The notes under the pieces were generated by a model. The model made no database searches. It was not told the origin of the DNA and was given only the letters and a program-made list of their open reading frames with translations. DNA of 64,000 nt from Pelagovum sp. HNIBRBA483. Lineage in GTDB: Bacteria; Pseudomonadota; Alphaproteobacteria; Rhodobacterales; Rhodobacteraceae. Within the stretch, counting starts at the first letter, position 1. Every line of letters starts with the position of its first letter. Shown in pieces: positions 1-64,000 of the stretch. Location of the stretch: contig NZ_CP162412.1 of assembly GCF_040931995.1 (NCBI RefSeq), positions 2,457,001 through 2,521,000 of the forward strand. The letters are read 5' to 3'. Both the position numbers and the translations under genes were made by a program.

Positions 1-1090
1 TGTCCTCCCGCCCCAGCACAAATTGCAGGAACGAAAACCCGCCCATGATCACGAAGAGGAACACCGCCATCGCGCTCGCCCGCCCCAACTCGCTGTCGCG
101 GAACGCGGTCTGGTAGATGTACCGCACCAGCACTTGCGTCGTGTCATTCGGCCCGCCCTGCGTCATCAGATGCGCCTGCCCGAACACTTGGAATTGCAAG
201 ATCACCTGAAGAACGACCACCAGCGTGATCGTGCGCTTGAGGTTCGGCAGCGTGATGAACCAAAACGCCTTCGCGCCAGTCGCATTGTCGAGCGCAGCGG
301 CCTCGTAAAGGTCTTTAGAGATATCCTGTAAACCCGCGAGGAACAGGATCATCGCAATGCCAAGGCTCCACCAAATCGTCGTGATGACAATCGCCGCCAT
401 CGCAAACCGCTCATCGGTGAGCCAGACGATTGGTGAGCCGCCAAACACATCCGTGACATTGGCAATCAACCCTTGGCGTGGCGAGAACATGATCTGCCAG
501 ATCAGCGTCACCACCGTGACGGAGAGGATCTGACTCAGGAAGAAAACCGTACGATAGACCGTCATCGCCTTGGTTTCGCGGTTCAACGCCGCCGCCAGCA
601 GCAAGGCGATGACCGTGACACCCGGCACCGTCCACGCAACAAAAACCAGCGTATTGCCAACCGTCGGCCAGAACCGGCGGTCATACCAACGGCCCCCTTC
701 GCCGGGATGAAATCCGGGTAGGACAAAGAACAGGACAGACGCCATCGCCAAGGCAATGGACGTCACCCTGCTCACCCGACTCATCCGGCGAAGGAAGATC
801 GACGCACCAAGGCCAACCAGCCCCAGCAGTTGCAGCGCGGGGTTGGCGATTGCCCCCCACTCGATATTCCGGCCCCACATAACACGCTCGTAATTACGCA
901 GGCCGACGAATTCTTTCGCATCTGGATTGAATGCCACCGCCAGCAGGTTCCAATCGTGCAGCGATATCCAGACGCCACGGAAGAAGGGATAGACAAGAAA
1001 CAGCGCATAGGTCAGCAGGAACGGCAACAGCAGCACAAATGCTGCCTGCCTCTCCGTCATTCGACGCCGCGTTCTCTGTACTAGAGCCAT
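1..1090 (-). CDS. Sugar ABC transporter permease, MalF/UgpA type (3' end outside window)
   Basis: This is the first permease of a carbohydrate ABC importer in the inner membrane. The frame is open from the ATG at 1090, preceded by GGAGGAGGGGAA, to the window edge, so a few C-terminal residues are missing. Hydrophobic segments occur near residues 15-40, 80-100, 120-145, 160-180, 215-240 and 275-300 and beyond. The cytoplasmic EAA loop that contacts the ATPase is visible as EAAALDNATGAKAFWFITLP. A long periplasmic stretch before the core is typical of MalF-like subunits. It is divergent from a LacI regulator, which probably controls it. Binding protein, second permease and ATPase would lie to the left. 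Substrate cannot be read from sequence; family placement is firm. Confidence 0.93.
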   Translation of the reverse strand, partial: MALVQRTRRRMTERQAAFVLLLPFLLTYALFLVYPFFRGVWISLHDWNLLAVAFNPDAKEFVGLRNYERVMWGRNIEWGAIANPALQLLGLVGLGASIFLRRMSRVSRVTSIALAMASVLFFVLPGFHPGEGGRWYDRRFWPTVGNTLVFVAWTVPGVTVIALLLAAALNRETKAMTVYRTVFFLSQILSVTVVTLIWQIMFSPRQGLIANVTDVFGGSPIVWLTDERFAMAAIVITTIWWSLGIAMILFLAGLQDISKDLYEAAALDNATGAKAFWFITLPNLKRTITLVVVLQVILQFQVFGQAHLMTQGGPNDTTQVLVRYIYQTAFRDSELGRASAMAVFLFVIMGGFSFLQFVLGRED

Positions 1091-1130
1091 TTCCCCTCCT
1101 CCAACGACGGGCGCGAATCTCACCCAATCG

Positions 1131-1150
1131 TTGCTAAAATTTATTAGCAA
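1131..1150. promoter_or_regulatory. Palindromic LacI-type operator between permease and regulator
   Basis: TTGCTAA at 1131-1137 and TTAGCAA at 1144-1150 form an inverted repeat around six A/T bases. A further TTATTAGC half-site follows at about 1154-1161. The site lies 38 bp before the lacI-type gene and 41 bp before the permease start, where a LacI repressor would control both promoters. Unlike the textbook LacI operator, the centre is A/T rather than CG. The binding protein is inferred from position. Confidence 0.6.
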
Positions 1151-1187
1151 TATTTATTAGCGGGATGCAAGTGTGTAGTGTGTCCCC

Positions 1188-2213
1188 ATGAACGACCACA
1201 CCGACAGCCCCGCTCCGCGCGTCACGATGAAAGACATCGCCCTCAAGGCAGGCGTGTCACAATCCACCGTGTCCTTTGTCCTCAACGGGCAGGAGAACAT
1301 GCGCATCAGCGAAGAAACCCGCAAACGGGTGACAGACGCCGTGGCCGAGCTGGGCTACCGCCCACGCGGTGCGGGTCGCCCACCGAACGATACCGGCGTA
1401 CGGGTGATCGGCCTGATGTTCGACGAGATCGCCACCAGCCCCTTCGCCGCGATCTCCATCGAGGGCGTTCAGGAAGCCGCTTGGAAGGAAAACGTCATCG
1501 TCGAGGTCGTCATGACCGGCGGCAACAAGGATTACGAGGCATCTGTCCTGCGCAAATGGGCAGCAGACCGTGTCGAAGGCGTCGTCTACGGCTCGATACT
1601 CACCCGCGAAGTCACACCCTCCGACATCCTCGCCAAGCACCGTGCCGTCCTGCTCAATTGCTACGATGCGCGCGGGCTTTTCCCCTCCGTGGTGCCCGCC
1701 GAACGCCGCGGCGGTCAATCTGCAACCCAGATGTTGATCGAGACAGGCCACCGCAAAATCGCTTTCATCACCGGCGAGAACTGGATGGAAGCCTCCGATC
1801 AGCGTCTCGAAGGCTACGAACGCGCCTTGCGAAACGCCAAGATTCCGATTGATCCGAACCTGATAGTCGAAGGCAACTTCCTCCCCAGTGGCGGACGCAC
1901 CGCAACCCTGCGCCTCCTTGATGGCCCCGTGCGCCCTGATGCGATCTTCTGCGCAAACGATCTGATGGCCGTGGGTTGCTACGAGGCCCTCAAAGAACGC
2001 GGCGAAACGGTCGGCGAATCCATCGCCGTAATGGGCTATGACGATCAGGAAATCGCCCAACACCTCTCTCCGGCGCTCTCAACCGTCCTGCTGCCACATC
2101 GCGAAATGGGCAGCTGGTGCGCGCAGTTTCTCCTCGCACCCGCGGCAGAGCAAATCACCCATACACGGATGGAATGCCCCGTCGTCGTCAGGCACTCGCA
2201 TACCAACGCCTGA
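1188..2213 (+). CDS. LacI family transcriptional regulator
   Basis: This is a sugar-responsive repressor of 341 residues, the usual family length. The N-terminal helix-turn-helix starts near residue 13 (MKDIALKAGVSQSTVSFVL), followed by the hinge helix (VTDAVAELGYRPR). The rest is a periplasmic-binding-protein-like effector domain with typical landmarks (VIGLMFDEI, FITGENWMEA, AIFCANDLMAVG, VMGYDDQEIAQHLSPALSTV). It is divergent from the sugar permease and probably represses that importer through the palindrome between them. The start follows a short leader without a strong ribosome site. A downstream ATG at residue 14 would cut into the DNA-binding domain, so 1188 is preferred. Confidence 0.93.
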   Translation: MNDHTDSPAPRVTMKDIALKAGVSQSTVSFVLNGQENMRISEETRKRVTDAVAELGYRPRGAGRPPNDTGVRVIGLMFDEIATSPFAAISIEGVQEAAWKENVIVEVVMTGGNKDYEASVLRKWAADRVEGVVYGSILTREVTPSDILAKHRAVLLNCYDARGLFPSVVPAERRGGQSATQMLIETGHRKIAFITGENWMEASDQRLEGYERALRNAKIPIDPNLIVEGNFLPSGGRTATLRLLDGPVRPDAIFCANDLMAVGCYEALKERGETVGESIAVMGYDDQEIAQHLSPALSTVLLPHREMGSWCAQFLLAPAAEQITHTRMECPVVVRHSHTNA

Positions 2214-2284
2214 CACCGCCCGATCCGGCGACAAACCCTCCGCAGCGGGGCCACAGAGGCTGGCCGACCCCACGTCAAATACTA

Positions 2285-2310
2285 CCTTTGGATATATGAA
2301 GAACCAAAGG
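2285..2310 (+). promoter_or_regulatory. RNA hairpin that masks a strong Shine-Dalgarno sequence
   Basis: CCTTTGG at 2285-2291 pairs with CCAAAGG at 2304-2310, and the pairing can extend imperfectly outward (ATAC/GTAT). The right arm contains most of the ribosome-binding sequence AAAGGAGG (2306-2313). Translation of whatever starts at 2323 would be blocked while the hairpin is closed. This suggests a thermosensor, a riboswitch-like switch or a protein-binding leader. There is no T-run after it, so it is not a simple terminator. The structure is seen in the sequence; the regulatory role is inference. Confidence 0.4.
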
Positions 2311-2322
2311 AGGTATATTTTC

Positions 2323-2376
2323 GTGGATTTGTTCCAGAATTTCCATAAGGTTAATGAGCAATTCGGACCCCAATAA
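2323..2376 (+). CDS. Possible 17-residue leader peptide
   Basis: A GTG codon sits 9 bases after the strong AAAGGAGG and opens a frame of 17 codons (starts MDLFQNFHK) ending in TAA. After one more codon comes an in-frame TAG and then the ATG of the oxidase gene at 2383. The peptide could be a translated leader coupled to the downstream gene, or a remnant of an older N-terminus cut off by the two stops. An ATG at 2296 in the same frame gives a 26-residue alternative. I do not recognise the peptide. Confidence 0.25.
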   Translation: MDLFQNFHKVNEQFGPQ

Positions 2377-2382
2377 TTCTAG

Positions 2383-3942
2383 ATGCCCAAGACCCCAATT
2401 TCAGCCCACGGTGAGAAGAACCAAATCGAACTCGATGTCAGCATAGATGGTCGCACCGAAAAAATCGCTTGCGATACGCTGGTCATCGCGTGCGAACCGC
2501 GCAACCTGCGCACCAAGATCTCCTATTCCGATGATGAGGTCGCGCTCCTGAGTAGCCTCCATAACTTCACCTTCCACACGTCACTTCTGAAGGTGAAGGT
2601 CAAAGACAGGCAGATGAAGCATGGCGTAATTTTCGCGGCCGAACCGCTGTCCAAAATGCGCGGTCACATCTACGGCTTCCGCAACGAAACGGCAAAGTCC
2701 CTCGGCTTGGATTTCGCCAATTCCGTCGAGTATAACTGGGTCACAGTCTACCAGCTTTTCGGAGAAACAACGACACCTCCAACCGAGGATGACTTCCGTA
2801 AGCTGCTCGCAGAAGAGATCGCGCAGCTCAGCTGGTGGCCCTTCGAGCGCAGCTGCGATGGCCTCCAAGAGACGGTCCTGACCCCGTATTTCGACCATTT
2901 CCACGGCGATCAACTGGTGAACCAAAACCCTTGGAACTGGCACAAGATTCAAGGCGATAACAACACGATCTACGTCCACGCCGCGACCTGCTTCGAGTCC
3001 GTCGTCCACTGTTGGTATTACATCAACTGGCTCTTCGAAGGGCATGATGGCGGGCGCGCCATCTTCCCCGAGGACAAATCAACGTCCATCGTCATCCTTG
3101 GCGCCGGTCCTAGCGGCCTGCTCACGGCAGAAGCGCTCAAGCACCGCCATTACACAAATGTCAGGGTGCTCGAAAACACCAACCGCATCGGTGGCAAAAC
3201 CCACACCGTGCCGGTCAAGCAGTACGGCAACTTGGGTAAAGCAACCACGCTCTATTGCGAATTGGGCACCTGCTACCTCTCTCCCCATTACGATAAATTC
3301 GTCAAAAAGATGCACCATTATCTGGATGGCAACACCCAGATCGGCTTCGGCGGTGAAGACGGCACCTTCCGTGGCATCCTGACCGAAGGTCAGTTCAGCG
3401 AGCATTTCCGTAAGACCTACGACCCCCCAAAGATGATGCCCTTCCCCAAATATGTCCTCTACAAAGCGGCCGACTGGCTGAATGTCAGCCCGAGCCACAC
3501 AACGGTCATCGAAGACGCAATCAAAGCCGCAGCCGTGAATTACGAGCGCCTTTACTGGGAGTACTTTGACGAGGCATGGTTTAGTGGCCCGCACTACCCA
3601 ATGCCCGCAGAACCGCCAGCCGATTTCCTGCGTGACTACGGCCACAAGTCCTTCGAGCAGTTCCTTATCGAAAACCACATGGGCGTTCTTCTGGGGATCA
3701 TGCAATACGCCTACTCGGTTCAGGGCTATGGCACATTGAACGACATCCCCGCCTATTACGGTCTGTTGTGGATCACACCCGATATCATTGCCAAAGCGCA
3801 GGCTGGCGACGGGAAAACCACGCTGATCACCGCATGGTCGCGCGGCTGGGGCGATCTGTGGGAGCAGATGAGCGCCCATCTGGATATCACGCTGAACGCC
3901 GAGACGACGCACATTAGAAGGCATGCGCATGGACAAGCGTGA
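2383..3942 (+). CDS. FAD-dependent amine-oxidase-like protein with circularly permuted halves
   Basis: The 519-residue product carries both halves of a flavin amine oxidase in reversed order. Residues about 10-218 match the C-terminal half: the strand IELDVSIDG, the IACDTLVIACEP step, and the closing FAD-contact segment NTIYVHAATCFESV near 194-207. Residues about 234-513 match the N-terminal half: the Rossmann motif GAGPSG at 240-245, Glu264, RIGGKTHT at 268-275, and an end at LNAETTHIRR (504-513), exactly where the first half would continue. The parts sum to about one normal protein. A short linker (GHDGGRAIFPEDK) joins the old C- and N-termini. The substrate is unknown. The 3' end overlaps the next gene by 14 bases. 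It may be active, or it may be a rearrangement relic, although a 1.56-kb open frame argues for retention. Confidence 0.75.
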   Translation: MPKTPISAHGEKNQIELDVSIDGRTEKIACDTLVIACEPRNLRTKISYSDDEVALLSSLHNFTFHTSLLKVKVKDRQMKHGVIFAAEPLSKMRGHIYGFRNETAKSLGLDFANSVEYNWVTVYQLFGETTTPPTEDDFRKLLAEEIAQLSWWPFERSCDGLQETVLTPYFDHFHGDQLVNQNPWNWHKIQGDNNTIYVHAATCFESVVHCWYYINWLFEGHDGGRAIFPEDKSTSIVILGAGPSGLLTAEALKHRHYTNVRVLENTNRIGGKTHTVPVKQYGNLGKATTLYCELGTCYLSPHYDKFVKKMHHYLDGNTQIGFGGEDGTFRGILTEGQFSEHFRKTYDPPKMMPFPKYVLYKAADWLNVSPSHTTVIEDAIKAAAVNYERLYWEYFDEAWFSGPHYPMPAEPPADFLRDYGHKSFEQFLIENHMGVLLGIMQYAYSVQGYGTLNDIPAYYGLLWITPDIIAKAQAGDGKTTLITAWSRGWGDLWEQMSAHLDITLNAETTHIRRHAHGQA

Positions 3943-5701
3943 AACCATCATCGTCGCCGCCGATATCGTGGGCTACTCGCGCCTCGTCGCGCAAAGCGAG
4001 GAAAGCACCATCATGCGGATGCGCGCCCTCTATGACGAGGTAATCTCTCCGGCGATTACCTCTGCAGGTGGCCGCGTGATCAAGAACCTTGGCGATGGAC
4101 TTCTTGTGGAGGCCAATTCAGCCGCAGCCGCGCTTGCAGCCTCGCGCCAAATTCAGGAGAACGTGACCAAGGCCCAAGAAACCATCCCCAGCGACGAGCG
4201 GATCAGATACCGCATCGGGATCAACGCAGGCAGCGCTTATTTCACGGAGGACGATGTCTTTGGCGATGTCATCAACATCGCCGCGCGCCTCGAAAGCCTC
4301 GCCAGACCGGGAGAAATTTGCGTCTCGCAAGCCGTCTACGCCCAGTTGAGCGACGATCAAACCACCCCGCTGCTTCCTCTCGGTCCACAATTTGTCCGCA
4401 ATATTCCGGTGCCGGTCGAGGCATGGCGCCTCCCCAGTCCCGAAAAAGACGCCGCCGCGCCCGAACAAACCGGCAGCCACACAGCGCCAACGATTGCGGT
4501 TCTCCCATTCGAGGCGTCCTTTACGAACGAAGATCTTCGGTTCTTGGGCGACGGGCTGGCGGAGGAGCTGACAACCCAGCTCTCGCGCTTCCGCTTTCTG
4601 TTTGTCATCGCCCGCAACTCGGCCTTCACCTTCCGCGATCGGCAGAACGACCTTCAATCCGTCGCCCGCGAGCTTGGCGTTTCCTATCTGGTCACGGGCC
4701 GCGTGCGCACCGCAGGATCTCGGGTCAGGGTGCATGTGGATCTTATCGACGGCAAAACCGGTGCGCAGGTCTGGGCAGACAGGCTGGACAGCGAGATCGA
4801 GGATTTATTTGAACTGCAAGACGAGCTGACGCGGGCAACCCTCAGCAATGTCGTTCCCGAGTTGGGCGCAAACGAGCGGGCATTATCCCTGAAAAAGCCA
4901 ACCGAAAGCCTTAACGCTTGGGGCCTCTGCCAGCGCGGTATGTCCGAACAATTCAAATACACCGACCAAGGCGTCACCGACGCTTTCAAACTGTTTACTG
5001 AGGCCATCGAAGCCGACCCGAAATTTGCCCTCCCCTATGCCCTTCTGGCGCGGTGGCATGTCGCCCAAGTCACCACGGGGCGTAGCGAAAATATTCCACT
5101 CGAAATCCAGAAAGGCTACGCCCGCGCAACCGAGGCGTTGCAGCTCGACGACCGGCTTGAAGACGCCCACGCAGCCCTCGGCGCGATCCTCGGCATCATG
5201 GGGCAGGATGTCGAGGCGTTGAAATCTCTCGATCGCGCCGAAGCGCTCAACGGTTACAGCCCCTATGTGTTCTATACGCGCACCTATGTGCATCTCTTTC
5301 AGGCGCAAATTGACTGCGCCGCGATGGAAAAGGCCGCCCTCGGGGCGATCCGCGTCAGCCCAAAAGACCCCATCGCTTGGGCGCAATATTTCATGCTCGG
5401 CACAGCCCGCTGGAACTATGATCTCCGCAATCCCGCCGATGGCACACAAGACGCGCTAGATCAGGCGTGTAGCTACTCGAACTGCGAGTTCTTCGTCTAC
5501 ATGATCGCAGCCAAATTCCATGTCCGTTTCGGTGACATTACCGTCGCGCGCCATTATCTCGAACGCGCTCTGGCAAAGAAGAAAGACCTCAGCCTCAAAA
5601 TGTGGCGTACTTTCTTCCCCTTCCGCGCATGGCCCGCAATGATCGCGGAGACAGAACCCGAGCTTGAAACACTCGTCAGCTTCAGTCTGCCGCGCGAATA
5701 G
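3929..5701 (+). CDS. Class III adenylate cyclase with TolB-like and TPR regions
   Basis: The N-terminal catalytic domain (residues 1-165) should make cAMP from ATP. Metal-binding Asp12 (ADIVGYSRL) and Asp56 (NLGDG), adenine-selecting Asp113 and transition-state residues Asn116 and Arg120 (DVINIAAR) are all present. A linker leads to a TolB-like N-terminal module at about 188-305 (IAVLPF, FLGDGLAEEL, YLVTGRVR, VWADR). Helical TPR-type repeats follow to residue 590. This layout is common in rhizobial and roseobacter cyclases. The ATG at 3929 has AGAAGG 7 bases upstream and is preferred over 3923. The gene overlaps the permuted oxidase, which suggests co-transcription. No transmembrane segment is evident, so it is probably cytoplasmic. 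Confidence 0.88.
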   Translation: MDKRETIIVAADIVGYSRLVAQSEESTIMRMRALYDEVISPAITSAGGRVIKNLGDGLLVEANSAAAALAASRQIQENVTKAQETIPSDERIRYRIGINAGSAYFTEDDVFGDVINIAARLESLARPGEICVSQAVYAQLSDDQTTPLLPLGPQFVRNIPVPVEAWRLPSPEKDAAAPEQTGSHTAPTIAVLPFEASFTNEDLRFLGDGLAEELTTQLSRFRFLFVIARNSAFTFRDRQNDLQSVARELGVSYLVTGRVRTAGSRVRVHVDLIDGKTGAQVWADRLDSEIEDLFELQDELTRATLSNVVPELGANERALSLKKPTESLNAWGLCQRGMSEQFKYTDQGVTDAFKLFTEAIEADPKFALPYALLARWHVAQVTTGRSENIPLEIQKGYARATEALQLDDRLEDAHAALGAILGIMGQDVEALKSLDRAEALNGYSPYVFYTRTYVHLFQAQIDCAAMEKAALGAIRVSPKDPIAWAQYFMLGTARWNYDLRNPADGTQDALDQACSYSNCEFFVYMIAAKFHVRFGDITVARHYLERALAKKKDLSLKMWRTFFPFRAWPAMIAETEPELETLVSFSLPRE

Positions 5702-5727
5702 CTGGGCCTTTCGCCCTGTGCGGCCGG

Positions 5728-6612
5728 TCACCCCTCACGCATCGGCGCGGAGCGCTCGATGATCCAGTTCAGAAACATCTGCGACCCGTAGCTGATCGGC
5801 CCCTCGGCGCAGGTCACATAAATCGCCTGATCCGTCCGCTTATCGAGCGGTAACGACCTTACAAGCCGCCCGTCCGCCAGATAAGGCGCCGCAAAAAAAC
5901 CTGACATCAGCGCATGCCCCATGCCATGAGCCGCCAGTTCCAACGCCGCAATACTCTGATCCACCGTCAGCGCAGGCGTACGCGCAGGCGGCTGCACCTT
6001 CTCTTGGCGGAAAAACTGCTGCCAGTTATCCGCCACGCCAATCACCTCGATCAACGGCGCATCTTGCAGTGCTTCCAGCGAGTTCCCTTCGGGTCGCAAA
6101 TCCGGGTGGCACACCGGAATGACCGGATCACGACAGAGCAACACAGCCCGCTGCCCCGCCCACTCCCCATTGCCAAAGCGGATCTCGATATCCAACTGGG
6201 TCGATTGAATGGCGCTGGCCCATGTCCCCATATGCAGCTGGATATTCACCTCCGGATGGTGCGCACGGAAATCGGGCAGCTGTTTCAGCAGCCACACCTG
6301 CGCAAATGTCGGCAAACAGCGGATGCGCACCGGCCGCGTATCCTTCGCGCCAAATGTATTTTGCGTACCAAGCCGCAGCGTCTCGAACGCCTTGATGACC
6401 CACGGCAGATACAATTCTCCCATTGTGGTCAGTTCCATCGGCCGCTTCTTGCGGGAAAACAACTCATACCCCAGATGCTCTTCAAGCGATCTGAGCTGAT
6501 GGCTCACAGCGGCAGGTGTCAGCCCCAACTCGCCACCCGCGCTGGAGAAGTTGCCCGTCCGCGCCGCCGCTTCAAAAGCCCGCAGCCATGGCAAAGGGGG
6601 GAAGTCACTCAT
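5728..6612 (-). CDS. LysR family regulator, GcvA-like
   Basis: This 294-residue regulator has a winged helix-turn-helix at the N-terminus (LPWLRAFEAAARTGNFSSAG, then LGLTPAAVSHQLRSLE). Its effector-binding domain has the GcvA-group pattern IRCLPTFAQVWLLKQLPDFR and the LELAAHGMGHALM segment. It is divergent from the GMC oxidoreductase/enolase-family/aldehyde dehydrogenase operon and is the obvious candidate to activate it. The 109-base gap is A/T-rich and holds several short inverted elements but no single clear T-N11-A box. It ends convergent with the cyclase, 26 bases apart. Confidence 0.92.
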   Translation of the reverse strand: MSDFPPLPWLRAFEAAARTGNFSSAGGELGLTPAAVSHQLRSLEEHLGYELFSRKKRPMELTTMGELYLPWVIKAFETLRLGTQNTFGAKDTRPVRIRCLPTFAQVWLLKQLPDFRAHHPEVNIQLHMGTWASAIQSTQLDIEIRFGNGEWAGQRAVLLCRDPVIPVCHPDLRPEGNSLEALQDAPLIEVIGVADNWQQFFRQEKVQPPARTPALTVDQSIAALELAAHGMGHALMSGFFAAPYLADGRLVRSLPLDKRTDQAIYVTCAEGPISYGSQMFLNWIIERSAPMREG

Positions 6613-6721
6613 ATCGCTGCCTCACATTTCAAATTTTTCCACACTTATATCAAAAAATTATTTTCTTAAGGAATGCCAGTTCTTCGTGGCAAAAACGCCA
6701 CCAGAGGCTGATGAGGACAGC

Positions 6722-8332
6722 ATGGAACACTTCGATTACATCATCGTCGGCGCAGGGTCCGCAGGCTGCGTTCTGGCCGAAAGGCTCAGCGCTTCGGGCC
6801 GCCATAAAGTGCTCGTTCTCGAAGCAGGCGGCCCCGGTCGCTCGCCGTGGATCAGCCTGCCGTTGGGCTACGGCAAGTCCTTCTACGACCCAAAGGTCAA
6901 CTGGCAGTACGAGACAGAACCCGAAGAAACACTGGCTGGTCGCCGCAGCTACTGGCCGCGCGGCAAGGTCGTTGGCGGCTCCGGCGCGATCAATGCAATG
7001 GTCTATGCGCGCGGGCTTCCAAATGATTTTGAGGATTGGGAAGCAGCAGGCGCCACCGGCTGGGGCTGGGAAACCGTCCGCCAAACCTATGAGGCCATCG
7101 AAACCCGTGTCGCCGCAGACGGAACGCGCAGCGGCTCCGGCCCCCTCCATGTGCAGGACGTCTCCGATCAAATCCACCGCGCCAACCGCCATTTCTTCGC
7201 AGCAACGGCGGAACTTGGCCTGCCCCGCACCGATGACATCAACGGTCCAAACAACGAAGGCGCAGCCGTCTACCAGATCAACACCAGCGGCGGTCGCCGG
7301 ATGCATTCGGCGCGCGCGTTTCTAAAACCCGCCCTCAAGCGCCCCAATGTCACGCTGATAACCGGCGTGCTGGTCGAACGCATCGTTTTTGAGGGCACCC
7401 GCGCGGTCGCCGTGCAGGCCACCAAAGGCGGGCGCAGCATGACGCTAAAGGCTGGCCGCGAGATCATCCTCTCCGCAGGCTCCGTCACCTCGCCACGCCT
7501 GTTGCAGCTGTCCGGGATCGGCCCCGCAAACCTGCTCAAGTCTCACGGCATCATGCCGCTGCTGGATGCCCCGCAGGTTGGCGGCAACCTGCAAGACCAC
7601 CTTGGCATCAACTATTATTTCCGCGCCACCGAACCCACGCTGAACAACGTCCTGCGCCCGTTCACCGGCAAACTGCGCGTGGCGCTGCAATACGCCCTCA
7701 CGCGGCGCGGCCCGCTGGCCCTTTCGGTCAACCAATGCGGCGGCTATTTCCGCTCCGATCCAAGCCTGCCCCACCCCGACCAGCAGCTCTATTTCAACCC
7801 CGTAACCTATACCACGTCGCCGGATGGCAAGCGCACCGTGGTGCAGCCCGATGCCTTCGCTGGTTTCATCATCAGCTTCCAGCCTTCCCGCCCCACCAGC
7901 CGTGGCCGCATCGACATCAGCAGCGCCGATCCGTCCGCAGCGCCCAGCATCCGCCCGAATTCACTCGCCACCGAGGAAGACCGCGCGCAGGTGATCGCAG
8001 GCGGCCGCCTTTGCCAGCGCTACATGGCGACCGCCGCGCTGCAAGGCTTGGCGGATGGCCCCGTCGGCCCCGATCTCCGGCAGATGGATGACGCCACCAT
8101 CCTCGAGGATTTCCGCGAGCGCTGCGGCACCGTCTACCACCCGATCGGCACCTGCCGCATGGGGTCTGACGCGCATCAATCTGTCGTTGATCCACAGCTG
8201 CGAGTGCATGGCATCCACGGCCTTCGCGTCATAGATGCGTCCGTCTTCCCCAATCTCACCTCGGCCAACACCAACGCGCCGACCATGATGTTGGCGCACC
8301 GCGCCGCCGACCTGATACTGGAGGCCCAATGA
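6722..8332 (+). CDS. GMC family FAD oxidoreductase (choline-dehydrogenase-like)
   Basis: This flavoenzyme should oxidise an alcohol to an aldehyde. It opens with the FAD dinucleotide motif DYIIVGAGSAGCVLAERL and has both GMC signatures: PRGKVVGGSGAINAMVYARG near residue 90 and the AGSVTSPRLLQLSGIG region. The C-terminal active-site segment is VYHPIGTCRMG (catalytic His) with Asn in NTNAPTMM. The 536-residue length fits the family. The start at 6722 has GAGGA just upstream. An in-frame upward extension lacks the family sequence and overlaps the divergent LysR start. The stop overlaps the next ATG (ATGA), so it is co-translated with an enolase-family enzyme and an aldehyde dehydrogenase. Choline itself is unlikely because no betB/betI partner is present. 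Confidence 0.9.
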   Translation: MEHFDYIIVGAGSAGCVLAERLSASGRHKVLVLEAGGPGRSPWISLPLGYGKSFYDPKVNWQYETEPEETLAGRRSYWPRGKVVGGSGAINAMVYARGLPNDFEDWEAAGATGWGWETVRQTYEAIETRVAADGTRSGSGPLHVQDVSDQIHRANRHFFAATAELGLPRTDDINGPNNEGAAVYQINTSGGRRMHSARAFLKPALKRPNVTLITGVLVERIVFEGTRAVAVQATKGGRSMTLKAGREIILSAGSVTSPRLLQLSGIGPANLLKSHGIMPLLDAPQVGGNLQDHLGINYYFRATEPTLNNVLRPFTGKLRVALQYALTRRGPLALSVNQCGGYFRSDPSLPHPDQQLYFNPVTYTTSPDGKRTVVQPDAFAGFIISFQPSRPTSRGRIDISSADPSAAPSIRPNSLATEEDRAQVIAGGRLCQRYMATAALQGLADGPVGPDLRQMDDATILEDFRERCGTVYHPIGTCRMGSDAHQSVVDPQLRVHGIHGLRVIDASVFPNLTSANTNAPTMMLAHRAADLILEAQ

Positions 8333-9504
8333 GCACACCCTATTCAATGTCCGGCGCGGTGCCGGTCGCCAATGACCGCAGCCAGCATGACACCGGCCCC
8401 CGCATCCAACGGATCGAAACCTTCTGCACGCCCCTGATCGGCTTCGTCCGCGTCACCGCCGAGGATGGCACGACAGGCTGGGGGCAGGTTTCCACCTACA
8501 GCAGCGATCTGACCTGCGAGATTCTTCACCGTCAGGTGGCCCCATGGGCACTCGGGCGCGGCATGGATGCGCTTGAGGATGTCATTTCAGAGATCCCGCT
8601 GCGCGAACACAAATTCCCCGGCACCTATCTGCGCCGTGCGATGGCCGGCCTTGATACCGCCGTCTGGGACTGGCGTGGCAAGGTCGCTGAACAGCCCGTC
8701 GCCGTGGTCATGGGCGGCACCGCTGGCCCGCTCCGCGCCTACGCGTCCTCCATGCGCCGCGACATTACGCCGGAGGATGAAGCAGACCGCCTGAAAAAGC
8801 TGCGCGATACCTTCGGCTTTCATGCCTTCAAAGTGCGCGTCGGTGCCGAATGCGGCCAAGACCGCGACGAATGGGAAGGCCGGACCGAGGCGATAATCCC
8901 CACTATCCGCAAGGCGATGGGGCCAGATGCCGCCCTCTTGGTTGACGGCAATTCCGGCTTCGGCCCCGCCCGCGCGATCGCGGTGGGCCGGATGCTCGAA
9001 GCCAATGGCTACGAACATTTCGAAGAACCCTGCCCCTATTGGGAACTGGAACAAACAGCCGAAGTGACCCGCGCCCTGTCGATCAACGTCGCGGGCGGCG
9101 AGCAGGATTGGGATTTGCAGCAATGGAAACGCATCATCGCCATGCGCGCGGTTGATATCATCCAACCCGATGTCCTCTATCTCGGCGGCATGACCCGCAG
9201 CATGGAGGTCGCTCGCATGGGCCACGCGGCGGGCCTGCCCTGCACCCCGCATGCGGCAAACCTGTCGCTGGTGACGATGTTCACCATGCACCTGCTGCGG
9301 GCCGTTCCCAATCCGGGCCTTTACCTTGAGTTCTCGATTGAGGGTGATGACTATTACCCTTGGCAGCGGGAGCTGTTCCTCAACGATCCCTTCATCATCA
9401 CCAACGGTCAGGCCACCGTGACCGATGCCCCTGGCTGGGGCGTCGAAATCAATCCCGAGTGGCTCGCCAAATCCGCCTATAAATGCAGCGAGGTTTCCGC
9501 ATGA
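8329..9504 (+). CDS. Mandelate racemase/muconate lactonizing enzyme family protein
   Basis: This is an enolase-superfamily enzyme of 391 residues, expected to dehydrate or racemise a hydroxy or sugar acid by abstracting the proton next to a carboxylate. The Mg2+ ligands are visible: Asp206 (LLVDGN), Glu232 (FEEP) and Glu258 (GGEQ). His308 (TPHAA) is the opposite-face base. The first base motif reads K168-V-R170 instead of the common K-x-K, so one of the two lysines is an arginine, which may point to dehydration rather than racemisation. Translation is coupled to the GMC gene before and the aldehyde dehydrogenase after by ATGA overlaps. The true substrate is unknown. Confidence 0.9.
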   Translation: MSTPYSMSGAVPVANDRSQHDTGPRIQRIETFCTPLIGFVRVTAEDGTTGWGQVSTYSSDLTCEILHRQVAPWALGRGMDALEDVISEIPLREHKFPGTYLRRAMAGLDTAVWDWRGKVAEQPVAVVMGGTAGPLRAYASSMRRDITPEDEADRLKKLRDTFGFHAFKVRVGAECGQDRDEWEGRTEAIIPTIRKAMGPDAALLVDGNSGFGPARAIAVGRMLEANGYEHFEEPCPYWELEQTAEVTRALSINVAGGEQDWDLQQWKRIIAMRAVDIIQPDVLYLGGMTRSMEVARMGHAAGLPCTPHAANLSLVTMFTMHLLRAVPNPGLYLEFSIEGDDYYPWQRELFLNDPFIITNGQATVTDAPGWGVEINPEWLAKSAYKCSEVSA

Positions 9505-10982
9505 CATCCATACAGCTTGCACAAGATTACCTGAACGGCACCTCCCTCGATCTCCCGAACGGGCATTTCATCGACGGCAGGTTCGTCTCCGGCAACGGCC
9601 AGCAGATGGAAAGCTTCGATCCCGGTCTGGGCAGCGCCTTCGCCACCTTCGCCATCGGCGGCGCGGACGAGATCGACGCTGCCCTCACCAGTTCCCGCAA
9701 AGCGTTTGAGATGTGGCGGCGGGTCAAGCCCTCTGAGCGCACAGCGATCCTTCTGAAATGCGCCACCGCGCTGCGGGCAAATGCCGACCGCCTTGCCGTG
9801 ATCGAAACCGTCGACAGCGGCAAAACATTGAGCGAGGCGATGGGCGACGTCCAAGGCTCCGCCCGCCTGTTCGAATACTACGCTGGCGCGGCGGATAAGC
9901 TTGATGGCCGCTCCGTCAATCTCGGCCCCGACTACACCGCCTTCACCCGTCGCGAGCCGGTCGGCGTCACCGCGCATATCATCCCGTGGAACTACCCCAC
10001 CTCCACCTTCGCCCGTGGCGTCGCACCCGCCTTGGCCGCTGGCTGCACCGTTGTCGCGAAGCCCGCTGAAACCACGCCGTTCACCGCGCTCGTCATGGCC
10101 CAAATCTTGACCGAGGCAGGCGTCCCCGAAGGCGTGATCAACGTTGTCACTGGTCTGGGCCGCGACGCAGGCGATGCGCTGGTGCGAGATCCGCGCGTCA
10201 ACCATATCACTTTCACCGGCTCGGTGGGCACAGGCATCGCCGTCACCCAAGCCGCCGCCCCCAACATCACCCGCCTGACCCTCGAACTGGGCGGCAAATC
10301 CCCCCTCGTTGCCTTTGCCGACGCTGATCTCGAAGCCGTCGCCGCAAACGCCGCCTCAGCCATCTTCTCCAACGCAGGCCAAATTTGCTCCGCTGGTTCG
10401 CGCCTTATTATCGAGCGCAGCATGCGTGACGACCTGATGGATCTGCTCCGTGAAAAGGCCGCGGCCGTTACCTATGGGCACGGACTCCGTGACCTGAACA
10501 TGGGCGCGATCAATTCCGACCTGCACCTTGGCCGGATCGTGTCTCATGTGGATGCCGCCAAAGCGCGCGGCTGCAACATCATCGCAGGCGGCGCAGTCAC
10601 CCACGACCCCGAAACCGGCAAAGGTTGGTTCTTCGAGCCGACCGTCATCGCCGATCTCGCCGCCGACGATCCCGCCGTGCAGCAAGAGATCTTCGGCCCC
10701 GTCCTCTCCGTCCAGCTCTTCGATACCGAGGATCAGGCGATCCAGCTCGCCAACGGCACCGATTTCGGCCTGATGGCCAGCGTTTTCACCCGCGACGTCG
10801 GCCGCGCCCTGCGCATGGCGCAAGAGATCGACAGCGGCCAAGTCACCGTGAATGATTATTGGGCTGGCGGCGTGGAACTCCCGTTCGGTGGCAACCATAA
10901 ATCCGGCTATGGCCGCGAAAAGGGCATCGAAGGGCTCGACGCCTACACAACCAGCAAAGCCGTCACCATCAAGAATTCCTGA
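9501..10982 (+). CDS. NAD(P)-dependent aldehyde dehydrogenase
   Basis: This enzyme oxidises an aldehyde to the acid, probably the product of the GMC oxidoreductase two genes upstream. The 493-residue protein has PWN at 162-164, the general base Glu262 in LELGGKSP and the nucleophile Cys296 in NAGQICSAG. It resembles the betaine-aldehyde/gamma-aminobutyraldehyde branch. The ATG at 9501 overlaps the preceding stop (ATGA) and has GCGAGG upstream. An in-frame ATG at 9483 lies inside the previous gene and is less likely. The gene ends before a hairpin shared with the convergent malonate operon. Confidence 0.92.
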   Translation: MTSIQLAQDYLNGTSLDLPNGHFIDGRFVSGNGQQMESFDPGLGSAFATFAIGGADEIDAALTSSRKAFEMWRRVKPSERTAILLKCATALRANADRLAVIETVDSGKTLSEAMGDVQGSARLFEYYAGAADKLDGRSVNLGPDYTAFTRREPVGVTAHIIPWNYPTSTFARGVAPALAAGCTVVAKPAETTPFTALVMAQILTEAGVPEGVINVVTGLGRDAGDALVRDPRVNHITFTGSVGTGIAVTQAAAPNITRLTLELGGKSPLVAFADADLEAVAANAASAIFSNAGQICSAGSRLIIERSMRDDLMDLLREKAAAVTYGHGLRDLNMGAINSDLHLGRIVSHVDAAKARGCNIIAGGAVTHDPETGKGWFFEPTVIADLAADDPAVQQEIFGPVLSVQLFDTEDQAIQLANGTDFGLMASVFTRDVGRALRMAQEIDSGQVTVNDYWAGGVELPFGGNHKSGYGREKGIEGLDAYTTSKAVTIKNS

Positions 10983-11003
10983 GGCAAAGCGCCGATGGCG
11001 GAT

Positions 11004-11022
11004 GCGGGGTCATTGACCCCGC
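11004..11022. terminator. Hairpin between convergent operons
   Basis: GCGGGGTCA at 11004-11012 is mirrored by TGACCCCGC at 11014-11022. It stands in the 43-base gap between the rightward aldehyde dehydrogenase and the leftward malonyl-CoA synthetase gene, so it can serve as a bidirectional end point. There is no clear T-run on either side, so termination may be inefficient. Confidence 0.5.
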
Positions 11023-11025
11023 GCC

Positions 11026-12540
11026 CTAGCCCGTAAACATCTCCCGATAGGTATCGCGCAGAATGTTCTTTTGCACTTTGCCCATCGTATTGCGCGGCAA
11101 TTCATCCACAAGGATCAATTTGCGCGGATGCTTGAACCGCGCCAGCGACTGGCGCACCGCCTCCATCATCGCCTCGGTATCGGGCTGCGCTCCGCGCTCC
11201 GGCACCACAATGCCCAAGACCGTCTCCCCGAAATCAGGATGCGGAACCCCCACAACAGCGCTTTCCAGCACACCCGGCTGCTCATCCAGCACCAGCTCGA
11301 TCTCTTTGGGGTAAATGTTGTAGCCGCCCGAAATGATCAGGTCTTTGTTCCGTCCCACGATGTGAACATAGCCATCCGCGTCAATCCTGCCGAGATCACC
11401 AGTGATGAAGAACCCGTCATCGCGCAGTTCCGCGGCGGTCTTTTCCGGCATCTGCCAGTATCCTTTAAAGACATTCGGCCCCCGCACCTCGATCTGCCCC
11501 ACCTCGCCATCGGGCAAGGTCGCGCCATCCGCGGGGGTCGTGATCTTCAGCTCCACTCCCGGCAGCGGGAAGCCAACCGTCCCCGCCCGCCGCTCCCCGT
11601 CATAGGGGTTGGAGGTGTTCATATTGGTTTCGGTCATCCCGTACCGTTCAAGAATACGATGCCCCGTCCGCCCCTCGAACTGCACATGCGTCTCCGCCAA
11701 GAGCGGCGCCGAGCCCGAAACGAAGAGCCGCATATGCGCTGTCAGTTCCTTGGTGAACCGCGCGTCGTCCAGCAGGCGGGTGTAAAAGGTCGGCACACCC
11801 ATCATCGTCGTCGCGCGTGGCAGCAGGGCAATAACCTGCTCAATGTCGAATTTTGGCAAGAAGATCATGCTTCCACCGGCAATAAGCGTCACATTTGTTG
11901 CAACAAAAAGCCCATGCGTGTGGAAAATTGGCAAGGCATGCAACAGCACATCATCCGCCGTGAAGCGCCATTCGCGCACCAAAGTCTCCGCGTTGGACAG
12001 CAGATTGCCCTGCGTCAGCATCGCGCCCTTGGAGCGCCCCGTCGTCCCCGAGGTGTAAAGGAAAGCCGCCAGATCATCGACCGTCCGATCAACGGTCGCG
12101 AAATGTGGCGGCATCAGCGCGGCCTGCTCCGACAGCGAGCCTGATCCATCCGCGTTCAGCGTCTCCAACCGTGCGTCCTGCGCTTTTGCGACGGGCGCGA
12201 GGGTCTTTTCACTGCTGCCATCACAAACGACCAGCTTGGCACCGCTGTTTTCGATGAAATAAGTCAGCTCGTCGACCGTATAAGCCGTGTTCAACGGCAA
12301 AAACACCAACCCCGCCTGCGCACATGCGGCATAAAGCGCCAGCGCCTCGGGTGATTTCTGGATCTGCGCCGCAACGCGGTCGCCTACCTCCAGCCCGATC
12401 TGCGTCATCGTATGCGCATACCGCGCCGCCATTTCCAAAAACGCCTGATAGGTCAGCTCAGAACCGTCAGCCAGATGCAGGAACGGATCGGTCTTTCCCG
12501 CATGCGCGCCAAAGAGGGTGTCATAGAGAGGGTTTGCCAT
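11026..12540 (-). CDS. matB: Malonyl-CoA synthetase
   Basis: This is an AMP-forming ligase that converts malonate, ATP and CoA to malonyl-CoA. The 504-residue length matches MatB. Landmarks are the P-loop-like LYTSGTTGRSKGAML, the adenylate motif YGMTETNMN, the ITGDLGRIDADGYVHIVGR hinge and the C-terminal catalytic lysine in PRNTMGKVQKN. The start at 12540 (MANPLYDTLF) follows AGGAAAGG; an upward extension of 13 residues is not conserved in character. It is the last gene of the leftward mat operon, 13 bases after matA, which fixes the substrate as malonate with good confidence. Confidence 0.93.
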   Translation of the reverse strand: MANPLYDTLFGAHAGKTDPFLHLADGSELTYQAFLEMAARYAHTMTQIGLEVGDRVAAQIQKSPEALALYAACAQAGLVFLPLNTAYTVDELTYFIENSGAKLVVCDGSSEKTLAPVAKAQDARLETLNADGSGSLSEQAALMPPHFATVDRTVDDLAAFLYTSGTTGRSKGAMLTQGNLLSNAETLVREWRFTADDVLLHALPIFHTHGLFVATNVTLIAGGSMIFLPKFDIEQVIALLPRATTMMGVPTFYTRLLDDARFTKELTAHMRLFVSGSAPLLAETHVQFEGRTGHRILERYGMTETNMNTSNPYDGERRAGTVGFPLPGVELKITTPADGATLPDGEVGQIEVRGPNVFKGYWQMPEKTAAELRDDGFFITGDLGRIDADGYVHIVGRNKDLIISGGYNIYPKEIELVLDEQPGVLESAVVGVPHPDFGETVLGIVVPERGAQPDTEAMMEAVRQSLARFKHPRKLILVDELPRNTMGKVQKNILRDTYREMFTG

Positions 12541-12553
12541 CTGATTGCCTTTC

Positions 12554-13801
12554 CTAGACTTGGCTTGGTGCGCTGGCACCGGCGATTTTCGTCACCTCGG
12601 CCGTTGCGAGGACGGCATTAGTGGTCGCGTATCGCTCATGGTTCTGCGCGACAGCGTTAAGGTCATAAAGGTAGTTCACCATCGTGCCGCCCGAGTGCGC
12701 CCGCCCCTTGTCAGAGGCATCGGCCTCCGCATGCACCGCATGGACCTTTGCCCCGTTCCCAAGGTGAAAGCGTGCCACAGGGTCAAAGGGCAATCCGCCC
12801 CTACCCTTCGCGTGCAAAAGGTAGTGCGCCGCCATCTGCCGCATCGCTTCCGGTGCGTTAACTGGCATTTCCAGCCCTTCCTGCTTCGCCCACGCCGCAA
12901 GGCCCGGGATCGGCGAGAGTGTCACGAATGTGGTCAGCCCGCGCAGATCGGCAGACAGGTCCGCGGCCACCTGCTTGATCAGCGAGTTGCCGAACGAAAT
13001 ACTGGCCAACCCCCGCTGGCAGTTGGAAATCGAATAAAACACCGCCGTATCCGCATCCGCAGCGGCCATCGGCGCGCGATCCTCCGCCAAGAGGTTCTGG
13101 ATCGACCCCGGTATCCCCTTGGTCAGCGCCACTTCGACAAAGATCAAAGGCTCATCAGGCATCGAAGGATGGAAGAAGGCAAAGCACCTCCTGTCGCTCG
13201 GCTCCAGCCTGCGCCGCAGATCATCCCAAGAGGCAATCGCATGCACGGCTTCGTAGGCAATGATCTTCTCCAGGATATGCGCCGGACTTTCCCAACTGAT
13301 CGGCCGCAGCACCAGAAAGCCGCGATTGAACCACGAGGCGAAGAGATGCCGAAAATCCAGATCAAGCGCCGCCAATTGCGGCTCCTTCGCCCCCAGCCGC
13401 AACAACTCAGCCCGCATCCGAACAAGCTGCCCAGTCGCGCCTGGCACACGGTTCAGCCGCCGGATCAGTTCCTGCCGCTGTGGTTCGGTCGCTTCCGCAT
13501 AGGCGCGGTAACTTTCCTTTGACGGGGCGCGCTCATAGGCATCCAGCGTTGTGCGCACCAGCTCCGGATTAATATCCATCCCCTCCGCCACTGTACGAAA
13601 GAAGGCGAGCTTTTCCCCGTCGCCGAGGTCTTCGAACCGCGAGAGTATCTCCCCCGCCAGCGCCAGCCCCGAGGTTTCGCCCGCAGACCCGACCAGTTCC
13701 TCTGCCAGCTCCGCCAAGGGTCGGCTCCCCAACTCGACCGGCGCCGCCCTGCGGTAGCGCCGCTCGAAAACGGTGGACAAGAGATCGGCAAGGATCGTCA
13801 T
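12554..13801 (-). CDS. matA: Malonyl-CoA decarboxylase
   Basis: This enzyme decarboxylates malonyl-CoA to acetyl-CoA and CO2, the step after MatB. The 415-residue product has the helical N-terminal region and the acetyltransferase-like catalytic domain of the MCD family. Landmarks are HPSMPDEPLIFVEVALTKG, VFYSISNCQRGLASISFGN and, near the C-terminus, HYLLHAKGRGGLPFDPVARF with a following HAEADASDKG. Its ATG overlaps the stop of the TRAP large permease by four bases (ATGA), so uptake and decarboxylation are translationally coupled. Confidence 0.93.
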   Translation of the reverse strand: MTILADLLSTVFERRYRRAAPVELGSRPLAELAEELVGSAGETSGLALAGEILSRFEDLGDGEKLAFFRTVAEGMDINPELVRTTLDAYERAPSKESYRAYAEATEPQRQELIRRLNRVPGATGQLVRMRAELLRLGAKEPQLAALDLDFRHLFASWFNRGFLVLRPISWESPAHILEKIIAYEAVHAIASWDDLRRRLEPSDRRCFAFFHPSMPDEPLIFVEVALTKGIPGSIQNLLAEDRAPMAAADADTAVFYSISNCQRGLASISFGNSLIKQVAADLSADLRGLTTFVTLSPIPGLAAWAKQEGLEMPVNAPEAMRQMAAHYLLHAKGRGGLPFDPVARFHLGNGAKVHAVHAEADASDKGRAHSGGTMVNYLYDLNAVAQNHERYATTNAVLATAEVTKIAGASAPSQV

Positions 13802-15114
13802 ATCGCCGTTCCCATCACCAGATTAGGCAGCCACGTCGCCAATCCGGGGAAGATGCACAGCAGGACAATCGCCAGCACCATGCAGGCCACGAAGGGCAAG
13901 GAGCCGAGCAAAATGGTCCGCAACGAGATATCCGGTGCGATGCCGTTGATAACGTACAAGTTCAGGCCAACCGGCGGCGAGATCAGGCCGATCTCCATGT
14001 TGATGGTCAGCACCACCGCAAACCAGATCGGGTCAAACCCAGCCGTGGTGATGATCGGCAGCAGAATCGGCGCCGCCATCAGGATTACCGCAACCGGCGG
14101 CAGGAAGAATCCCGCCACCAACAGGAACACATTCACCGCCCCCATCAGCACCCAGCGGTTCACGTCCAGCGTGCCGATCCACTCGGCGATTGACTGGGTG
14201 ATGAACAGCGACGACAGCATGAAGGAGAAAACCCCCGCCGCTGCAATGATAAACAGGATCATCACCGATTCCTTGGTGCTGTCGCGCAGGACAACCCACA
14301 GGTCTTTCGGGTTCCACAGCTTGTAGATGATCATCGCGATCAACAAGCACAGCAATGCACCCACAGCAGCCGTTTCCGACGGCGTCGCGATCCCGCCATA
14401 CATCGCGTAAAGCACACCAATGATAATCGCGAGGAAGGGCAGCACGCGCGGCAAGATCTCGAACCGCTCCGCCCAGGTATAGCTGCCCGCGCCCAGCGTC
14501 GCTGCATCACCCGAACGCCAAGTGGAGTAAAGCGACCACGCCATGAACAGGCCCACAAGCATCAATCCGGGGATCACACCAGCAAGAAACAGACGCCCAA
14601 TCGAGGTTTCCGTGGCAATCCCGTAAACGATCATCGTGACCGACGGCGGGATCAAGATACCCAGCGTGCCACCAGCGGCAATCGAGCCAGCGGCCACGCC
14701 ATCAGGGTATCCCCGCTTGCGCATCTCTGGGATGCCCATCTTGCCGATGGCCGCACAGGTCGCGGGCGACGAGCCCGACATCGCGGCAAACAGCGCGCAG
14801 GCACCAAGGTTCGAGACAACAAGCCCGCCGGGGATCCGCGTCAGCCAGCGCTCAAGCGCTTCGTACAAGTCCGCGCCCGCCCGCGTCGAGGCGATAGATG
14901 CCCCCATGATGATAAACATCGGGATCGATAGCAGCGCGAAATTATCCAGCTTTCCGAAAAGGATTTCGGGCATCAGTTCCACTGACCGCATGCCATCAAA
15001 GGCAAACAGGAAAAGACCCGAGACGATCAACAAACCGATGGCAACCGAAACACCGGAAAAGAGCACGACAATAGTTGCAATAGCGACAATTGCGCCAAGA
15101 AGTAGCGGGTCCAT
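13798..15114 (-). CDS. matM: TRAP transporter large permease (DctM family), malonate
   Basis: This is the large membrane subunit of a tripartite ATP-independent periplasmic transporter, driven by an ion gradient. The 438-residue chain is almost entirely hydrophobic, with about 12 segments. It shows the DctM landmarks GSSPATCAAIGKMGIPEM and GILIPPSVTMIVYG and the late VNRWVLMGAVNVFLLVAGFF segment. Its ATG shares one base with the stop of matQ (TGATG) and its stop overlaps matA. Assignment to malonate rests on the operon with matA, matB and the GntR regulator, an arrangement known from Sinorhizobium (MatPQM). Confidence 0.93.
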   Translation of the reverse strand: MDPLLLGAIVAIATIVVLFSGVSVAIGLLIVSGLFLFAFDGMRSVELMPEILFGKLDNFALLSIPMFIIMGASIASTRAGADLYEALERWLTRIPGGLVVSNLGACALFAAMSGSSPATCAAIGKMGIPEMRKRGYPDGVAAGSIAAGGTLGILIPPSVTMIVYGIATETSIGRLFLAGVIPGLMLVGLFMAWSLYSTWRSGDAATLGAGSYTWAERFEILPRVLPFLAIIIGVLYAMYGGIATPSETAAVGALLCLLIAMIIYKLWNPKDLWVVLRDSTKESVMILFIIAAAGVFSFMLSSLFITQSIAEWIGTLDVNRWVLMGAVNVFLLVAGFFLPPVAVILMAAPILLPIITTAGFDPIWFAVVLTINMEIGLISPPVGLNLYVINGIAPDISLRTILLGSLPFVACMVLAIVLLCIFPGLATWLPNLVMGTAI

Positions 15115-15662
15115 CAGTTGTCCTCCAGACCGAAAGGCCGATCCACACCGAGGATCACGGCAACGAGGTCAGCGATAAGTTGCAAAAGGAGAAGCGCGAA
15201 GCCGATTGGCAACGAGAGGTAAGGCTTCCACAAGCGAACACCCCACACCGTGTCCGAGCGCCAGTTTCGCTCATAGGCGAGGTGCCAGAATTCATAAGCG
15301 TACCACAGCATCACCACGACAACCGCGATTGACATGAGCGAGGTCAGCACACTCATCCAAAACCGCGCCCGCGACCGCAGCATCAGCGGTACAAGATCAA
15401 CGTTCACATGGCCCCGCAACCGCTGCACATAGGGCAAGCCAATGAGCGTCGCCCCGACCATAAGGTAAATCACCGCTTCCGTCTGCCAAATGGTCGAGCC
15501 ATTCAGGACGAAGCGCACAAAAATCATCTGTACAGTAATCGCGACGGCCGAAACGATCATCGCGGCGGAGGCCCATCCGGCCAAGGTTGATATCGCAGCA
15601 ACGCTCCTGAGGAACAGATTATCCCCCGTCTGCGCTTCGGCTGCTGAACTGTGCCCAGCCAT
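15114..15662 (-). CDS. matQ: TRAP transporter small permease (DctQ family), malonate
   Basis: This is the four-helix small membrane subunit that pairs with MatM. The 182-residue protein has hydrophobic segments near 22-46, 62-82, 99-120 and 145-168 and the ETEAVIYLMVGATLIGLPYV-like core of DctQ proteins (here QTEAVIYLMVGATLIG). The ATG at 15662 has TTGGAG 6 bases upstream, so it is chosen over an in-frame TTG at 15674. It is separated from matP by a gap of about 100 bases that contains a strong stem-loop. Confidence 0.9.
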   Translation of the reverse strand: MAGHSSAAEAQTGDNLFLRSVAAISTLAGWASAAMIVSAVAITVQMIFVRFVLNGSTIWQTEAVIYLMVGATLIGLPYVQRLRGHVNVDLVPLMLRSRARFWMSVLTSLMSIAVVVVMLWYAYEFWHLAYERNWRSDTVWGVRLWKPYLSLPIGFALLLLQLIADLVAVILGVDRPFGLEDN

Positions 15663-15727
15663 GGCAATCTCCAATGTTCTTGCAGTTTCATTGGCCGCGC
15701 CGTTCGGGCGTCGGCGTCATCAGAACG

Positions 15728-15752
15728 GGCGGCCGGATCATCTCCGGCCGCC
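15728..15752 (-). terminator. Intra-operon stem-loop between matP and matQ
   Basis: GGCGGCCGGA at 15728-15737 and TCCGGCCGCC at 15743-15752 form a perfect 10-bp stem with a five-base loop. No T-run follows in the direction of transcription, so it is more likely a 3'-end stabiliser or partial terminator. It would keep periplasmic-binding-protein mRNA more abundant than mRNA for the membrane subunits. Confidence 0.65.
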
Positions 15753-15761
15753 GCGCTTGGA

Positions 15762-16739
15762 TCACTCCACAGCGAGCGCCAGATCAAGCAGCGCCTGACC
15801 TTCGGGATAGTCCTCCACGAAGGATGCGTAGGACGTCTCGGCAGCAATTGCGCGCCATGCCGCGAAATCTTCCGCAGACATTTCCGCAATCTCCACACCG
15901 GCGTCCGCAAAGACTTGCGCAGATGCCGCATCTTCACCGATTGCTTCTTCCAGATAGAAGGCCTGCGCCTTCGCAGATGCGGCCATCAAGGCTTCCTGCT
16001 GCTCGGCAGTCAGGCCATCAAAGGTCGACAGGTTCATCAACAGCGGCTGATACATGAACCACAGCGCCGAGTCCCCCGCAGGGGTGTAGCACGAAACCTG
16101 CTCGTAGATCCGATAGGACACGAAGGACGAAGACGACGTGTTTGCCGCATCCAGAACGCCAGTCTGCATCGCGTTGTAGATCTCCGAGGACGCCATCGAC
16201 GCAATCGATGCGCCAGCGCCCGCCAGCATCTGCTCGAACGCGCGGCCCGCCGCGCGGGTCTGCAATCCGGCAACGTCATCCGGTCCGGTGATACAGCCGT
16301 TCACACCGGCAAAGCCACCAGCCAAATAGCCGTGCACCAACACTTTAACGTCATCACCTGCCATGATCTCTTCCAAGGCATCCATGAACGGCGATTCAAC
16401 CAGACGCGCCGCATGGTTATGGTTTCGCACCAAACCCGGCATAAGGGTAAGATTATAGGCCGGCTGTTGGCCGCCGGCATAGCTCAGCGGCAGGATCGTC
16501 ATGTCAAGCTGTCCACGGCTGACGGGCGTGTACTGCTCGCGAGCGCGGAACAGCGATTGCGACGGGTAGATCGTGATTTCAAGATCGACGCCAGCCGCGG
16601 CAACCTCATCCGCAACCATCTGCGCCACTTTGTGGCGCACGTCCTGAGTCGACCATTGATGCGAAAGACGCAGCTCTGCAGCCTGCACCGCTCCTGCCAT
16701 CAGCGCCACGGCGGCTGCTGTCATAAGTGTCTTCTTCAT
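15762..16739 (-). CDS. matP: TRAP periplasmic solute-binding protein (DctP family), malonate
   Basis: This is the periplasmic receptor of the TRAP importer. The 325-residue precursor starts with a Sec signal (MKKTLMTAAAVALMAGAVQA, probable cut after AQA/AEL). Its mature part has the DctP pattern RLSHQWSTQDVRHKVAQMVA and the conserved GLQTRAAGR segment whose arginine normally binds the substrate carboxylate. GGGAGGAAGAA directly precedes the ATG. It is the first gene of the leftward mat operon and is divergent from the GntR regulator. Confidence 0.93.
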   Translation of the reverse strand: MKKTLMTAAAVALMAGAVQAAELRLSHQWSTQDVRHKVAQMVADEVAAAGVDLEITIYPSQSLFRAREQYTPVSRGQLDMTILPLSYAGGQQPAYNLTLMPGLVRNHNHAARLVESPFMDALEEIMAGDDVKVLVHGYLAGGFAGVNGCITGPDDVAGLQTRAAGRAFEQMLAGAGASIASMASSEIYNAMQTGVLDAANTSSSSFVSYRIYEQVSCYTPAGDSALWFMYQPLLMNLSTFDGLTAEQQEALMAASAKAQAFYLEEAIGEDAASAQVFADAGVEIAEMSAEDFAAWRAIAAETSYASFVEDYPEGQALLDLALAVE

Positions 16740-16789
16740 TTCTTCCTCCCTTTGATTGAGTCCGATTCGGCACCGGATCGCATCCTTAA

Positions 16790-16829
16790 TTGACTTTTTT
16801 GTATCTCAGGTCAATATTTTTGTATACAA
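16790..16829. promoter_or_regulatory. Divergent promoters and GntR operator for the mat operon
   Basis: TTGTATACAA at 16820-16829 is a perfect 10-bp palindrome of the T-N-GT-N-AC-N-A type used by FadR/FCD-group GntR regulators. Rightward, TTGACT at 16790-16795 and AATATT at 16813-16818 are spaced 17 bases, a plausible promoter for the regulator. Leftward, TTGACC and AATTAA (17-base spacing) overlap the same DNA, and TTGAC/GTCAA also forms an inverted repeat. One bound regulator would therefore cover both promoters. Confidence 0.55.
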
Positions 16830-16875
16830 TATGAGATGCATTGCACAGATTCTCTCGGAGCGGTATAGGCAATTC

Positions 16876-17532
16876 ATGGAACGCAAACGCGCAGATATCA
16901 TCGCGGAAGAGCTCGAAGGCATGATCTTCGACGGCACTTTCGAAAATGGCGACCGGCTGGATGAAGTCCAACTGGCCGAGCGGTTCTCCGTATCGCGCAC
17001 GCCGGTCCGTGAAGCGCTGCAAAAGCTCACGCAATCCGGCCTAGCGGAGCAAATTCCCCGCCGTGGCGTGTTTGTGCGTCAGCCTGGGCCGCTGGAATTG
17101 ATCGAGATGTTCGAGGTAATGGCCGAGCTTGAAGCCGTCTGCGCCCGCCTCGCCGCCACCCGCATATCGGATGAAGCCATCGCCGAACTGCACGCTGCCA
17201 ATATGCGCTGCAATCAAGCGGTCGAGGCCCAAGACGCCGACCGCTACTACCGCGAGAACGAGCAGTTTCACGGGATTTTGTACAAGCAGTCGGGCAATCG
17301 CTTCTTGGAGCAGGAATGCCTTCGCCTGCACCGCCGCTTGCAACCCTTCCGGCGGCTTCAACTGCGGCTTCGGGGCCGCATGCGCCAGTCAATGACAGAA
17401 CATGAGGCCGTCTTCAAAGCGCTCGAAGCGGGCGATGGCGAGCGCGCTTCCGCCGCGATCCGCGATCACGTCGCGGTTCAGGGCGAGAAGTTCCATCACC
17501 TGATTGCAAACCTCAAGCCCGCCGTGAGCTAG
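16876..17532 (+). CDS. matR: GntR family regulator (FCD/FadR subfamily) of malonate use
   Basis: This is a malonate- or malonyl-CoA-responsive repressor by context. The 218-residue protein has an N-terminal winged helix (ADIIAEELEGMIFDGTFENG, then DEVQLAERFSVSRTPVREAL) and an all-helical FCD effector domain. Metal-binding positions expected in FCD are visible around ENEQFHGILY and the late IRDHVAVQGEKFHH. The start at 16876 gives a normal length. Upstream ATGs at 16756 and 16831 would read through the promoter and operator region. It is divergent from matPQMAB. Confidence 0.88.
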   Translation: MERKRADIIAEELEGMIFDGTFENGDRLDEVQLAERFSVSRTPVREALQKLTQSGLAEQIPRRGVFVRQPGPLELIEMFEVMAELEAVCARLAATRISDEAIAELHAANMRCNQAVEAQDADRYYRENEQFHGILYKQSGNRFLEQECLRLHRRLQPFRRLQLRLRGRMRQSMTEHEAVFKALEAGDGERASAAIRDHVAVQGEKFHHLIANLKPAVS

Positions 17533-17543
17533 GTTCCAGCGGC

Positions 17544-17882
17544 TCAGTACGCCGCCGTTACAATCATCTCGACCTTCAGATCAGGCCGCGCGAGCTTTGC
17601 TTCGCCACAGGCGCGAGCCGGCGCATGGCCTTCCGGCACCCATGCATCCCACACCGCGTTCATCTCGGCAAAATCCGCCATATCCGCAAGCCAGATCACC
17701 ACCTGAAGCATCTGTTCCGGCGACGATCCTGCCTTTTCCAACAGCGCTTCGATACGGCCAATGCAGTCACGGGTCTGCTCGGCAACGGTCGCGCCTTCAC
17801 CCACCTGCCCGCAGAGATAAGCAACGCCGTTATGCTTGACGATCTTGCTCATACGCTGGCCGGTTTCGATCCGTTCGATCAT
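17544..17882 (-). CDS. RidA/YjgF family protein (imine/enamine deaminase)
   Basis: RidA proteins hydrolyse reactive imines or enamines made by amino-acid-oxidising enzymes. The 112-residue product has the family core [15 protein letters not shown], the [20 protein letters not shown] helix and the [20 protein letters not shown] end. The usual substrate-binding arginine position is occupied by the ARPD stretch just before the last strand. AGGAGAAAAGA precedes the ATG at 17882. It is the last gene of an operon whose flavoenzyme releases an imine, so it probably finishes that oxidation. Confidence 0.88.
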
Positions 17883-17893
17883 TCTTTTCTCTC

Positions 17894-19288
17894 CTATTCC
17901 GCCGCATCGCTGCACGGCGCATCCATCGCGGCCAGTTCCCCCAGCGTCACCGGCTTCAGCGGTGGCCTGATACGATAATATCCTGTTTCATCGGGGCTTT
18001 TACGGTTCTCTTCTGCCAGAATGCCCGTAACCGTCAAGCCGCAATAGCGCCCCTGGCACGGCCCCATTCCAGCGCGACCAAAAGCTTTGGTCTGGTTCGG
18101 GCCAAGGCATCCGATCTTCGCGTACCCCCTGATATCCCCTGCGGTGACTTCCTCACAGCGGCAAACGATTGTCGCATCGCTGGGCGAAAGCGCCTCCGCA
18201 AAAGGCGGGTATGCCGCATCGAGGAACGGGCGCACCGCCCCTGCCTGCGCCAATTTCGCCTGAAAAGGGACCGCCGCCGCATCACAGTCCGCTTGTGACA
18301 GCTTACCAATATCCGCCGCGACCTTCAGCGCCGCGATCCGGCCCGCCACTTCCGCGACTTCAGCGCCGCCGATGCCTGCGCCATCTCCGGCGATATAAAC
18401 ACCCTCAACCCCCGTCGCGCCACAGCCGTCAACGACCGGCGCAAAACACTTCTGCTGCGGGTTCCAGCGATGCGGTACATTGAGCGACCGCGCCGCCTGC
18501 TGGTTCGGCACAACACCATGATGCAGCATCACCGTGTCACAAGCGATCCTATGGCGACGCCCCTTCGCGCTGAACGCAACAGCCTCCGCTTGGCCCTCTC
18601 CGTCGATCCGCAGATCTGTCACACCACGATAGCGCGGCACGTCGGCCTTGCGTATCTCGGCCAACAATTTCGCGCCCTTCAGCAGGTATCGCCAGCCGCG
18701 CAACGCGCCGAATAAATGCGCCTGCGCCGTAATGAAATCCCGCATCGTCTGCGTCTCGATCAGGGCTAGCGGCGGCGTCCCCGCCCGCACCATTTGCGCC
18801 GCGATCAGGTACAGGAGCGGGCCAGAGCCGGCCAGCACCGCGCGGCGGGCGATAATCCCCGATTGCTTGAGCAGGATCTGCCCTGCCCCTGCCGTCATCA
18901 CCCCCGGCAACGTCCAGCCAGGTATCGGCATCGGCCGCTCCAACGCACCCGTTGCTAGCAAAATGCGCGCGCCGGTGATCTGCGCGGCTTTGCCGCCTTG
19001 CGTATAAGAAACGTAAAAACCGTCCTCAATCGCCCAAGCAACAGCACCCGCAATATGCGTGATACCCGCCTGCGAAAGCCCATCCGTCAGGCGTTTGCCA
19101 TGCAGGTAATCCGGCCCAAGGATCCGCGCTCGAGCGGCGCTGACCTTCTCTACGTCACGGAAAATCTGCCCGCCCGCGCGGGGCTGCTCGTCCAGCACCA
19201 CAACCGAAAGCCCGCGCTCGGCCGCCTCTTTTGCGGCCGCCATGCCCGCAGGCCCTGCACCGATGATTATCAGGTCATAGCTCTGCAT
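17894..19288 (-). CDS. FAD oxidoreductase alpha subunit with [2Fe-2S] BFD domain (OoxA/HcnB-like)
   Basis: This is the alpha subunit of a heterotrimeric amine/imino-acid dehydrogenase. The 464-residue protein has a first dinucleotide motif at residues 5-20 ([15 protein letters not shown]), a second one near [17 protein letters not shown], and a C-terminal BFD-like cluster domain whose cysteines appear as VCRCEE and later [18 protein letters not shown] precedes the ATG at 19288. Its start overlaps the end of the ferredoxin-like subunit gene by 14 bases. Relatives include opine oxidase A, D-hydroxyproline dehydrogenase and HcnB. Transporter and RidA context favours an imine-forming amino or imino acid dehydrogenase over cyanide synthesis. 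Confidence 0.9.
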
Positions 19289-19586
19289 CGTCACCTCCGG
19301 CTGCATGGGCAGGGCGCGCAATCTCCATCCCGTCCGCAACTTCCAGCATGCAGGCCTGTCGCGTCACGCCATCAATCTCCACAAGGCAGTCAAAACACGC
19401 GCCCATCATGCAAAACGGCGCACGCGGCGCGCCTGACACTGGCGTCTGCCGGAACACATGCACCCCTGCCGCCAGCAACGCGGCGGCAAGGTTGGCCCCC
19501 TCGGTCAGCTCCAGTGGCTGCCCGTCAAAGACGATCCGGACCTTCGGCCCCCCATCAAGCTCAAGAAACGGCAAATCGGTCTTCAC
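19275..19586 (-). CDS. (2Fe-2S) ferredoxin-like gamma subunit (HcnA-like)
   Basis: This 103-residue protein is the electron-transfer subunit of the heterotrimeric oxidase. It has a plant-type [2Fe-2S] pattern, PFCMMGACFDCLVEIDG, followed by a fourth cysteine in RQACMLE. The family's usual start-up strand KVRIVFDGQPLELTEGANLA is present. The start is a GTG at 19586 preceded by GGAGGTGTTCA, so it overlaps the oxidase beta gene by 26 bases; it also overlaps the alpha gene. All three genes are tightly coupled. Confidence 0.88.
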   Translation of the reverse strand: MKTDLPFLELDGGPKVRIVFDGQPLELTEGANLAAALLAAGVHVFRQTPVSGAPRAPFCMMGACFDCLVEIDGVTRQACMLEVADGMEIARPAHAAGGDDAEL

Positions 19587-20661
19587 TGAACACCTCCAGA
19601 TCAGGCGCCGCCTCGGTGCCTTCCAGCCATTCCGGCAACAGGCGCGCATGGGCCGCCGCAAGCGTGATCCCGCTATGGCAGGTTACAAGATAGGCCCCCG
19701 GCAGCTCCGCGCTTTCTTGGTAGATCGGCAACCCGTCGGGCGAAAGCACCCGCAGCGCCCCCCAACTGCGCACCAGTTGCGCCTTGGCGAGCGCCGGATA
19801 GGCCGCAATCGCATCCGCCGCGAGCCCCGATAGCCCCGATTGGGTCACGCGGTCGTCCGTTCCGACTTCTTCATTCGTTGCGCCAATCTGGATACCACCT
19901 TCATCCACCTGCCGCGCGATCAGCGAGGGGCGGTTGATCAGCTTCGGCATTTTTTCGGTGATCAGCACCTGCCCCCGCTGCGGCCGGATCGGTGCCTTAA
20001 AGCCCAGCTTCGGCCCAAGCACCGCCGCGCCCAGCCCCACAGACAGGATCACTTTCGCCGCTTGCAGAACAGTTCCATCACTGCATGTGACACGGAAGCT
20101 GTCCGGCTTCGTCACGTCGGTGACGGTCTTGCCGTTCAACACCTGCCCACCCATGCGGCGCACATCATCCGCCAGCGCCGCCAGCAGCTTCAGCGGGTTC
20201 GCATGCCCGTCCTGATGGTGCAGAATAGCGCCTACCACCTTCGGCCCGATATGCGGCTCTTCCTTGCGCAAGGCGTTGTGACCCAAAACCTCGTAAGGGT
20301 AATCGCCGCCCAGCTGCTCTTTCAAAACTTCATATTTCGCCACCGTTTCCTGCAAACTCTCTTCCGAGAAATGCAGATCATACCCGCCGCGCTGCTCCAA
20401 CGGCACGGCTTTGCCGGTATTGCTTCCCAGCTCATTGGCAAAATCGGCCCAGATCGCTGCGGATTCCTGCGACCAACGCGCATAGCGCGGCTGTTTCATC
20501 CCCTTGGACTGCACCCAGACAAGCCCGAAATTCCCGCGGCTGGCCCGAAACGACCCGTCATCCCCGTCGATCACGATGACACGCTTGCCGCGTTTCAGCA
20601 GACCCCACGCAACGGAGAGGCCGACAACACCGCCACCGATGATCGCATAATCCGCTTCCAT
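19561..20661 (-). CDS. FAD-dependent amino/imino acid oxidase beta subunit (DAO family, OoxB/HcnC-like)
   Basis: This is the substrate-oxidising flavoprotein of the trimer. The 366-residue product opens with YAIIGGGVVGLSVAWGLLKRG (FAD motif), then SFRASRGNFGLVWVQSKGM, typical of the glycine oxidase/D-amino acid dehydrogenase family. It ends with SPDGLPIYQESAELPGAYLV and TCHSGITLAAAHA. It is the first oxidase gene downstream of a TRAP operon, separated from it by a terminator-like hairpin. D-amino acids, hydroxyproline isomers or opines are the candidate substrates. Confidence 0.9.
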   Translation of the reverse strand: MEADYAIIGGGVVGLSVAWGLLKRGKRVIVIDGDDGSFRASRGNFGLVWVQSKGMKQPRYARWSQESAAIWADFANELGSNTGKAVPLEQRGGYDLHFSEESLQETVAKYEVLKEQLGGDYPYEVLGHNALRKEEPHIGPKVVGAILHHQDGHANPLKLLAALADDVRRMGGQVLNGKTVTDVTKPDSFRVTCSDGTVLQAAKVILSVGLGAAVLGPKLGFKAPIRPQRGQVLITEKMPKLINRPSLIARQVDEGGIQIGATNEEVGTDDRVTQSGLSGLAADAIAAYPALAKAQLVRSWGALRVLSPDGLPIYQESAELPGAYLVTCHSGITLAAAHARLLPEWLEGTEAAPDLEVFSEDRFAVS

Positions 20662-20694
20662 CGTGCTCTCTCTCCGGTTGGGGTTTCATAAAAA

Positions 20695-20719
20695 CAGGGC
20701 GGCAAACACCGCCGCCCTG
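20695..20719 (-). terminator. Rho-independent terminator/attenuator after the TRAP binding-protein gene
   Basis: CAGGGCGGC and GCCGCCCTG (20711-20719 and 20695-20703) form a perfect 9-bp stem with a seven-base loop. On the leftward strand the stem is followed by TTTTTA. It sits 16 bases past the DctP stop and 34 bases before the oxidase gene, so the oxidase genes may depend on readthrough or a nearby weak promoter. Confidence 0.75.
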
Positions 20720-20734
20720 CCCTGTTCAAATGGC

Positions 20735-21727
20735 TTACTGGGCCAGTTGGTCAAGGATGCCCTGACCCCACTCGGCGCCCACATCCTGCAACACTTCCGG
20801 CCAGACCTCGGCACGGACCTTGCCAGCCATCGCGGCCATCTCGGCGTCAGAAAGTTCCACGATGGTCGCGCCCAGCTCGTCTGCGAGGCGCTGCTCCCAC
20901 TTGCCCTGATCGGCCTCTGCCACGGTCCAGCGCTGCGCTTCGAAATCAGCCGCAGCCGCCTTAAGCGCCGCTTGATCGTCGGCATCCATCGCCGCCAGCG
21001 ACTCGTTGGAGATGATCATGTACCACACCTCGAAGTGTGTATTAGCGGGGATATAGGCCTTGGTCACGTCGCGGAACGAGGCGTAGTAGCCTTCCGCACC
21101 GGAGCCGATCACGCCATCAACAACGCCGGTCTGAATCGCGGTAAACGCTTCCGAGAACGGGATCGGCGCAGGGATATAGCCAAGCGCTTCGCCGGTCAGC
21201 TGGAAGGATTTGATGCCCGGCACGCGCACCTTGATGCCGTTGGACTGCGACGGATCACCCGGGTTCACCGGATCGGTGTTCAGGGAGATACCGCCAAAGT
21301 ACACAGGGTACGCCGCCAGCATGGTGATGTCCTGCTCGGAATACAGTTCTGCCATCACGTTGCGCACAGGGCCGTTCGGGCCATAGGCGGCGCGCGCCTC
21401 ATCCCAGCTGTTAGCAAGGTAAGGGAAAGAGCTGATCTGCATACGACGGTCAGCCGCCGTGGCTGCAGGCTGCGTTGCCATGTCAATCGCACCAACGCTG
21501 ACGCGCTCTTGCACGGTCGTGTAATCGCCCAGCGCCGAGGCGGGGAAGATTTCGATATTCACGTCGCCGCCTGTGGCTTCGGCCACCGTGGCCGAGAAGG
21601 CACGCAGTTCCACGTCAATGGTGGCGTCCTGCGGGCGCACATGGCTCATCTTGAGGTCTTGTGCGCTGGCCATACCGGAAAGCGCGATCAGCGCTGCGGC
21701 AGCGGTGCCGGTCAAGAAATGTTTCAT
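20735..21727 (-). CDS. TRAP periplasmic solute-binding protein (DctP family)
   Basis: This is the periplasmic receptor of the second TRAP system. The 330-residue precursor has a signal peptide (MKHFLTGTAAAALIALSGMA, then SAQD). It shows the DctP pattern KMSHVRPQDATIDVELRAF and NGIKVRVPGIKSFQLTGEAL, where the arginine would bind a carboxylate. Here the receptor gene is last in the QMP order. Its ligand is probably the substrate of the oxidase encoded just downstream. Confidence 0.92.
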   Translation of the reverse strand: MKHFLTGTAAAALIALSGMASAQDLKMSHVRPQDATIDVELRAFSATVAEATGGDVNIEIFPASALGDYTTVQERVSVGAIDMATQPAATAADRRMQISSFPYLANSWDEARAAYGPNGPVRNVMAELYSEQDITMLAAYPVYFGGISLNTDPVNPGDPSQSNGIKVRVPGIKSFQLTGEALGYIPAPIPFSEAFTAIQTGVVDGVIGSGAEGYYASFRDVTKAYIPANTHFEVWYMIISNESLAAMDADDQAALKAAAADFEAQRWTVAEADQGKWEQRLADELGATIVELSDAEMAAMAGKVRAEVWPEVLQDVGAEWGQGILDQLAQ

Positions 21728-21761
21728 TTGGGTTTCCTCCGTTGGATTAACTTGGTTTGGA

Positions 21762-23060
21762 TTAGTAGCCGAACAGGCGCGGCAGATAGAGCGACAGGTC
21801 GGGCCAGAGAGATGTCAGAAAGACGACAGGCACATAGCCGGTCACGATCAGGACCATTGCAGGCGGGATCACTTTTGTGACCTTCACCTTGCCGATCCGC
21901 GCGCCCAGATACAGGATCGAGGCATAGGGCGGCGTGACCCCGCCCATCGCGGTATTGACGCCCATGATGGCGGCAAATTGCACAGGGCTCACCCCGATCG
22001 CATTCATCAAGGGCAGCAACAGCGGCGCAATCAGAATGATCGCGGTCACGTCATTGACCACCATGCCCACAAGGAACAGCAGAATGTTGATCAGGATCAG
22101 CAGCAGAACCTTGTTTTCGGTGATTTCAAAGATTGAGCTGACAAGATTTTGCGGGATGCTTTCGTAAACGAACATCTGCCCGAGGATCATCGAGAACAGG
22201 ATCATGATCATGATCGCGCCCACCGCCGTCGCGGCTTCCTTTCCCGCAAACAGGAAGTTCTCCCAGCGCAAACCCTTGTAGATGAAAAAGCCCACAGGGA
22301 TCGCATAGATCACCGCCAATGCGGCGGCCTCCGTCGGGGTCATCACCCCGCCATAAATCCCGCCGAGGATCATCACCGGCATCAACAGCGCGGGCGTCGC
22401 GTTGAAGCCCCGCTTCGCCACTTCGCTCGACAGTTCCTTGAAGGTCGGCTTCTCGTCGAGCTTCAGGTCGAACTTGCGCGACATGAACAGGTTCACCACC
22501 GAGAAATTGAACATGATGAACAGCCCCGGCCCCAGCGTGGCAAGGAAACAGGCAAGGATCGACGTATCCGTCACCCAGCCATAAACGATCATCGTCACCG
22601 ACGGCGGGATCAATAGCCCGAGGATCGACGAGTTGGCGATCAAGGCAGTCGCATATTCACGCGGATAGCCGCGCTTCTCCATTTCCGGGATCAACAGCGG
22701 ACCGATAGCGGCAATACCCGTCAGGCCAGAGCCCGAGATCGCACCGATCACCGCGCAAGACACCGCCGCAACCACGCCCAATCCGCCCCTGATATGGCCG
22801 ATAAAGGCGTTCACAAACCGCAAGAGCGAGGCCGCAATCCCGCTTTCCGACATTATCGTTCCCGCCAGCACAAAGAGCGGAATCGCCAGCAAAACCGGAT
22901 TCCCCATCTGCTGGAAGCCCCAGAGCATCATGCCCTTCATCGTCACGTCACCGATGAAATACATCACCATCAGCGCGGCGCCAAAGCAATACGGCAGCGG
23001 CACGCCCAAGGTCAGCGTCAGCACCAGAACGGCAATTGCCAGTAGCGCGATCTCAATCAT
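21762..23060 (-). CDS. TRAP transporter large permease (DctM family)
   Basis: This 432-residue inner-membrane protein is the ion-coupled channel of the second TRAP system. DctM landmarks are VSCAVIGAISGSGLTGIAAI, GLLIPPSVTMIVYGWVTD and GVMTPTEAAALAVIYA. The ATG overlaps the DctQ stop by four bases (ATGA). The stop lies 34 bases before the DctP gene, whose start is preceded by GGAGGAAACCC. Confidence 0.93.
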   Translation of the reverse strand: MIEIALLAIAVLVLTLTLGVPLPYCFGAALMVMYFIGDVTMKGMMLWGFQQMGNPVLLAIPLFVLAGTIMSESGIAASLLRFVNAFIGHIRGGLGVVAAVSCAVIGAISGSGLTGIAAIGPLLIPEMEKRGYPREYATALIANSSILGLLIPPSVTMIVYGWVTDTSILACFLATLGPGLFIMFNFSVVNLFMSRKFDLKLDEKPTFKELSSEVAKRGFNATPALLMPVMILGGIYGGVMTPTEAAALAVIYAIPVGFFIYKGLRWENFLFAGKEAATAVGAIMIMILFSMILGQMFVYESIPQNLVSSIFEITENKVLLLILINILLFLVGMVVNDVTAIILIAPLLLPLMNAIGVSPVQFAAIMGVNTAMGGVTPPYASILYLGARIGKVKVTKVIPPAMVLIVTGYVPVVFLTSLWPDLSLYLPRLFGY

Positions 23061-23527
23061 TGGGCATTTCCTTTCGCCAGATCACGCACATGCCCCAGCA
23101 GGTGCCACGCAGTGTAGACCATCATCAGCGTCAGCCCGATCACCAGCGCCACGTCAGAGTAAAATGTCGGGATGTAGAGCGTCGGGCTTTCCTTCCAGAC
23201 CCGCCACGCATAGCGCGTGTAGTCCCACGCCCATGACAGCAGCCACAGCCCAACGATCAGACTTATGACCTCGCCGATAATCGCCAGCACCTTGTGCTGC
23301 ACATCCGTCGTAAGCCAGATTTCCAGCACATTCGCGCGGATATGGGTGTTCTCGCGCGAGGCATTGATCGCGCCGAACATATAGAGCCACAGCGTCGGAT
23401 AGAGCATCGTCTCTTCCAGCCCCATTACGGGGATCTGTAAGACGTAGCGCGTGATCACCTGCACGAACTGTCCCAACGCGACAATAAGGATCAGCGCGGT
23501 CAGCAAAAATTTCGAGAATGTATCCAT
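23057..23527 (-). CDS. TRAP transporter small permease (DctQ family)
   Basis: This 156-residue four-helix subunit partners the DctM protein encoded next. Hydrophobic segments lie near 8-28, 40-58, 85-108 and 128-148. The DctQ-type segment MGLEETMLYPTLWLYMFGAI is present. It is the first gene of the leftward operon and is divergent from the LysR gene at 23637. The ATG is preceded by GGGGGGGAC. Confidence 0.9.
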   Translation of the reverse strand: MDTFSKFLLTALILIVALGQFVQVITRYVLQIPVMGLEETMLYPTLWLYMFGAINASRENTHIRANVLEIWLTTDVQHKVLAIIGEVISLIVGLWLLSWAWDYTRYAWRVWKESPTLYIPTFYSDVALVIGLTLMMVYTAWHLLGHVRDLAKGNAQ

Positions 23528-23580
23528 GTCCCCCCCGTGGCGGCGATCGTCCGCACGCCATGCATCAACGAAACAGTGCC

Positions 23581-23622
23581 TTGATCATAAAATCAATTTG
23601 ATAATATCTTTGATCCCATCAA
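23581..23622. promoter_or_regulatory. Repeated TTGAT/ATCAA boxes between TRAP operon and LysR gene
   Basis: TTGAT-N6-ATCAA spans 23581-23596, another TTGAT begins at 23598, and TTGAT-CCC-ATCAA spans 23610-23622. The boxes fill the short region between the divergent genes and end 14 bases before the LysR start. They are plausible recognition and activation sites for that regulator. Pattern is seen; the protein bound is inferred. Confidence 0.5.
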
Positions 23623-23636
23623 TTGGATTTATACCC

Positions 23637-24569
23637 ATGCATCTTTCCCTTCGACAGCTCACCACCTTTCGCGAGGTCATGCGCTCAGGCTCGATCAGTC
23701 AGGCCGCACGCAGCGTCGGGCGCACGCAGCCTGCGGTTTCGACGATGATACAAACACTTGAGGCACAACTTGGCTTCGCCCTGTTCGATCGGACCCAAGG
23801 CAAACTGACCCCAACACCCGAGGCCCGTTTCTTTCTGGAAGAATGCGAAGACATCCTCGCCCGCGTCGAACGCACCGAACGCACCCTCCAGCGCATCAGC
23901 GCACTCGATTCCGGCAAGTTGCGCATCGCTTGTCATCCGGCGGCATCGAGCGTGTTTCTTCCCCGCCTGCTGACCGACTTTCTACGCGACAAAGAGGCGC
24001 TCGACGTCTCGCTCATCATGCGCTCCTCCGACCTGATCGAAGAACTCGTCGCTTCCCAGCAGTTCGATATAGGCTTTTCAGAAACCCCCGCGCCCCGCGC
24101 CTCGATCCGGCAAACCGATTTCGAGCTTGAATGCGTCTGCATCCTGCCTGCCGATGATCCCTTGGCACAGGCCGAATTCGTCACCCCCGCCCATCTTGAT
24201 GGTCGCCCGATGGCGGTGCTGTTTGATGAGCACCAAACAGCCCTGCAAACCGAAGCCGCCTTCAAGGCAACCGGCCACCACTTCAATAAGCGGCTGGAAT
24301 TACGGACCTTTCTCCCCGGACTTCAGTTCGTCAGCGCGGGGCTGTGCGTGATGATCAGCGATATGATAACCGCCTATAGCCATCTGCTTCAGGCGCCCGA
24401 CCCAAAACCCCTCGCGATCCGGCGCTTCAGCCCAAAAATCTCCAACAGCGTGTCGATCCTGACACCGGCTTTCGCGACCCAGTCTTTGGTCAGCGCGGCC
24501 TTCATCACCAAGCTCGAAGCCGAGGTCCGCAAGATGCAGAGCGATATCGCCAAAGCGCTCGATGCCTGA
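23637..24569 (+). CDS. LysR family regulator of the TRAP/oxidase operon
   Basis: This 310-residue LysR protein has the helix-turn-helix LRQLTTFREVMRSGSISQAA followed by VGRTQPAVSTMIQTLEAQLG. Its effector domain is of the type that binds small ligands (LRIACHPAASSVFLPRLLTD). The start at 23637 gives the canonical MHLSLRQL beginning; an in-frame upward frame runs through the divergent dctQ start. Position suggests control of the TRAP-oxidase-RidA operon. Confidence 0.92.
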   Translation: MHLSLRQLTTFREVMRSGSISQAARSVGRTQPAVSTMIQTLEAQLGFALFDRTQGKLTPTPEARFFLEECEDILARVERTERTLQRISALDSGKLRIACHPAASSVFLPRLLTDFLRDKEALDVSLIMRSSDLIEELVASQQFDIGFSETPAPRASIRQTDFELECVCILPADDPLAQAEFVTPAHLDGRPMAVLFDEHQTALQTEAAFKATGHHFNKRLELRTFLPGLQFVSAGLCVMISDMITAYSHLLQAPDPKPLAIRRFSPKISNSVSILTPAFATQSLVSAAFITKLEAEVRKMQSDIAKALDA

Positions 24570-24578
24570 CACGAGCGC

Positions 24579-25436
24579 TCACGCAGCGCTCTCCGCCTCC
24601 GGCAATTGCGCCAGCAACCATGACCGAAACCGCAGCGCCTCCGGTTTCTCCGCATTGACCGACAGGTAATACCCCTCCTGACCGGCAATCGCGCCCTCAT
24701 GCGCCCGCACCAACACGCCAGTTTCCACCGCATGTTTCGCCAAAAGCGCACTGACCAAGGCCACGCCGTTGCCATGCGCGGCCAGTTGCAGCGCCATCCC
24801 GTAGCTATCGACAAAGATCTCAGGCCGCATCACGCGGCCCATCTCCGCGCCCCACGCCCGCCATCCGCTCGATGTCCCCACCGCCTCGATCAGCGGCAAC
24901 TCTTCCAGTGGGCCTTCCAGATCGGGCGATTTCAGCGCCACAAGCCGGTCAGGCTTGAGCCGTTCCGCATTGCCGCCAACTTGTTTTGCCGATCCAAAGC
25001 GGATCTCCACATCCGCCCGCGCATTGTGAAAATCATCCGGCCAGATCGCGCTCAAGAACCGCACCTGCACCTCTGGGTTCAACGCGGTGAACTCCGGCAG
25101 GCGGGGCGAGATAACCCATTGCGCGATACTGATCGATGCCGCGACCGTCAGCAGCCGGTCCACCGGCCCCGCATCATATACTTCCGTTGCATCCGCCAGC
25201 GTGCCCAGCGCCGCTTCCACCTGCGGCAACAGCCGCCGCCCGTGATCTGTCAGCGAAAGACCCCGCGCATGACGGGTGAACAGCGCCACCCCAAGCCGTG
25301 TTTCCAGCGCCTTGACCTGCTGGCTCACCGCCGATTGCGTCATCGCAATCTCTTCCGCCGCAGCGGTAAAGCTCAGGCGTCGCCCCGCCGCCTCAAAAGC
25401 GCGGAACCATGTCAGGGGAGGAAGGGATTTCGCCAT
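24579..25436 (-). CDS. LysR family regulator, GcvA-like
   Basis: This 285-residue regulator begins LPPLTWFRAFEAAGRRLSFT and has AMTQSAVSQQVKALETRLG as its recognition helix region. The effector domain resembles GcvA proteins (LAAHGNGVALVSALLAKHAV). It is convergent with the previous LysR gene, with a 9-base gap, and divergent from the DUF1185 oxygenase operon at 25544, which it probably activates via the palindrome at 25452-25471. Confidence 0.92.
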   Translation of the reverse strand: MAKSLPPLTWFRAFEAAGRRLSFTAAAEEIAMTQSAVSQQVKALETRLGVALFTRHARGLSLTDHGRRLLPQVEAALGTLADATEVYDAGPVDRLLTVAASISIAQWVISPRLPEFTALNPEVQVRFLSAIWPDDFHNARADVEIRFGSAKQVGGNAERLKPDRLVALKSPDLEGPLEELPLIEAVGTSSGWRAWGAEMGRVMRPEIFVDSYGMALQLAAHGNGVALVSALLAKHAVETGVLVRAHEGAIAGQEGYYLSVNAEKPEALRFRSWLLAQLPEAESAA

Positions 25437-25451
25437 GATAGAAGTAAGCCA

Positions 25452-25471
25452 TTAGTATTCGTAATACCTAA
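25452..25471. promoter_or_regulatory. Palindromic operator of the DUF1185 operon
   Basis: GTATTCGTAATAC at 25455-25467 is a perfect inverted repeat around CGT, and TTAG/CTAA extend it to 20 bases. It contains the T-N11-A spacing expected of LysR sites and begins 16 bases from the regulator start. The nearest downstream gene begins at 25544. Confidence 0.55.
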
Positions 25472-25543
25472 GCGCTGAATTACTTCGTTTGTCAAAAAAA
25501 TTGCAGCACCGGATAACGGCAAGGCGACGAATAGGAGAACAGA

Positions 25544-26143
25544 ATGCTGCCCGAAATCCGTAAAATCGTGACCTATGACGAAGAGGTTCTGATCGAAGGC
25601 TTCCGCGCCGCCGACAAACCGTGGCGGATGTTCGCGGTGGCCGCTGTTGTGCGCAACCCGTGGGCTGGCCGCTACGTCGAAGACCTGAAGCCCGAAATTC
25701 AGGTCTATGGCCCTATCCTCGGCGAAATGATGACCGACCGGATGATCGCCCTCGCTGGCAGCGGCGAGGCGATCGAAGCCTATGGCAAAGCCGCTGTCGT
25801 CGGAATTGACGGCGAGATCGAACATGCCTCCGGCCTGATCCATACCCTGCGTTTCGGCAATTTCTACCGCGAGGCCGTGGGCGCCAAATCTTACCTCGCC
25901 TTCACCAATACGCGCGGTGGCGCCAACACCCCGATCATGGTGCCTTTGATGGACAAGAACGACGCTGGCCGCCGCTCGCATTACCTGACCATCCAATTCG
26001 CCATTCCCGATGCTCCGCGCAATGACGAGATCGTCGTCGTCCTCGGCGGCGCGACAGGCGGCCGCCCGCACCACCGCATCGGTGATCGCTATCAGGATTT
26101 GAAGGATCTCGGGCATGATCTGGACAACCCGGCAGCGGTCTGA
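25544..26143 (+). CDS. DUF1185 (amino acid synthesis family) protein
   Basis: This 199-residue protein belongs, as far as I can recognise, to the DUF1185/AA_synth family, whose biochemical role is not established. Visible features are KIVTYDEEVLIEGFRA at the start, the central KAAVVGIDGEIEHASGLIHT and the end GGATGGRPHHRIGDRYQD with paired histidines. GGAG lies 11 bases upstream of the ATG. It is first in a five-gene operon with a hydrolase, flavin reductase, luciferase-like monooxygenase and aldehyde dehydrogenase. A catabolic role, such as hydrolysis or isomerisation of an oxidised intermediate, is more likely than the biosynthesis its family name suggests. Confidence 0.8.
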   Translation: MLPEIRKIVTYDEEVLIEGFRAADKPWRMFAVAAVVRNPWAGRYVEDLKPEIQVYGPILGEMMTDRMIALAGSGEAIEAYGKAAVVGIDGEIEHASGLIHTLRFGNFYREAVGAKSYLAFTNTRGGANTPIMVPLMDKNDAGRRSHYLTIQFAIPDAPRNDEIVVVLGGATGGRPHHRIGDRYQDLKDLGHDLDNPAAV

Positions 26144-26894
26144 GGCCGTAGGCCAGCCCGCCATCAACACGGGCAGCGGCCAGCCGGTTTTGCTGATCCA
26201 CGGCGTTGGCCTGCGGGCCGAGGCGTGGAACCCGCAAATCGACGCACTGGCGGTGCGATATCACGTCACCGCCGTTGATCTGTTAGGCCACGGCGCTGCG
26301 CCCCTGCCCTCAAACCCGTTGGCGCTGGTCGATTACACCGATGCGATCGCGGCAGGCATAACCGCGCCCGCGCTCGTCATCGGCCATTCGATGGGCGCGA
26401 TGGTCGTCCTCGATCTCGCCACCCGCTACCCGCATCTCGTGCGTGGTGTCGCCGCCCTGAACGCCGTTTTCGAACGCCCGCCAGAGGCCGCCCGCGCCGT
26501 AAAGGCCCGCGCCGCGCAGCTTGACGGTATCACCACCGCCGATCCCGAAGGCACGCTCCAACGTTGGTTCGGCAGCACCACTTCGCCCGAACGCACAGCT
26601 TGCCAAGATTGGCTCACCAGCGTCGATCCCGCCGCCTACCGCGCCGCCTACCGCGTCTTTGCGCAAGCGAACGGCCCCTCCCGCAGGACACTACAGTCAT
26701 TGCACTGCCCCACCCTTTTTATGACCGGCGCGGACGAGCCGAACTCAACCCCCGCCATGTCGCAGGCCATGGCCGATCTCGCCCCACATGGGCGCGCACT
26801 GATCCTTGATGATGCCGCCCATATGATGCCGATGACTCATGCTGCGCAGGTCAGCGCCGCCCTTCTGGCCTTCGCGGAAGAGGTGTTGCCATGA
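26115..26894 (+). CDS. Alpha/beta hydrolase
   Basis: This 259-residue hydrolase should cleave an ester, enol-lactone or C-C bond. The catalytic triad is readable: Ser92 in IGHSMGA, Asp207 in TGADEPNS and His236 in DAAHMMPM. The oxyanion-hole motif LIHGVG is at 27-32. It overlaps the DUF1185 gene by 29 bases, and its stop overlaps the flavin reductase start (ATGA). The sequence is closest in style to enol-lactone hydrolases, but the substrate is unknown. Confidence 0.9.
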   Translation: MIWTTRQRSEAVGQPAINTGSGQPVLLIHGVGLRAEAWNPQIDALAVRYHVTAVDLLGHGAAPLPSNPLALVDYTDAIAAGITAPALVIGHSMGAMVVLDLATRYPHLVRGVAALNAVFERPPEAARAVKARAAQLDGITTADPEGTLQRWFGSTTSPERTACQDWLTSVDPAAYRAAYRVFAQANGPSRRTLQSLHCPTLFMTGADEPNSTPAMSQAMADLAPHGRALILDDAAHMMPMTHAAQVSAALLAFAEEVLP

Positions 26895-27814
26895 CGCAGC
26901 TTGATCCCCGCGCCCTGCGCAGCGCCTTTGGCAGCTTCATGACCGGCGTCACCGTCGTCACCAGCCGTGATCCCTCGGGCAAGCCGGTCGGCTTCACCGC
27001 CAATTCCTTTTCTTCCGTCTCGCTCGACCCGCCGCTTCTGCTGGTCTGCCCCGGCAAGTTCCTATCCTCCTACGAGGCCTTCGCCCAATGCAGCCACTTC
27101 ACCGTGAATATTCTGGCAGAGGGTCAGGAGGAGGTGTCCAACACCTTCGCAGGCTACAAAGGCGACCGCTTCGCCAAGGTGCCGCACCACTTTGATCTGC
27201 ATGACATGCCGCTGAACGAAGGCGCTCTGGCGCAGTTCTCCTGCACCACCAATCAATCCATCCCGATGGGCGATCACGCCATCCTGATCGGCGAGGTCAA
27301 GGATTTCACCCATAACGATGGGCTCGGCCTCGGTTATGCGGGCGGCAAATATTTCAGCCTCGGCCTCGAACGCGCAGCACTTGCCCCAGCGGCGGGCGAG
27401 GTCGTCTACGGCGCCATTATCGAACAGGATGCGCACATCCTTCTGGAAGAAACGGCTACCGGCTTCCGCCCGCCGCAGATCACCAGCCAGAGTCGCGGCA
27501 ACCTGCGCGATGACCTGCATAAAGCGCTACAGGCGCAAGGCGTCACCGCCGAGGTCGAAGCCGCCTATTCCGTTTTTGACGATACCAAAACCCGCACCCA
27601 TTACGCCTATTTCCTCGCCACCGCCGCGTCGATCTCCGCCGAGTGCCCGCTGGTCAAAATCCCAACCCGCAGCCTCCCCTCGCTGCGCTACACGCATCCG
27701 TCAATCGGCCAGATGATGACCCGCTACGAGATCGAATCCCGCACCCGCAGTTTTACCCTGTACCTCGGCAATACCGAGGCAGGCGACGTTCACAGTTTAC
27801 AAACAAGGACCTGA
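26891..27814 (+). CDS. Flavin reductase family protein with extra C-terminal domain
   Basis: Residues 1-165 form a flavin reductase-like domain that should supply FMNH2 to the monooxygenase encoded next (FGSFMTGVTVVTSRDPSG, VGFTANSFSSVSLDPPLLLV, FTVNILAEGQEEVS, and LGYAGGKYFSL). Stand-alone reductases of this type end there. This 307-residue protein continues with about 140 more residues (from VVYGAIIEQDAHILLEE to the end) that I do not identify firmly. They could be a NUDIX-like or substrate-sensing domain. ATGA overlap with the hydrolase and a 3-base gap to the monooxygenase indicate coupling. Confidence 0.85.
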   Translation: MTQLDPRALRSAFGSFMTGVTVVTSRDPSGKPVGFTANSFSSVSLDPPLLLVCPGKFLSSYEAFAQCSHFTVNILAEGQEEVSNTFAGYKGDRFAKVPHHFDLHDMPLNEGALAQFSCTTNQSIPMGDHAILIGEVKDFTHNDGLGLGYAGGKYFSLGLERAALAPAAGEVVYGAIIEQDAHILLEETATGFRPPQITSQSRGNLRDDLHKALQAQGVTAEVEAAYSVFDDTKTRTHYAYFLATAASISAECPLVKIPTRSLPSLRYTHPSIGQMMTRYEIESRTRSFTLYLGNTEAGDVHSLQTRT

Positions 27815-27817
27815 TCG

Positions 27818-28852
27818 ATGGAGTTTTCGCTTTTCGCCCATATGGAGCGCATGACACCGAACCGCTCTCATGAACAGCTCAACGCCGATTTCATCGAACT
27901 GTGCAAAATGGCCGACGATGGCGGCATGCGCGCAGTCTGGACAGGCGAACATCACGGGATGGATTTCACCATAACACCCAACCCGCTTCTGCCGCTGATC
28001 AACATCGCCAACCACACCAAGAACCTGCGCCTTGGCACCGGCACGGTGATCGCCCCATTCTGGCACCCGATCAAACTGGCGGGCGAAGCCGCGTCCGCTG
28101 ACCTGATCACCGGCGGCCGGATCGAGCTTGGCATCGCACGCGGCGCGTATTCCTATGAATATGAGCGCCTGATGCCCGGTCTTGATGCATGGGAAGCAGG
28201 CCAACGCATGCGCGAAATGGCCCCATTGCTGCCCAAGCTCTGGGCCGGCGATTGCGCCCATGAGGGCGAGTTCTTCAGCTTCCCTGCCACCACCTCTGCG
28301 CCCAAGCCCCTGCAAGAGAACGGCCCACCGATCTGGATCGCGGCCCGCGATCCCAACAGCCACGAATTCGGCGTCCATAACGGCTTCAACATTCAGGTCA
28401 CGCCGCTCTGGCAGGGCATGGAAGAGATCGAAACCCTGATGAGCCGCTTCAATGCCGCCTGCGACAGCTACTCCGGCCCGCGCCCGAAGATCATGCTGCT
28501 GCACCACACCTATGTCGGCAAGGACGACGCCGATGTCGCCCACGCTGCGCAGGAATTGTCCCAGTGGTACTGCTATTTCGGCGCATGGTTCCAGAACAAG
28601 CGCCCCGTTTCACAAGGGCTCATTCAGGAACTCACTGCCGATGAAATGGCCGCCAACACCATGATGGCCCCCGAAAACCTCCACCGTGACTTGACGATAG
28701 GCACCGCACAGGATGTGATCGACCAGATCAAACGCTACGAAGACTTGGGCTATGACGAGTTTTCGTTCTGGAACGACAACGGTATGAGCTTCGAGCGCAA
28801 GCGCGACAACCTCGCCCGCTTCATCGACGACGTCATGCCCGCCTTTCAATGA
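27818..28852 (+). CDS. LLM class flavin-dependent monooxygenase
   Basis: This is a bacterial-luciferase-like TIM-barrel oxygenase of 344 residues that uses reduced FMN from the preceding reductase and O2. Visible family features are VWTGEHHGMDFTITPNPLL, the NLRLGTGTVIAPFWHPIKLA strand-loop, and GGRIELGIARGAYSYEY, which carries the flavin-phosphate site. The barrel ends with YDEFSFWNDNGMSFERK. Together with the aldehyde dehydrogenase this suggests monooxygenation yielding an aldehyde. Substrate is unknown. Confidence 0.9.
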   Translation: MEFSLFAHMERMTPNRSHEQLNADFIELCKMADDGGMRAVWTGEHHGMDFTITPNPLLPLINIANHTKNLRLGTGTVIAPFWHPIKLAGEAASADLITGGRIELGIARGAYSYEYERLMPGLDAWEAGQRMREMAPLLPKLWAGDCAHEGEFFSFPATTSAPKPLQENGPPIWIAARDPNSHEFGVHNGFNIQVTPLWQGMEEIETLMSRFNAACDSYSGPRPKIMLLHHTYVGKDDADVAHAAQELSQWYCYFGAWFQNKRPVSQGLIQELTADEMAANTMMAPENLHRDLTIGTAQDVIDQIKRYEDLGYDEFSFWNDNGMSFERKRDNLARFIDDVMPAFQ

Positions 28853-28860
28853 GGACACCA

Positions 28861-30339
28861 ATGAGCCAGAAACCACATTACCAGCTCTTTATCGACGGCG
28901 CGTGGGTCGATGGCGCAGACGGTCAGGTCATGTCCTCGCAAAACCCCGCCACCGGCACGGATTGGGCCACCTTCGCCTGCGCCGCGCCTTCGGATGTGGA
29001 ACGCGCCATCTCCGCCGCGCGGCGGGCGCTCGGTGATCCCGCATGGCGCGACATCACCCAAACCCAGCGCGGCAAGCTGCTCTATCGTCTTGCTGACCTG
29101 ATCGAAAGAAACGCCCAGCATATCGGCGCGATCGAGACGACAGACAGCGGCAAGCTGCTGGCAGAAACGGCGACCCAATCCGCCTATGTCGCGGATTATT
29201 ACCGTTATTATGCGGGCCTCGCTGACAAGATAGAAGGCGCTGTCCTGCCGATCGACAAGCCTGATATGCATGTCTTCACCCGCCGCGAACCGATCGGCGT
29301 GGTCGTGGCGATCGTGCCGTGGAACGCGCAGATGTTCCTCACCGCCACCAAGCTCGGCCCTGCCTTGGCCGCTGGCTGCACCGTGGCCCTGAAAGCATCA
29401 GAGATCGCGCCAGCGCCGATGCTCGAATTCGCCAAACTGATAGAGGAGGCAGGCTTCCCGCCCGGTGTCGTGTCAGTCATCACAGGCGACGCCGAAAACT
29501 GCGCAATCCCCCTCACCCGCCACCCCGATGTCGACCGCATCGCCTTCACCGGCGGCCCCGAAACCGCCCGCCATGTGGTCCGCAATTCCGCCGAGAACTT
29601 CGCGGTCACGACGCTGGAACTTGGCGGCAAATCCCCGATCATCGTGTTCGAGGATGCCGATCTCGATGGCGCCGCAAACGGGCTGATCGCTGGCAATTTC
29701 GGTGCCTCCGGCCAAAGCTGCGTCGCCGGGACGCGCGGCTTGGTGCACCGCTCCATCCTTGAAAAGCTCGCCACCCTGATCGAAGAAAAGATGCAAGGCG
29801 TGGTGATTGGCGATCCACTATCATCCGACACCCATATCGGACCGCTCTGCACACAGGCCCAAATCGCCAAGATCGAAAGCACCCTTGCCGCAGCCACGGC
29901 AGGCGGCGCGCGCATCCGCTTTGGCGGCACCCCGCTGGACCGCCCCGGCAATTTCATGGCACCAACGCTCGTCGAATGCGCCGACACCAGCACCGAAACG
30001 CTGAAGATCGAGATGTTCGGCCCCGTGATGTCGCTCCTGCCCTTCGATACCGAGGAAGAAGCCATCGCCATCGCCAACAGCACCCCGTTCGGGCTTGGCT
30101 CCGGCGTTTTCACGCAAAATGTCGCGCGGGCGCATCGGGTGTCGGCACGGCTCAAGGCCGGTATCTGCTGGGTGAACACCTACCGCGCGGTGTCCCCCAT
30201 CGCGCCCTTCGGTGGCTTCGATCAATCCGGCTACGGGCGCGAGGCAGGGCAGGAAGCAATCCTTGATTACACCCGCACCAAAACCACTTGGATCAACACA
30301 TCCGACAAGCCGATGGCCAATCCGTTTGTCATGCGGTGA
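28861..30339 (+). CDS. NAD(P)-dependent aldehyde dehydrogenase
   Basis: This 492-residue enzyme oxidises the aldehyde expected from the oxygenase pathway. It has PWN at 153-155, Glu253 in LELGGKSP and catalytic Cys287 in ASGQSCVAG. The ATG at 28861 is preceded by GAGGACACC and is preferred over an in-frame ATG at 28849 that overlaps the monooxygenase stop. It is the last gene of the DUF1185 operon and ends at a hairpin shared with glpD. Confidence 0.92.
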   Translation: MSQKPHYQLFIDGAWVDGADGQVMSSQNPATGTDWATFACAAPSDVERAISAARRALGDPAWRDITQTQRGKLLYRLADLIERNAQHIGAIETTDSGKLLAETATQSAYVADYYRYYAGLADKIEGAVLPIDKPDMHVFTRREPIGVVVAIVPWNAQMFLTATKLGPALAAGCTVALKASEIAPAPMLEFAKLIEEAGFPPGVVSVITGDAENCAIPLTRHPDVDRIAFTGGPETARHVVRNSAENFAVTTLELGGKSPIIVFEDADLDGAANGLIAGNFGASGQSCVAGTRGLVHRSILEKLATLIEEKMQGVVIGDPLSSDTHIGPLCTQAQIAKIESTLAAATAGGARIRFGGTPLDRPGNFMAPTLVECADTSTETLKIEMFGPVMSLLPFDTEEEAIAIANSTPFGLGSGVFTQNVARAHRVSARLKAGICWVNTYRAVSPIAPFGGFDQSGYGREAGQEAILDYTRTKTTWINTSDKPMANPFVMR

Positions 30340-30341
30340 TC

Positions 30342-30363
30342 GCTGGCGCCGTGGTGCGCCAGC
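30342..30363. terminator. Bidirectional hairpin between aldehyde dehydrogenase and glpD
   Basis: GCTGGCGC at 30342-30349 pairs perfectly with GCGCCAGC at 30356-30363 around a six-base loop. It fills the 27-base gap between convergent genes. There is no strong T-run, but it is well placed to end both transcripts. Confidence 0.55.
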
Positions 30364-30366
30364 CCC

Positions 30367-31950
30367 TCACGCCGCCGCGCGCGCCGCCTGCACCCACTGA
30401 TCCAGCGCCACAATCTCATCCGCGCTCAGCCGCAGCCCCAGCTTGTTGCGCCGCCAGACCACGTCATCGGCGCTGCGGGCGTATTCCTTGTCCATCAGCC
30501 AGCGCACTTCCGCCTCTGTCAGCGTCGCGCCAAAATCCTCGCCCAGATCAGCCACCGTGGTGGCCGCGCCCAGAATATCCCGCGCCTCGGTGCCATAGGC
30601 GCGCACCAGCCGCCGCGCCCAACGCGCGGTCAGAAACGGGTAACTTGCCCGCAATTCCGCGATCAAGGCGTCAACCCCATCCACCGGAAAGTCCCCACCC
30701 GGCAGCGGCACACCCGCCGTCCACGGGCCTTTCGCAACGTCCAACTCACCCGCGATCTTTTCCAACGCGCTTTCGGCTAGGCGCCGGTAAGTGGTGATCT
30801 TGCCGCCAAAAATATTCAGCACCGGCGCCCCCGCGCTGCGATCCACCTTCAGCGTATAGTCCCGCGTCGCCGCCGTCGCGCTGCTCGCCCCGTCGTCATA
30901 GAGCGGCCGCACACCAGAATAAGTCCAAACGACATCATCGCGCGTCAGCGTCTGGCGGAAATACTGATTGGCAAAATTCAACAGATAGTCCTGCTCCGCC
31001 TCGGTGCAGACAGGTTTCTCCGACGGGTCACTGTGCTCCGCATCCGTGGTGCCGATGAGGGTAAAATCCGTCTCGTAGGGGATGGCAAAGATGATCCGCC
31101 CGTCGGTTCCTTGAAAGAAGTAGCATTTCTCGTGATCATAAAGCCGCTTCGTCACAATGTGACTGCCCCGCACTAGCCGGACCCCTTCGCGCGAATTTAG
31201 CCCGATCTTGCTCTGAATCACATCGCCCACCCACGGCCCTGCGGCATTCACCACCATCCGCGCGCGGACCTGCCGCACCGCGCCCGTCTCCGTGTCGCGT
31301 GTCTCGACATGCCAAATGCCGTTCTCGCTCCGCGCCGAGGTCACTTCCGTCCGCACCAGCACTTCAGCGCCCCGCGCCTCCGCATCCCGCGCATTGAGCA
31401 CAACCAGCCGCGAATCCTCGATCCAGCAATCGGAATACTCGTAGGCCGTCTCGAACCGTGCTTCCAGCGGTGCGCCTTCTGGCGCGGCCTTGAGCTTCAG
31501 CGTCGCTGTGGGGGGCAAGATCTTCCGCCCGCCCAGATGATCGTAGAGGAATAAGCCAAGCCGGATCAGCCATGCGGGCCTGCGCCCCTTCATCCACGGC
31601 ATGATCACGCCCAGCAGCTTGGAGGTCGGCGTATCGGATTCAAACCGCATGTCCTTGTGATACGGCAGCACGAAGCGCATCGGCCAACTGATATGCGGCA
31701 TCGCGCTCAGCAAAACCTCCCGCTCGATCAGCGCCTCCCGCACCAAGCGGAACTCGAAATACTCCAGATAGCGCAACCCGCCGTGAAACAGCTTGGTTGA
31801 TGCCGAGGAGGTTGCCGAGGCGAGGTCGTTCTTCTCTGCCAGCGTCACCGACAGCCCCCGCCCCGCCGCATCCCGCGCGATGCCGCAGCCATTGATCCCG
31901 CCACCAATGACAAAAAGATCACGAATATCCGTCTCAGCCGATGAATTCAC
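30367..31950 (-). CDS. glpD: Aerobic glycerol-3-phosphate dehydrogenase
   Basis: This membrane-associated FAD enzyme oxidises glycerol-3-phosphate to dihydroxyacetone phosphate and reduces quinone. The 527-residue product has the FAD motif DLFVIGGGINGCGIARDAAG, the family block SSASTKLFHGGLRYLEYFEF, the substrate region GVRPLYDDGA and GGKITTYRRLAE. The start is a GTG at 31950 with GGAGG five bases upstream; the in-frame GTG at 31965 has no such site. It is divergent from a DeoR/GlpR-type repressor. No glycerol kinase or facilitator gene is next to it. Confidence 0.95.
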   Translation of the reverse strand: MNSSAETDIRDLFVIGGGINGCGIARDAAGRGLSVTLAEKNDLASATSSASTKLFHGGLRYLEYFEFRLVREALIEREVLLSAMPHISWPMRFVLPYHKDMRFESDTPTSKLLGVIMPWMKGRRPAWLIRLGLFLYDHLGGRKILPPTATLKLKAAPEGAPLEARFETAYEYSDCWIEDSRLVVLNARDAEARGAEVLVRTEVTSARSENGIWHVETRDTETGAVRQVRARMVVNAAGPWVGDVIQSKIGLNSREGVRLVRGSHIVTKRLYDHEKCYFFQGTDGRIIFAIPYETDFTLIGTTDAEHSDPSEKPVCTEAEQDYLLNFANQYFRQTLTRDDVVWTYSGVRPLYDDGASSATAATRDYTLKVDRSAGAPVLNIFGGKITTYRRLAESALEKIAGELDVAKGPWTAGVPLPGGDFPVDGVDALIAELRASYPFLTARWARRLVRAYGTEARDILGAATTVADLGEDFGATLTEAEVRWLMDKEYARSADDVVWRRNKLGLRLSADEIVALDQWVQAARAAA

Positions 31951-32011
31951 GCGCGCCTCCAGCACCGTTTTCGCAGCGTCTTTCTCAAATTACGAAGCAA
32001 AACGCAATCAA

Positions 32012-32027
32012 TTTATGTTCGTTTAAG
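32012..32027. promoter_or_regulatory. GlpR-like half-site between glpD and glpR
   Basis: TTTATGTTCGTTTAAG at 32012-32027 contains the TATGTTCG core of GlpR operators, 62 bases before glpD. A second weaker GCATATTCGC lies near 32080-32089. Both fit autoregulation and glpD repression by the adjacent DeoR protein; only one half of the usual dyad is well preserved. Confidence 0.45.
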
Positions 32028-32123
32028 TTCTCTTTGGCGCATTTCGCGCGATTTCGCAGACCGAAAACTTTACTTCGCGCATATTCGCTGCAACAGTCGC
32101 GCGGCAAACGGTCAGGAGCCCCC

Positions 32124-32885
32124 ATGTCACAATCCTTCCGGCAACCGGAAATCCTCGAAATTGCCCGCCGCGAAGGCAAAGTCACCGTCGAAGGGCTCGC
32201 CGCGCATTTCGGTGTCACCTTGCAAACCATCCGGCGTGACCTCAGCGACCTTGCCGAAGCAGGCCGCCTTGAGCGGGTCCACGGCGGCGCGGTGCTTTCT
32301 TCTGGCACCGCCAATATCGGCTACGCTGAACGCCGCGCCCTGAACAAGGACGCCAAACGCGCCATCGCCCGCGCCTGTGCGTCCGAGGTGCCCAACAACT
32401 GCTCGCTGTTCCTCAATATCGGCACCTCGACGGAGGCCGTGGCAGAGGCGCTTCTGGATCACCAGAACCTGCTCGTCGTCACCAATAACATGAACGTCGC
32501 CACGATCCTCGCTGCCAACCAAAGCTGCGATGTCATCGTCACCGGCGGCCAACTGCGCCGCGCCGATGGTGGTCTGGTCGGCAACCTCGCCGCCGAGACG
32601 ATCCGCCAGTTCAAATTCGATCTCGCCGTGATCGGCTGCTCCGCCCTCGACAAAGAAGGCGATCTTCTCGATTTCGACATTCAGGAAGTCACCGTCAGCC
32701 AGACGATCCTGCGCCAATCGCGCAAGACCCTCCTCGTGGCCGATCACACCAAGTTCACCCGCAGCGCCCCTGCGCGGATCGCCTCGCTGGCCGATCTCGA
32801 CACGCTGTTCACCGATGCCCCCCTGCCCGCGCCTTTGGCGCAGTCCTGCCGGTCATGGGGCACCCGGGTGGTGATTACCCCCTAG
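32124..32885 (+). CDS. glpR: DeoR family regulator, glycerol-3-phosphate repressor
   Basis: This 253-residue repressor has the DeoR helix-turn-helix (VTVEGLAAHFGVTLQTIRRD) and signature RLERVHGGAVL. The C-terminal sugar-phosphate sensor has LFLNIGTSTEAVAEALL, IVTGGQLRRADGGLVGNLA and VADHTKFTRSAPARIASL. The start at 32124 follows AGGAG at 32114-32118. Divergence from glpD identifies the likely target and effector (glycerol-3-phosphate). It ends immediately before the convergent ABC transporter ATPase gene without a gap. Confidence 0.88.
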   Translation: MSQSFRQPEILEIARREGKVTVEGLAAHFGVTLQTIRRDLSDLAEAGRLERVHGGAVLSSGTANIGYAERRALNKDAKRAIARACASEVPNNCSLFLNIGTSTEAVAEALLDHQNLLVVTNNMNVATILAANQSCDVIVTGGQLRRADGGLVGNLAAETIRQFKFDLAVIGCSALDKEGDLLDFDIQEVTVSQTILRQSRKTLLVADHTKFTRSAPARIASLADLDTLFTDAPLPAPLAQSCRSWGTRVVITP

Positions 32886-33851
32886 CTATTCCGCGTTGTG
32901 GCAGGCCACCCGCGCCGCGCCGATCCCGCGCATTTCAGGCTGTTGCTTCTTGCAGATATCGGTCGCCATCGGGCAACGCGGGTGAAACGCACAGCCGCTC
33001 GGTGGGTTGATCGCATCGGGAATCTCCCCTTTCGGCGGCTCTACTTCGCGGCCAAACCCGTCCATCTTGGGGGCCGCATCAAACAACATTTGCGTATAGG
33101 GGTGGCGCGGCGTTGCAAACAGTTCGTCCCGTGGCGCCTCCTCTACCAAGCGGCCCAGATACAGCACCCCGATCACATCAGCCATGTGCTGCACAACCGT
33201 CAGGTCATGGCTGATGAACACATAGGTGAGGCCGTATTCCTCGCGCAGATCGCTCATCAGGTTCAACACCTGCGCCTGCACCGAGACATCCAGCGCCGAT
33301 GTCGGTTCATCGCACACGATCACACGCGGTTCCGAGGCCAGCGCCCGCGCGATACAAATCCGCTGCCGCTGCCCGCCCGAAAATTCGTGCGGAAATTTCT
33401 CCGCATCCTCAGCCGAAAGGCCGACCTGCTCCAACAACCGCTCCGCCACGCCCGCCGTTGGTTTCTTCCGCACGGCGAGCGGCTCAACGATAATATCACG
33501 CACCCGCCAACGGGGATTGAGCGATGCATAGGGATCTTGAAAGATCATCTGGATATCGCTGCGCACGCGCTCGATCCGCGCCGCATCCTGTTCAGAGGCA
33601 AGGTCGATACCGTCGATCTCCACCGCCCCCGTGCTCGGGTTCAAAAGCCCGACAATCATCTTCCCGATCGTCGATTTTCCGGAGCCGCTTTCACCCACAA
33701 GCGCATAGACGGACTTCTCCGCCACATCGAAACTCACATCCGCTACAGCCGTCAAATGTCGCTTCGGCAGGCGCTCCACCACGCGGTTCAGCCACGGCTT
33801 CGACACATCGAAAACCCGCCCCAGCCCTTGAATGCGGATCAATGGCATCAT
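32886..33851 (-). CDS. Oligopeptide/dipeptide ABC transporter ATPase 2 (OppF/DppF type)
   Basis: This cytoplasmic ATPase energises the importer encoded upstream. The 321-residue protein has Walker A ALVGESGSGKSTIGKMI, Q-loop MIFQDPYASLNP, the ABC signature EFSGGQRQRI, Walker B RVIVCDEPTSALD and the switch histidine in VFISHDLTVV. The C-terminal OligoHPY-like cysteine segment ends PPSGCAFHPRCPMATDIC. Its ATG at 33851 overlaps the OppD-type stop (ATGA). It is the last gene of the leftward operon. Confidence 0.93.
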   Translation of the reverse strand: MMPLIRIQGLGRVFDVSKPWLNRVVERLPKRHLTAVADVSFDVAEKSVYALVGESGSGKSTIGKMIVGLLNPSTGAVEIDGIDLASEQDAARIERVRSDIQMIFQDPYASLNPRWRVRDIIVEPLAVRKKPTAGVAERLLEQVGLSAEDAEKFPHEFSGGQRQRICIARALASEPRVIVCDEPTSALDVSVQAQVLNLMSDLREEYGLTYVFISHDLTVVQHMADVIGVLYLGRLVEEAPRDELFATPRHPYTQMLFDAAPKMDGFGREVEPPKGEIPDAINPPSGCAFHPRCPMATDICKKQQPEMRGIGAARVACHNAE

Positions 33852-34834
33852 GCCTCTTGCTCCTTCCTGGCGTCCAGCGGGAACCAGCACGCAGCGCGCC
33901 CCGCCCCATCCGAAATATGTGGCCCTGGGTTCATCCGGCATTTGTCCTGCGCATAATCACACCGTGGATGAAACGCACAGCCGTCCGGCAAGTTGCCCAA
34001 ACGCGGCATTGATCCCGGAATTTGCCGCAACCGCCGGCGTCCTTGGCTCGCCAATGGCGTCGACGCCATCAGGCCTGCGGTATAGGGATGCGACGCCCGC
34101 GTCAGCACCTCCCGCACCGGCCCCAGTTCGGCCAAACGCCCCGCATACATCACCGCCACGCGGTCTGCGGCCTCGGCGATCACGCCCATGTCATGCGTCA
34201 CAAGCATCACCGCAACGCCACGCTCGCGGCACAACCGCTTCAACAACGCAATGATCTGCGCCTGCACCGAAACATCAAGCGCCGTGGTCGGTTCGTCGGC
34301 AATGACCAGCTCCGGCTCGGCGCATAGCGCCAAGGCAATCACGACGCGCTGCCGCATCCCGCCTGAGAACTCATGCGGATAACTATCGATCCTGTCCCGC
34401 GCAGCCGGAATGCCCACTTCCTCAAGCCCCGCGATCGCCCGCTCCCGCGCCTCGGCGGCAGTGACTGGCAGATGTTCGAGGATCGTCTCGGTCAATTGAT
34501 CGCCAATTGTCAGCAACGGGTTGAGCGATGTCAGCGGATCCTGAAAAATCATCCCGATCCGCCGCCCCCGCAGCTTCCGCATCGGCGCGCCACTCAGCCC
34601 GTCAATGCGCGTGTCGCCAAGCCATATTTCTCCGCCAGTGATGCGTGCGGGGCGGTCCAGCAGGCCGATCACCGCATTGCCGGTCATTGACTTGCCCGCG
34701 CCACTTTCCCCCACAACACCAAGGATTTCACCCCGCGCGATATCGTAGCTCACCCCGTCCACAGGGCGCAGTACACCGCGGCGGGTCGGAATTTCGACCA
34801 CAAGATCGCGTACCGAAAGAACCGTCTCGCTCAT
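33848..34834 (-). CDS. Oligopeptide/dipeptide ABC transporter ATPase 1 (OppD/DppD type)
   Basis: This is the other half of the ATPase heterodimer. The 328-residue protein has Walker A GVVGESGAGKSMTGNAVIG, Q-loop MIFQDPLTSLNPLL, signature EFSGGMRQRV, Walker B LVIADEPTTALD and LVTHDMGVI. The C-terminal segment CAFHPRCDYAQDKC can carry the cluster found in some DppD proteins. The ATG at 34834 shares one base with the permease stop (TAATG); the upstream in-frame extension lies in the permease gene and is rejected. Confidence 0.93.
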   Translation of the reverse strand: MSETVLSVRDLVVEIPTRRGVLRPVDGVSYDIARGEILGVVGESGAGKSMTGNAVIGLLDRPARITGGEIWLGDTRIDGLSGAPMRKLRGRRIGMIFQDPLTSLNPLLTIGDQLTETILEHLPVTAAEARERAIAGLEEVGIPAARDRIDSYPHEFSGGMRQRVVIALALCAEPELVIADEPTTALDVSVQAQIIALLKRLCRERGVAVMLVTHDMGVIAEAADRVAVMYAGRLAELGPVREVLTRASHPYTAGLMASTPLASQGRRRLRQIPGSMPRLGNLPDGCAFHPRCDYAQDKCRMNPGPHISDGAGRAACWFPLDARKEQEA

Positions 34835-35775
34835 TATCTCAGCCTCGGGTTCAAAGCGTCGCGCAACCAGTCTCCCAACAGGTTGACCGACAGCGCCAGC
34901 GCCAACAGCGTCGCCGCTGGGAATAGCAAAATCCACCACTCACCCGAGAACAGGAATCCCTGCCCGATACGGATCAACGTCCCCAACGATGGCTGGGTCG
35001 GTGGCGCGCCCACGCCGAGGAATGACAGCGTCGCCTCCGCGATGATCGCCAACGCAAGGCTGATCGTCGCGATCACCAGCACAGGGTTCAGCACGTTGGG
35101 CAGGATATGGCGCAGCATGATCGCAAGCGGCGCGCGGCCAATCAGGCGGGCCGCCTGCACATATTCCTTGTTCTTCTCAACGAGCGTCGCGCCCCGCACC
35201 ACCCGCGCGAACTGCACCCAGTCACTCAGTCCGATGGCGAGGATCAGCACCCAAATCGCCATCTGGTCGCGGTATTCAGGTGGCGTAATCCCCTTCGCGA
35301 TCCCGAAGATCAGCATCGCCACAAGGATCGCCGGAAAGGTCAGCTGCACGTCTGCCACCCGCATGATGACCGTTTCGGTCCAGCCACCCAGATAGCCGGC
35401 CAGCAGGCCCAGCACCACGCCCAGCACAAGCGCCAGCATCACCGCCGCAAAACCCACAAACAGCGAAATGCGCATGCCAAACAGGATCGTGGAGAACACA
35501 TCCCGCCCCTGATCGTCGGTGCCAAGCCAGAAGGTTTCGCCGGTAAAGGCGTTCGGCTCCATCGGCGGGGTGAACCCGTTCATCAGGTTCAGCGTCGCTG
35601 GGTTGAACGGATCAAACGGCGCTATCAACGGCGCGAAAACCGCCGCCAGCACCATCAGCAAGACCACGCCAGCCGAGGCCAAGGCCACCGGCGCATGGCG
35701 GAAAGAATAGACGAAATCACTTTGCCAGATTTCTGCCAGCCGCCGCCGCATTGGGGAGGACGTCGTTCCACTCAT
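34834..35775 (-). CDS. Peptide-type ABC transporter permease 2 (DppC/OppC type)
   Basis: This 313-residue inner-membrane permease has the N-terminal OppC segment (FVYSFRHAPVALASAGVVLL) followed by the long periplasmic loop FDPFNPATLNLMNGFTPPME, which includes WLGTDDQGRDVFS. The EAA-type loop is VQAARLIGRAPLAIMLRHIL. It overlaps DppB-type upstream by ATGA and OppD-type downstream by one base. Confidence 0.93.
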   Translation of the reverse strand: MSGTTSSPMRRRLAEIWQSDFVYSFRHAPVALASAGVVLLMVLAAVFAPLIAPFDPFNPATLNLMNGFTPPMEPNAFTGETFWLGTDDQGRDVFSTILFGMRISLFVGFAAVMLALVLGVVLGLLAGYLGGWTETVIMRVADVQLTFPAILVAMLIFGIAKGITPPEYRDQMAIWVLILAIGLSDWVQFARVVRGATLVEKNKEYVQAARLIGRAPLAIMLRHILPNVLNPVLVIATISLALAIIAEATLSFLGVGAPPTQPSLGTLIRIGQGFLFSGEWWILLFPAATLLALALSVNLLGDWLRDALNPRLR

Positions 35776-36758
35776 TTTCCCGCACCTCCCGAACGATCCA
35801 CCCGCAAGCGCGGATCAATGGCAAAATACAGCAGATCAACAATCAAGTTGATCCCCACAAACATCACCGAAATCAGCATCAGATAAGCCGCCATCACGGG
35901 GATATCGACGAACTGGATCGCATTGATGAACAGCAACCCAACCCCCGGCCACTGAAAGACCGTCTCGGTAATGATCGCAAAGGCGATGATCGAACCAAGC
36001 TGAAGGCCGGTGATCGTAATAACCGGGACCAGCGTGTTCTTCAGCGCATGGCGGAAATTCACCGCCCGCTCCCGCAGCCCCCGCGCCCGCGCAAACCGGA
36101 TGTAATCCTGCCGCAGCACTTCCAGCATCTCGGTGCGAACAAGCCGCATGATCAGCGTCATTTGATAAAGCCCCAGCGTGATCGACGGCAGGATCAGCGC
36201 CTTCAGGCCCGACAACGTCAAGAAGCCGGTCGTCCACCCGCCAACATCCACCACCTCGCCGCGCCCAAAGCTGGGCAGCCAGCCCAGTTCCACTGAGAAC
36301 AAGTAAATCAGCAATATCCCGATCAGGAAGGTCGGCAATGATACCCCGACCAAACTGAGCGTCATGATCACACTGGCCGAAAATCCGCGTCGTCGGATAG
36401 CGGTAAAGACGCCAAGCCCGATCCCCATCACCAGCGCCATCATCCCCGAAACCGCTGCCAGCTCCAGCGTTGCGGGCGCGCGTTCCATTAGGATCTCCGA
36501 TACGGGCCGCCCTTGCCGGTAACTCAAGCCAAAGTTGCCCTGTGCCGCTTCTTGCAAGAAACGCCAGTACTGAACGGGAAACGGCAGATCGAGCCCCAGC
36601 CTATCGCGCAGCCGCTCGATATCAGCCTGCGTGCGCTCCTGCCCAAGCATGTTATCGACCGGATCACCGACGTAACGGAACATTGCAAAGGCAACCAATC
36701 CAACGATCAGCAGCACGATCGCTGATTGGAAAACGCGTCTGAGAACATAGGCGAGCAT
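35772..36758 (-). CDS. Peptide-type ABC transporter permease 1 (DppB/OppB type)
   Basis: This 328-residue inner-membrane permease begins MLAYVLRRVFQSAIVLLIVG, the usual DppB start. It carries the family's GLDLPFPVQYWRFLQEAAQG periplasmic segment and the EAA loop YIRFARARGLRERAVNFRHA. It follows the binding-protein gene after a 96-base gap with a strong stem-loop. Confidence 0.93.
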   Translation of the reverse strand: MLAYVLRRVFQSAIVLLIVGLVAFAMFRYVGDPVDNMLGQERTQADIERLRDRLGLDLPFPVQYWRFLQEAAQGNFGLSYRQGRPVSEILMERAPATLELAAVSGMMALVMGIGLGVFTAIRRRGFSASVIMTLSLVGVSLPTFLIGILLIYLFSVELGWLPSFGRGEVVDVGGWTTGFLTLSGLKALILPSITLGLYQMTLIMRLVRTEMLEVLRQDYIRFARARGLRERAVNFRHALKNTLVPVITITGLQLGSIIAFAIITETVFQWPGVGLLFINAIQFVDIPVMAAYLMLISVMFVGINLIVDLLYFAIDPRLRVDRSGGAGK

Positions 36759-36775
36759 GGGACCCCGAATGGTTG

Positions 36776-36810
36776 CCCGCCCGCGCGGGTTTTACGGCCG
36801 CGCGGGCGGG
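36776..36810 (-). terminator. Strong stem-loop between binding-protein and permease genes
   Basis: CCCGCCCGCGCGG at 36776-36788 and CCGCGCGGGCGGG at 36798-36810 form a perfect 13-bp stem. It lies 44 bases beyond the solute-binding-protein stop. There is no proper T-run on the leftward strand, so it is best read as an mRNA-stabilising or partially terminating element that raises binding-protein expression over the permeases. Confidence 0.7.
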
Positions 36811-36854
36811 TTAAACACAAAGAGAGACGGCGCCTCAGCGCCGCCCCATCCTTA

Positions 36855-38435
36855 TCAGTTCATGGTGAAGAACTTCATCTTCGGATCGTCTTCCGGGCTC
36901 ACTTCGATGCCCACGGCATCGGTCATACCCCAGTTCAGCACCTGATGGTGGATCGGGATATAGAGCTGGTCGTCCTGAACATGATCCCAGATCGCCTGAA
37001 TGGTAGCGTTACGGGCGTCCAGATCCGTTTCCGAAGCAAGGCTCTGGATCATCGCATCCACCTCGGCATTCGCGTAGCCAGTACCGTTCCAGCTGCCGCG
37101 CTCGTCGCCACGGGTATGAACAAGGAAGTTGAAGATGTACTCGGAGTCATATGTCGGCACACCCCAGCCCAGCATGTAGAAGTCCGTCTGATCATTGGTG
37201 ATGAGCGGGAAGTGCTGCGCCTTCGGCTTCGCATCGAGGTTCACGGTGATGCCGATCTGCGCCAACATACCAACCGTGGCCTGACAGATCGCCTCATCGT
37301 TGATGTAGCGGTCATTCGGGCAGTCCAGCTGGATCGAGAAACCGTCCTCATACCCCGCCTCGGCCATCAACGCCGTCGCCGCTTCAATATCGGTTTTCGA
37401 CGCGGCATCCATTTCGGCGGTCCAGCCGTTCACGAAGGGCGGCGCGATCATACCAGCCGGCTCCGACTGGCCGCGCATCACCACCTGCTTGATGGCATCG
37501 CGGTTGATCGCCATGCTCATCGCGCGGCGTACCCGCACATCGGCCAGCGGGTTCGCACCTTCAACGTTGTCGTTGGCGATGTCATCCGCGCCTTGGTTCA
37601 TCCCGAAGAAGATCACGCGGTTTTGCGGTGCGGTCTTCACGGTCAGCCCGTCAGTGCTTGCAACACGGTCAAGGTCTTGCACCGGCACGTCTTGAATGAA
37701 GTCCACTTCACCCGACAACAGCGCCGCAACGCGGGTCGCAGCGTTCTGGATCGGGGTGTAGACGATTTCCGTCACTTCGAGCGGGAACTCCCCCATGCCC
37801 CAGTAGTCGGGGTTCTGGGTCAGCACCGTCTTTACGTCCGGCTCACGGCTAACAAGCATATACGGGCCGGTGCCGTTGGTGTTGGTTGAGGCATAGGTCG
37901 TCTCGCCACCTTCAACATCCTGCACATCAACAGCGCCATTGGCCTCGGCCCAGCCGCTGTCCATCATGAACAGGTTCGTCAGGTTGGACGAAAGGATCGG
38001 GTTCGGACCATCCGTCACGATCTCAACCGTGTAATCATCCGCCGCCCGCACTTCGACGATCGACGTCAGCAATTCTTTCATGTCCGAGTTCTCGGACTTC
38101 GCGCGATTGATCGAGAACACAACGTCCTCGGCAGTGAAATCCGCGCCGTCATGGTACTTCACGCCTTGGCGGAGGTTAAAGACCCAGACATTCGGATCAT
38201 CAGCGGAAGGCGCCCAATCGGTCGCCAATGCGGGCTGGAACTGTCCGGCCATATCACGAATGATCAGCGGCTCGTAAATCTGGTGGGCAAGCGTATGGGT
38301 CGGCCCTTCGTTCTGCGCATGCGGGTCCAGCGTCAGCGAATCGCCCGCGCGCGCCCAGCGCAACGTTTCAGCCGATGCGCCCACGGCTGTCGTGGCAAGC
38401 AAAGCCACTGCAAGTAAACCTGTGCGTGTTTTCAT
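36855..38435 (-). CDS. ABC transporter periplasmic binding protein, peptide/nickel family (DppA type)
   Basis: This is the extracytoplasmic receptor of the importer. The 526-residue precursor has a signal peptide (MKTRTGLLAVALLATTAVGASA) and the family-5 binding-protein start LRWARAGDSLTLDPHAQNEG. Later blocks include FNLRQGVKYHDGADFTAEDV and RRAMSMAINRDAIKQVVMRG. GGGGAGACGA precedes the ATG at 38435. Peptides are the default ligand, but related receptors bind opines, nickel chelates or sugars. The adjacent Mo-hydroxylase leaves the ligand open. Confidence 0.92.
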   Translation of the reverse strand: MKTRTGLLAVALLATTAVGASAETLRWARAGDSLTLDPHAQNEGPTHTLAHQIYEPLIIRDMAGQFQPALATDWAPSADDPNVWVFNLRQGVKYHDGADFTAEDVVFSINRAKSENSDMKELLTSIVEVRAADDYTVEIVTDGPNPILSSNLTNLFMMDSGWAEANGAVDVQDVEGGETTYASTNTNGTGPYMLVSREPDVKTVLTQNPDYWGMGEFPLEVTEIVYTPIQNAATRVAALLSGEVDFIQDVPVQDLDRVASTDGLTVKTAPQNRVIFFGMNQGADDIANDNVEGANPLADVRVRRAMSMAINRDAIKQVVMRGQSEPAGMIAPPFVNGWTAEMDAASKTDIEAATALMAEAGYEDGFSIQLDCPNDRYINDEAICQATVGMLAQIGITVNLDAKPKAQHFPLITNDQTDFYMLGWGVPTYDSEYIFNFLVHTRGDERGSWNGTGYANAEVDAMIQSLASETDLDARNATIQAIWDHVQDDQLYIPIHHQVLNWGMTDAVGIEVSPEDDPKMKFFTMN

Positions 38436-38813
38436 TAAATCGTCTCCCCTGGTGAAGGCCATTTTTTTGACCAATTGGACAGCAAGGTAATCAGCCCTGC
38501 ATATGGGTCAACCCATCTTCATGAAAACCAGACGCATTTCGCCTCTGCACAACGCTATAGAACGCAGCGTCACATATTCAGAATGCTCATGCAGGTTGCG
38601 CCAACCCCCTCAATCCACTGATTTTTCAACTCACAGGCGCTACAATGAAGCTCAACTCAAAGGTGCAAATAGCAGCCTCCCCAGCGCCTCCCGCGTTGGA
38701 GACGCCGCCAATTATTTCGCAAATCACTCTATTGGTTTCGCTCCGCGTAGTGAGGCAAGGATCACTTTGGTTCCAAGCCCCGCTCGACACCAAGACGGTC
38801 CGCGCCCTCTGCG
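38436..38813. other. Gene-free region with promoter of the peptide-type transporter
   Basis: These 378 bases hold no gene I can support. Near the transporter start, TGACCAATTGGACA at 38468-38481 is a near-perfect palindrome centred on CCAATTGG and may be an operator, flanked by an A-rich stretch. The remainder has no clear hairpin, repeat or coding signal. Confidence 0.5.
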
Positions 38814-39056
38814 TCAGCCGCCCTTCAAACGGTTCATCAGGTACACTTCTGCCCCCGGCGGGATCGGGACATGCCGGCCAACATGGATCTCTCCATCCAC
38901 CGCGACGGATACCCCTTGTGCGATGATCGGCTCCAGCGCCGGATGCGCCGCTACCAGCGCATCCAACATTTCTCCGATGGTTTCGGCTTCAACCTCAACG
39001 ACGAGCTCATCACCCACGAAGCGGCGCATACCGGACCAAAGGTTCACCTCAACCAT
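38814..39056 (-). CDS. MoaD/ThiS-family small protein
   Basis: This 80-residue protein has a beta-grasp (ubiquitin-like) pattern and ends in Arg-Leu-Lys-Gly-Gly, with the terminal di-glycine required for sulfur transfer in MoaD and ThiS. Visible family segments are VEVEAETIGEMLDALVAAHP, SVAVDGEIHVGRHVPIPPG and AEVYLMNRLKGG. It overlaps the end of the large Mo-hydroxylase subunit gene by 8 bases. It may donate sulfur for the molybdenum cofactor or for the essential sulfido ligand of this enzyme, or belong to a ThiS-like route. The association is seen; the role is inferred. Confidence 0.75.
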   Translation of the reverse strand: MVEVNLWSGMRRFVGDELVVEVEAETIGEMLDALVAAHPALEPIIAQGVSVAVDGEIHVGRHVPIPPGAEVYLMNRLKGG

Positions 39057-41295
39057 TCCGCTGCGCCTTCATCGCGGCAAGAACGCTCGGCGGGTTCATC
39101 GGCAAGTCACGCAACCGCGTGCCAGTGGCCGAATGGATCGCATTGGCAATTGCCGGCAGTGGCGGCGCGATGCCTGTCTCGCCAACCCCGCGTACCCCGA
39201 ACGGGTGGCCCGGGTTCGGCACTTCCACGATCACCGTGTCGATCATCGGCAGGTCAGAGGCCACAGGCACGCGATAATCGAGGAACACGCTGTTTTGCAG
39301 CCGCCCGTCATCGCCATAGACATAGCCCTCATTGAGCGCCCAGCCGATGCCCTGCGCCGCGCCGCCCTGATACTGCCCTTCCACATAGGCAGGGTGGATC
39401 GCGCGGCCCGCATCCTGCACCACCAGATAGCGCAGCACCGTCGTCCGGCCGGTTTCGGGGTCCACTTCCACATCGACCACATGGCAGCCGAAGCTCGCGC
39501 CATAGCCGCTCAGGTTGCCCTCGTGGTGGCCCGAAATCGGGCCGCCGGTATCGCCCATGTTGCCCGCAATCTCGGCGATGCTCATCGGCGGGAATTTACC
39601 TGCATTTGGCCCTGCGGGTCTTACAGCGCCGTCCACCCATTCAACGGCTTCAGGGTCGATCCCCCATTCCACCGCCGCACGGCGGCACATTTCCTTGATC
39701 GCCGCGTTGCTGGCTTCCACTGCGGCCTTGCCGGTGGCAAAGGTCGCGCGGCTGCCGTGGGTCGGCTCGTTGACGCCCAGCGCGCCGGTTTCAACGATGT
39801 TCACCCGCACGTTCTCGTAGGGGATGCCAAACGTCTCCGCCGTCATCAGCGCAATCGAGGCACGGCTGCCACCGATATCGGGCGTACCGGCAGAAACCGT
39901 CACCGTCCCGTCCTCCGAAAGCGCCACCGTCACGGACGTCTCGCCGCCGTGGTTGAACCAGAAGCCCGCCGCCACGCCGCGCCCTTGGTTCGGGCCAAGC
40001 GGTGCAGAAAGGTTCGGATGTGCCTTCGCGGCTTCGAGCGTTTCCACAAGGCCGATTTTCTTGAATTTCGGCCCGTAGCTCGATTTGTCGCCTTCCCGCA
40101 CGGCGTTCTTGAGGCGCATCTCCAGCGGATCAAGGCCCAGTTCACGGCACATCTCGTCGATCAGGCTCTCCACCGCGAACGCCGCCATCGGCGATCCCGG
40201 TGCGCGGTAGGCCGCAGCCTTCGGGCGGTTCGCCAGCACATCATAGCCGATATGCATGACCGCCGGCATTTTGTACGGCGCAAAGGCACAATCCAGCGCC
40301 ATATCCACCGGCGCTCCCCAGAACGCGCCACCCTGCATGCGGAATTCCACATGCCCTGCGGTCAGCATCCCGTCCTTGCTCATGCCGATCTTCACATCCA
40401 TAGAGGCCGAGGCAGTCGGCCCCGTCGCCCGCAGCACTTCCGAACGGCTCATCACGATCTTCACAGGGCGGCCACCCGCCTTGCGGCTCAGCGCCAGCGA
40501 CAGTGGCTCCATAAAGATCGTCGTCTTGCCGCCAAAGCCGCCACCGATCTCCGATGGCGTCACCCGCAGTTGCGACTTTTCAAGGCCCAGAACATCGGCA
40601 CACATCTTGCGAATGTACCACTGCCCCTGCGTGCATACCCACATCTCGCCCTTGCCATCGGCACCAAGCTGCCCGAGGCAGGCATGCGGCTCGATATACC
40701 CCTGATGGGTGGCTTCGGTCTTGTAAGTCTTTTCCATCACCAGATCGGCAGCCGCAAATCCGGCCTCCAGATCGCCGCGCCCGTTCTCGAAATACCGCAC
40801 CACGTTCGGCGGCATCCCTTCGGGTACGCTGGGCAGCGCCGCCCCTTCGCGGATCACCACCGCATCAGGCTTGATCGCTTCGTCCACGTCCACCACATGC
40901 GGCAGAACCTCGTACTCGACCTCGATCAACCGCGCGGCTTCCTCGGCCCGCAGCTTCGATGTGGCAGCAACGGCAGCAACGGCATGGCCGTCATAAAGCG
41001 CCTTCTCGCCCGCCATGGTGTTTTCTTGCAGGTCCCACTCGTCGCCGGTCAGGCCGGTGGGGAAATCGGCGCGCGTCACCACCGCTTTGACGCCGGTAAG
41101 CGCCTCGGCCTTCGAGGTGTCGATCTTCACGATCCGCGCATGTGCATGCGGCGAGCGGACAACAGCGCCCCACAGCATACCAGGTGCAGAGATATCCGCG
41201 CCGTAACGGGCGCGGCCAGTGACCTTGTCCAGCCCGTCAGGGCGATCAGGACGTGTACCAACAAGCCGATACTGGTTGAATTCGTCTTTCGCCAT
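39049..41295 (-). CDS. Molybdenum hydroxylase large subunit (xanthine dehydrogenase family)
   Basis: This 748-residue catalytic subunit holds the molybdopterin cofactor. Cofactor motifs are the EIGGGFGGKT block near residue 240, AYRAPGSPMAAFAVESLIDE and the C-terminal GVGETGIAPPLPAIANAIH whose glutamate is the catalytic base. The AYRAPG motif excludes form I CO dehydrogenase (which has Cys in this loop). A hydroxylase of an aldehyde, N-heterocycle or similar carbon is expected. Its ATG at 41295 overlaps the small-subunit stop (TGATG); the in-frame GTG at 41298 is one codon earlier and less likely. Confidence 0.92.
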   Translation of the reverse strand: MAKDEFNQYRLVGTRPDRPDGLDKVTGRARYGADISAPGMLWGAVVRSPHAHARIVKIDTSKAEALTGVKAVVTRADFPTGLTGDEWDLQENTMAGEKALYDGHAVAAVAATSKLRAEEAARLIEVEYEVLPHVVDVDEAIKPDAVVIREGAALPSVPEGMPPNVVRYFENGRGDLEAGFAAADLVMEKTYKTEATHQGYIEPHACLGQLGADGKGEMWVCTQGQWYIRKMCADVLGLEKSQLRVTPSEIGGGFGGKTTIFMEPLSLALSRKAGGRPVKIVMSRSEVLRATGPTASASMDVKIGMSKDGMLTAGHVEFRMQGGAFWGAPVDMALDCAFAPYKMPAVMHIGYDVLANRPKAAAYRAPGSPMAAFAVESLIDEMCRELGLDPLEMRLKNAVREGDKSSYGPKFKKIGLVETLEAAKAHPNLSAPLGPNQGRGVAAGFWFNHGGETSVTVALSEDGTVTVSAGTPDIGGSRASIALMTAETFGIPYENVRVNIVETGALGVNEPTHGSRATFATGKAAVEASNAAIKEMCRRAAVEWGIDPEAVEWVDGAVRPAGPNAGKFPPMSIAEIAGNMGDTGGPISGHHEGNLSGYGASFGCHVVDVEVDPETGRTTVLRYLVVQDAGRAIHPAYVEGQYQGGAAQGIGWALNEGYVYGDDGRLQNSVFLDYRVPVASDLPMIDTVIVEVPNPGHPFGVRGVGETGIAPPLPAIANAIHSATGTRLRDLPMNPPSVLAAMKAQRNG

Positions 41296-41777
41296 CACAC
41301 TGCCTCCTGCCGCATTTCGGCTGCCGCATCCATCACGGCCCGCACGATCTTGTCATAGCCCGTGCACCGGCACAGGTTGCCCGCCAGCCAATAGCGGACT
41401 TCGGTTTCGGTCGGGTCGGGGTTCTTCTCCAAAAGCGCCTTCGCCGCAACGAGGAACCCCGGCGTGCAAAAGCCGCATTGCAGCGCCGCATGTTCAATGA
41501 ACTTGCGCTGTAGCGGGTGCAACTCATGGCCCTCTGCCATCCCCTCGACAGTGCCGATCTCGCGGCCCTCGGCCTCGATCCCCAACACGAGGCACGAGCA
41601 AACAAGCGTGCCGTCCAGAGTCACCGAACAGGCGCCGCAATCGCCAGTGCCGCAGCCTTCTTTGGTGCCGGTCAGGTCCAGCTGGTCGCGCAAACAGTCG
41701 AGCAACGTCTCGCGCGGATCGGCAAGAAACTCAACCCTGTCGCCATTGACAGTGGTGCTAACGTGGATCTTGCTCAT
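41295..41777 (-). CDS. Molybdenum hydroxylase small subunit, (2Fe-2S)
   Basis: This 160-residue electron-transfer subunit carries two [2Fe-2S] clusters. The plant-type N-terminal cluster shows as KEGCGTGDCGACSVTLDG plus a later cysteine in LVCSCLVLG. The helical C-terminal one shows as LQCGFCTPGFLVAAKALL and GNLCRCTGYDKIVRAVM. It partners the large subunit encoded next and the FAD subunit before it. Confidence 0.95.
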   Translation of the reverse strand: MSKIHVSTTVNGDRVEFLADPRETLLDCLRDQLDLTGTKEGCGTGDCGACSVTLDGTLVCSCLVLGIEAEGREIGTVEGMAEGHELHPLQRKFIEHAALQCGFCTPGFLVAAKALLEKNPDPTETEVRYWLAGNLCRCTGYDKIVRAVMDAAAEMRQEAV

Positions 41778-42640
41778 ACCTTCTCTCCTTTCGCGCGGGC
41801 ATAGGCCACCAGCGCCACGCGCCGTGCCAATACGCCCACAACTTCCGTTCTGAATTCGGTGGTGCCGCGCTTATCGCTGATCGGGCTTGCCGCCGCGCTC
41901 ACCGCTGCCGCCAGCGCCGCAAGCGCCGCGTCATCGAGCGTGCTGCCGATGATCGCGTCAGCGGCGTCCTTCACCAGCCGGATCGTCGGCGCCACCGCGC
42001 CGATGGCAACCCGCGCTTCGGTCACGGTATCGCCCTCAACCCGCAGGTTAATCGCACAGCCAGCCACCGCGATGTCCATCTCGGTCCGTGGGATAAAGCG
42101 CTGATAGGCATCACCGCCCCCCGCGCCACGCGCCGGAAGGCGCACTGCGGCAATCACTTCGCCCTTGGCCAGCGTTGTCTTGCCGGGGCCTGCGGGGATT
42201 TCTTCGATCGGCACCACGCGGCTGCCCGAGGGGCCAACGATCTTCGCCACAGCACCAGCCGCCACCAATCCGGGCACTCCGTCCGCCGCAGGCGAGCCGT
42301 TGCACAGGTTGCCAGTGAGCGTCGCCCGCCCCTGTACCTGCGTTGAACCAACAAGCTCCATACCTTCCACAACACCGGGCCAATCGGCACAAAGCGCCTC
42401 ATGCGCACCAAGCCGCGCGCCAGCCACGGCGACGCCGATTTCCCAGCTGCCATCCTCGAGGCGGGTAATATCATTGACGCCCGCGATGTGCTTGAGATCA
42501 ATCAGATCGTCCGGCGTCACAATCCCCGCGCGCATCTGCACCAGCACATCGGTGCCACCGGCCATGAACCGCGTGACGCCTTCGGCCTTTTCCGCGATTG
42601 CGGCAGCTTCTTCGAATGACTTTGCTGCGTGATACCGCAT
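41774..42640 (-). CDS. Molybdenum hydroxylase medium subunit, FAD-binding (CoxM/CutM type)
   Basis: This 288-residue FAD subunit completes the three-part Mo-hydroxylase. FAD motifs are FMAGGTDVLVQMRAG and the block QGRATLTGNLCNGSPAADGV. The C-terminal CO_deh_flav_C-like end is GTTEFRTEVVGVLARRVALV. AGGAGAGACG precedes the ATG at 42640; an in-frame upstream extension of 40 residues lacks family sequence. It is the first gene of the leftward operon (M-S-L-MoaD order). Confidence 0.92.
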   Translation of the reverse strand: MRYHAAKSFEEAAAIAEKAEGVTRFMAGGTDVLVQMRAGIVTPDDLIDLKHIAGVNDITRLEDGSWEIGVAVAGARLGAHEALCADWPGVVEGMELVGSTQVQGRATLTGNLCNGSPAADGVPGLVAAGAVAKIVGPSGSRVVPIEEIPAGPGKTTLAKGEVIAAVRLPARGAGGGDAYQRFIPRTEMDIAVAGCAINLRVEGDTVTEARVAIGAVAPTIRLVKDAADAIIGSTLDDAALAALAAAVSAAASPISDKRGTTEFRTEVVGVLARRVALVAYARAKGEKV

Positions 42641-42932
42641 CGTCTCTCCTATCGCTAAATCTTCTGCGGCTACCAGCAGCGGTACCGCCTCGCCTCCTGA
42701 TGGGGCAGCTAGAGCACCCCATTTCGCGGTCAATAAATCCACTCTCGCAGAACTCCGCAACCGCTTCCAGCGACAACGGACGGTTTCTCGGCGTCAATTT
42801 CACCAAAAACCCGATTTCCCCCACATATCGCCCAACCAAACACGCCACCGCACCCTTTGAAAAGCCCCTCGCATTAGCCTTCAGCAATAACGGACCGCTT
42901 GCCATACGCCCGGTTCCGGTGTTGATGATCTC

Positions 42933-44138
42933 ATGCGTATCGCCAAGGCCCCTTCAATCCTCGAAACCGTCGCCATTTCGGCCCTGCTGATGGCGACCGT
43001 GGCGCTTTCGATCGATGTGTTGCTCCCCGCCCTCGGCCCGATGGCGACCGAGCTGGGCGTAGATGCGGGCAACAGCCGGCAATTGATCATCACATTCGTC
43101 TTTCTCGGCCTTGCGGCGGGACAGCTGGTTTTCGGGCCACTCTCCGATAGCATCGGTCGTCGCCCCGCCATCGCTATCGGCGTCGGGCTGTTTGCCCTCG
43201 GCGGCCTAACATGCGCGCTTGCACAAAGCTTCGAGATGCTCCTCGCAGGGCGTTTCTTGCAAGGCATCGGCGCAGCCGGCCCGCGCTTGGTGACGACAGC
43301 GATGATCCGCGACCGTTACTCGGGGCGCGAAATGGCGCGTATCATGTCCTTCGTGATCGGCATTTTCATTCTGGTCCCGGTGATCGGCCCGTCAATTGGC
43401 CAAGCGCTGTTGCTCTTCCTGCCGTGGCGTGGCCTGTTCAACCTGTTGTCGGTGGTCACGGTGCTCGGGGTTGTCTGGCTTTACTTGCGCCAGCCCGAAA
43501 CCCTCGTCGCCCCGCGCTCCTTCCGCCTCACACCCATCCTGCGCGCCTTTGTCGAGGTGCTGCGGGACCGCTGCGCCATGGCCTACAGCTTCGCCAGCGG
43601 GCTGTGCTACGGGGCCATCATGGGCTACGTCAACTCTTCACAACAGGTGTTTCAGGAGTTTTACAGCGCGGGCGCGCTCTACTCGGTCCTGTTCGGGATC
43701 GGCGGCGCCTTCATCGCATTGGCGACGATCTCCAACTCCCGCCTCCTCACCTATTTCGGGATGGAGCAAGTCTGCCGTGCCGCGATGCTCCTGCTTGTTG
43801 CGCTCAGCCTTGGCTTCCTCGCGCTGCTCTTCAACACGCCGCAACCGCCGCTTTGGCAATTCATGGCGTTCACCGCGCTCGCGATGTTCTTCCTTGGCCT
43901 GACCTTCGGCAATATCCAAGCCATCGCGCTGGAAAACCTCGGCCATATCGCCGGCCTGGCCACGGCCATCTTCGCGACGATCTCGACCCTCAGCGGCATG
44001 GCCGTCGCCAGCATCATCGGCCTCAATTTCAACATGACCCTCTTCCCTATTATCTTCGGCTACCTCGGCGCGGGCGTCTTCGCCTATCTCTTGATGGTCT
44101 GGGTCGCCCCTTCCGCGAAGCTCGGCGCAGAAGTCTAA
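42933..44138 (+). CDS. MFS drug efflux transporter, Bcr/CflA type
   Basis: This 401-residue protein has about 12 hydrophobic segments and the Bcr/CflA pattern. MFS motif A-like GPLSDSIGRRPAIAIGVGLF lies between helices 2 and 3, and the family-type LLAGRFLQGIGAAGPRLVTT follows. The C-terminal half lacks strong charge motifs. A drug or metabolite export role is likely. The divergent Mo-hydroxylase is 292 bases away; whether they share a function is not clear. Confidence 0.9.
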   Translation: MRIAKAPSILETVAISALLMATVALSIDVLLPALGPMATELGVDAGNSRQLIITFVFLGLAAGQLVFGPLSDSIGRRPAIAIGVGLFALGGLTCALAQSFEMLLAGRFLQGIGAAGPRLVTTAMIRDRYSGREMARIMSFVIGIFILVPVIGPSIGQALLLFLPWRGLFNLLSVVTVLGVVWLYLRQPETLVAPRSFRLTPILRAFVEVLRDRCAMAYSFASGLCYGAIMGYVNSSQQVFQEFYSAGALYSVLFGIGGAFIALATISNSRLLTYFGMEQVCRAAMLLLVALSLGFLALLFNTPQPPLWQFMAFTALAMFFLGLTFGNIQAIALENLGHIAGLATAIFATISTLSGMAVASIIGLNFNMTLFPIIFGYLGAGVFAYLLMVWVAPSAKLGAEV

Positions 44139-44148
44139 TCGGGCGTTC

Positions 44149-44814
44149 TCAGTCCTCCAGCGGCTCCAGCAACTCCGGCCCGCTGGCGCGGTTGGAGTTC
44201 ACCGCCTTGCCCACCCGATAGGTCCGCACCACTCCCTCGGAAGGGGGCTGCATCAACAGTGCCGCGCCGTGACCCTCCTCGCCCAGCCACTTGCCCCAAT
44301 CGCCTTCCTCCAAAATCACCGGACTGCGGTGATGGATGCGGGCAATCTCGCCCGTGGCTTCGGTCGTCACTACCGCACAGGTCGTCAGGCGTTGCCCGTC
44401 GCCCTCCCAATCCTGCCAAATACCGGCAAAGACCATCGGCGCCCCATCCGCCCGCTGCACGAACCACGGCAGCTTCTCACCGCCATCCGGCCGCTCCCAT
44501 TCATAAAACCCCGCCGCAGGGATCAAACACCGCCGCGCACGGCACGCCGCCTTAAAGGCAGGCTTCTCGGCAATCGTCTCCGCCCGCGCGTTGATCAATA
44601 ACGGCCCGCCATTCGCCGCCTTGTACCAATGCGGGATAAACCCCCAGCGCATCGGCCGCAGCCGCCGCACCGTTGTCTCCGATGTCACCACCGCCACCGA
44701 TACCGTGGGGCAGACGTTATAATTCGGCACATCGGGTAAATCATTCGCCATCGCCGCGCCAAAAAGCTGCGCCATCGCGTCATGCGGCAAAAGCGTCGCC
44801 ATCCGCCCGCACAT
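44149..44814 (-). CDS. SOS response-associated peptidase (HMCES/YedK family)
   Basis: These proteins protect abasic sites in single-stranded DNA by forming a thiazolidine link with their Cys2. The initial MCGR is intact (Cys2), as are the active-site WGFIPHW, LINARAET, RRCLIPAAGFYEW (Glu) and HHRSPVIL (His) motifs in order. The 221-residue length is normal. It starts on the base after the DUF1992 stop, so the two are probably co-transcribed leftward. It is convergent with the MFS gene. Confidence 0.95.
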   Translation of the reverse strand: MCGRMATLLPHDAMAQLFGAAMANDLPDVPNYNVCPTVSVAVVTSETTVRRLRPMRWGFIPHWYKAANGGPLLINARAETIAEKPAFKAACRARRCLIPAAGFYEWERPDGGEKLPWFVQRADGAPMVFAGIWQDWEGDGQRLTTCAVVTTEATGEIARIHHRSPVILEEGDWGKWLGEEGHGAALLMQPPSEGVVRTYRVGKAVNSNRASGPELLEPLED

Positions 44815-45123
44815 CTACTTGCGCCACGCTTTGCACGCGATCTCGATCCGCGCATCCATCATCGACATCTCTTTCATGATATCCCGCCGCCGCGTCCGGT
44901 CGCCGGTTTCCCTCAGCTCTTCCCTGAGCTTCTGCAATTCCCGCGACAACGAGACAAACTCCGGCACAGCGCCGTTTTCCTTCACCAAACGGTGCAACAG
45001 CGCATTCTCTGGGTCGTCGCACTCCGGCAGCGGCTTGCCCGCGCCGGGCAAGTCGTCAAAATCGCCGCGCGCCTCGGACTCGGCAATACGGGCATTGATC
45101 AGGTCAATCAGCGGATGGTCCAT
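44815..45123 (-). CDS. DUF1992 (DnaJ-C28-like) protein
   Basis: This 102-residue protein matches the DUF1992 family by its blocks DLINARIAESEARGDFDDLP, GAGKPLP, and KLREELRETGDRTRRRDI. It shares this domain with eukaryotic DNAJC28 but has no J domain, and no activity is established. It lies directly upstream of the HMCES-type gene. The ATG at 45123 is preceded by a short A-rich leader after the nucleotidase terminator. Confidence 0.85.
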   Translation of the reverse strand: MDHPLIDLINARIAESEARGDFDDLPGAGKPLPECDDPENALLHRLVKENGAVPEFVSLSRELQKLREELRETGDRTRRRDIMKEMSMMDARIEIACKAWRK

Positions 45124-45156
45124 GCATCAATTCTAAACCAGCCTGCGCGCAAAAGA

Positions 45157-45186
45157 AACGCCCCCGCCGTTGCCAGCGGAGGCGTT
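45157..45186 (-). terminator. Rho-independent terminator of the 5'-nucleotidase gene
   Basis: On the leftward strand AACGCC and the following CCGC pair with their complements between 45157 and 45186, with a 7-base loop and one internal mismatch. The stem is followed by TTTCTTTT. It lies 18 bases past the nucleotidase stop and is a good terminator. Confidence 0.75.
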
Positions 45187-45204
45187 ATTGATAAGGTGCG
45201 ACCC

Positions 45205-46770
45205 TTAGTTGCCGATCACCGTGATCCGCCCGTCCGTGTAGGGCGTGTAGGGTGCATTCTCGGCCATGTATTCCGCCGTCACATCGGCCAAATCAGGGCC
45301 AAAGTCATAGGCGTTCATCGCATCGCGGAACATCGCGTAACCATCACCGCCATTGCGCACATAGTTGTTGGACACCACGCCATAGGTCGCCGCCATATCA
45401 ATCGGCGCACCGCCAACCATGACATCGCTCACGCGCGCGCCCGGCTCCTGCGAGAGGTCAACCGTAAACGAAATCCCCGCCACTTGCGGGAAGCGCCCAG
45501 CGCCGTCCTCTACTTCGCTCACGCCATTCTCAAGCGCTGCGACGATGGTTTCGCCCGTCACTTCGAATGTCGCCAGCGTGTTCTGGAACGGCAGCACAGT
45601 CAGCACCTCGCCCATCGTCACTTCGCCCGCGTCGATCGAGGCACGGATACCGCCACCGTTCTGGATGGCCACCTGCACGCCCTGATCGGCCACACGCGCC
45701 AGCATCGCATCGGCAATCAGGTTACCCGCCGCGCATTCCATCGCACGGCACACCGAACGGTCGCCCTCAATGGCATCAGCAGCTTCCGCCACAACCATGT
45801 TGCGGATCTCGTCCAGCGGCTGCGCCAGTTCAGCAATCCGCGCAACGGTATCGCTGTCCTCGGCAACCTCGGCATCCATGATCAGCGGCCCGCCTGCGGC
45901 GCTAACGATCTCACCCGCGTCATCAAAGACCACATTCAACTCGCCCAAGAACTTGCCATAGGCATAGGCCGAGATGATCGCGGTATTACCCACCATGGTC
46001 GGGTATGGGCCTTCCGCGTCCTCGTCATTGCTGTTGAGGTAGGTGTTCGAATGCCCGCCCACGATCACATCAACGCCGGTCGTATTGGCGGCAACTTCCT
46101 GATCCACGCCGTAACCAGAATGCGAAAGTACCACGATCTTGTTCACGCCCATCGCGGTGAGCTTATCCACTTCGCCCTGCACTGCCGCCGCCGGATCCGT
46201 GAAGGATACATTCGGTCCGGGGCTTGCCAGCTCGTCGGTATCTTCCGGCGTCAGGCCGATCATGCCGATCTTCTCGCCGCCGACTTCGACCACAGCCGAT
46301 TTCTGCAAGGCACCGGCAAGCAATTCCTCACCGTCGAAATCCGCGTTCGACATCAGCACCGGAAAGTTCACGCTGTCCATGAAGCCGCGCAGCACTTCCG
46401 GCCCGTCGTCAAACTCGTGGTTGCCCACGGTCATGCCGTCATAGCCGAGCTTGTTCATGAACTCGGCCACCATCGCGCCCTTGTAATAAGTGTAGAACAG
46501 CGTGCCTTGGAACTGGTCGCCGCCATCGACAAGGATCGAGTTTTCGGCCCGCGCGCGCGCCTCTTCCACGGCGGTCACAAGCCGCGCCGTCCCGCCAAAA
46601 CACTCGCCCGCCGCGTTGTCTTCGGCAGAGCAGCCGGAGTCGAATCGGCTGATCGGCTCGAATCGGGCATGGAAGTCATTGGTGTGCAAAATCGTCAGCG
46701 AGAAATCCGCCGCAGCAGCCCCCGCCGTCAGCGCCAATGCAGCGCCCGTCGTCATCAAAGTTCTCATCAT
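45205..46770 (-). CDS. Periplasmic bifunctional metallophosphatase/5'-nucleotidase (UshA-like)
   Basis: This enzyme hydrolyses extracellular nucleotides or related phosphates. The 521-residue precursor has a signal peptide (MMRTLMTTGAALALTAGAAA). The metallophosphoesterase domain carries FSLTILHTNDFHARFEP (metal Asp/His), GNHEFDDG, LSHSGYGVDQEVAANTTG and DVIVGGHSNTYLN. The C-terminal nucleotide-binding domain has NGGGIRASIDAGEVTMGEVL. GGGGGATTCC precedes the ATG. It is a single-gene leftward unit ended by the hairpin at 45157-45186. Confidence 0.93.
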   Translation of the reverse strand: MMRTLMTTGAALALTAGAAAADFSLTILHTNDFHARFEPISRFDSGCSAEDNAAGECFGGTARLVTAVEEARARAENSILVDGGDQFQGTLFYTYYKGAMVAEFMNKLGYDGMTVGNHEFDDGPEVLRGFMDSVNFPVLMSNADFDGEELLAGALQKSAVVEVGGEKIGMIGLTPEDTDELASPGPNVSFTDPAAAVQGEVDKLTAMGVNKIVVLSHSGYGVDQEVAANTTGVDVIVGGHSNTYLNSNDEDAEGPYPTMVGNTAIISAYAYGKFLGELNVVFDDAGEIVSAAGGPLIMDAEVAEDSDTVARIAELAQPLDEIRNMVVAEAADAIEGDRSVCRAMECAAGNLIADAMLARVADQGVQVAIQNGGGIRASIDAGEVTMGEVLTVLPFQNTLATFEVTGETIVAALENGVSEVEDGAGRFPQVAGISFTVDLSQEPGARVSDVMVGGAPIDMAATYGVVSNNYVRNGGDGYAMFRDAMNAYDFGPDLADVTAEYMAENAPYTPYTDGRITVIGN

Positions 46771-46860
46771 TTTGGAATCCCCCAGTTGGAATGCGCACAG
46801 CTTACGCGGTTTTACTGTTCGGTCAATTTTAACCTAAGGGTAAACTATACGCATGTTTCG

Positions 46861-46931
46861 TAACGTTTTGTTAACGTTGCTGCAGGTGCGATATGCATAA
46901 GTTGTGCATCAGTTGTGCATGGATTGTGCAT
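46861..46931. repeat. 11-bp-phased direct repeats upstream of the DUF952-pyrD operon
   Basis: TAACGTT occurs at 46861 and 46872 (period 11). Three TTGTGCAT units follow at 46902, 46913 and 46924 (period 11), preceded by a partial ATGCAT. The array lies between the divergent nucleotidase and DUF952 genes, 53 bases before the latter. The period matches one turn of the helix, so copies lie on the same face of DNA. They could bind a regulator cooperatively; no known site is matched. Confidence 0.55.
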
Positions 46932-46983
46932 CGCTGTTTTTACCCGATCTTGACCGCAGCGCTGCATGGCGGCATCAGGGGGC

Positions 46984-47322
46984 ATGCTGATTTACAAGAT
47001 ATTCCGCGCGCCCGAATGGGCTGCACTTCAGGCCCAAGGCGAGACGCTCGGCGCCCCAATCGACGTGACCGATGGCTACGTCCATTTCTCCACCGCCGAA
47101 CAGGCCGCAGAAACCGCTGCCAAGCATTTTGCAGGCGAGGACGGACTGGTTCTTTTGGCGCTCGACAGCGCGGCACTCGGTGACGATCTGCGCTGGGAAC
47201 CATCGCGCGGCGGGGCGCTCTTTCCGCATCTCTATCGGCCCTTGCAGATGGCCGATATCCTCTGGAGCATGCCGCTCCCGCTCGTTGATGGGCAGCACCA
47301 ATTTCCGAAAGACATGGCATGA
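46984..47322 (+). CDS. DUF952 family protein
   Basis: This 112-residue protein has the DUF952 pattern: [17 protein letters not shown] at the start, [20 protein letters not shown] in the middle, and [20 protein letters not shown] near the end. No function is established for the family. The start at 46984 is used because the family begins at this Met; the upstream six-residue extension is A/G-rich leader. Its stop overlaps the pyrD start (ATGA), so it may be tied to pyrimidine synthesis only by co-expression. Confidence 0.8.
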
Positions 47323-48371
47323 GAGCGCTCGAAAATATCGGCCTGAAATTCCTGCGCAGCGTCGACCCTGAAAAGGCGCATGGCCTCGCGCTGACCGCGC
47401 TACAAACGGGCCTCGGCCCGCGCTCCGGCCCCGTCACATCGCCACGCCTTCGCACGCAGTTTTGCGGCATGGACCTGCCCAACCCCATCGGCCTCGCCGC
47501 CGGATTTGACAAGAATGCCAACGCCTTGGCCCCACTCGCGCGCTGCGGCTTCGGCTTTGTCGAGGTGGGCGCCGCCACCCCGCGCCCGCAACCGGGCAAC
47601 CCCAAGCCGCGCCTGTTCCGGCTCTCTGAGGATCAAGCCGCGATCAACCGTTTCGGCTTCAACAATGACGGGATGGAGGCCATCGCCGCGCGTCTCGCCA
47701 AGCGGCCCGCGGGCAGCATCGTCGGCCTCAATCTCGGCGCCAACAAGGACAGCGCCGACCGCGCATCCGACTTCGCCAAGGTACTCGCCTGCTGCGGCCC
47801 GCATATTGATTTCGCAACGGTGAATGTCTCCTCCCCCAACACCGAGAAGCTACGCGATCTTCAAGGCGCTGCCGCGCTTTCCGCGCTCCTCGCCGGTGTG
47901 ATGGAGGCCAACGCCGGTCTGATGAAACCTTTACCTATTTTCCTCAAAATCGCCCCTGATCTCGATGATCGGGAGCTGGCCGAGATCGCCACCGTAGCCG
48001 AACAATCCGGCCTCGCTGCCATCATCGCGACCAACACCACGCTGTCCCGCGAAGGCCTCTCTTCGCCGCACCGCAGCGAAACCGGCGGCCTCTCCGGCCA
48101 GCCCCTATACACAAAGTCCACCCGCGTTCTTGCAAAGCTGGCGGGCCAGACAAGCCTTCCCCTGATTGGGGTCGGCGGCGTAGCAACGGCAGAGCAAGCC
48201 TACGCCAAGATCCGCGCCGGCGCCTCGGCGGTGCAGCTCTATACCGGCCTTGTCTATGGCGGCATCAGCCTCGCCAATGACATCGCCCAAGGCCTCGACG
48301 CGCTGCTCAAGCGCGATGGTTACGAAAACGTTAACGCCGCGGTCGGCACAGATCGGGAGCAATGGCTGTGA
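47319..48371 (+). CDS. pyrD: Dihydroorotate dehydrogenase (quinone), class 2
   Basis: This FMN enzyme oxidises dihydroorotate to orotate with quinone at the inner membrane. The 350-residue protein has the class 2 N-terminal helix, [44 protein letters not shown] and the catalytic serine region [15 protein letters not shown]. The FMN-phosphate site is [20 protein letters not shown]. Length and motifs are complete. It overlaps DUF952 before and arsC after, forming a compact three-gene operon. Confidence 0.96.
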
Positions 48372-48709
48372 CAACCATCTGGCACAATCCCCGCTGTTCT
48401 AAGTCCCGCCAGACCCTCACCCTGCTGGAGGAGAACGGCCACATCCCGACCATCCGGCTCTACCTGAATGACACCCCCACAAAGGCCGAGATCGAGGCCG
48501 TACTCGCCGAACTGGGGCTATCCCCGTCAGACCTGCTACGCAAAGGCGAAAAGCTCTATAAAGAGCTGCAACTCTCCGGTGCCAGCGAGGATCAGATCCT
48601 TGCTTCAATGGTCGAACATCCGGTTCTGATCGAACGCCCGATCGTGCTCCACAACGGTCGCGCCGCCATTGGCCGCCCGCCCGAACAGGTTCTCGCGCTG
48701 TTCAGCTAG
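48362..48709 (+). CDS. arsC: Glutaredoxin-dependent arsenate reductase (ArsC family)
   Basis: This 115-residue protein reduces arsenate, or at least shares that fold. The active Cys12 sits in [19 protein letters not shown], and the substrate arginines lie in VLIERPIVL and GRPPEQVL. It starts inside the last codons of pyrD. No arsenite exporter or ArsR regulator is adjacent, so the link with arsenic resistance is by family only. It overlaps the convergent MATE gene by eight bases. Confidence 0.88.
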
Positions 48710-50015
48710 CAGCGACAGAGGCCTCTAGCGCCCGATAGCGCCACGCAAGCGTACAAGCCCGCGCCACGAAACTGATCATCAGCGCCGCCCACAGCCCCGT
48801 ATTGCCCAGCGACGGGACCAACGCAGCCGCACTGATCGCGTAGATGAAGGTGGAAACCAGCATCATGTTTCGCATGTCCCTTGTCCGCGTCGCCCCGATG
48901 AAAATACCGTCCAAGATCCACGCCGCGAACCCCACCAGAGGCGCGGCAATCATCCACGGCAAATAGGCCCGCGCCGCAGCACGCACCGCGTCCGCCGTGG
49001 TCATAATGTCAACGATCCAGCCCCCCAATACCGCGAAGCCAATCGCCAGCATCAGGCCCGTCAAACCGGCCCAAAACGCGCTGAGCAGTGCCGCCCGCCG
49101 CAGCCGCTGCCGGTTCCGTTGTCCCAGCGCTTGGCCCACCAGCGTCTCGGCTGCAAAGGCAAAGCCGTCCAAGCCGTATGAGGTGATATAGAGGAATTGC
49201 AACAGCACTTGGTTCGCCGCCAAGGTCACATCGCCAAAGTCGGATGCGAGGAACAAAAAACTGATGAAGATGCCCTGTAACAGCACGGATCGGAACAGGA
49301 TGTCCCCGTTCACCCGCCACATCTGCCCCAGCTTGTCTCGCGCGAAAAGCACCGCAGGATCTGCCCACCCCTTCGGCGTAAAGACCTCCCGCGCGAACCA
49401 AAGCCCCAGGAGAACGCCACTCCATTCCGCAATCACGGTCGCCGCCGCGACCCCACCGACGGAAAGTCCCAACCCAAGCACAAAGACAAAATCCAAGAGG
49501 ATATTCAGCCCATTCATGGCAACTTGCAGCACCAGAACGGCGCGTGTCCGTTCTTGCGCGATCAGCCATCCGGTCAGACCGTAAACAGCAATCGCCGCCG
49601 GCGCTGACCACACACGAATAGAAAGATACTCCCGTGCAAGGCTTTCAACCTCGTCGCTGGCTGGGGCCAGCCAGAAGGCCGCTGAAAATAACAGCGATTG
49701 CAGCAGGATAATCACCGCCCCTGCCGCACCAGCAAAGAGCAGCGCCCGCAGCAGTAACGCACGCACCTCCACCGCGTCGGCCCGCCCAATGGCCTGCGCG
49801 GCGAGGCCCGTCGTGCCCATCCGCAGAAAGCCGAAAATCCAGTAAAGGCCGGAAAGGATGATCGCGCCGATCCCAACCGCGCCAATCGGCGCCGCTTCTC
49901 CCAACTGCCCGATCACGCCGGTGTCCACGGCGCCCAATATTGGCACCGTCGCATTAGAGAGCACAATCGGCAGGGCAATAGTTAGCACACGGCGGTGCGT
50001 GAGTTTATCGGGCAT
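48702..50015 (-). CDS. MATE family efflux transporter, DinF-like
   Basis: This 437-residue inner-membrane protein has 12 hydrophobic segments in two homologous halves. Family features include the RRVLTIALPIVLSNATVPIL start, VDTGVIGQLGEAAPIGAVGI and DGFAFAAETLVGQALGQRNR. The group exports cationic compounds in exchange for H+ or Na+. Its start overlaps the end of the thioesterase gene upstream; its 3' end overlaps convergent arsC. Confidence 0.92.
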   Translation of the reverse strand: MPDKLTHRRVLTIALPIVLSNATVPILGAVDTGVIGQLGEAAPIGAVGIGAIILSGLYWIFGFLRMGTTGLAAQAIGRADAVEVRALLLRALLFAGAAGAVIILLQSLLFSAAFWLAPASDEVESLAREYLSIRVWSAPAAIAVYGLTGWLIAQERTRAVLVLQVAMNGLNILLDFVFVLGLGLSVGGVAAATVIAEWSGVLLGLWFAREVFTPKGWADPAVLFARDKLGQMWRVNGDILFRSVLLQGIFISFLFLASDFGDVTLAANQVLLQFLYITSYGLDGFAFAAETLVGQALGQRNRQRLRRAALLSAFWAGLTGLMLAIGFAVLGGWIVDIMTTADAVRAAARAYLPWMIAAPLVGFAAWILDGIFIGATRTRDMRNMMLVSTFIYAISAAALVPSLGNTGLWAALMISFVARACTLAWRYRALEASVAAS

Positions 50016-50508
50016 CCCGTTCCGGCATCAGAAAATGCCCCGTCGCCTGCGCAAACAGCCGCGAGCGGTTATCCTGCCACCCCTCGACATGCACGCTCGC
50101 ATAGCGCCGCCCAGAGCGGTTCACTCGCGCCCGCGCATAGGCATCGCGCGGCAGGCCCGCACGCAGGTAGTCAACGGTAAAATCGATGGTTTTCGGCATA
50201 CGCGGCAGATGGTCGCCCACAGGCAAACCTTTATTCTCGGGGCTCTCCATCTCCTCCCACAGCAGCTGCCATGACAGCTCGATAATCGCAGATATTTCGA
50301 GGAATGAGGCCGTCGCACCGCCATGTAAGGCAGGCAGCATGGGGTTGCCGATCAAGGACTCGCGATAGGGCAAAACCGCAGTCAGTTCGTCGCCGTGGCG
50401 CTCGAATTCTATGCCCATGAACTGCACATAAGGAACCGCCTCAACCAAGCGTCGCAGCGCTTTGTCCCGCCGTTCCTTGACCACCTGCACCGGTTCTGGC
50501 CTTTTCAT
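50005..50508 (-). CDS. PaaI family thioesterase (hotdog fold)
   Basis: This 167-residue hotdog-fold protein has the PaaI-type segments YVQFMGIEFERHGDELTAVL, GNPMLPALHGGATASFLEIS (with the His-Gly-Gly of the active site) and TIDFTVDYLRAGLPRDAYAR. It probably hydrolyses an acyl-CoA. The ATG overlaps the stop of another PaaI paralogue (ATGA), and the pair may form a heteromer. It is followed by a MATE exporter gene. Confidence 0.88.
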   Translation of the reverse strand: MKRPEPVQVVKERRDKALRRLVEAVPYVQFMGIEFERHGDELTAVLPYRESLIGNPMLPALHGGATASFLEISAIIELSWQLLWEEMESPENKGLPVGDHLPRMPKTIDFTVDYLRAGLPRDAYARARVNRSGRRYASVHVEGWQDNRSRLFAQATGHFLMPERDAR

Positions 50509-50948
50509 CGCGGCATCCTCCGTTCCACGCTAAAGGTCGCGGCAACCGTCGCAACTGGCGTTTCACCTTCGCCGTCATGCGCAGTTGCCCTGACAAAAGC
50601 CACGCTTTGTGTCACATGATAGCATTCTGCGCGGGCGATGATGTCCTTCCCCACCGTGGCAGGGCGCATATAATCGATGCGCAAATCCAGCGTCGCCGTG
50701 CCGGTGACGGCCTCAGGGTGGATCAACACGGCAGTCCCACAGCAGGTATCCATCAAAGCCGAAACAGCGCCTCCGGCAATAACCCCTGTATCCGGCTGGC
50801 CCACAAGCTCTTCGCGATACGGCATCCACATTTCACAAACATTGCCTTCGAGGCTCACAAGCTCAAGGCCCAGCGCCCGTGAAAACGGCAGCGCCGAGAC
50901 GAACTGTCCGGCAATCTTTAATTTACGCGCGTCATCCATAGTGGTCAT
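50505..50948 (-). CDS. PaaI family thioesterase (hotdog fold)
   Basis: This 147-residue paralogue of the next gene has LPFSRALGLELVSLEGNVCE, GVIAGGAVSALMDTCCGTAV and LDLRIDYMRPATVGKDIIAR. Here the Gly-Gly follows Ala rather than His (VIAGGA), so the two copies differ at the active site. The ATG at 50948 has GGAGG six bases upstream and is preferred; ATGs at 50954 and 50939 are alternatives. It is first in the leftward operon. Confidence 0.86.
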   Translation of the reverse strand: MTTMDDARKLKIAGQFVSALPFSRALGLELVSLEGNVCEMWMPYREELVGQPDTGVIAGGAVSALMDTCCGTAVLIHPEAVTGTATLDLRIDYMRPATVGKDIIARAECYHVTQSVAFVRATAHDGEGETPVATVAATFSVERRMPR

Positions 50949-51236
50949 CTGCATCCTCCGCGCGGCAAACTCGCTCCTCACCCGTTTGGCTGCAAGTGCT
51001 AATTCGGTGTCAGCAATCTCGGGTCACCATAAAACGCGCCGCGAAACGTAGGTGAGGAGGTGAAGAAAGGGTTAACATCCATCGTGCAAAAGAGCGGCCT
51101 GATGACTTTTGCAACTCGCGCGTTTAACAGCTTCGACATGCTGCCCCGCGCGGTGACATCATCGTTCAAAAGCACTTCTCGGTTGAAGCTCAGGCGCCTC
51201 GCAGCTACCTTCCCGCTTAGTCAATATGAGGACCAG

Positions 51237-51605
51237 ATGGAAACTGAGCGCCTGTCATTCAAAGAAATGTGCGAACGGTTTGACGTAACCCCCCGCACTT
51301 TGCGCTATTACGAGTACATTGAACTTCTCACTCCGGAACGAAAAGGCCGCAGCCGCTTCTACGGCCCGAAAGAAATCGCGCGGATGACCCTGATCCTACG
51401 CGGCAGACGGTTCGGTTTTCAGCTTGAGGAAATCCGCCAATGGCTCCTGATCTATGAAAGCGAAGGAACCGAAGCCCAGATGCAGAAATGGATTGAACTC
51501 GCGGACAGGCAGATCACCCAACTCGAAGATGAAAAGACACAGCTCGAACAAACACTTGCCGAGCTGAAAAACCTCCGCGACCAGACCCTCCGCACTCTCT
51601 CGTGA
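51237..51605 (+). CDS. MerR family regulator (first of a pair)
   Basis: This 122-residue MerR protein has the winged helix SFKEMCERFDVTPRTLRYYE, the wing RKGRSRFYGPKEIARMTLIL and a C-terminal coiled coil from about 80 to 115 (EDEKTQLEQTLAEL). No metal-binding cysteines are present. GAGGA precedes the ATG at 51237. An in-frame GTG at 51060 would add 59 residues without MerR character and is rejected. It probably co-controls the downstream beta-oxidation genes with its paralogue. Confidence 0.88.
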   Translation: METERLSFKEMCERFDVTPRTLRYYEYIELLTPERKGRSRFYGPKEIARMTLILRGRRFGFQLEEIRQWLLIYESEGTEAQMQKWIELADRQITQLEDEKTQLEQTLAELKNLRDQTLRTLS

Positions 51606-51631
51606 CCCTATGAAAGACTACTGACGCGACG

Positions 51632-51652
51632 TTACGCTTACGTCAACGTCAA
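51632..51652. promoter_or_regulatory. LiuR-like operator before the second MerR gene
   Basis: TTACGCTTACGTCAACG is followed by TCAA, and read on the other strand gives TTGACGTTGACGTAAGCG. The repeated ACGT spacing resembles operators of LiuR-type MerR regulators of branched-chain and fatty acid degradation. It lies 60 bases before the second MerR gene. The resemblance is from memory of the motif, not computed. Confidence 0.5.
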
Positions 51653-51711
51653 TTGTAAGTTTTACTCTCCCCCAAGGCGACTACCTGTCACTGTCCAAGG
51701 GAGGTTTACCA

Positions 51712-52107
51712 ATGAGCGAAGAGACTTTCACAATCAGTGAATTGTGCGATGCCTTCGACGTAACCACCCGCACCTTGCGGTTTTACGAGTCAAAAGAACT
51801 CCTTTCGCCAGCGAGAATCGGTCAGAAGCGTATCTACTCCCGCAAAGATCGTGCTCGGCTGAAACTGATCCTGCGGGGCAAGCGCTTCGGGTTCTCGCTC
51901 GAAGAAATCCGACAATTGCTTGAGCTATACCATAGGGGTGATCAGCAACTGACTCAACTCGAGCAAACTTACGAGCTTGCCACCCAACACCTTAAAGAGA
52001 TGGAAGAAAAGCGCACCGAACTGGATCTCGCCATTGAAGACCTGCACCAGCAAATGCGCTGGTGCGAAGACCGGATCGCCACCCTCAAGAAAGGTTCCGC
52101 GGCTTAA
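51712..52107 (+). CDS. MerR family regulator, LiuR-like (second of a pair)
   Basis: This 131-residue MerR protein has [40 protein letters not shown] and a dimerising coiled coil from about 85 to 125. AAGGGAGG lies 8 bases upstream. It shares most of its DNA-binding half with the preceding MerR protein ([12 protein letters not shown] versus RRFGFQLEEIRQ), so the pair comes from duplication. The acyl-CoA dehydrogenase gene begins 29 bases after its stop. A repressor of fatty or amino acid degradation is likely. Confidence 0.88.
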
Positions 52108-52136
52108 CTGCCGTTTGTTTCGACGGAGATTACCCG

Positions 52137-53912
52137 ATGCCATCCTACACTGCCCCGATCAAAGACCTTCAATTCGTGCTGCACGATGTCTTGAAAATCA
52201 GTGAGCAGCCGATCGACGGCTTTGACGAACTCGACCGCGACTTCACCGCTGCTGTCCTCGAAGAAGCTGGCAAGCTCGCCAGCGAAGTCTTGGCGCCGCT
52301 CAACGCCGTTGGTGATACCGAAGGCTGTACCCTCGAAAACGGCACGGTTCGTACGCCGACGGGCTTCAAAGCCGCCTTCGATCAAATGCGCTCCGGTGGC
52401 TGGACCTCTGTTGACTGTGATCCAGCCTATGGCGGGCAGGGCCTGCCCTATGCCCTCCACACAGCGACGCAAGAGCCTCAGGTTTCGGCCAACATGGCAT
52501 TCAACATGTACCAAGGCCTCACCCATGGCGCCTACTCCGCCATTTGGTGGCACGGATCGGAGGCGCAAAAACAGACCTATCTGCCCAGGCTCACAACCTG
52601 CGAATGGACCGGCACCATGAACCTTACCGAGCCGCATTGCGGCACGGATTTGGGCCTCATGCGAACAAAAGCAGAGCCGCACGATGACGGAACTTACCGG
52701 ATCACAGGCCAAAAGATCTTCATTTCGGCAGGGGATCATGACCTCGCCGAAAACATCATCCACCTCGTGCTCGCCAAGATCCCCGATGGGCCGGACGGCA
52801 TTAAAGGCGTATCTCTCTTCATCGTTCCCAAATTCCTCGTCAATGAGGATGGCAGCTTGGGTGATCGCAACGCGGTTTCTGTTGGCAAGCTGGAAAAGAA
52901 GATGGGCATTCACGGCAACGCGACCTGCGTGATGAACTATGATGGTGCGACGGGCTTCCTCGTTGGCGAAGCACATAAAGGCATGCGGGCCATGTTCACC
53001 ATGATGAACGAAGCCCGCCTCGGTGTAGGTCTGCAAGGCTACGCCCAAGCCGAAGCGGCCTATCAAAATGCTTTGATTTACGCGAAAGAACGTCTGCAAG
53101 GGCGCGATGTCATGGGCGCGAAAAACCCGGACGGCCCTGCCGACCCTCTGATCGTTCACCCTGATATTCGTCGCAATCTGATGGAGCAGAAAAGCTTCAT
53201 CGAAGGTGCGCGCGCACTAACCGTTTGGGGTGCCTATCTCATTGATCGCGCACACCGCCTAAATGACGAGGCAGCAGACGGCCTGATTTCGCTCCTCACC
53301 CCAGTCATCAAAGGCTTTCAGACTGACCTCGGCTTCCAAAGTTGCGTGCAAGCACAGCAAGTTTATGGCGGGCACGGCTATATTGAGGAAACCGGCATGT
53401 CCCAGTTCGCCCGCGATGCCCGTATCGCCATGATTTACGAGGGTGCAAACGGCATTCAGGCGCTCGATCTGGTCGGCCGGAAGCTCGCACAAAGCGGCGG
53501 CAAACACATCATGGCCTTCTTTGAACTGGTCAAAACGGAGTGCAAATCCCACGCAGATGATCCACGCATGGAGCCTTTCGTTGAACCGCTTAAGACAGCC
53601 TCCAAACAACTCCAGCAAGCCGCCGCATATTTTATGCAAGCGGGCATGAAGAACCCGAACAATGCGCTGGCCGGCTCATACGACTTTATGCATTTGATGG
53701 GCCACGTCTGCCTTGGCCTGATGTGGACGCAGATGGCTAAAGCCGCCTACAGCGCCCTTGATAGTGGCGAAGAGGATACTGATTTCTTTAATGCCAAGAT
53801 CAAAACCGGCCAGTTCTACATGGCACGCCAGCTTCCCGCATGCGCGGCACATCTCGCCCGTATTGAAAGCGGCGCTGAAACAGTCATGGGTCTGGAGGAG
53901 GCCCAGTTCTAA
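52137..53912 (+). CDS. Acyl-CoA dehydrogenase, long C-terminal-domain type (DmdC/AidB-like branch)
   Basis: This FAD enzyme introduces the trans-2 double bond in acyl-CoA. The 591-residue protein is longer than ordinary 380-residue dehydrogenases because of an N-terminal extension and a C-terminal Z-type domain. Blocks are [60 protein letters not shown] and the catalytic Glu435 in [20 protein letters not shown]. The start at 52137 has GGAG eight bases upstream. It is first of the beta-oxidation genes. The DMSP enzyme DmdC has this layout but so do several fatty acyl-CoA dehydrogenases. Confidence 0.92.
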
Positions 53913-53950
53913 GGGCCAATCCATCAGAGCGAAAAGGAAAAGGTGACCAC

Positions 53951-54163
53951 ATGCCAAAACGCTTTCGACTGACCAGACGCTTCCCCGTGGCGATGACCGA
54001 GGACGGCTACCGGCGTTTGAAGCGCTTTGCAGAGGAAACGGGACTCGAAGAGGGTGAGGCACTGTCTTTTCTTTTCGAGAACTTCAACAGCGTGATCAAC
54101 GAAGACACCTTCTCCCACCGGCTCAACCTGTTTTTGCGTGAGATCGAGGCGCGCAAGAAATGA
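53951..54163 (+). CDS. Small unknown protein within the beta-oxidation cluster
   Basis: This 70-residue basic and helical protein begins MPKRFRLTRRFPVAMTED and continues with predicted helices around RRLKRFAEETGLEEGEALSF and HRLNLFLREIEARKK. No signal peptide or cysteine is present. GGAAAAGG precedes the ATG. A ribbon-helix-helix or nucleic-acid-binding role is possible from its basic N-terminus but is not shown. It lies between the acyl-CoA dehydrogenase and thiolase genes in the same direction. Confidence 0.6.
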   Translation: MPKRFRLTRRFPVAMTEDGYRRLKRFAEETGLEEGEALSFLFENFNSVINEDTFSHRLNLFLREIEARKK

Positions 54164-54277
54164 TCCACCTCGACCAAATACCTTGGGTGGGGCTAGAGGG
54201 CGTTTTGGCCCCGCAAACCCAACTAACGCACTGGCACTGTACCCGAAATTCTCATCCCCCGGCGCGAAGGAACGAAG

Positions 54278-55489
54278 ATGACTGACGCATTCATTTACGA
54301 CGCTGTTAGAACCCCGCGTGGAAAAGGTCGCAAAGACGGCAGCTTGCACGAGGTAACGTCCGTCAGGCTCAGCGCCCAAGTGCTCGACGCACTTCGCGAG
54401 CGCAACAACCTCGACGGCCATGCGGTCGAAGATGTCATTTGGGGCAATGTCACGCAGGTTGGTGAGCAAGGCGGCTGTCTCGCACGCTCCGCCGTTCTCG
54501 CTTCTCAACTGGATGAATCCATCCCAGGCCTCGCGATCAATCGCTTCTGTGCCTCGGGGATGGAGGCCGTCAATCTTGCCGCAAACCAGATCAAAGGCGG
54601 CGGCGGTGAGGCCTATATCGCTGGCGGCGTAGAGATGATGGGCCGCGTTGCGATGGGCTCGGACGGCGCTGCGATCGCCGTGGACCCGTCCCTCGCGATG
54701 GAAACGTACTTCGTCCCGCAAGGCATTTCCGCTGATATAATTGCAACCGAATACGGGTTTTCACGCGATGATGCCGATGCCTTGGCGGTAGAGAGCCAGA
54801 AGCGCGCCAAAGCAGCGTGGGATGATGGCCGGTTCGCGCGGTCCATCATCACCGTCAAGGACATCAACGGCCTACCGATCCTAGATCATGATGAATACAT
54901 GCGACCGGAGACGGACATGCAAACATTAGGCGCTCTCAAAGCCTCCTTCCGCGAAATGGGCGAGGTCATGCCCGGTTTCGACAAGGTCGCGCTGATGAAA
55001 TACCCCCATCTTGAGCGAATCAACCATATCCACCACGCGGGCAATTCCTCTGGCATCGTCGACGGCGCGGCGGGGCTCTTGATCGGCAGCAAAGAGTTCG
55101 GCGAAAAGTTCGGCCTAAAGCCCCGCGCCCGCATCCGCGCAACCGCCAAGATCGGCACAGATCCAACAATCATGCTTACTGGCCCCGTCCCCGTGACCGA
55201 GAAAATCCTCGCCGACAATGGCATGGCCATCTCAGATATCGACCTATTCGAAGTGAATGAGGCATTCGCATCCGTGGTGCTGCGCTTCATGCAGGCCTTC
55301 GATGTCGATCCCTCTTTGGTTAACGTCAACGGAGGCTCGATCGCTATGGGTCATCCCTTGGGCGCGACTGGCGCAATCATCCTTGGCACCCTGCTCGACG
55401 AGATGGAACGCAGCGACAAAGAGGTCGGGCTCGCAACCCTCTGCATCGCATCCGGCATGGGTGCCGCGACCATCATTGAACGCGTGTAA
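54278..55489 (+). CDS. Acetyl-CoA C-acyltransferase (thiolase)
   Basis: This 403-residue thiolase cleaves 3-ketoacyl-CoA with CoA to release acetyl-CoA. The acyl-accepting Cys91 is in INRFCASGMEAV. His359 is in GGSIAMGHPLGATGA, and the second active Cys389 is in TLCIASGMGAATI. The preceding gap of about 110 bases contains a GGGGC/GCCCC pair of weak hairpin potential. It is part of the dehydrogenase-thiolase-FadB set. Confidence 0.94.
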   Translation: MTDAFIYDAVRTPRGKGRKDGSLHEVTSVRLSAQVLDALRERNNLDGHAVEDVIWGNVTQVGEQGGCLARSAVLASQLDESIPGLAINRFCASGMEAVNLAANQIKGGGGEAYIAGGVEMMGRVAMGSDGAAIAVDPSLAMETYFVPQGISADIIATEYGFSRDDADALAVESQKRAKAAWDDGRFARSIITVKDINGLPILDHDEYMRPETDMQTLGALKASFREMGEVMPGFDKVALMKYPHLERINHIHHAGNSSGIVDGAAGLLIGSKEFGEKFGLKPRARIRATAKIGTDPTIMLTGPVPVTEKILADNGMAISDIDLFEVNEAFASVVLRFMQAFDVDPSLVNVNGGSIAMGHPLGATGAIILGTLLDEMERSDKEVGLATLCIASGMGAATIIERV

Positions 55490-55578
55490 TCCGGTGGCAT
55501 CGGCACACCTTCGCGCCAAACGATCAATCCCGATTTTAGGGCAGCACACCGCGCCTTTTTTCGGAAAAGGAGACACAA

Positions 55579-57780
55579 ATGCCTGATTTTTCAATGACCA
55601 CTGACGGTGACGGCATTGCCACCATCACTTGGGATGTCCCCAACAAATCAATGAACGTCCTCTGCCTTGAGGGATGGGACGAGCTAGACACATTGGTTAC
55701 ATCCGCGCTCGAGGATCAGAACACCAAAGGCATCATCATCACCTCTGGCAAGAAGGACTTCGCCGGAGGTATGGACTTGAATGTCATTGCCAAGATGAAA
55801 GACAGCGCGGGCGATGATCCGGCCGCGGGTTTGATGCAGGGTTTGATGAAGTCCCATGCCATCCTTCGCAAGATTGAACGCGCGGGAATGGACCCCAAAA
55901 CCAACAAAGGCGGTAAACCTATTGTCGCAGCCCTCCCTGGAACCGCTCTTGGCATCGGTCTTGAAATTCCCCTTGCCTGCCATTTCATCATCGCCGCAGA
56001 TAATCCAAAAGCCAAGATCGGCTTACCAGAGATTAAGGTTGGCATCTTTCCCGGCATGGGTGGCACCACGCGCCTCGTTCGGAAAATGGGCGCAATGGCA
56101 GCCTCTCCGATCCTGCTTGAAGGCAAGCTCTTCTCACCGCAAAAAGCTGTTTCGGCAGGCTTGATCAACGAATGCGTTCCCCCTGAAAAGCTGCTTGAGA
56201 GGGCAAAGGAATGGATCTTGGCAGCGTCAGACTCAGACCTGCTCAAACCTTGGGATGCCAAAGGATACAAAATACCGGGTGGTGCGCCTTATCATCCAGC
56301 AGGCTTTATGACCTTTGTCGGCGCCAATGCGATGGTTCACGGTCAGACCCAAGGCGTTTACCCCGCCGCCAAGGCTTTGCTTTCGGCAGTTTATGAGGGT
56401 GCGCTTGTCCCCTTTGATACCGCATTAAAGATCGAGGCCCGCTGGTTCACCCATGTTCTGATGAACCCAAGCTCCTCTGCGATGATCCGCTCGCTGTTTG
56501 TGTCAAAAGGCGCTTTGGAAAAAGGCGCGAACCGGCCCGAGGCCCCAAATCAATCCGTTTCGAAACTCGGTGTGTTGGGCGCAGGCATGATGGGTGCAGG
56601 TATTGCCCTCGTCGCAGCACAGGCTGGGATCGAGGTTATCCTCCTCGATCAAACCGTCGAAGCGGCCGAGAAAGGCAAAAGCTACAGCACCAGCTACATG
56701 GACAAAGGGATCAGCCGGAGAAAGTCGACGCTAGAGCAGAAAGAGGCGCTCTTGGCACGCATTACGCCCACGTCAGACGCCAACACCCTTTCTGAGTGTG
56801 ATTTGATTATCGAGGCCGTCTTCGAAGACCCTTCAGTTAAGGCGGAGATCACCAAGCGGGTGGAAGCTATCATCAGTCCCGATTGCATCTTCGCAACAAA
56901 CACCTCGACACTGCCAATTACCGAACTAGCAGGCGCAAGTGAGCGACCCGAAAATTTCGTCGGAATTCACTTCTTCTCGCCGGTTGAGAAGATGCTGCTG
57001 GTGGAAATCATCAAAGGCAAAAAGACAGGCAATCGCGCTATCGCCAAGGCATTGGATTTTGTTCGCCAAATTCGAAAAACCCCGATCGTGGTGAACGATG
57101 CGCGCTTCTTCTACGCAAATCGCTGCATTATTCCCTACCTCAACGAGGGCATCAGAATGGTGCGAGAAGGCGTGGAACCGGCCCTGATCGAAAATGCGGC
57201 AAAGCTCGTCGGCATGCCGCTTGGCCCTCTTCAGCTTGTTGATGAAACCTCAATCGACCTTGGCGTGAAGATCGCCAAAGCGACGCGCAGCGCGCTAGGC
57301 GATGCATATCCCGATCAACAAGTCGACGACGTTCTGTTCTGGCTGGCTGAACAGGGGCGGTTGGGCAGAAAGTCTGCAGCAGGCTTCTATAGCTATGACG
57401 AAAAAGGCAAGCGCACTGGTCTTTGGGAAGGCCTGAAAAACAGGTTTGTTCCCCTCGACGAGCAGCCCGACCTTCAGTCTGTACAGGAACGCCTGTTGTT
57501 TGCCCAAGTGTTGGAGGCCGTGCGCGCACTGGAGGATGGCGTGCTTACGGATGTGAGGGAAGGCGATGTGGGCGCTATTCTGGGCTGGGGCTTTGCACCT
57601 TGGTCCGGTGGCCCATTCAGCTGGCTCGACATCATCGGCGCGCCCTATGCCGTCGAAAGATGCCAAGCCCTATCTCAGGAACACGGGGCGAGATTTGCGG
57701 TCCCCGAATTGCTGCAACAAATGGCGGATAAAGGCACACAATTCTACTCAACAGGTGCAGGGGAGAAAATCGCCTCCTAA
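55579..57780 (+). CDS. Bifunctional enoyl-CoA hydratase/3-hydroxyacyl-CoA dehydrogenase (FadB/FadJ type)
   Basis: This 733-residue protein performs hydration and the NAD-dependent oxidation of beta-oxidation. Residues 1-200 are crotonase-like (GGMDLNVIAK oxyanion region; PLACHFIIAADNPKAKIGLP and EIKVGIFPGMGGTTRLVRKM, with the catalytic glutamates). The dehydrogenase part starts near 330 (LGVLGAGMMGAGIALVAAQ) with NTSTLPITELA and GIHFFSPVEKMLLVEII (catalytic His). The C-terminal dimer domains follow (YANRCIIPYLNEG; FYSYDEKGKR). AAAAGGAG precedes the start. With the thiolase it can make the FadAB-like complex. Confidence 0.95.
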   Translation: MPDFSMTTDGDGIATITWDVPNKSMNVLCLEGWDELDTLVTSALEDQNTKGIIITSGKKDFAGGMDLNVIAKMKDSAGDDPAAGLMQGLMKSHAILRKIERAGMDPKTNKGGKPIVAALPGTALGIGLEIPLACHFIIAADNPKAKIGLPEIKVGIFPGMGGTTRLVRKMGAMAASPILLEGKLFSPQKAVSAGLINECVPPEKLLERAKEWILAASDSDLLKPWDAKGYKIPGGAPYHPAGFMTFVGANAMVHGQTQGVYPAAKALLSAVYEGALVPFDTALKIEARWFTHVLMNPSSSAMIRSLFVSKGALEKGANRPEAPNQSVSKLGVLGAGMMGAGIALVAAQAGIEVILLDQTVEAAEKGKSYSTSYMDKGISRRKSTLEQKEALLARITPTSDANTLSECDLIIEAVFEDPSVKAEITKRVEAIISPDCIFATNTSTLPITELAGASERPENFVGIHFFSPVEKMLLVEIIKGKKTGNRAIAKALDFVRQIRKTPIVVNDARFFYANRCIIPYLNEGIRMVREGVEPALIENAAKLVGMPLGPLQLVDETSIDLGVKIAKATRSALGDAYPDQQVDDVLFWLAEQGRLGRKSAAGFYSYDEKGKRTGLWEGLKNRFVPLDEQPDLQSVQERLLFAQVLEAVRALEDGVLTDVREGDVGAILGWGFAPWSGGPFSWLDIIGAPYAVERCQALSQEHGARFAVPELLQQMADKGTQFYSTGAGEKIAS

Positions 57781-57808
57781 TGCACCGAAATCGTAGATGA
57801 CAAATTTG

Positions 57809-57831
57809 ACCTCGAAACCAAGTTCCGAGGT
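57809..57831 (+). terminator. Terminator-like hairpin after the beta-oxidation genes
   Basis: ACCTCG at 57809-57814 pairs with CGAGGT at 57826-57831, followed after TGAG by TTTT. It lies 29 bases past the FadB-type stop. The stem is short, so it may be weak. Confidence 0.45.
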
Positions 57832-57977
57832 TGAGTTTTATGTTCTCAGTTTTGGCTCAAAGTATTGAGAGCATTTGTCTGGCAGCCTATACACACACTC
57901 AATATGTGGGCACTCTGCCCCAAAGCGCCCCGAAAGCACAGTAACGCATCAAGGACTTCATCGGAGAAAAGTCACGG

Positions 57978-59018
57978 ATGGCACGGCGCAGAAAAACCGC
58001 ACTCAAGAAGTTCGAGCGCCTTGAAAGCCTCGCTTTATGGAGAAGTGAACCCGATGCGCACCGCCGAGAGGTGACGCTGTCATTCGGGATGTCATCTCTC
58101 ATCATCACCGACCATGCAGAGCGTCCGCTCGGCCACTGGTCACTCGCCACAATCGAGCGCTTGAACCCTGGCGGATCACCAGCACTCTATGCGCCGGACT
58201 CCGAAGCCAGCGAGACACTGGAAATCGAAGATAATTTGATGGTCGAAGCCATAGAGACCGTCAGAAAGGCGATAGGAAGAAAGCGCCCCAAACGTGGCCG
58301 CCTTCGCCTGACGATCGCATTAAGTGCAAGTGTGCTTATCTTCGCAGCCGTGTTTTTAGCCCTACCGAAAACGCTTCGCGACCAAGCTTCGAGAAGCTTG
58401 CCAAGCGCGACTCGCGCAGAAATCTCGCAGCTCATAAAAGAAGAACTCTGGAAAACGAATGGCCGCCCATGTAGCACTGCATTCTCAAAAAATGCGATTA
58501 GTCGCCTTCAAGAACGCTTGTTTGAACCGTTCAGCTCGAACCAGATCACCTTTGTAAAATTTGCAGGCGACGACGTATGGGAGCTGCCAGACGGAACATT
58601 CGTCGTTGGCTCAGCCTTGGTGGAAGATTTCGATACCCCCCACGTCGTTGCAGGGTTCATCGCGGCAGCGATTCTTGAGGCAGAGCGCACACCTGCAATT
58701 GACGCTTTTGTTAACAGTTTACGCATTTTTGAACTCATCGATCTGCTGACCTCAGGCACCGTCTCGGGTCAAGCCGCCTCTCGCTTCGCGCTGCAGATGA
58801 TCACCGCGCCAAGCGGATTGAAAGTTGACGACGCATTTGTCGACTTCGCTCAGGAAAAAGAACTCGCGCTATCGGCCTTGATCGGCGCGGTAACACCTTT
58901 GGAGGGCAGTTCGGAAGTTCTCAACGAAGCAGTGAACAACAATCAAGCTATAGCAACGCCCATTATGAGTGATGGCGATTGGGTCGCGCTACAAGCAATT
59001 TGCGAGGACCGCACCTAG
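57978..59018 (+). CDS. Membrane protein with an M48-peptidase-like domain lacking the zinc motif
   Basis: I do not recognise this 346-residue protein as a named family. It has a cytoplasmic N-terminal part (1-109), one membrane segment (110-131) and an extracytoplasmic part. In the latter, residues 197-236 follow the M48 metallopeptidase pattern: DVWELPDGTFVVGSALVEDF stands for the NAFALPGG-type strand, and the next helix (HVVAGFIAAAILEAE) occupies the place of HExxH but lacks both histidines. A later helix (SGQAASRFALQMI) stands where the third ligand (EADR) is expected. It overlaps the convergent SPOR gene by four bases. A scaffold or inhibitor role near a true protease is possible. Confidence 0.7.
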   Translation: MARRRKTALKKFERLESLALWRSEPDAHRREVTLSFGMSSLIITDHAERPLGHWSLATIERLNPGGSPALYAPDSEASETLEIEDNLMVEAIETVRKAIGRKRPKRGRLRLTIALSASVLIFAAVFLALPKTLRDQASRSLPSATRAEISQLIKEELWKTNGRPCSTAFSKNAISRLQERLFEPFSSNQITFVKFAGDDVWELPDGTFVVGSALVEDFDTPHVVAGFIAAAILEAERTPAIDAFVNSLRIFELIDLLTSGTVSGQAASRFALQMITAPSGLKVDDAFVDFAQEKELALSALIGAVTPLEGSSEVLNEAVNNNQAIATPIMSDGDWVALQAICEDRT

Positions 59019-60370
59019 CGCACGAACGCATCACGGAACCCGGCCGCGCGAATGCGCGACAGGGCGGATGAAACGTCGGACAGGGCAACCGGCCCAGCGG
59101 CAATCACCGCAAGCGACCGCCCGTTGCGCTCCATTTGATCTCGCTCAGTGGATAGCCCCAAGTCTTGCAACATTGCTTCGGTTCGTTCCGCATTGGCTGC
59201 TACTCCGAAAACCCCGACTTGAATGTATTTCACTCTGTCGCCGGATTGTACGTTCTGCGCAGTTGATCCGGTGGGAATTCCCCTTTGAGTGTTTAGACGT
59301 CCATCATTCCAAACCGGTTCATACCCTTCAGGAACCGCTGCGCTCTGAGGTTGCGAGGTAGTGGTGGAATTGCCGCTTAAGAGAGGCATGTGAGCTACAG
59401 CTCTTTTACCGTGTTGAGACGGTTGAGATGCATAGGGACGCTCGGCCTGCGGTACACAACGATAAGGCACCCCGTTACCGCCCCGAAAATACTCGTCGAT
59501 TGTTCCAATCACGTAGCGACATGCACCTACCCCAGCAACAGCAACAGGAACTGCTTCTGCCGCGGCGGGAGCCGAAAGGCGCGCTGGCGCTACAGGGGAA
59601 ATCTCCTCCTGCATAGGAGTTTGCGCCCCGATCGAAACCACACGGAAACGGCGATTTGGTCCAACGTTCCCGCAATCCAAAGCCGCTCCCGATTTCAAGA
59701 TATAGTTCCGCCCTGTCGCATTCGTATCGGCACAAATTTGCGCCAATGTAAGCATATTGCCCCGCTCTAAGGCAGTTTCTGGCATTGCTGTGGTTGCTGG
59801 TGCAGCTTCGGGTTGCTGCACTTGTAAAGGCGCTGAAGGCGCAGTTCCAGCAGCCACCGGCTTTTCTTCTTCCGTCCCACAATCCACCGGCTCTCCGGTT
59901 TCTTCCACGCGGTATCCTTGCTGGATGCCAGTCTTCCCGTCACAAACGTCGGAAAGCCTAAGTGAAGAGATTGCCGCCGCGGGTGCATCCTGTTCAGGCA
60001 CTTCCACGGCAGGCACCTTTGCTACGTCCGACGCCGCTTCAGTTCCCAGAGAAACAACCTGCGTCAACTGGGGGATCTCAATTATCAGATCGTCCGGGAT
60101 CTCGGGTGACAGGGCAGTTCTCTCATCTGTGGTCAGCGACGGCTCGAAACCACACATTGCTTCCCTTGCTCGATTGACGCGCGGAACCCACGATACAACA
60201 CCGCCGATCCCCGCACGGACAAACACGCAGCCTTCACTGTCGACGTATTGGCTCGCGGTATAGCCTTCGGGAGGAAGTTCCGCTGGTTGTCGTTGGGTTG
60301 TGAACTGAGCGCTCGCGCCAGTAGCTACCCCGCTTACGACAAAGGACAGCGCAACCAAGAGGCGATACAT
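59015..60370 (-). CDS. Secreted SPOR-domain protein with internal Cys-containing repeats
   Basis: The 451-residue precursor has a signal peptide (YRLLVALSFVVSGVATGASA). A low-complexity Pro/Ala-rich stretch is interrupted by two similar units near 136-164 and 205-233, each of the form L-x-L-x-x-(V/I)-C … G-x-x-(V/L)-D-C-G. Other cysteines at 48, 73, 284 and 305 make four pairs. Residues about 380-451 fit a SPOR domain (KYIQVGVFGVAANAERTEAM and GFRDAF), which binds denuded peptidoglycan. GAGGGAAGG precedes the ATG at 60370; a TTG two codons earlier is less likely. A periplasmic cell-division or wall-associated role is inferred. Confidence 0.78.
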   Translation of the reverse strand: MYRLLVALSFVVSGVATGASAQFTTQRQPAELPPEGYTASQYVDSEGCVFVRAGIGGVVSWVPRVNRAREAMCGFEPSLTTDERTALSPEIPDDLIIEIPQLTQVVSLGTEAASDVAKVPAVEVPEQDAPAAAISSLRLSDVCDGKTGIQQGYRVEETGEPVDCGTEEEKPVAAGTAPSAPLQVQQPEAAPATTAMPETALERGNMLTLAQICADTNATGRNYILKSGAALDCGNVGPNRRFRVVSIGAQTPMQEEISPVAPARLSAPAAAEAVPVAVAGVGACRYVIGTIDEYFRGGNGVPYRCVPQAERPYASQPSQHGKRAVAHMPLLSGNSTTTSQPQSAAVPEGYEPVWNDGRLNTQRGIPTGSTAQNVQSGDRVKYIQVGVFGVAANAERTEAMLQDLGLSTERDQMERNGRSLAVIAAGPVALSDVSSALSRIRAAGFRDAFVR

Positions 60371-60442
60371 CGACAAAACCTTCCCTCGCTAGAGACTGTT
60401 TGAAGATGCATGACAATCGCAAAACTGTAAAGGAAAACCCCT

Positions 60443-61072
60443 CTATCTTGTGCCGAAAATGCGATCTCCCGCATCCCCTAGTCCTGGCACAATATATCCG
60501 TTGCTATTGAGCATTTCGTCCACAGCGGCAGTGATCACAGGTACATCAGGATGCGCAGAAGCCATGCGCTGAACCCCTTCCGGTGCAGAGAGGAGGCAAA
60601 TAAATTTCAGATCTTTGGCCCCTTCCCGCTTAAGGAGATCAATCGCCGCGACGGCCGAATTGCCTGTCGCCAGCATCGGATCGACGACAAAAACCGTCCT
60701 TTCACCGAGATTAGGAGGCGCCTTGAAATAATATTCGACAGGTTCAAGCGTCTCTTCATTCCTGTACAGCCCAACAAATCCTACGCGCGCAGTCGGGAGG
60801 ATACTCAAGAAACCGTCCAGCATACCGTTTCCCGCCCGTAAGATCGAAATCAAGGCCGGTTTCCTGCCGGACAAAAGCGGCGCCTCGGTTAACTGGATCG
60901 GGGTTTCAATAGGCTTTTTGACAACCGGCATATCGCGGGTGGCCTCAAAGGTCAGAAGCTGACCTATCTCCCCAACGAGCGCTCTAAACTGCACCGTTGG
61001 CGTGTCCTGCTGCCGCAACAATGATAGCTTATGTTGCACAAGCGGATGATCCACGACCGTTAAGTGACTCAT
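60443..61072 (-). CDS. upp: Uracil phosphoribosyltransferase
   Basis: This 209-residue enzyme makes UMP from uracil and PRPP. The PRPP-binding loop is FVVDPMLATGNSAVAAIDLL and the uracil-site end is YIVPGLGDAGDRIFGTR. The initial VVDHPLVQHKLSLLRQQDTP is standard. Its ATG overlaps the add stop (ATGA). It is the last gene of the leftward deoA-deoB-add-upp salvage operon. Confidence 0.97.
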   Translation of the reverse strand: MSHLTVVDHPLVQHKLSLLRQQDTPTVQFRALVGEIGQLLTFEATRDMPVVKKPIETPIQLTEAPLLSGRKPALISILRAGNGMLDGFLSILPTARVGFVGLYRNEETLEPVEYYFKAPPNLGERTVFVVDPMLATGNSAVAAIDLLKREGAKDLKFICLLSAPEGVQRMASAHPDVPVITAAVDEMLNSNGYIVPGLGDAGDRIFGTR

Positions 61073-62058
61073 TGACCCTCCTCCATTCGCTTGATCACCC
61101 TCACTCGCGTTTCATCATCGCAGAACGCGGCATTCATCGCCGTCCTGTTCATCTCGTGGAAATCGTTATCGGCCCAGCCAAAGATCTGCGAAAGTTTCTG
61201 GTACTCGTAGCTCATATTGGTTTTGAAGAACGGAGGATCATCAGTTGAAATTGTGACTTTCACACCGGCATCGCGGAACTTGGCAATAGGATGTGAAGCC
61301 CAGCCTTCGCTCGCTCGCAAGATGACATTCGACCCGGGGCAAACTTCTAGCACAATTTCCCGATCAACCAACTCTCGGATCAAATCGTCGTCCTTGATTG
61401 CATTGATCCCGTGGCCGATCCTTTCCACACCAAGGTCACGGATCGTATCACGCACCATATCAGCGCCGCCCCACTCCCCCGCATGACAGGTCAATCGCAA
61501 CCCTGCCTCTCGCGCCATATCGAACGAATACGCGAAGTCACCCGGTCGGCCCGCCAGCTCTCCGCCCGCCATGCCGAAACCTGTTAGGAAGTTTGATCGG
61601 GTTTCCGCAGCGCACAGCGCAGCATTCTTCGCTTTTTCGGGCCCAAAATGCCGAATGCACGTCACAATCCCGCGCAGTGTGATCCCGAAATCACGCTCAG
61701 CTTGGATCGCTGCGTCCTCAATTGCAGCAAGATAGTCCCGCCAAGCGGCTAGATCGGAACCGCCACAAAAATCGGGGCTCAGAAATGTTTCAGAGTAGAT
61801 CACGCCGTGCTCGGCGCTTTGTTCGAGAACGGCCAATGTCAGCCGCCGGAAATCTTCAGGAGTTTGAAGGGTGGCGCATGCCGCTTCATAGACCTTCAAG
61901 AAATGATCAAAGTCTCTGAAATCATAATCTCCAGTTTCGGTAAAAATACCGCCGATATCCATATGCTTTTCGCGCGCCAATCCCGAGATGAATGCGGGAG
62001 GGGCCGCACCTTCCAAATGCAAATGCAGTTCGGCTTTTGGCATATCTCTGAACTTCAT
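61069..62058 (-). CDS. add: Adenosine deaminase
   Basis: This TIM-barrel zinc hydrolase deaminates adenosine or deoxyadenosine. The 329-residue protein has the metal ligands in AELHLHLEGA, TCHAGEWGGADMVRD, GVERIGHGINA and ISTDDPPFFKT. GGGAGGAGTTTTCT precedes the ATG at 62058, which overlaps the deoB stop (ATGA). A longer frame upstream lies within deoB and is rejected. Adenine deaminase is a close alternative within the family. Confidence 0.93.
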   Translation of the reverse strand: MKFRDMPKAELHLHLEGAAPPAFISGLAREKHMDIGGIFTETGDYDFRDFDHFLKVYEAACATLQTPEDFRRLTLAVLEQSAEHGVIYSETFLSPDFCGGSDLAAWRDYLAAIEDAAIQAERDFGITLRGIVTCIRHFGPEKAKNAALCAAETRSNFLTGFGMAGGELAGRPGDFAYSFDMAREAGLRLTCHAGEWGGADMVRDTIRDLGVERIGHGINAIKDDDLIRELVDREIVLEVCPGSNVILRASEGWASHPIAKFRDAGVKVTISTDDPPFFKTNMSYEYQKLSQIFGWADNDFHEMNRTAMNAAFCDDETRVRVIKRMEEGQ

Positions 62059-63272
62059 AGAAAACTCCTCCCTTGACCGCGACGTGGAATGTTCAAAAAC
62101 GCGGCAACCGAAGCGGCAACGTCTGAGAAGGCTCTTCGTCCGATAGTTCCGGCTCCGGCGCCCAGCACCAATATCGGCACCTGCTCCCGCGTATGATCCG
62201 TGCCAAACCAAGTCGGATCATTTCCGTGATCTGCGGTTACGATGAGCAGGTCATCGTCTCGCAACCTTTCATGCAGCTTGGCGAGAACGCTGTCGAACCA
62301 TTCAAGATGTCCCGCATATCCGGCAACATCGCGTCGGTGGCCATACTCACTGTCAAATTCAACAAAATTCGCAAATACAAGGGCGCCGTCCTCGGCCCCC
62401 TCCGCCAAGGACAGTAGATGATCGGCCAGCTCAGTATCCTTGCCTTGAAGCGCCTCTGAAATTCCCTGCATTGAAAAAATATCGCCTATTTTTCCAACTG
62501 CGTAGACTTTCCGTCCCTGTCCAATCACCCAATCACAAAGCGTCGGAGATGGCGGCGCGATGGCAAAATCTTTACGGTTCGGTGTCCTCGAGAATGGCTC
62601 GGTTACGCCGTCACCAACAAATGGCCTCGCGATAACGCGACCAATGCGCATCGGGTGCACGACTGATGCACAGGCGCGACAAACCTCATAGAGTCGCTCC
62701 AACCCAAAATGGTCTTCGTGGACGGCAATTTGCAGGACGCTGTCGGCCGATGTGTAACAGATCGGCATTCCTGTCTCGATATGTTGCCTTCCGAAACGAT
62801 CGATGACTTCCGTTCCGGACGCATGGCAGTTTGCCAAAATGCCCGAGGTGCCTGCTGCACGCGCAATTGCATCACTCACTTCAGACGGGAATGACGGCAC
62901 CTCCTGCGGAAAGTAGCCCCATTCCCACGGCACCGGAACACCCGTCAATTCCCAGTGACCTGACGGTGTGTCCTTCCCTTTTGAACTTTCAATACCACTT
63001 CCCCAAAGTCCAACAGGGTCAGTCGCACCAACAGCGCCGGCGGGCATTCCACTCGCCAACTCCAGTGCATGATACAGTCCCATTCGCGCCAACATCGGGA
63101 GCGTTAATGGACCAGATCGACCGACTTCAGCCTCTCCGTTTGTGCATGCTTCATAGATGTGGCCAATCGTGTTCGCTCCGTTATCGGGCTTGCCGTCATT
63201 AAAGAACTGATCGGCGTCCGGTGCCCCCCCGATACCCACACTGTCCATTACAACCAGAAACGCGCGCCCCAT
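62055..63272 (-). CDS. deoB: Phosphopentomutase
   Basis: This enzyme interconverts (deoxy)ribose-1-phosphate and 5-phosphate. The 405-residue protein has the alkaline-phosphatase-like metal motifs VVMDSVGIGGAPDADQF at the start and LLIVTADHGNDPTWFGTDHT near the end. The phosphorylated threonine region is SKGKDTPSGHWELTGVPV. It begins directly after the deoA stop (TAG then ATG) and is followed by add. Confidence 0.97.
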   Translation of the reverse strand: MGRAFLVVMDSVGIGGAPDADQFFNDGKPDNGANTIGHIYEACTNGEAEVGRSGPLTLPMLARMGLYHALELASGMPAGAVGATDPVGLWGSGIESSKGKDTPSGHWELTGVPVPWEWGYFPQEVPSFPSEVSDAIARAAGTSGILANCHASGTEVIDRFGRQHIETGMPICYTSADSVLQIAVHEDHFGLERLYEVCRACASVVHPMRIGRVIARPFVGDGVTEPFSRTPNRKDFAIAPPSPTLCDWVIGQGRKVYAVGKIGDIFSMQGISEALQGKDTELADHLLSLAEGAEDGALVFANFVEFDSEYGHRRDVAGYAGHLEWFDSVLAKLHERLRDDDLLIVTADHGNDPTWFGTDHTREQVPILVLGAGAGTIGRRAFSDVAASVAAFLNIPRRGQGRSFL

Positions 63273-64000
63273 CTAAAGGTCCCATTCATATGTCAAAGGT
63301 GGAATTTCCGACCGTTCACCAATCTCGCACGCCTCCAAGATTGCCTTCGCGGCTGCCTGCGCCTCATCTTCCGTGCGCACATGTACACAGCAAAGCCGAT
63401 CACCAGACGAAAATGACCGACCAAGCGGTGCAAACGCAGAGATGCCAACGGAGTAATCTATCCGATCCGTTTCGACCTTGCGCCCAGCGCCAAGAGTGAC
63501 ATTCGCGCGCCCCAGTTCCTGCCCATCAATTGATTTCAGGTAACCGGGGTGAGGCACGATCACATCGCGCACCACCGGAGCGCCGGGGAGATAGTCGCGC
63601 CACCGCTCGCAAAAATCCATCGGCCCACCCAATGCCGCGATCATTGCTGCGAACCGCTCCATCGCCTTGCCGGAGTCAAGAGAGCGGCTAATCCGGCTTT
63701 CCGCCTCCTTCTCGGACATTTCGTCGCTCGCCAATGCACGACCTCCAAGCGTGACGACCAATTCCCGCAAACGGGGCGCGGCATCTCTTGCACCGTTTAA
63801 CACACGCATGCATTCAGCGATTTCCAACGAATTTCCCAATGACGGGGCAAGTGGTTGCGACATGTCAGAGATAATAGCCTCTGTCCGGCAGCCTGCATTG
63901 TTTCCAGTTGTGACAAGCGCCTCGGCCAGCGCCTTGGCCTCTTCGAAATTGGTCATGAAGGCGCCGGTTCCGCATTTGACGTCCAAGATCAACACATCCG
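63273..64000 (-). CDS. deoA: Thymidine phosphorylase, C-terminal part (5' end outside window)
   Basis: This enzyme splits thymidine to thymine and deoxyribose-1-phosphate. Only the C-terminal 242 codons are in the window; the frame is open at the right edge. The visible part starts in the catalytic block VLILDVKCGTGAFMTNFEEA, followed by TTGNNAGCRTEAIISDMSQP and GNSLEIAECMRVLNG, and ends in the PYNP C-terminal domain (GAGRKVETDRIDYSVGI). It is the first visible gene of the salvage operon. Confidence 0.95.
   Translation of the reverse strand, partial: DVLILDVKCGTGAFMTNFEEAKALAEALVTTGNNAGCRTEAIISDMSQPLAPSLGNSLEIAECMRVLNGARDAAPRLRELVVTLGGRALASDEMSEKEAESRISRSLDSGKAMERFAAMIAALGGPMDFCERWRDYLPGAPVVRDVIVPHPGYLKSIDGQELGRANVTLGAGRKVETDRIDYSVGISAFAPLGRSFSSGDRLCCVHVRTEDEAQAAAKAILEACEIGERSEIPPLTYEWDL

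Follow-up and report, generated by a model that had tools for sequence, protein, structure and literature searches.

Genes and features at the locus

The analyzed window, a stretch of 64,000 nucleotides from Pelagovum sp. HNIBRBA483, contains an open reading frame on the plus strand (2383..3942) whose 519 codons are read without interruption. The sequence and profile searches assign the encoded 519-amino-acid protein to the FAD amine-oxidase superfamily and indicate a permuted order of its parts. The source assembly has a size of 3.04 Mb in 2 contigs and is 99% complete; the locus lies on the contig of 2.97 Mb.

The protein can be divided into five segments, all encoded on the plus strand. At the new N-terminus there is an addition of nine residues, MPKTPISAH (residues 1-9, 2383..2409), which has no homologue; homology begins at about residue 9. 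It is followed by the former C-terminal part (residues 10-218, 2410..3036), which covers profile positions 265 or 276 onwards, depending on the profile, and comprises the last strands of the FAD domain, a portion of the substrate domain, and the C-terminal FAD segment. A linker of about 12 residues (about 219-231, 3037..3075), located from the sequence and the optimum of a rotation scan, leads from the old C-terminus to the old N-terminus; it is in frame and contains neither a stop codon nor an ATG start codon. The former N-terminal part (residues 232-513, 3076..3921; profile positions 13 to 259 or 279) contains the Rossmann FAD site and the first portion of the substrate domain. The new C-terminus carries an addition of six residues, HAHGQA (residues 514-519, 3922..3942 including the stop codon), which are the first codons of an overlapping cyclase gene read in another frame.

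The motif set of the superfamily is present. The GxGxxG motif for dinucleotide binding occurs as GAGPSG (residues 240-245, 3100..3117), the acidic residue after strand 2 is E264, and the R..GG motif is RIGG (residues 268-271) within RIGGKTH (residues 268-274, 3184..3204). In the first part, NTIYVHAATCFESV is found at about residues 194-207. According to the alignment, TIYVHAATCFES (residues 195-206, 2965..3000) corresponds to TWYAGSSACFES in relatives of normal order, and the family fold predicts that it contacts the FAD. The boundaries of the reading frame and the motifs GAGPSG, RIGGKTH, and NTIYVHAATCFESV agree exactly with the initial annotation of this DNA.

The start codon ATG 2383 directly abuts an in-frame TAG on its 5′ side and has no Shine-Dalgarno sequence directly before it. 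Further upstream, the strong Shine-Dalgarno-like sequence AAAGGAGG (2306-2313, plus strand) precedes a 17-amino-acid open reading frame with a GTG start (MDLFQNFHKVNEQFGPQ; 2323-2376, plus strand), which is in frame with the permuted gene, is closed by a TAA preceding the TAG, and ends six bases upstream of the ATG. Judged from the sequence, reinitiation is the likeliest route by which ATG 2383 would be reached, and AAAGGAGG together with the 17-amino-acid frame is possibly a reinitiation leader or the leftover of an earlier start. On the 3′ side, a class III adenylate-cyclase/TPR-like gene (3923..5701, plus strand; family call from the sequence) overlaps the permuted gene by 20 bases, and the two are likely co-transcribed. 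Translation would probably proceed via reinitiation after the 17-amino-acid leader, coupled to the overlapping cyclase gene. The other flank is occupied by a LacI-type regulator, and the permuted gene is bordered by coding sequence on both sides. Among 199 family genomes, the nearest relative of the cyclase (L059) shares no more than 45% identity with it and is found in another gene context. Inspection of the surroundings for flanking repeats, RNA families, and promoters revealed nothing notable and no long repeats. Further downstream in the window, an enolase-superfamily gene (8329-9504) shows 75% DNA identity to Phaeobacter plasmids, in keeping with a roseobacter-like genome.

Order of the two parts and position of the break

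The initial annotation had described the protein as circularly permuted, with a single break, a linker joining the old termini, and no half duplicated or missing. We found that the Pfam profile Amino_oxidase (PF01593) matches residues 244-517 only, at profile positions 2-234 of 443. When the two parts were put back into the usual order, the score rose from 36.6 to 50.4 bits, both above the gathering threshold of 19.8 bits, and the match then crossed the break and reached position 274. Restored-order sequences were used as search queries and for scoring only. The first half searched alone against Pfam gave no match.

Profiles of homologues placed both parts. With a profile of four normal-order homologues, from which the permuted protein was left out, residues 9-214 aligned to positions 276-472 and residues 232-517 to positions 13-279, so that the two matched parts abut at positions 276-279 without gap or duplication. 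A profile of eight homologues, consisting of normal-order proteins only and likewise excluding the permuted protein, matched residues 22-218 at positions 265-446 (i-E 3e-8) and residues 232-517 at positions 13-259 (i-E 9e-30), and yielded one alignment for the restored order (E 2e-45). The first half alone was again placed at positions 265-446 (i-E 3e-9, Z = 200,000), that is, after the second half, as the permuted reading predicts. Against a profile of six homologues the two real halves reached domain scores of 33.0 and 93.9 bits, and the maximum full-sequence score among 200 residue shuffles was 3.1 bits. In the rotation scan, the best single alignment was obtained with a cut at residue 222, inside the linker and within a plateau that spans residues 207-237. 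In addition, a 481-amino-acid open reading frame from the class-wide search (L014) matched residues 232-470 of the query first and residues 7-219 thereafter.

The order seen in L014, the homologue profiles, and the rotation scan bear out the permutation; the abutting profile positions confirm the single break, and the rotation optimum confirms the linker. Both parts are homologous to one parent, their order is swapped, the old termini are joined, and nothing is lost or doubled. The dinucleotide-binding motif, which is not N-terminal here and sits at residue 240 behind the C-terminal part, marks the protein as a homologue and permuted derivative rather than a member of the standard architecture.

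In the normal-order fold, the cut falls into a beta-hairpin turn of two residues within the FAD domain. In the model of a normal-order homologue (L045, which is the same as L014) it follows residue 278, where this turn connects strand 271-278 to strand 281-288, and it is placed within one or two residues. This model has a pLDDT of 65.9 and a pTM of 0.71, with a pLDDT of about 90 around the cut site. At the restored break, the permuted protein (THIRR-GEKN-QIEL) and its relatives do not differ in length, which shows that nothing is missing there.

AlphaFold2 modelling of the permuted chain itself, with an input of only nine partly misaligned rows, gave a pLDDT of 53.8 and a pTM of 0.46; a trimmed alignment intended as a cleaner input turned out to be worse. 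The most confident pieces of the model include the FAD-domain strands of both ends and the Rossmann motif (about 11-40, 231-270, and 500-513). A Foldseek search of this model against the PDB returned no match at E < 0.001; it is uninformative, since the model is poor and the aligner follows sequence order.

One gene lineage and possible routes of rearrangement

Residues invariant in six relatives are retained at 11 of 18 positions in the first part and at 18 of 29 in the second, including all FAD-site glycines and Glu264, at an overall identity of about 24%. The codon-usage scores of the two parts (0.252 and 0.247) and their GC3 values (0.724 and 0.722) are close to each other and within the range of the neighbours in the window. 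In separate trees of the two parts, the permuted protein falls on the same internal branch, and its own branch is long in both trees (1.6 and 2.1). The shared codon usage, the retained invariant residues, and the common branch show, at the level of sequence, that both parts stem from one divergent gene lineage, which was rearranged and then maintained with its reading frame open. A chance fusion of two unrelated partial genes could account for the lack of a Pfam match to the first half alone; we regard it as the most improbable explanation, given that this half corresponds precisely to the portion of the family that the second half lacks, that both halves share a tree branch, and that there is neither overlap nor gap at the break.

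The permuted gene is a single sequence and an orphan in its family, for which no orthologue was found. The protein matches nothing in the genome apart from the permuted reading frame, and no normal-order copy exists there. Single-sequence searches of 397 family, 385 class, and 398 phylum genomes and profile searches of 385 class and 229 family genomes, all overlapping samples, revealed no relative of the same order, roughly 1,000 relatives being covered in all. GTDB scans found none either, though their search by short exact patterns can overlook remote relatives. Among phages, plasmids, and IMG/VR no close relative was detected; restored-order queries matched only distantly, and L014 found only a distant match among plasmids (Photobacterium). 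The occurrence in one genome, with no second genome of the same order, would be expected if a normal-order gene had been broken and misjoined in silico. Against such an assembly or sequencing artefact stands the linker: a normal-order gene would have a stop codon and a leader between its C-terminus and its N-terminus, and the in-frame linker observed could come from a misassembly only if this stop had been lost in the process. Considering also the long contig of a nearly complete assembly and the coding flanks free of long repeats, we judge an artefact to be very improbable.

A further explanation accepts the permutation and regards the gene as a rearrangement relic without function, whose frame has stayed open by chance. 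This would be in agreement with the weak start context with its two in-frame stops just 5′ of ATG 2383, with the orphan status of the gene, and with the change of 18 of the 47 invariant residues. The uninterrupted frame of 519 codons, genome-typical codon usage in both halves, the complete set of FAD-site glycines, and the exact joining without loss at the break argue in the opposite direction, and a relic thus appears unlikely. Overall, we consider the reading frame to encode a real, naturally arisen circular permutant of a protein from the PAI-like (fatty-acid-isomerase-like) branch of the FAD amine-oxidase superfamily, with a probability of roughly 0.75. Counting against this reading are the poor AlphaFold2 model of the permuted chain and the lack of a Shine-Dalgarno sequence directly before ATG 2383; in addition, about 38% of the positions invariant in six relatives are changed and the branch is long, so that the activity or specificity of the protein may be altered or gone.

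For the origin of the permuted gene, we favour neither a tandem duplication trimmed at both ends nor the opening of a circle, the two routes put forward initially. Insertion of an opened circle would give exact abutment by itself, and a tandem duplication would need two trims that coincide; selection for one complete set could also yield exact abutment after duplication. Remnants of the removed halves, which a trimmed duplication might leave upstream or downstream, were not clearly above chance: the best six-frame score in the intergenic stretch was 41, a value attained by 19 Markov controls and by 13 real segments, out of 500 each. The similar AHG element at the two ends (HAHGQA and SAHGEK) did not reach significance in a targeted test (p about 0.16), and HAHGQA is read from the cyclase start. 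An empty insertion site was not found; the nearest family relative of the cyclase (G031) has other neighbours, the permuted gene not among them. The more specific scenario of a working natural permutant made in one step, in which a circular copy of the gene was opened in the hairpin turn and integrated with the LacI-type regulator on one side and the cyclase gene on the other, would explain both the exact abutment and the flanking DNA starting at once at both new ends. We put this forward tentatively, as a doubtful proposal.

Family placement and relation to known permutants

The closest solved protein by profile is the polyunsaturated fatty acid isomerase of P. acnes (2b9w), which is matched over both domains (E 2.6e-33, with a profile that includes the permuted protein and three relatives) and is also the top match by single sequence. 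It is the best structure match of the L045 model as well (E 2e-19, TM 0.69/0.78). The initial designation as FAD amine-oxidase-like therefore holds for the superfamily, and the placement is refined to the fatty-acid-isomerase-like branch rather than the amine oxidases proper. The eight homologues, namely L014/L045, L046, L015/L048, and L035/L047 from alphaproteobacteria, the more distant L016 and L053, and L073 and L074 from outside alphaproteobacterial genomes, are all full-length and of normal order. They share the domain set of the permuted protein over their full length, and the nearest four are 22-26% identical to its restored sequence. L074 (MT836859.1, 8.5 kb, from human faeces), an unverified entry labelled bacteriophage, carries an intact 459-amino-acid PAI-like reading frame of normal order; its scaffold is more likely bacterial DNA than a carrier of a phage gene.

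L014 (1-3645) adjoins acyltransferase-like and patatin-like reading frames, products guessed from reading the sequence. This neighbourhood hints at a lipid-related function of the subfamily and, together with 2b9w as the closest protein, makes a hydrophobic, fatty-acid-like substrate our best guess, at low confidence.

Monoamine oxidases, LSD1, L-amino-acid oxidases, and PAI share a two-domain FAD fold in which both chain ends contribute to the FAD site. The permuted chain would fold into this usual flavoprotein, with one FAD enclosed by the GAGPSG/E264/RIGG site, which the second half supplies, and by residues 195-206, the C-terminal FAD segment, which the first half supplies. The last strand, 506-513, would still pair with strand 15-21, now at the chain start, and the linker would span the old termini, which must be close together on this fold. 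Flavin hydride transfer on a hydrophobic, possibly fatty-acid-like substrate would be the expected chemistry.

A natural permutant shows which connection the two-domain FAD fold can do without, and the hairpin turn in the FAD domain marks a break site for engineering new termini. With neither half duplicated or lost, the gene offers a tangible example on which the origin of permutations in bacteria can be tested.

The relation to 2b9w is distant, and the two proteins differ in the position of the GxGxxG segment, which is N-terminal in the isomerase and lies behind the C-terminal part in the permuted protein. Circular permutation itself is known in other proteins, and the genomes and papers searched held no other case in this enzyme family; among the titles and abstracts of the literature, with partial coverage, we found no natural permutant of the amine-oxidase-type FAD fold. 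LucY is an engineered flavoprotein permutant (PMC4408115). Natural circular permutations have been described in lectins, saposin/swaposin, DNA methyltransferases, and transhydrogenases, and in these, as at the present locus, the old termini are joined, the new termini lie elsewhere, and the fold is presumed to be kept (PMC3320104).

Follow-up and report, generated by a model that had tools for sequence, protein, structure and literature searches.

A putative membrane-anchored M48 pseudopeptidase, retained across a bacterial family, in which constraint appears to have moved to the cytoplasmic domain

The locus described here raises the question of whether a membrane protein that resembles M48 peptidases next to their active site, but shows no HExxH motif there, is a true descendant of such enzymes, and, if it is, what a protease that can no longer cut might be kept for. 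It lies in a 64,000-nucleotide stretch of the Pelagovum sp. HNIBRBA483 genome (contig NZ_CP162412.1, positions 2,457,001 to 2,521,000), the whole of which is called the window. The gene and its product are laid out as follows.

57963..57966 (+): GGAG, probable ribosome-binding site 11 bases 5' of the ATG, by its likeness to the consensus
57978..59018 (+): dead DUF7092-membrane-M48 protein, 346 aa, ATG start, stop codon included
58005..58292 (+): cytoplasmic N-terminal DUF7092-like domain, residues 10-105, the most conserved part in the dead family
58308..58364 (+): single transmembrane segment, residues 111-129 by hydropathy, preceded by RKAIGRKRPKRGRLR
58368..59015 (+): periplasmic degenerate M48 domain, residues 131-346, assigned by the C-domain profile comparison (E 2.3e-25)
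58470..58472 (+): C165, conserved in 68/68 dead and 56/56 active rows
58584..58607 (+): LPDGTFVV, the M48 strand and turn ahead of the active-site helix, residues 203-210; LPGG in most relatives
58665..58679 (+): former HExxH site, now A-A-I-L-E, residues 230-234 by the joint alignment
58815..58829 (+): former ExxxD site, residues 280-284, with the ligand Glu replaced by G280 and the Asp kept as D284
58971..59003 (+): C-terminal DGDWVALQAIC with C342, residues 332-342, a tail common to the active family

The gene was found in single copy in the window's genome. The membrane segment stood out clearly, with a mean hydropathy of 2.56 as against 1.32 for the next best stretch of the protein, and its place ahead of the M48 domain was as the earlier note had described it. 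Considering RKAIGRKRPKRGRLR before the span and the positive-inside rule, we infer that the N-terminus lies in the cytoplasm and the C-terminus in the periplasm. The cysteines that dead and active proteins have in common make C165-C342 a candidate periplasmic disulfide. Structure prediction was run for the window protein and its congener only, on two-row alignments, and returned pLDDT values of 33 and 40.

The single window protein matched nothing in Pfam (to E 10) or NCBIfam; PF01435 (Peptidase_M48) was absent from the Pfam matches of all 29 family members, and PF23368 (DUF7092) was matched in one of these 29 dead members, at E 0.0068. A profile of the 29 members was then compared with a profile of 16 active proteins taken from outside the window's family, here called f1; PF01435 is found in all 16 of the latter and PF23368 in 12. 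The two profiles aligned with an E-value of 1.7e-33 over 326 columns, a stretch that begins in the DUF7092 domain, crosses the membrane span and ends in the C-terminal tail, and the separate domains also aligned, the C-domain alone at E 2.3e-25 and the N-domain alone at E 6.5e-11. As controls, seven profiles that had been reversed or column-shuffled, together with one domain swap, reached a probability of only 0.1-0.4%, against which the C-domain value places the M48 likeness beyond chance. The architecture, a DUF7092 domain ahead of one span, is likewise that of the DUF7092-membrane-M48 proteins. A search of PDB profiles with the 29-member profile retrieved a sole match, the solved structure 3c37, annotated 'Peptidase, M48 family' (E 0.016); this alignment is weak and covers 116 profile positions, but it spans the PGG strand and the HExxH helix, and 3c37, unlike the dead protein, has an HE..H site there. 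Against a set of small LoiP-like M48 proteins, the C-domain scored a probability of 9.5% with the 29 members, 83% with the 68 dead rows of the alignment described below and 92.5% with the 16 divergent ones, while the reversed controls scored 0.1%. Judged from the E-values on the one hand and the LoiP-like comparison on the other, the M48 link is strong as long as it runs by way of the DUF7092-M48 proteins, and modest when these are set aside.

Among the closest known systems is the alphaproteobacterial DUF7092-membrane-M48 protein (PF23368 plus PF01435, with a DUF898 partner, PF05987), which the dead protein resembles over its whole length. The two have in common the N-domain, the span, the PGG strand, both cysteines and the W..L..IC tail, and in some genomes also the fad neighborhood; the dead form differs in the loss of HExxH and the ligand Glu, in the loss of the DUF898 neighbor, and in a constraint that has moved to the N-domain. 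HtpX (M48B) is also a membrane M48 peptidase, and an active relative weakly matches HtpX models (E 3e-6), but HtpX possesses an active site and several membrane spans, whereas the window protein has one span and no HExxH.

To locate the former catalytic residues, a joint alignment of 124 rows was used, 56 active and 68 dead, the latter including the window and two rows that are fragmentary or have a broken end (L024, L131); duplicate rows and a small M48 protein of the window's genome were left out. That small protein (L032, G000:C1:1516639-1517190, minus strand, 227 aa, HELGH) is the sole M48 above the Pfam cut-off in this genome, and its nearest NCBIfam model is LoiP, far below cut-off. In the window protein, the segment HVVAGFIAAAILEAE covers residues 222-236, and the HExxH columns fall on A230-A231-I232-L233-E234 within it; both histidines and the catalytic glutamate are thus gone, and the earlier note had correctly read this site as having no histidine pair. 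HExxH together with the ligand Glu and the Asp was complete in 56 of 56 active rows, whereas HE..H was present in none of the 68 dead ones, and a first histidine was kept in just one of these (L125 from genome G005, HALAQ). The commonest dead state was A-E-x-x-R, seen in 26 of the 68 rows, while the window reads A-A-x-x-E. The third zinc ligand, the Glu of ExxxD, survives in 7/68 dead rows as compared to 56/56 active ones, and is G280 in the window. Here the earlier note was half right: the SGQAASR that it took to replace the EADR-like ligand is indeed present, at residues 263-269, but the ligand position itself comes about 12 residues later.

LPDGTFVV aligns with the M48 '(A/L)PGG' strand, in keeping with the strand-turn already noticed, although the window's own turn is PDG and not PGG; over the dead rows, the Pro is kept in 67/68 and the first Gly in 60/68. 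Of the two cysteines, the one was found in 68 and the other in 67 of the 68 dead rows, and in 56 and 55 of the 56 active ones, and the tail Trp also survives. Taken together, the profile homology, AAILE at the HExxH columns and the single span bear out the description of a membrane-anchored M48 homolog without its catalytic site. Judged from its sequence, the window protein is no longer able to be an M48 zinc peptidase, a statement that covers M48 zinc chemistry only.

The distribution of the dead form was followed at three scales. Of 61 genomes searched, 37 had a match, namely 37/37 of those in f1 (the window included) and 0/24 outside it; two of the 37, G009 and G018, carry the active form. 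Across 289 genomes of the class, the 29-member profile gave 53 matches, with E-values down to 1e-23 outside f1, and in the subset of these outside loci that was read (L038-L063), 26 of 26 carry HExxH, the 16 proteins of the active profile being drawn from them. Lastly, in 149 f1 genomes, one per genus, the profile matched 147; only the active form was found in four (G389, G343, G009 and G018), and there was no match to the dead-form profile in G410, which is 76% complete, or in G419. By our own count the dead form is thus present in 143 of 149 f1 genera, the catalytic site having been read in 68 rows. Full-length active proteins (E below 1e-80) occur in 36 of the 149 genomes, with a partial one in G430; dead and full-length active forms stand together in 32 genera (33 with the partial one), whereas about 110, also by our own count, have the dead protein without an active DUF7092-M48 paralog. 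Scans of viral contigs yielded no further relatives, the six pattern matches there not being relatives.

Retention on this scale is matched by signs of selection within the gene. The window protein and that of the one congener compared are 51% identical, both being divergent members of the dead family, and the gene pair differs at 0.38, 0.30 and 0.63 of codons at codon positions 1, 2 and 3, respectively; within the N-domain, the corresponding values are 0.18, 0.12 and 0.56. These differences show purifying selection on the dead gene. The reading frame is intact over the dead family, and in its core set of 52 rows, 63 positions are at least 90% conserved. On this evidence we regard the window protein as a pseudopeptidase, i.e., a protein of M48 descent that has lost its catalytic residues and whose gene is kept under selection; its identity, origin and loss of catalysis, taken jointly and leaving aside what it does, we consider very probable.

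As to where selection acts, the two halves of the protein were compared by mean pairwise identity, first for the N-domain and then for the M48 core. The active proteins scored 0.29 and 0.63 within f1 (30 rows) and 0.25 and 0.42 outside it (26 rows), whereas the dead core set scored 0.54 and 0.44 (52 rows) and the divergent dead rows 0.32 and 0.21 (16 rows). In ten genomes that hold both forms, the active proteins averaged 0.35 for the N-domain and 0.64 for the core, and the dead ones 0.52 and 0.40; the core exceeded the N-domain in 45/45 active comparisons and the N-domain exceeded the core in 44/45 dead ones, although the 45 comparisons share genomes and are not 45 independent tests. As read from these alignments, constraint is inverted: active proteins guard the M48 core most, and dead ones the cytoplasmic domain. 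This inversion is the strongest clue to function, in that it is the cytoplasmic side which selection guards.

The origin of the dead form was approached through phylogeny and gene order. In a careful tree of 41 rows, built without the catalytic columns, the 20 dead rows fell on one side of a single branch (bootstrap 100, SH-aLRT 99), which was present in 100% of 200 bootstrap trees, and a quick tree of 69 rows agreed (SH-aLRT 99). The first branch among the dead rows was G005, and the nearest active protein on the other side was that of G389. The tree is unrooted, and the root was set among the active proteins because only active ones occur in the outside families that were read. The genes that flank the dead M48 gene in the window are as follows.

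54278..55489 (+): thiolase (fadA-like), Thiolase_N and Thiolase_C, upstream in the same orientation
55579..57780 (+): multifunctional enoyl-CoA hydratase/3-hydroxyacyl-CoA dehydrogenase (fadB/fadJ-like), ECH_1 and 3HCDH, directly upstream
59015..60376 (-): convergent neighbor, downstream, conserved in relatives by synteny

The convergent neighbor matched nothing in Pfam or NCBIfam, and from the look of its sequence we presume it to be a SPOR-repeat protein; it adjoins the dead gene in 40 of the 78 loci inspected, a tally in which some places occur twice.

In the active genomes G018 and G009, the order is fadA-fadB-DUF898-active M48, all in one orientation, the fadB of G018 being 67% identical to that of the window, and in G389, it is acyl-CoA ligase-DUF898-active M48. 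Among dead loci, G016 reads fadA-fadB-ligase-dead M48; in G005, an unrelated gene on the opposite strand separates the upstream ligase from the dead gene; and the window reads fadA-fadB-dead M48, the best ligase match (62% identical) being located elsewhere in the genome, at C1:1208452. DUF898 is directly upstream in 55/56 active rows and 0/67 dead rows, whereas the ligase is upstream in 40 of the 67 dead rows, the other 27 often having little flank. PF05987 was found in 43 of the 149 f1 genomes; every one of the 36 with a full-length active protein has it, and the window's genome does not. A profile search for remnants of DUF898 was negative at the dead loci of G005 (in the gap between ligase and dead gene), G371, G016, G002 and the window; the same search gave 417 bits in G389, the positive control. 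In no single active genome was the fadA-fadB order seen along with the ligase order. Gene order agrees with, and suggests, descent in place, with few genomes behind the in-place origin. In such a descent, the ancestor would have been an inner-membrane protease whose single span joined a DUF7092 domain in the cytoplasm to an M48 zinc-peptidase domain in the periplasm, its gene lying directly behind that of the DUF898 membrane protein, and near fatty-acid oxidation genes where the older order shows. In the ancestor of most of f1, the DUF898 partner would have been lost and the zinc site destroyed, the gene being kept thereafter.

Some features of these neighborhoods are of interest in their own right. 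At the G005 locus (L169), the gene between the ligase and the dead M48 gene sits where DUF898 stands in G389; by resemblance, we take it to be an isopropylmalate or tartrate dehydrogenase. The active DUF7092-M48 gene with its upstream DUF898 gene (rows L038-L093, L124, L141-L143) forms a conserved, uncharacterised pair of protease and membrane protein. Furthermore, in five genomes without the DUF7092 form (G036, G378, G400, G428, G435), the neighbor of a DUF898 gene is an M48 gene of another kind, which suggests that the pairing extends beyond the DUF7092-M48 subfamily.

What the retained protein does can be approached from three observations, the loss of the catalytic residues, the retention over the family and the better conservation of the cytoplasmic domain, which together make a binding or signalling protein probable, rather than an enzyme. 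Within the pseudopeptidase reading we favor a non-catalytic transmembrane adaptor or sensor, tentatively and at a little under an even chance; this step draws only on where conservation lies. The periplasmic pseudo-M48 domain, closed by the disulfide, would bind an envelope protein or peptide through the strand retained beside the former active site, and the cytoplasmic DUF7092 domain, as the most constrained part, would pass the binding on or recruit a cytosolic partner.

A different use of the same strand would be that of a periplasmic chaperone-like protein, in which the M48 strand binds unfolded envelope proteins after cutting was lost. Most dead members still have the LPGG strand, as the above counts of Pro and Gly attest. 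The bacterial precedent for such a role is E. coli BepA, which is not known to carry DUF7092 or a membrane anchor. Like the dead protein, BepA has a periplasmic M48 domain with a substrate-binding edge strand, and this strand was needed for proteolytic as well as chaperone-like activity; unlike the dead protein, it is an active protease, and its protease-dead E137Q form was itself weakened in the chaperone-like assay (PMC8423444). A second precedent, RF1-Oma1 of sugar beet, is a retained M48 paralog with a broken zinc motif and a binding role; it binds preSATP6 and, rather than degrading its target, changes the complex state of the latter (PMC7154926, PMC6894571). The parallel has limits, since RF1-Oma1 carries only a point change in HExxH (HQVGH), is plant mitochondrial and is known from one crop lineage, whereas in the bacterial protein every ligand is gone, and a bacterial family has retained it throughout. 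Nonetheless, conservation in the dead protein is lower in the periplasmic domain than in the cytoplasmic one, and the window's turn is PDG, not PGG, and we consider the chaperone-like role rather unlikely.

Pseudoenzymes often regulate their active cousins, and the earlier note had proposed as much for this protein. As a dominant-negative or allosteric regulator, it would bind an active M48 relative or occupy the substrates of the latter; besides the general precedent, the genera that hold both forms are compatible with this, and the window's genome does keep one small active M48 protein of 227 aa. However, that protein belongs to another subfamily and has no DUF7092; it was all that a search for active M48 paralogs in this genome, as the note had advised, brought up. 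Neither a full-length active DUF7092-M48 protein nor DUF898 occurs in the window's genome, the active paralog is likewise missing from the roughly 110 genera mentioned above, and the better-conserved domain is the cytoplasmic one, which is not where contact with a periplasmic protease would take place. The regulatory idea is weakened by the missing paralog and appears improbable; for the same reason, regulation of an active DUF7092-M48 paralog was rejected as the main reading.

The neighboring genes could also be taken to mean that the protein is a membrane scaffold for acyl-CoA metabolism, its cytoplasmic domain holding the FadAB complex or the neighboring CoA ligase for fatty acids or methylthiopropionate. 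The ligase stands upstream in the majority of the dead rows and also near the nearest active relative, and fadA and fadB are the upstream neighbors of the window gene. One ligase beside a dead gene (L127:3765-5423, minus strand) scored above cut-off as a long-chain-fatty-acid-CoA ligase (NF004674), its next best model, 3-methylthiopropionyl-CoA ligase, being below cut-off; a link of this ligase to marine sulphur metabolism is possible. But these neighbors predate the loss of catalysis and may be mere bystanders, and since the ligase was found beside the gene in 40 of the 67 dead rows and lies elsewhere in the window's genome, the partner may be a different one. We consider the scaffold quite improbable. 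That the gene is a decaying pseudogene or an open reading frame without function, for which one could cite the divergence of the window and its congener and the absence from the window of even the former-HExxH Glu that 42/68 dead rows keep, is highly improbable in view of the intact frame over the family, the purifying selection read from the codon positions and the strongly conserved positions of the core set.

Dead peptidases as such are already known. In the open-licence literature, we found no paper on DUF7092, none that pairs DUF898 with M48 and none that pairs 'pseudopeptidase' with M48, and in a review of metallo-pseudopeptidases, the terms M48, HtpX and Oma1 were absent (PMC11266112). 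Extending the adaptor or sensor reading to its evolutionary history, it is possible, though doubtful, that what was once a periplasmic protease became, without leaving its locus, a receptor-like transmembrane protein: after the loss of DUF898, its cutting domain would have become a ligand-binding or structural one and the selective weight would have moved to DUF7092, leaving a near-universal envelope-to-cytoplasm component of f1, possibly tied to acyl-CoA metabolism. A bacterial M48 pseudopeptidase kept across a whole family is a rare stepwise record of the passage from enzyme to non-enzyme, its stages being the active relatives in the older gene order (G018, G009, G389) and the first-branching G005, which still has one histidine.
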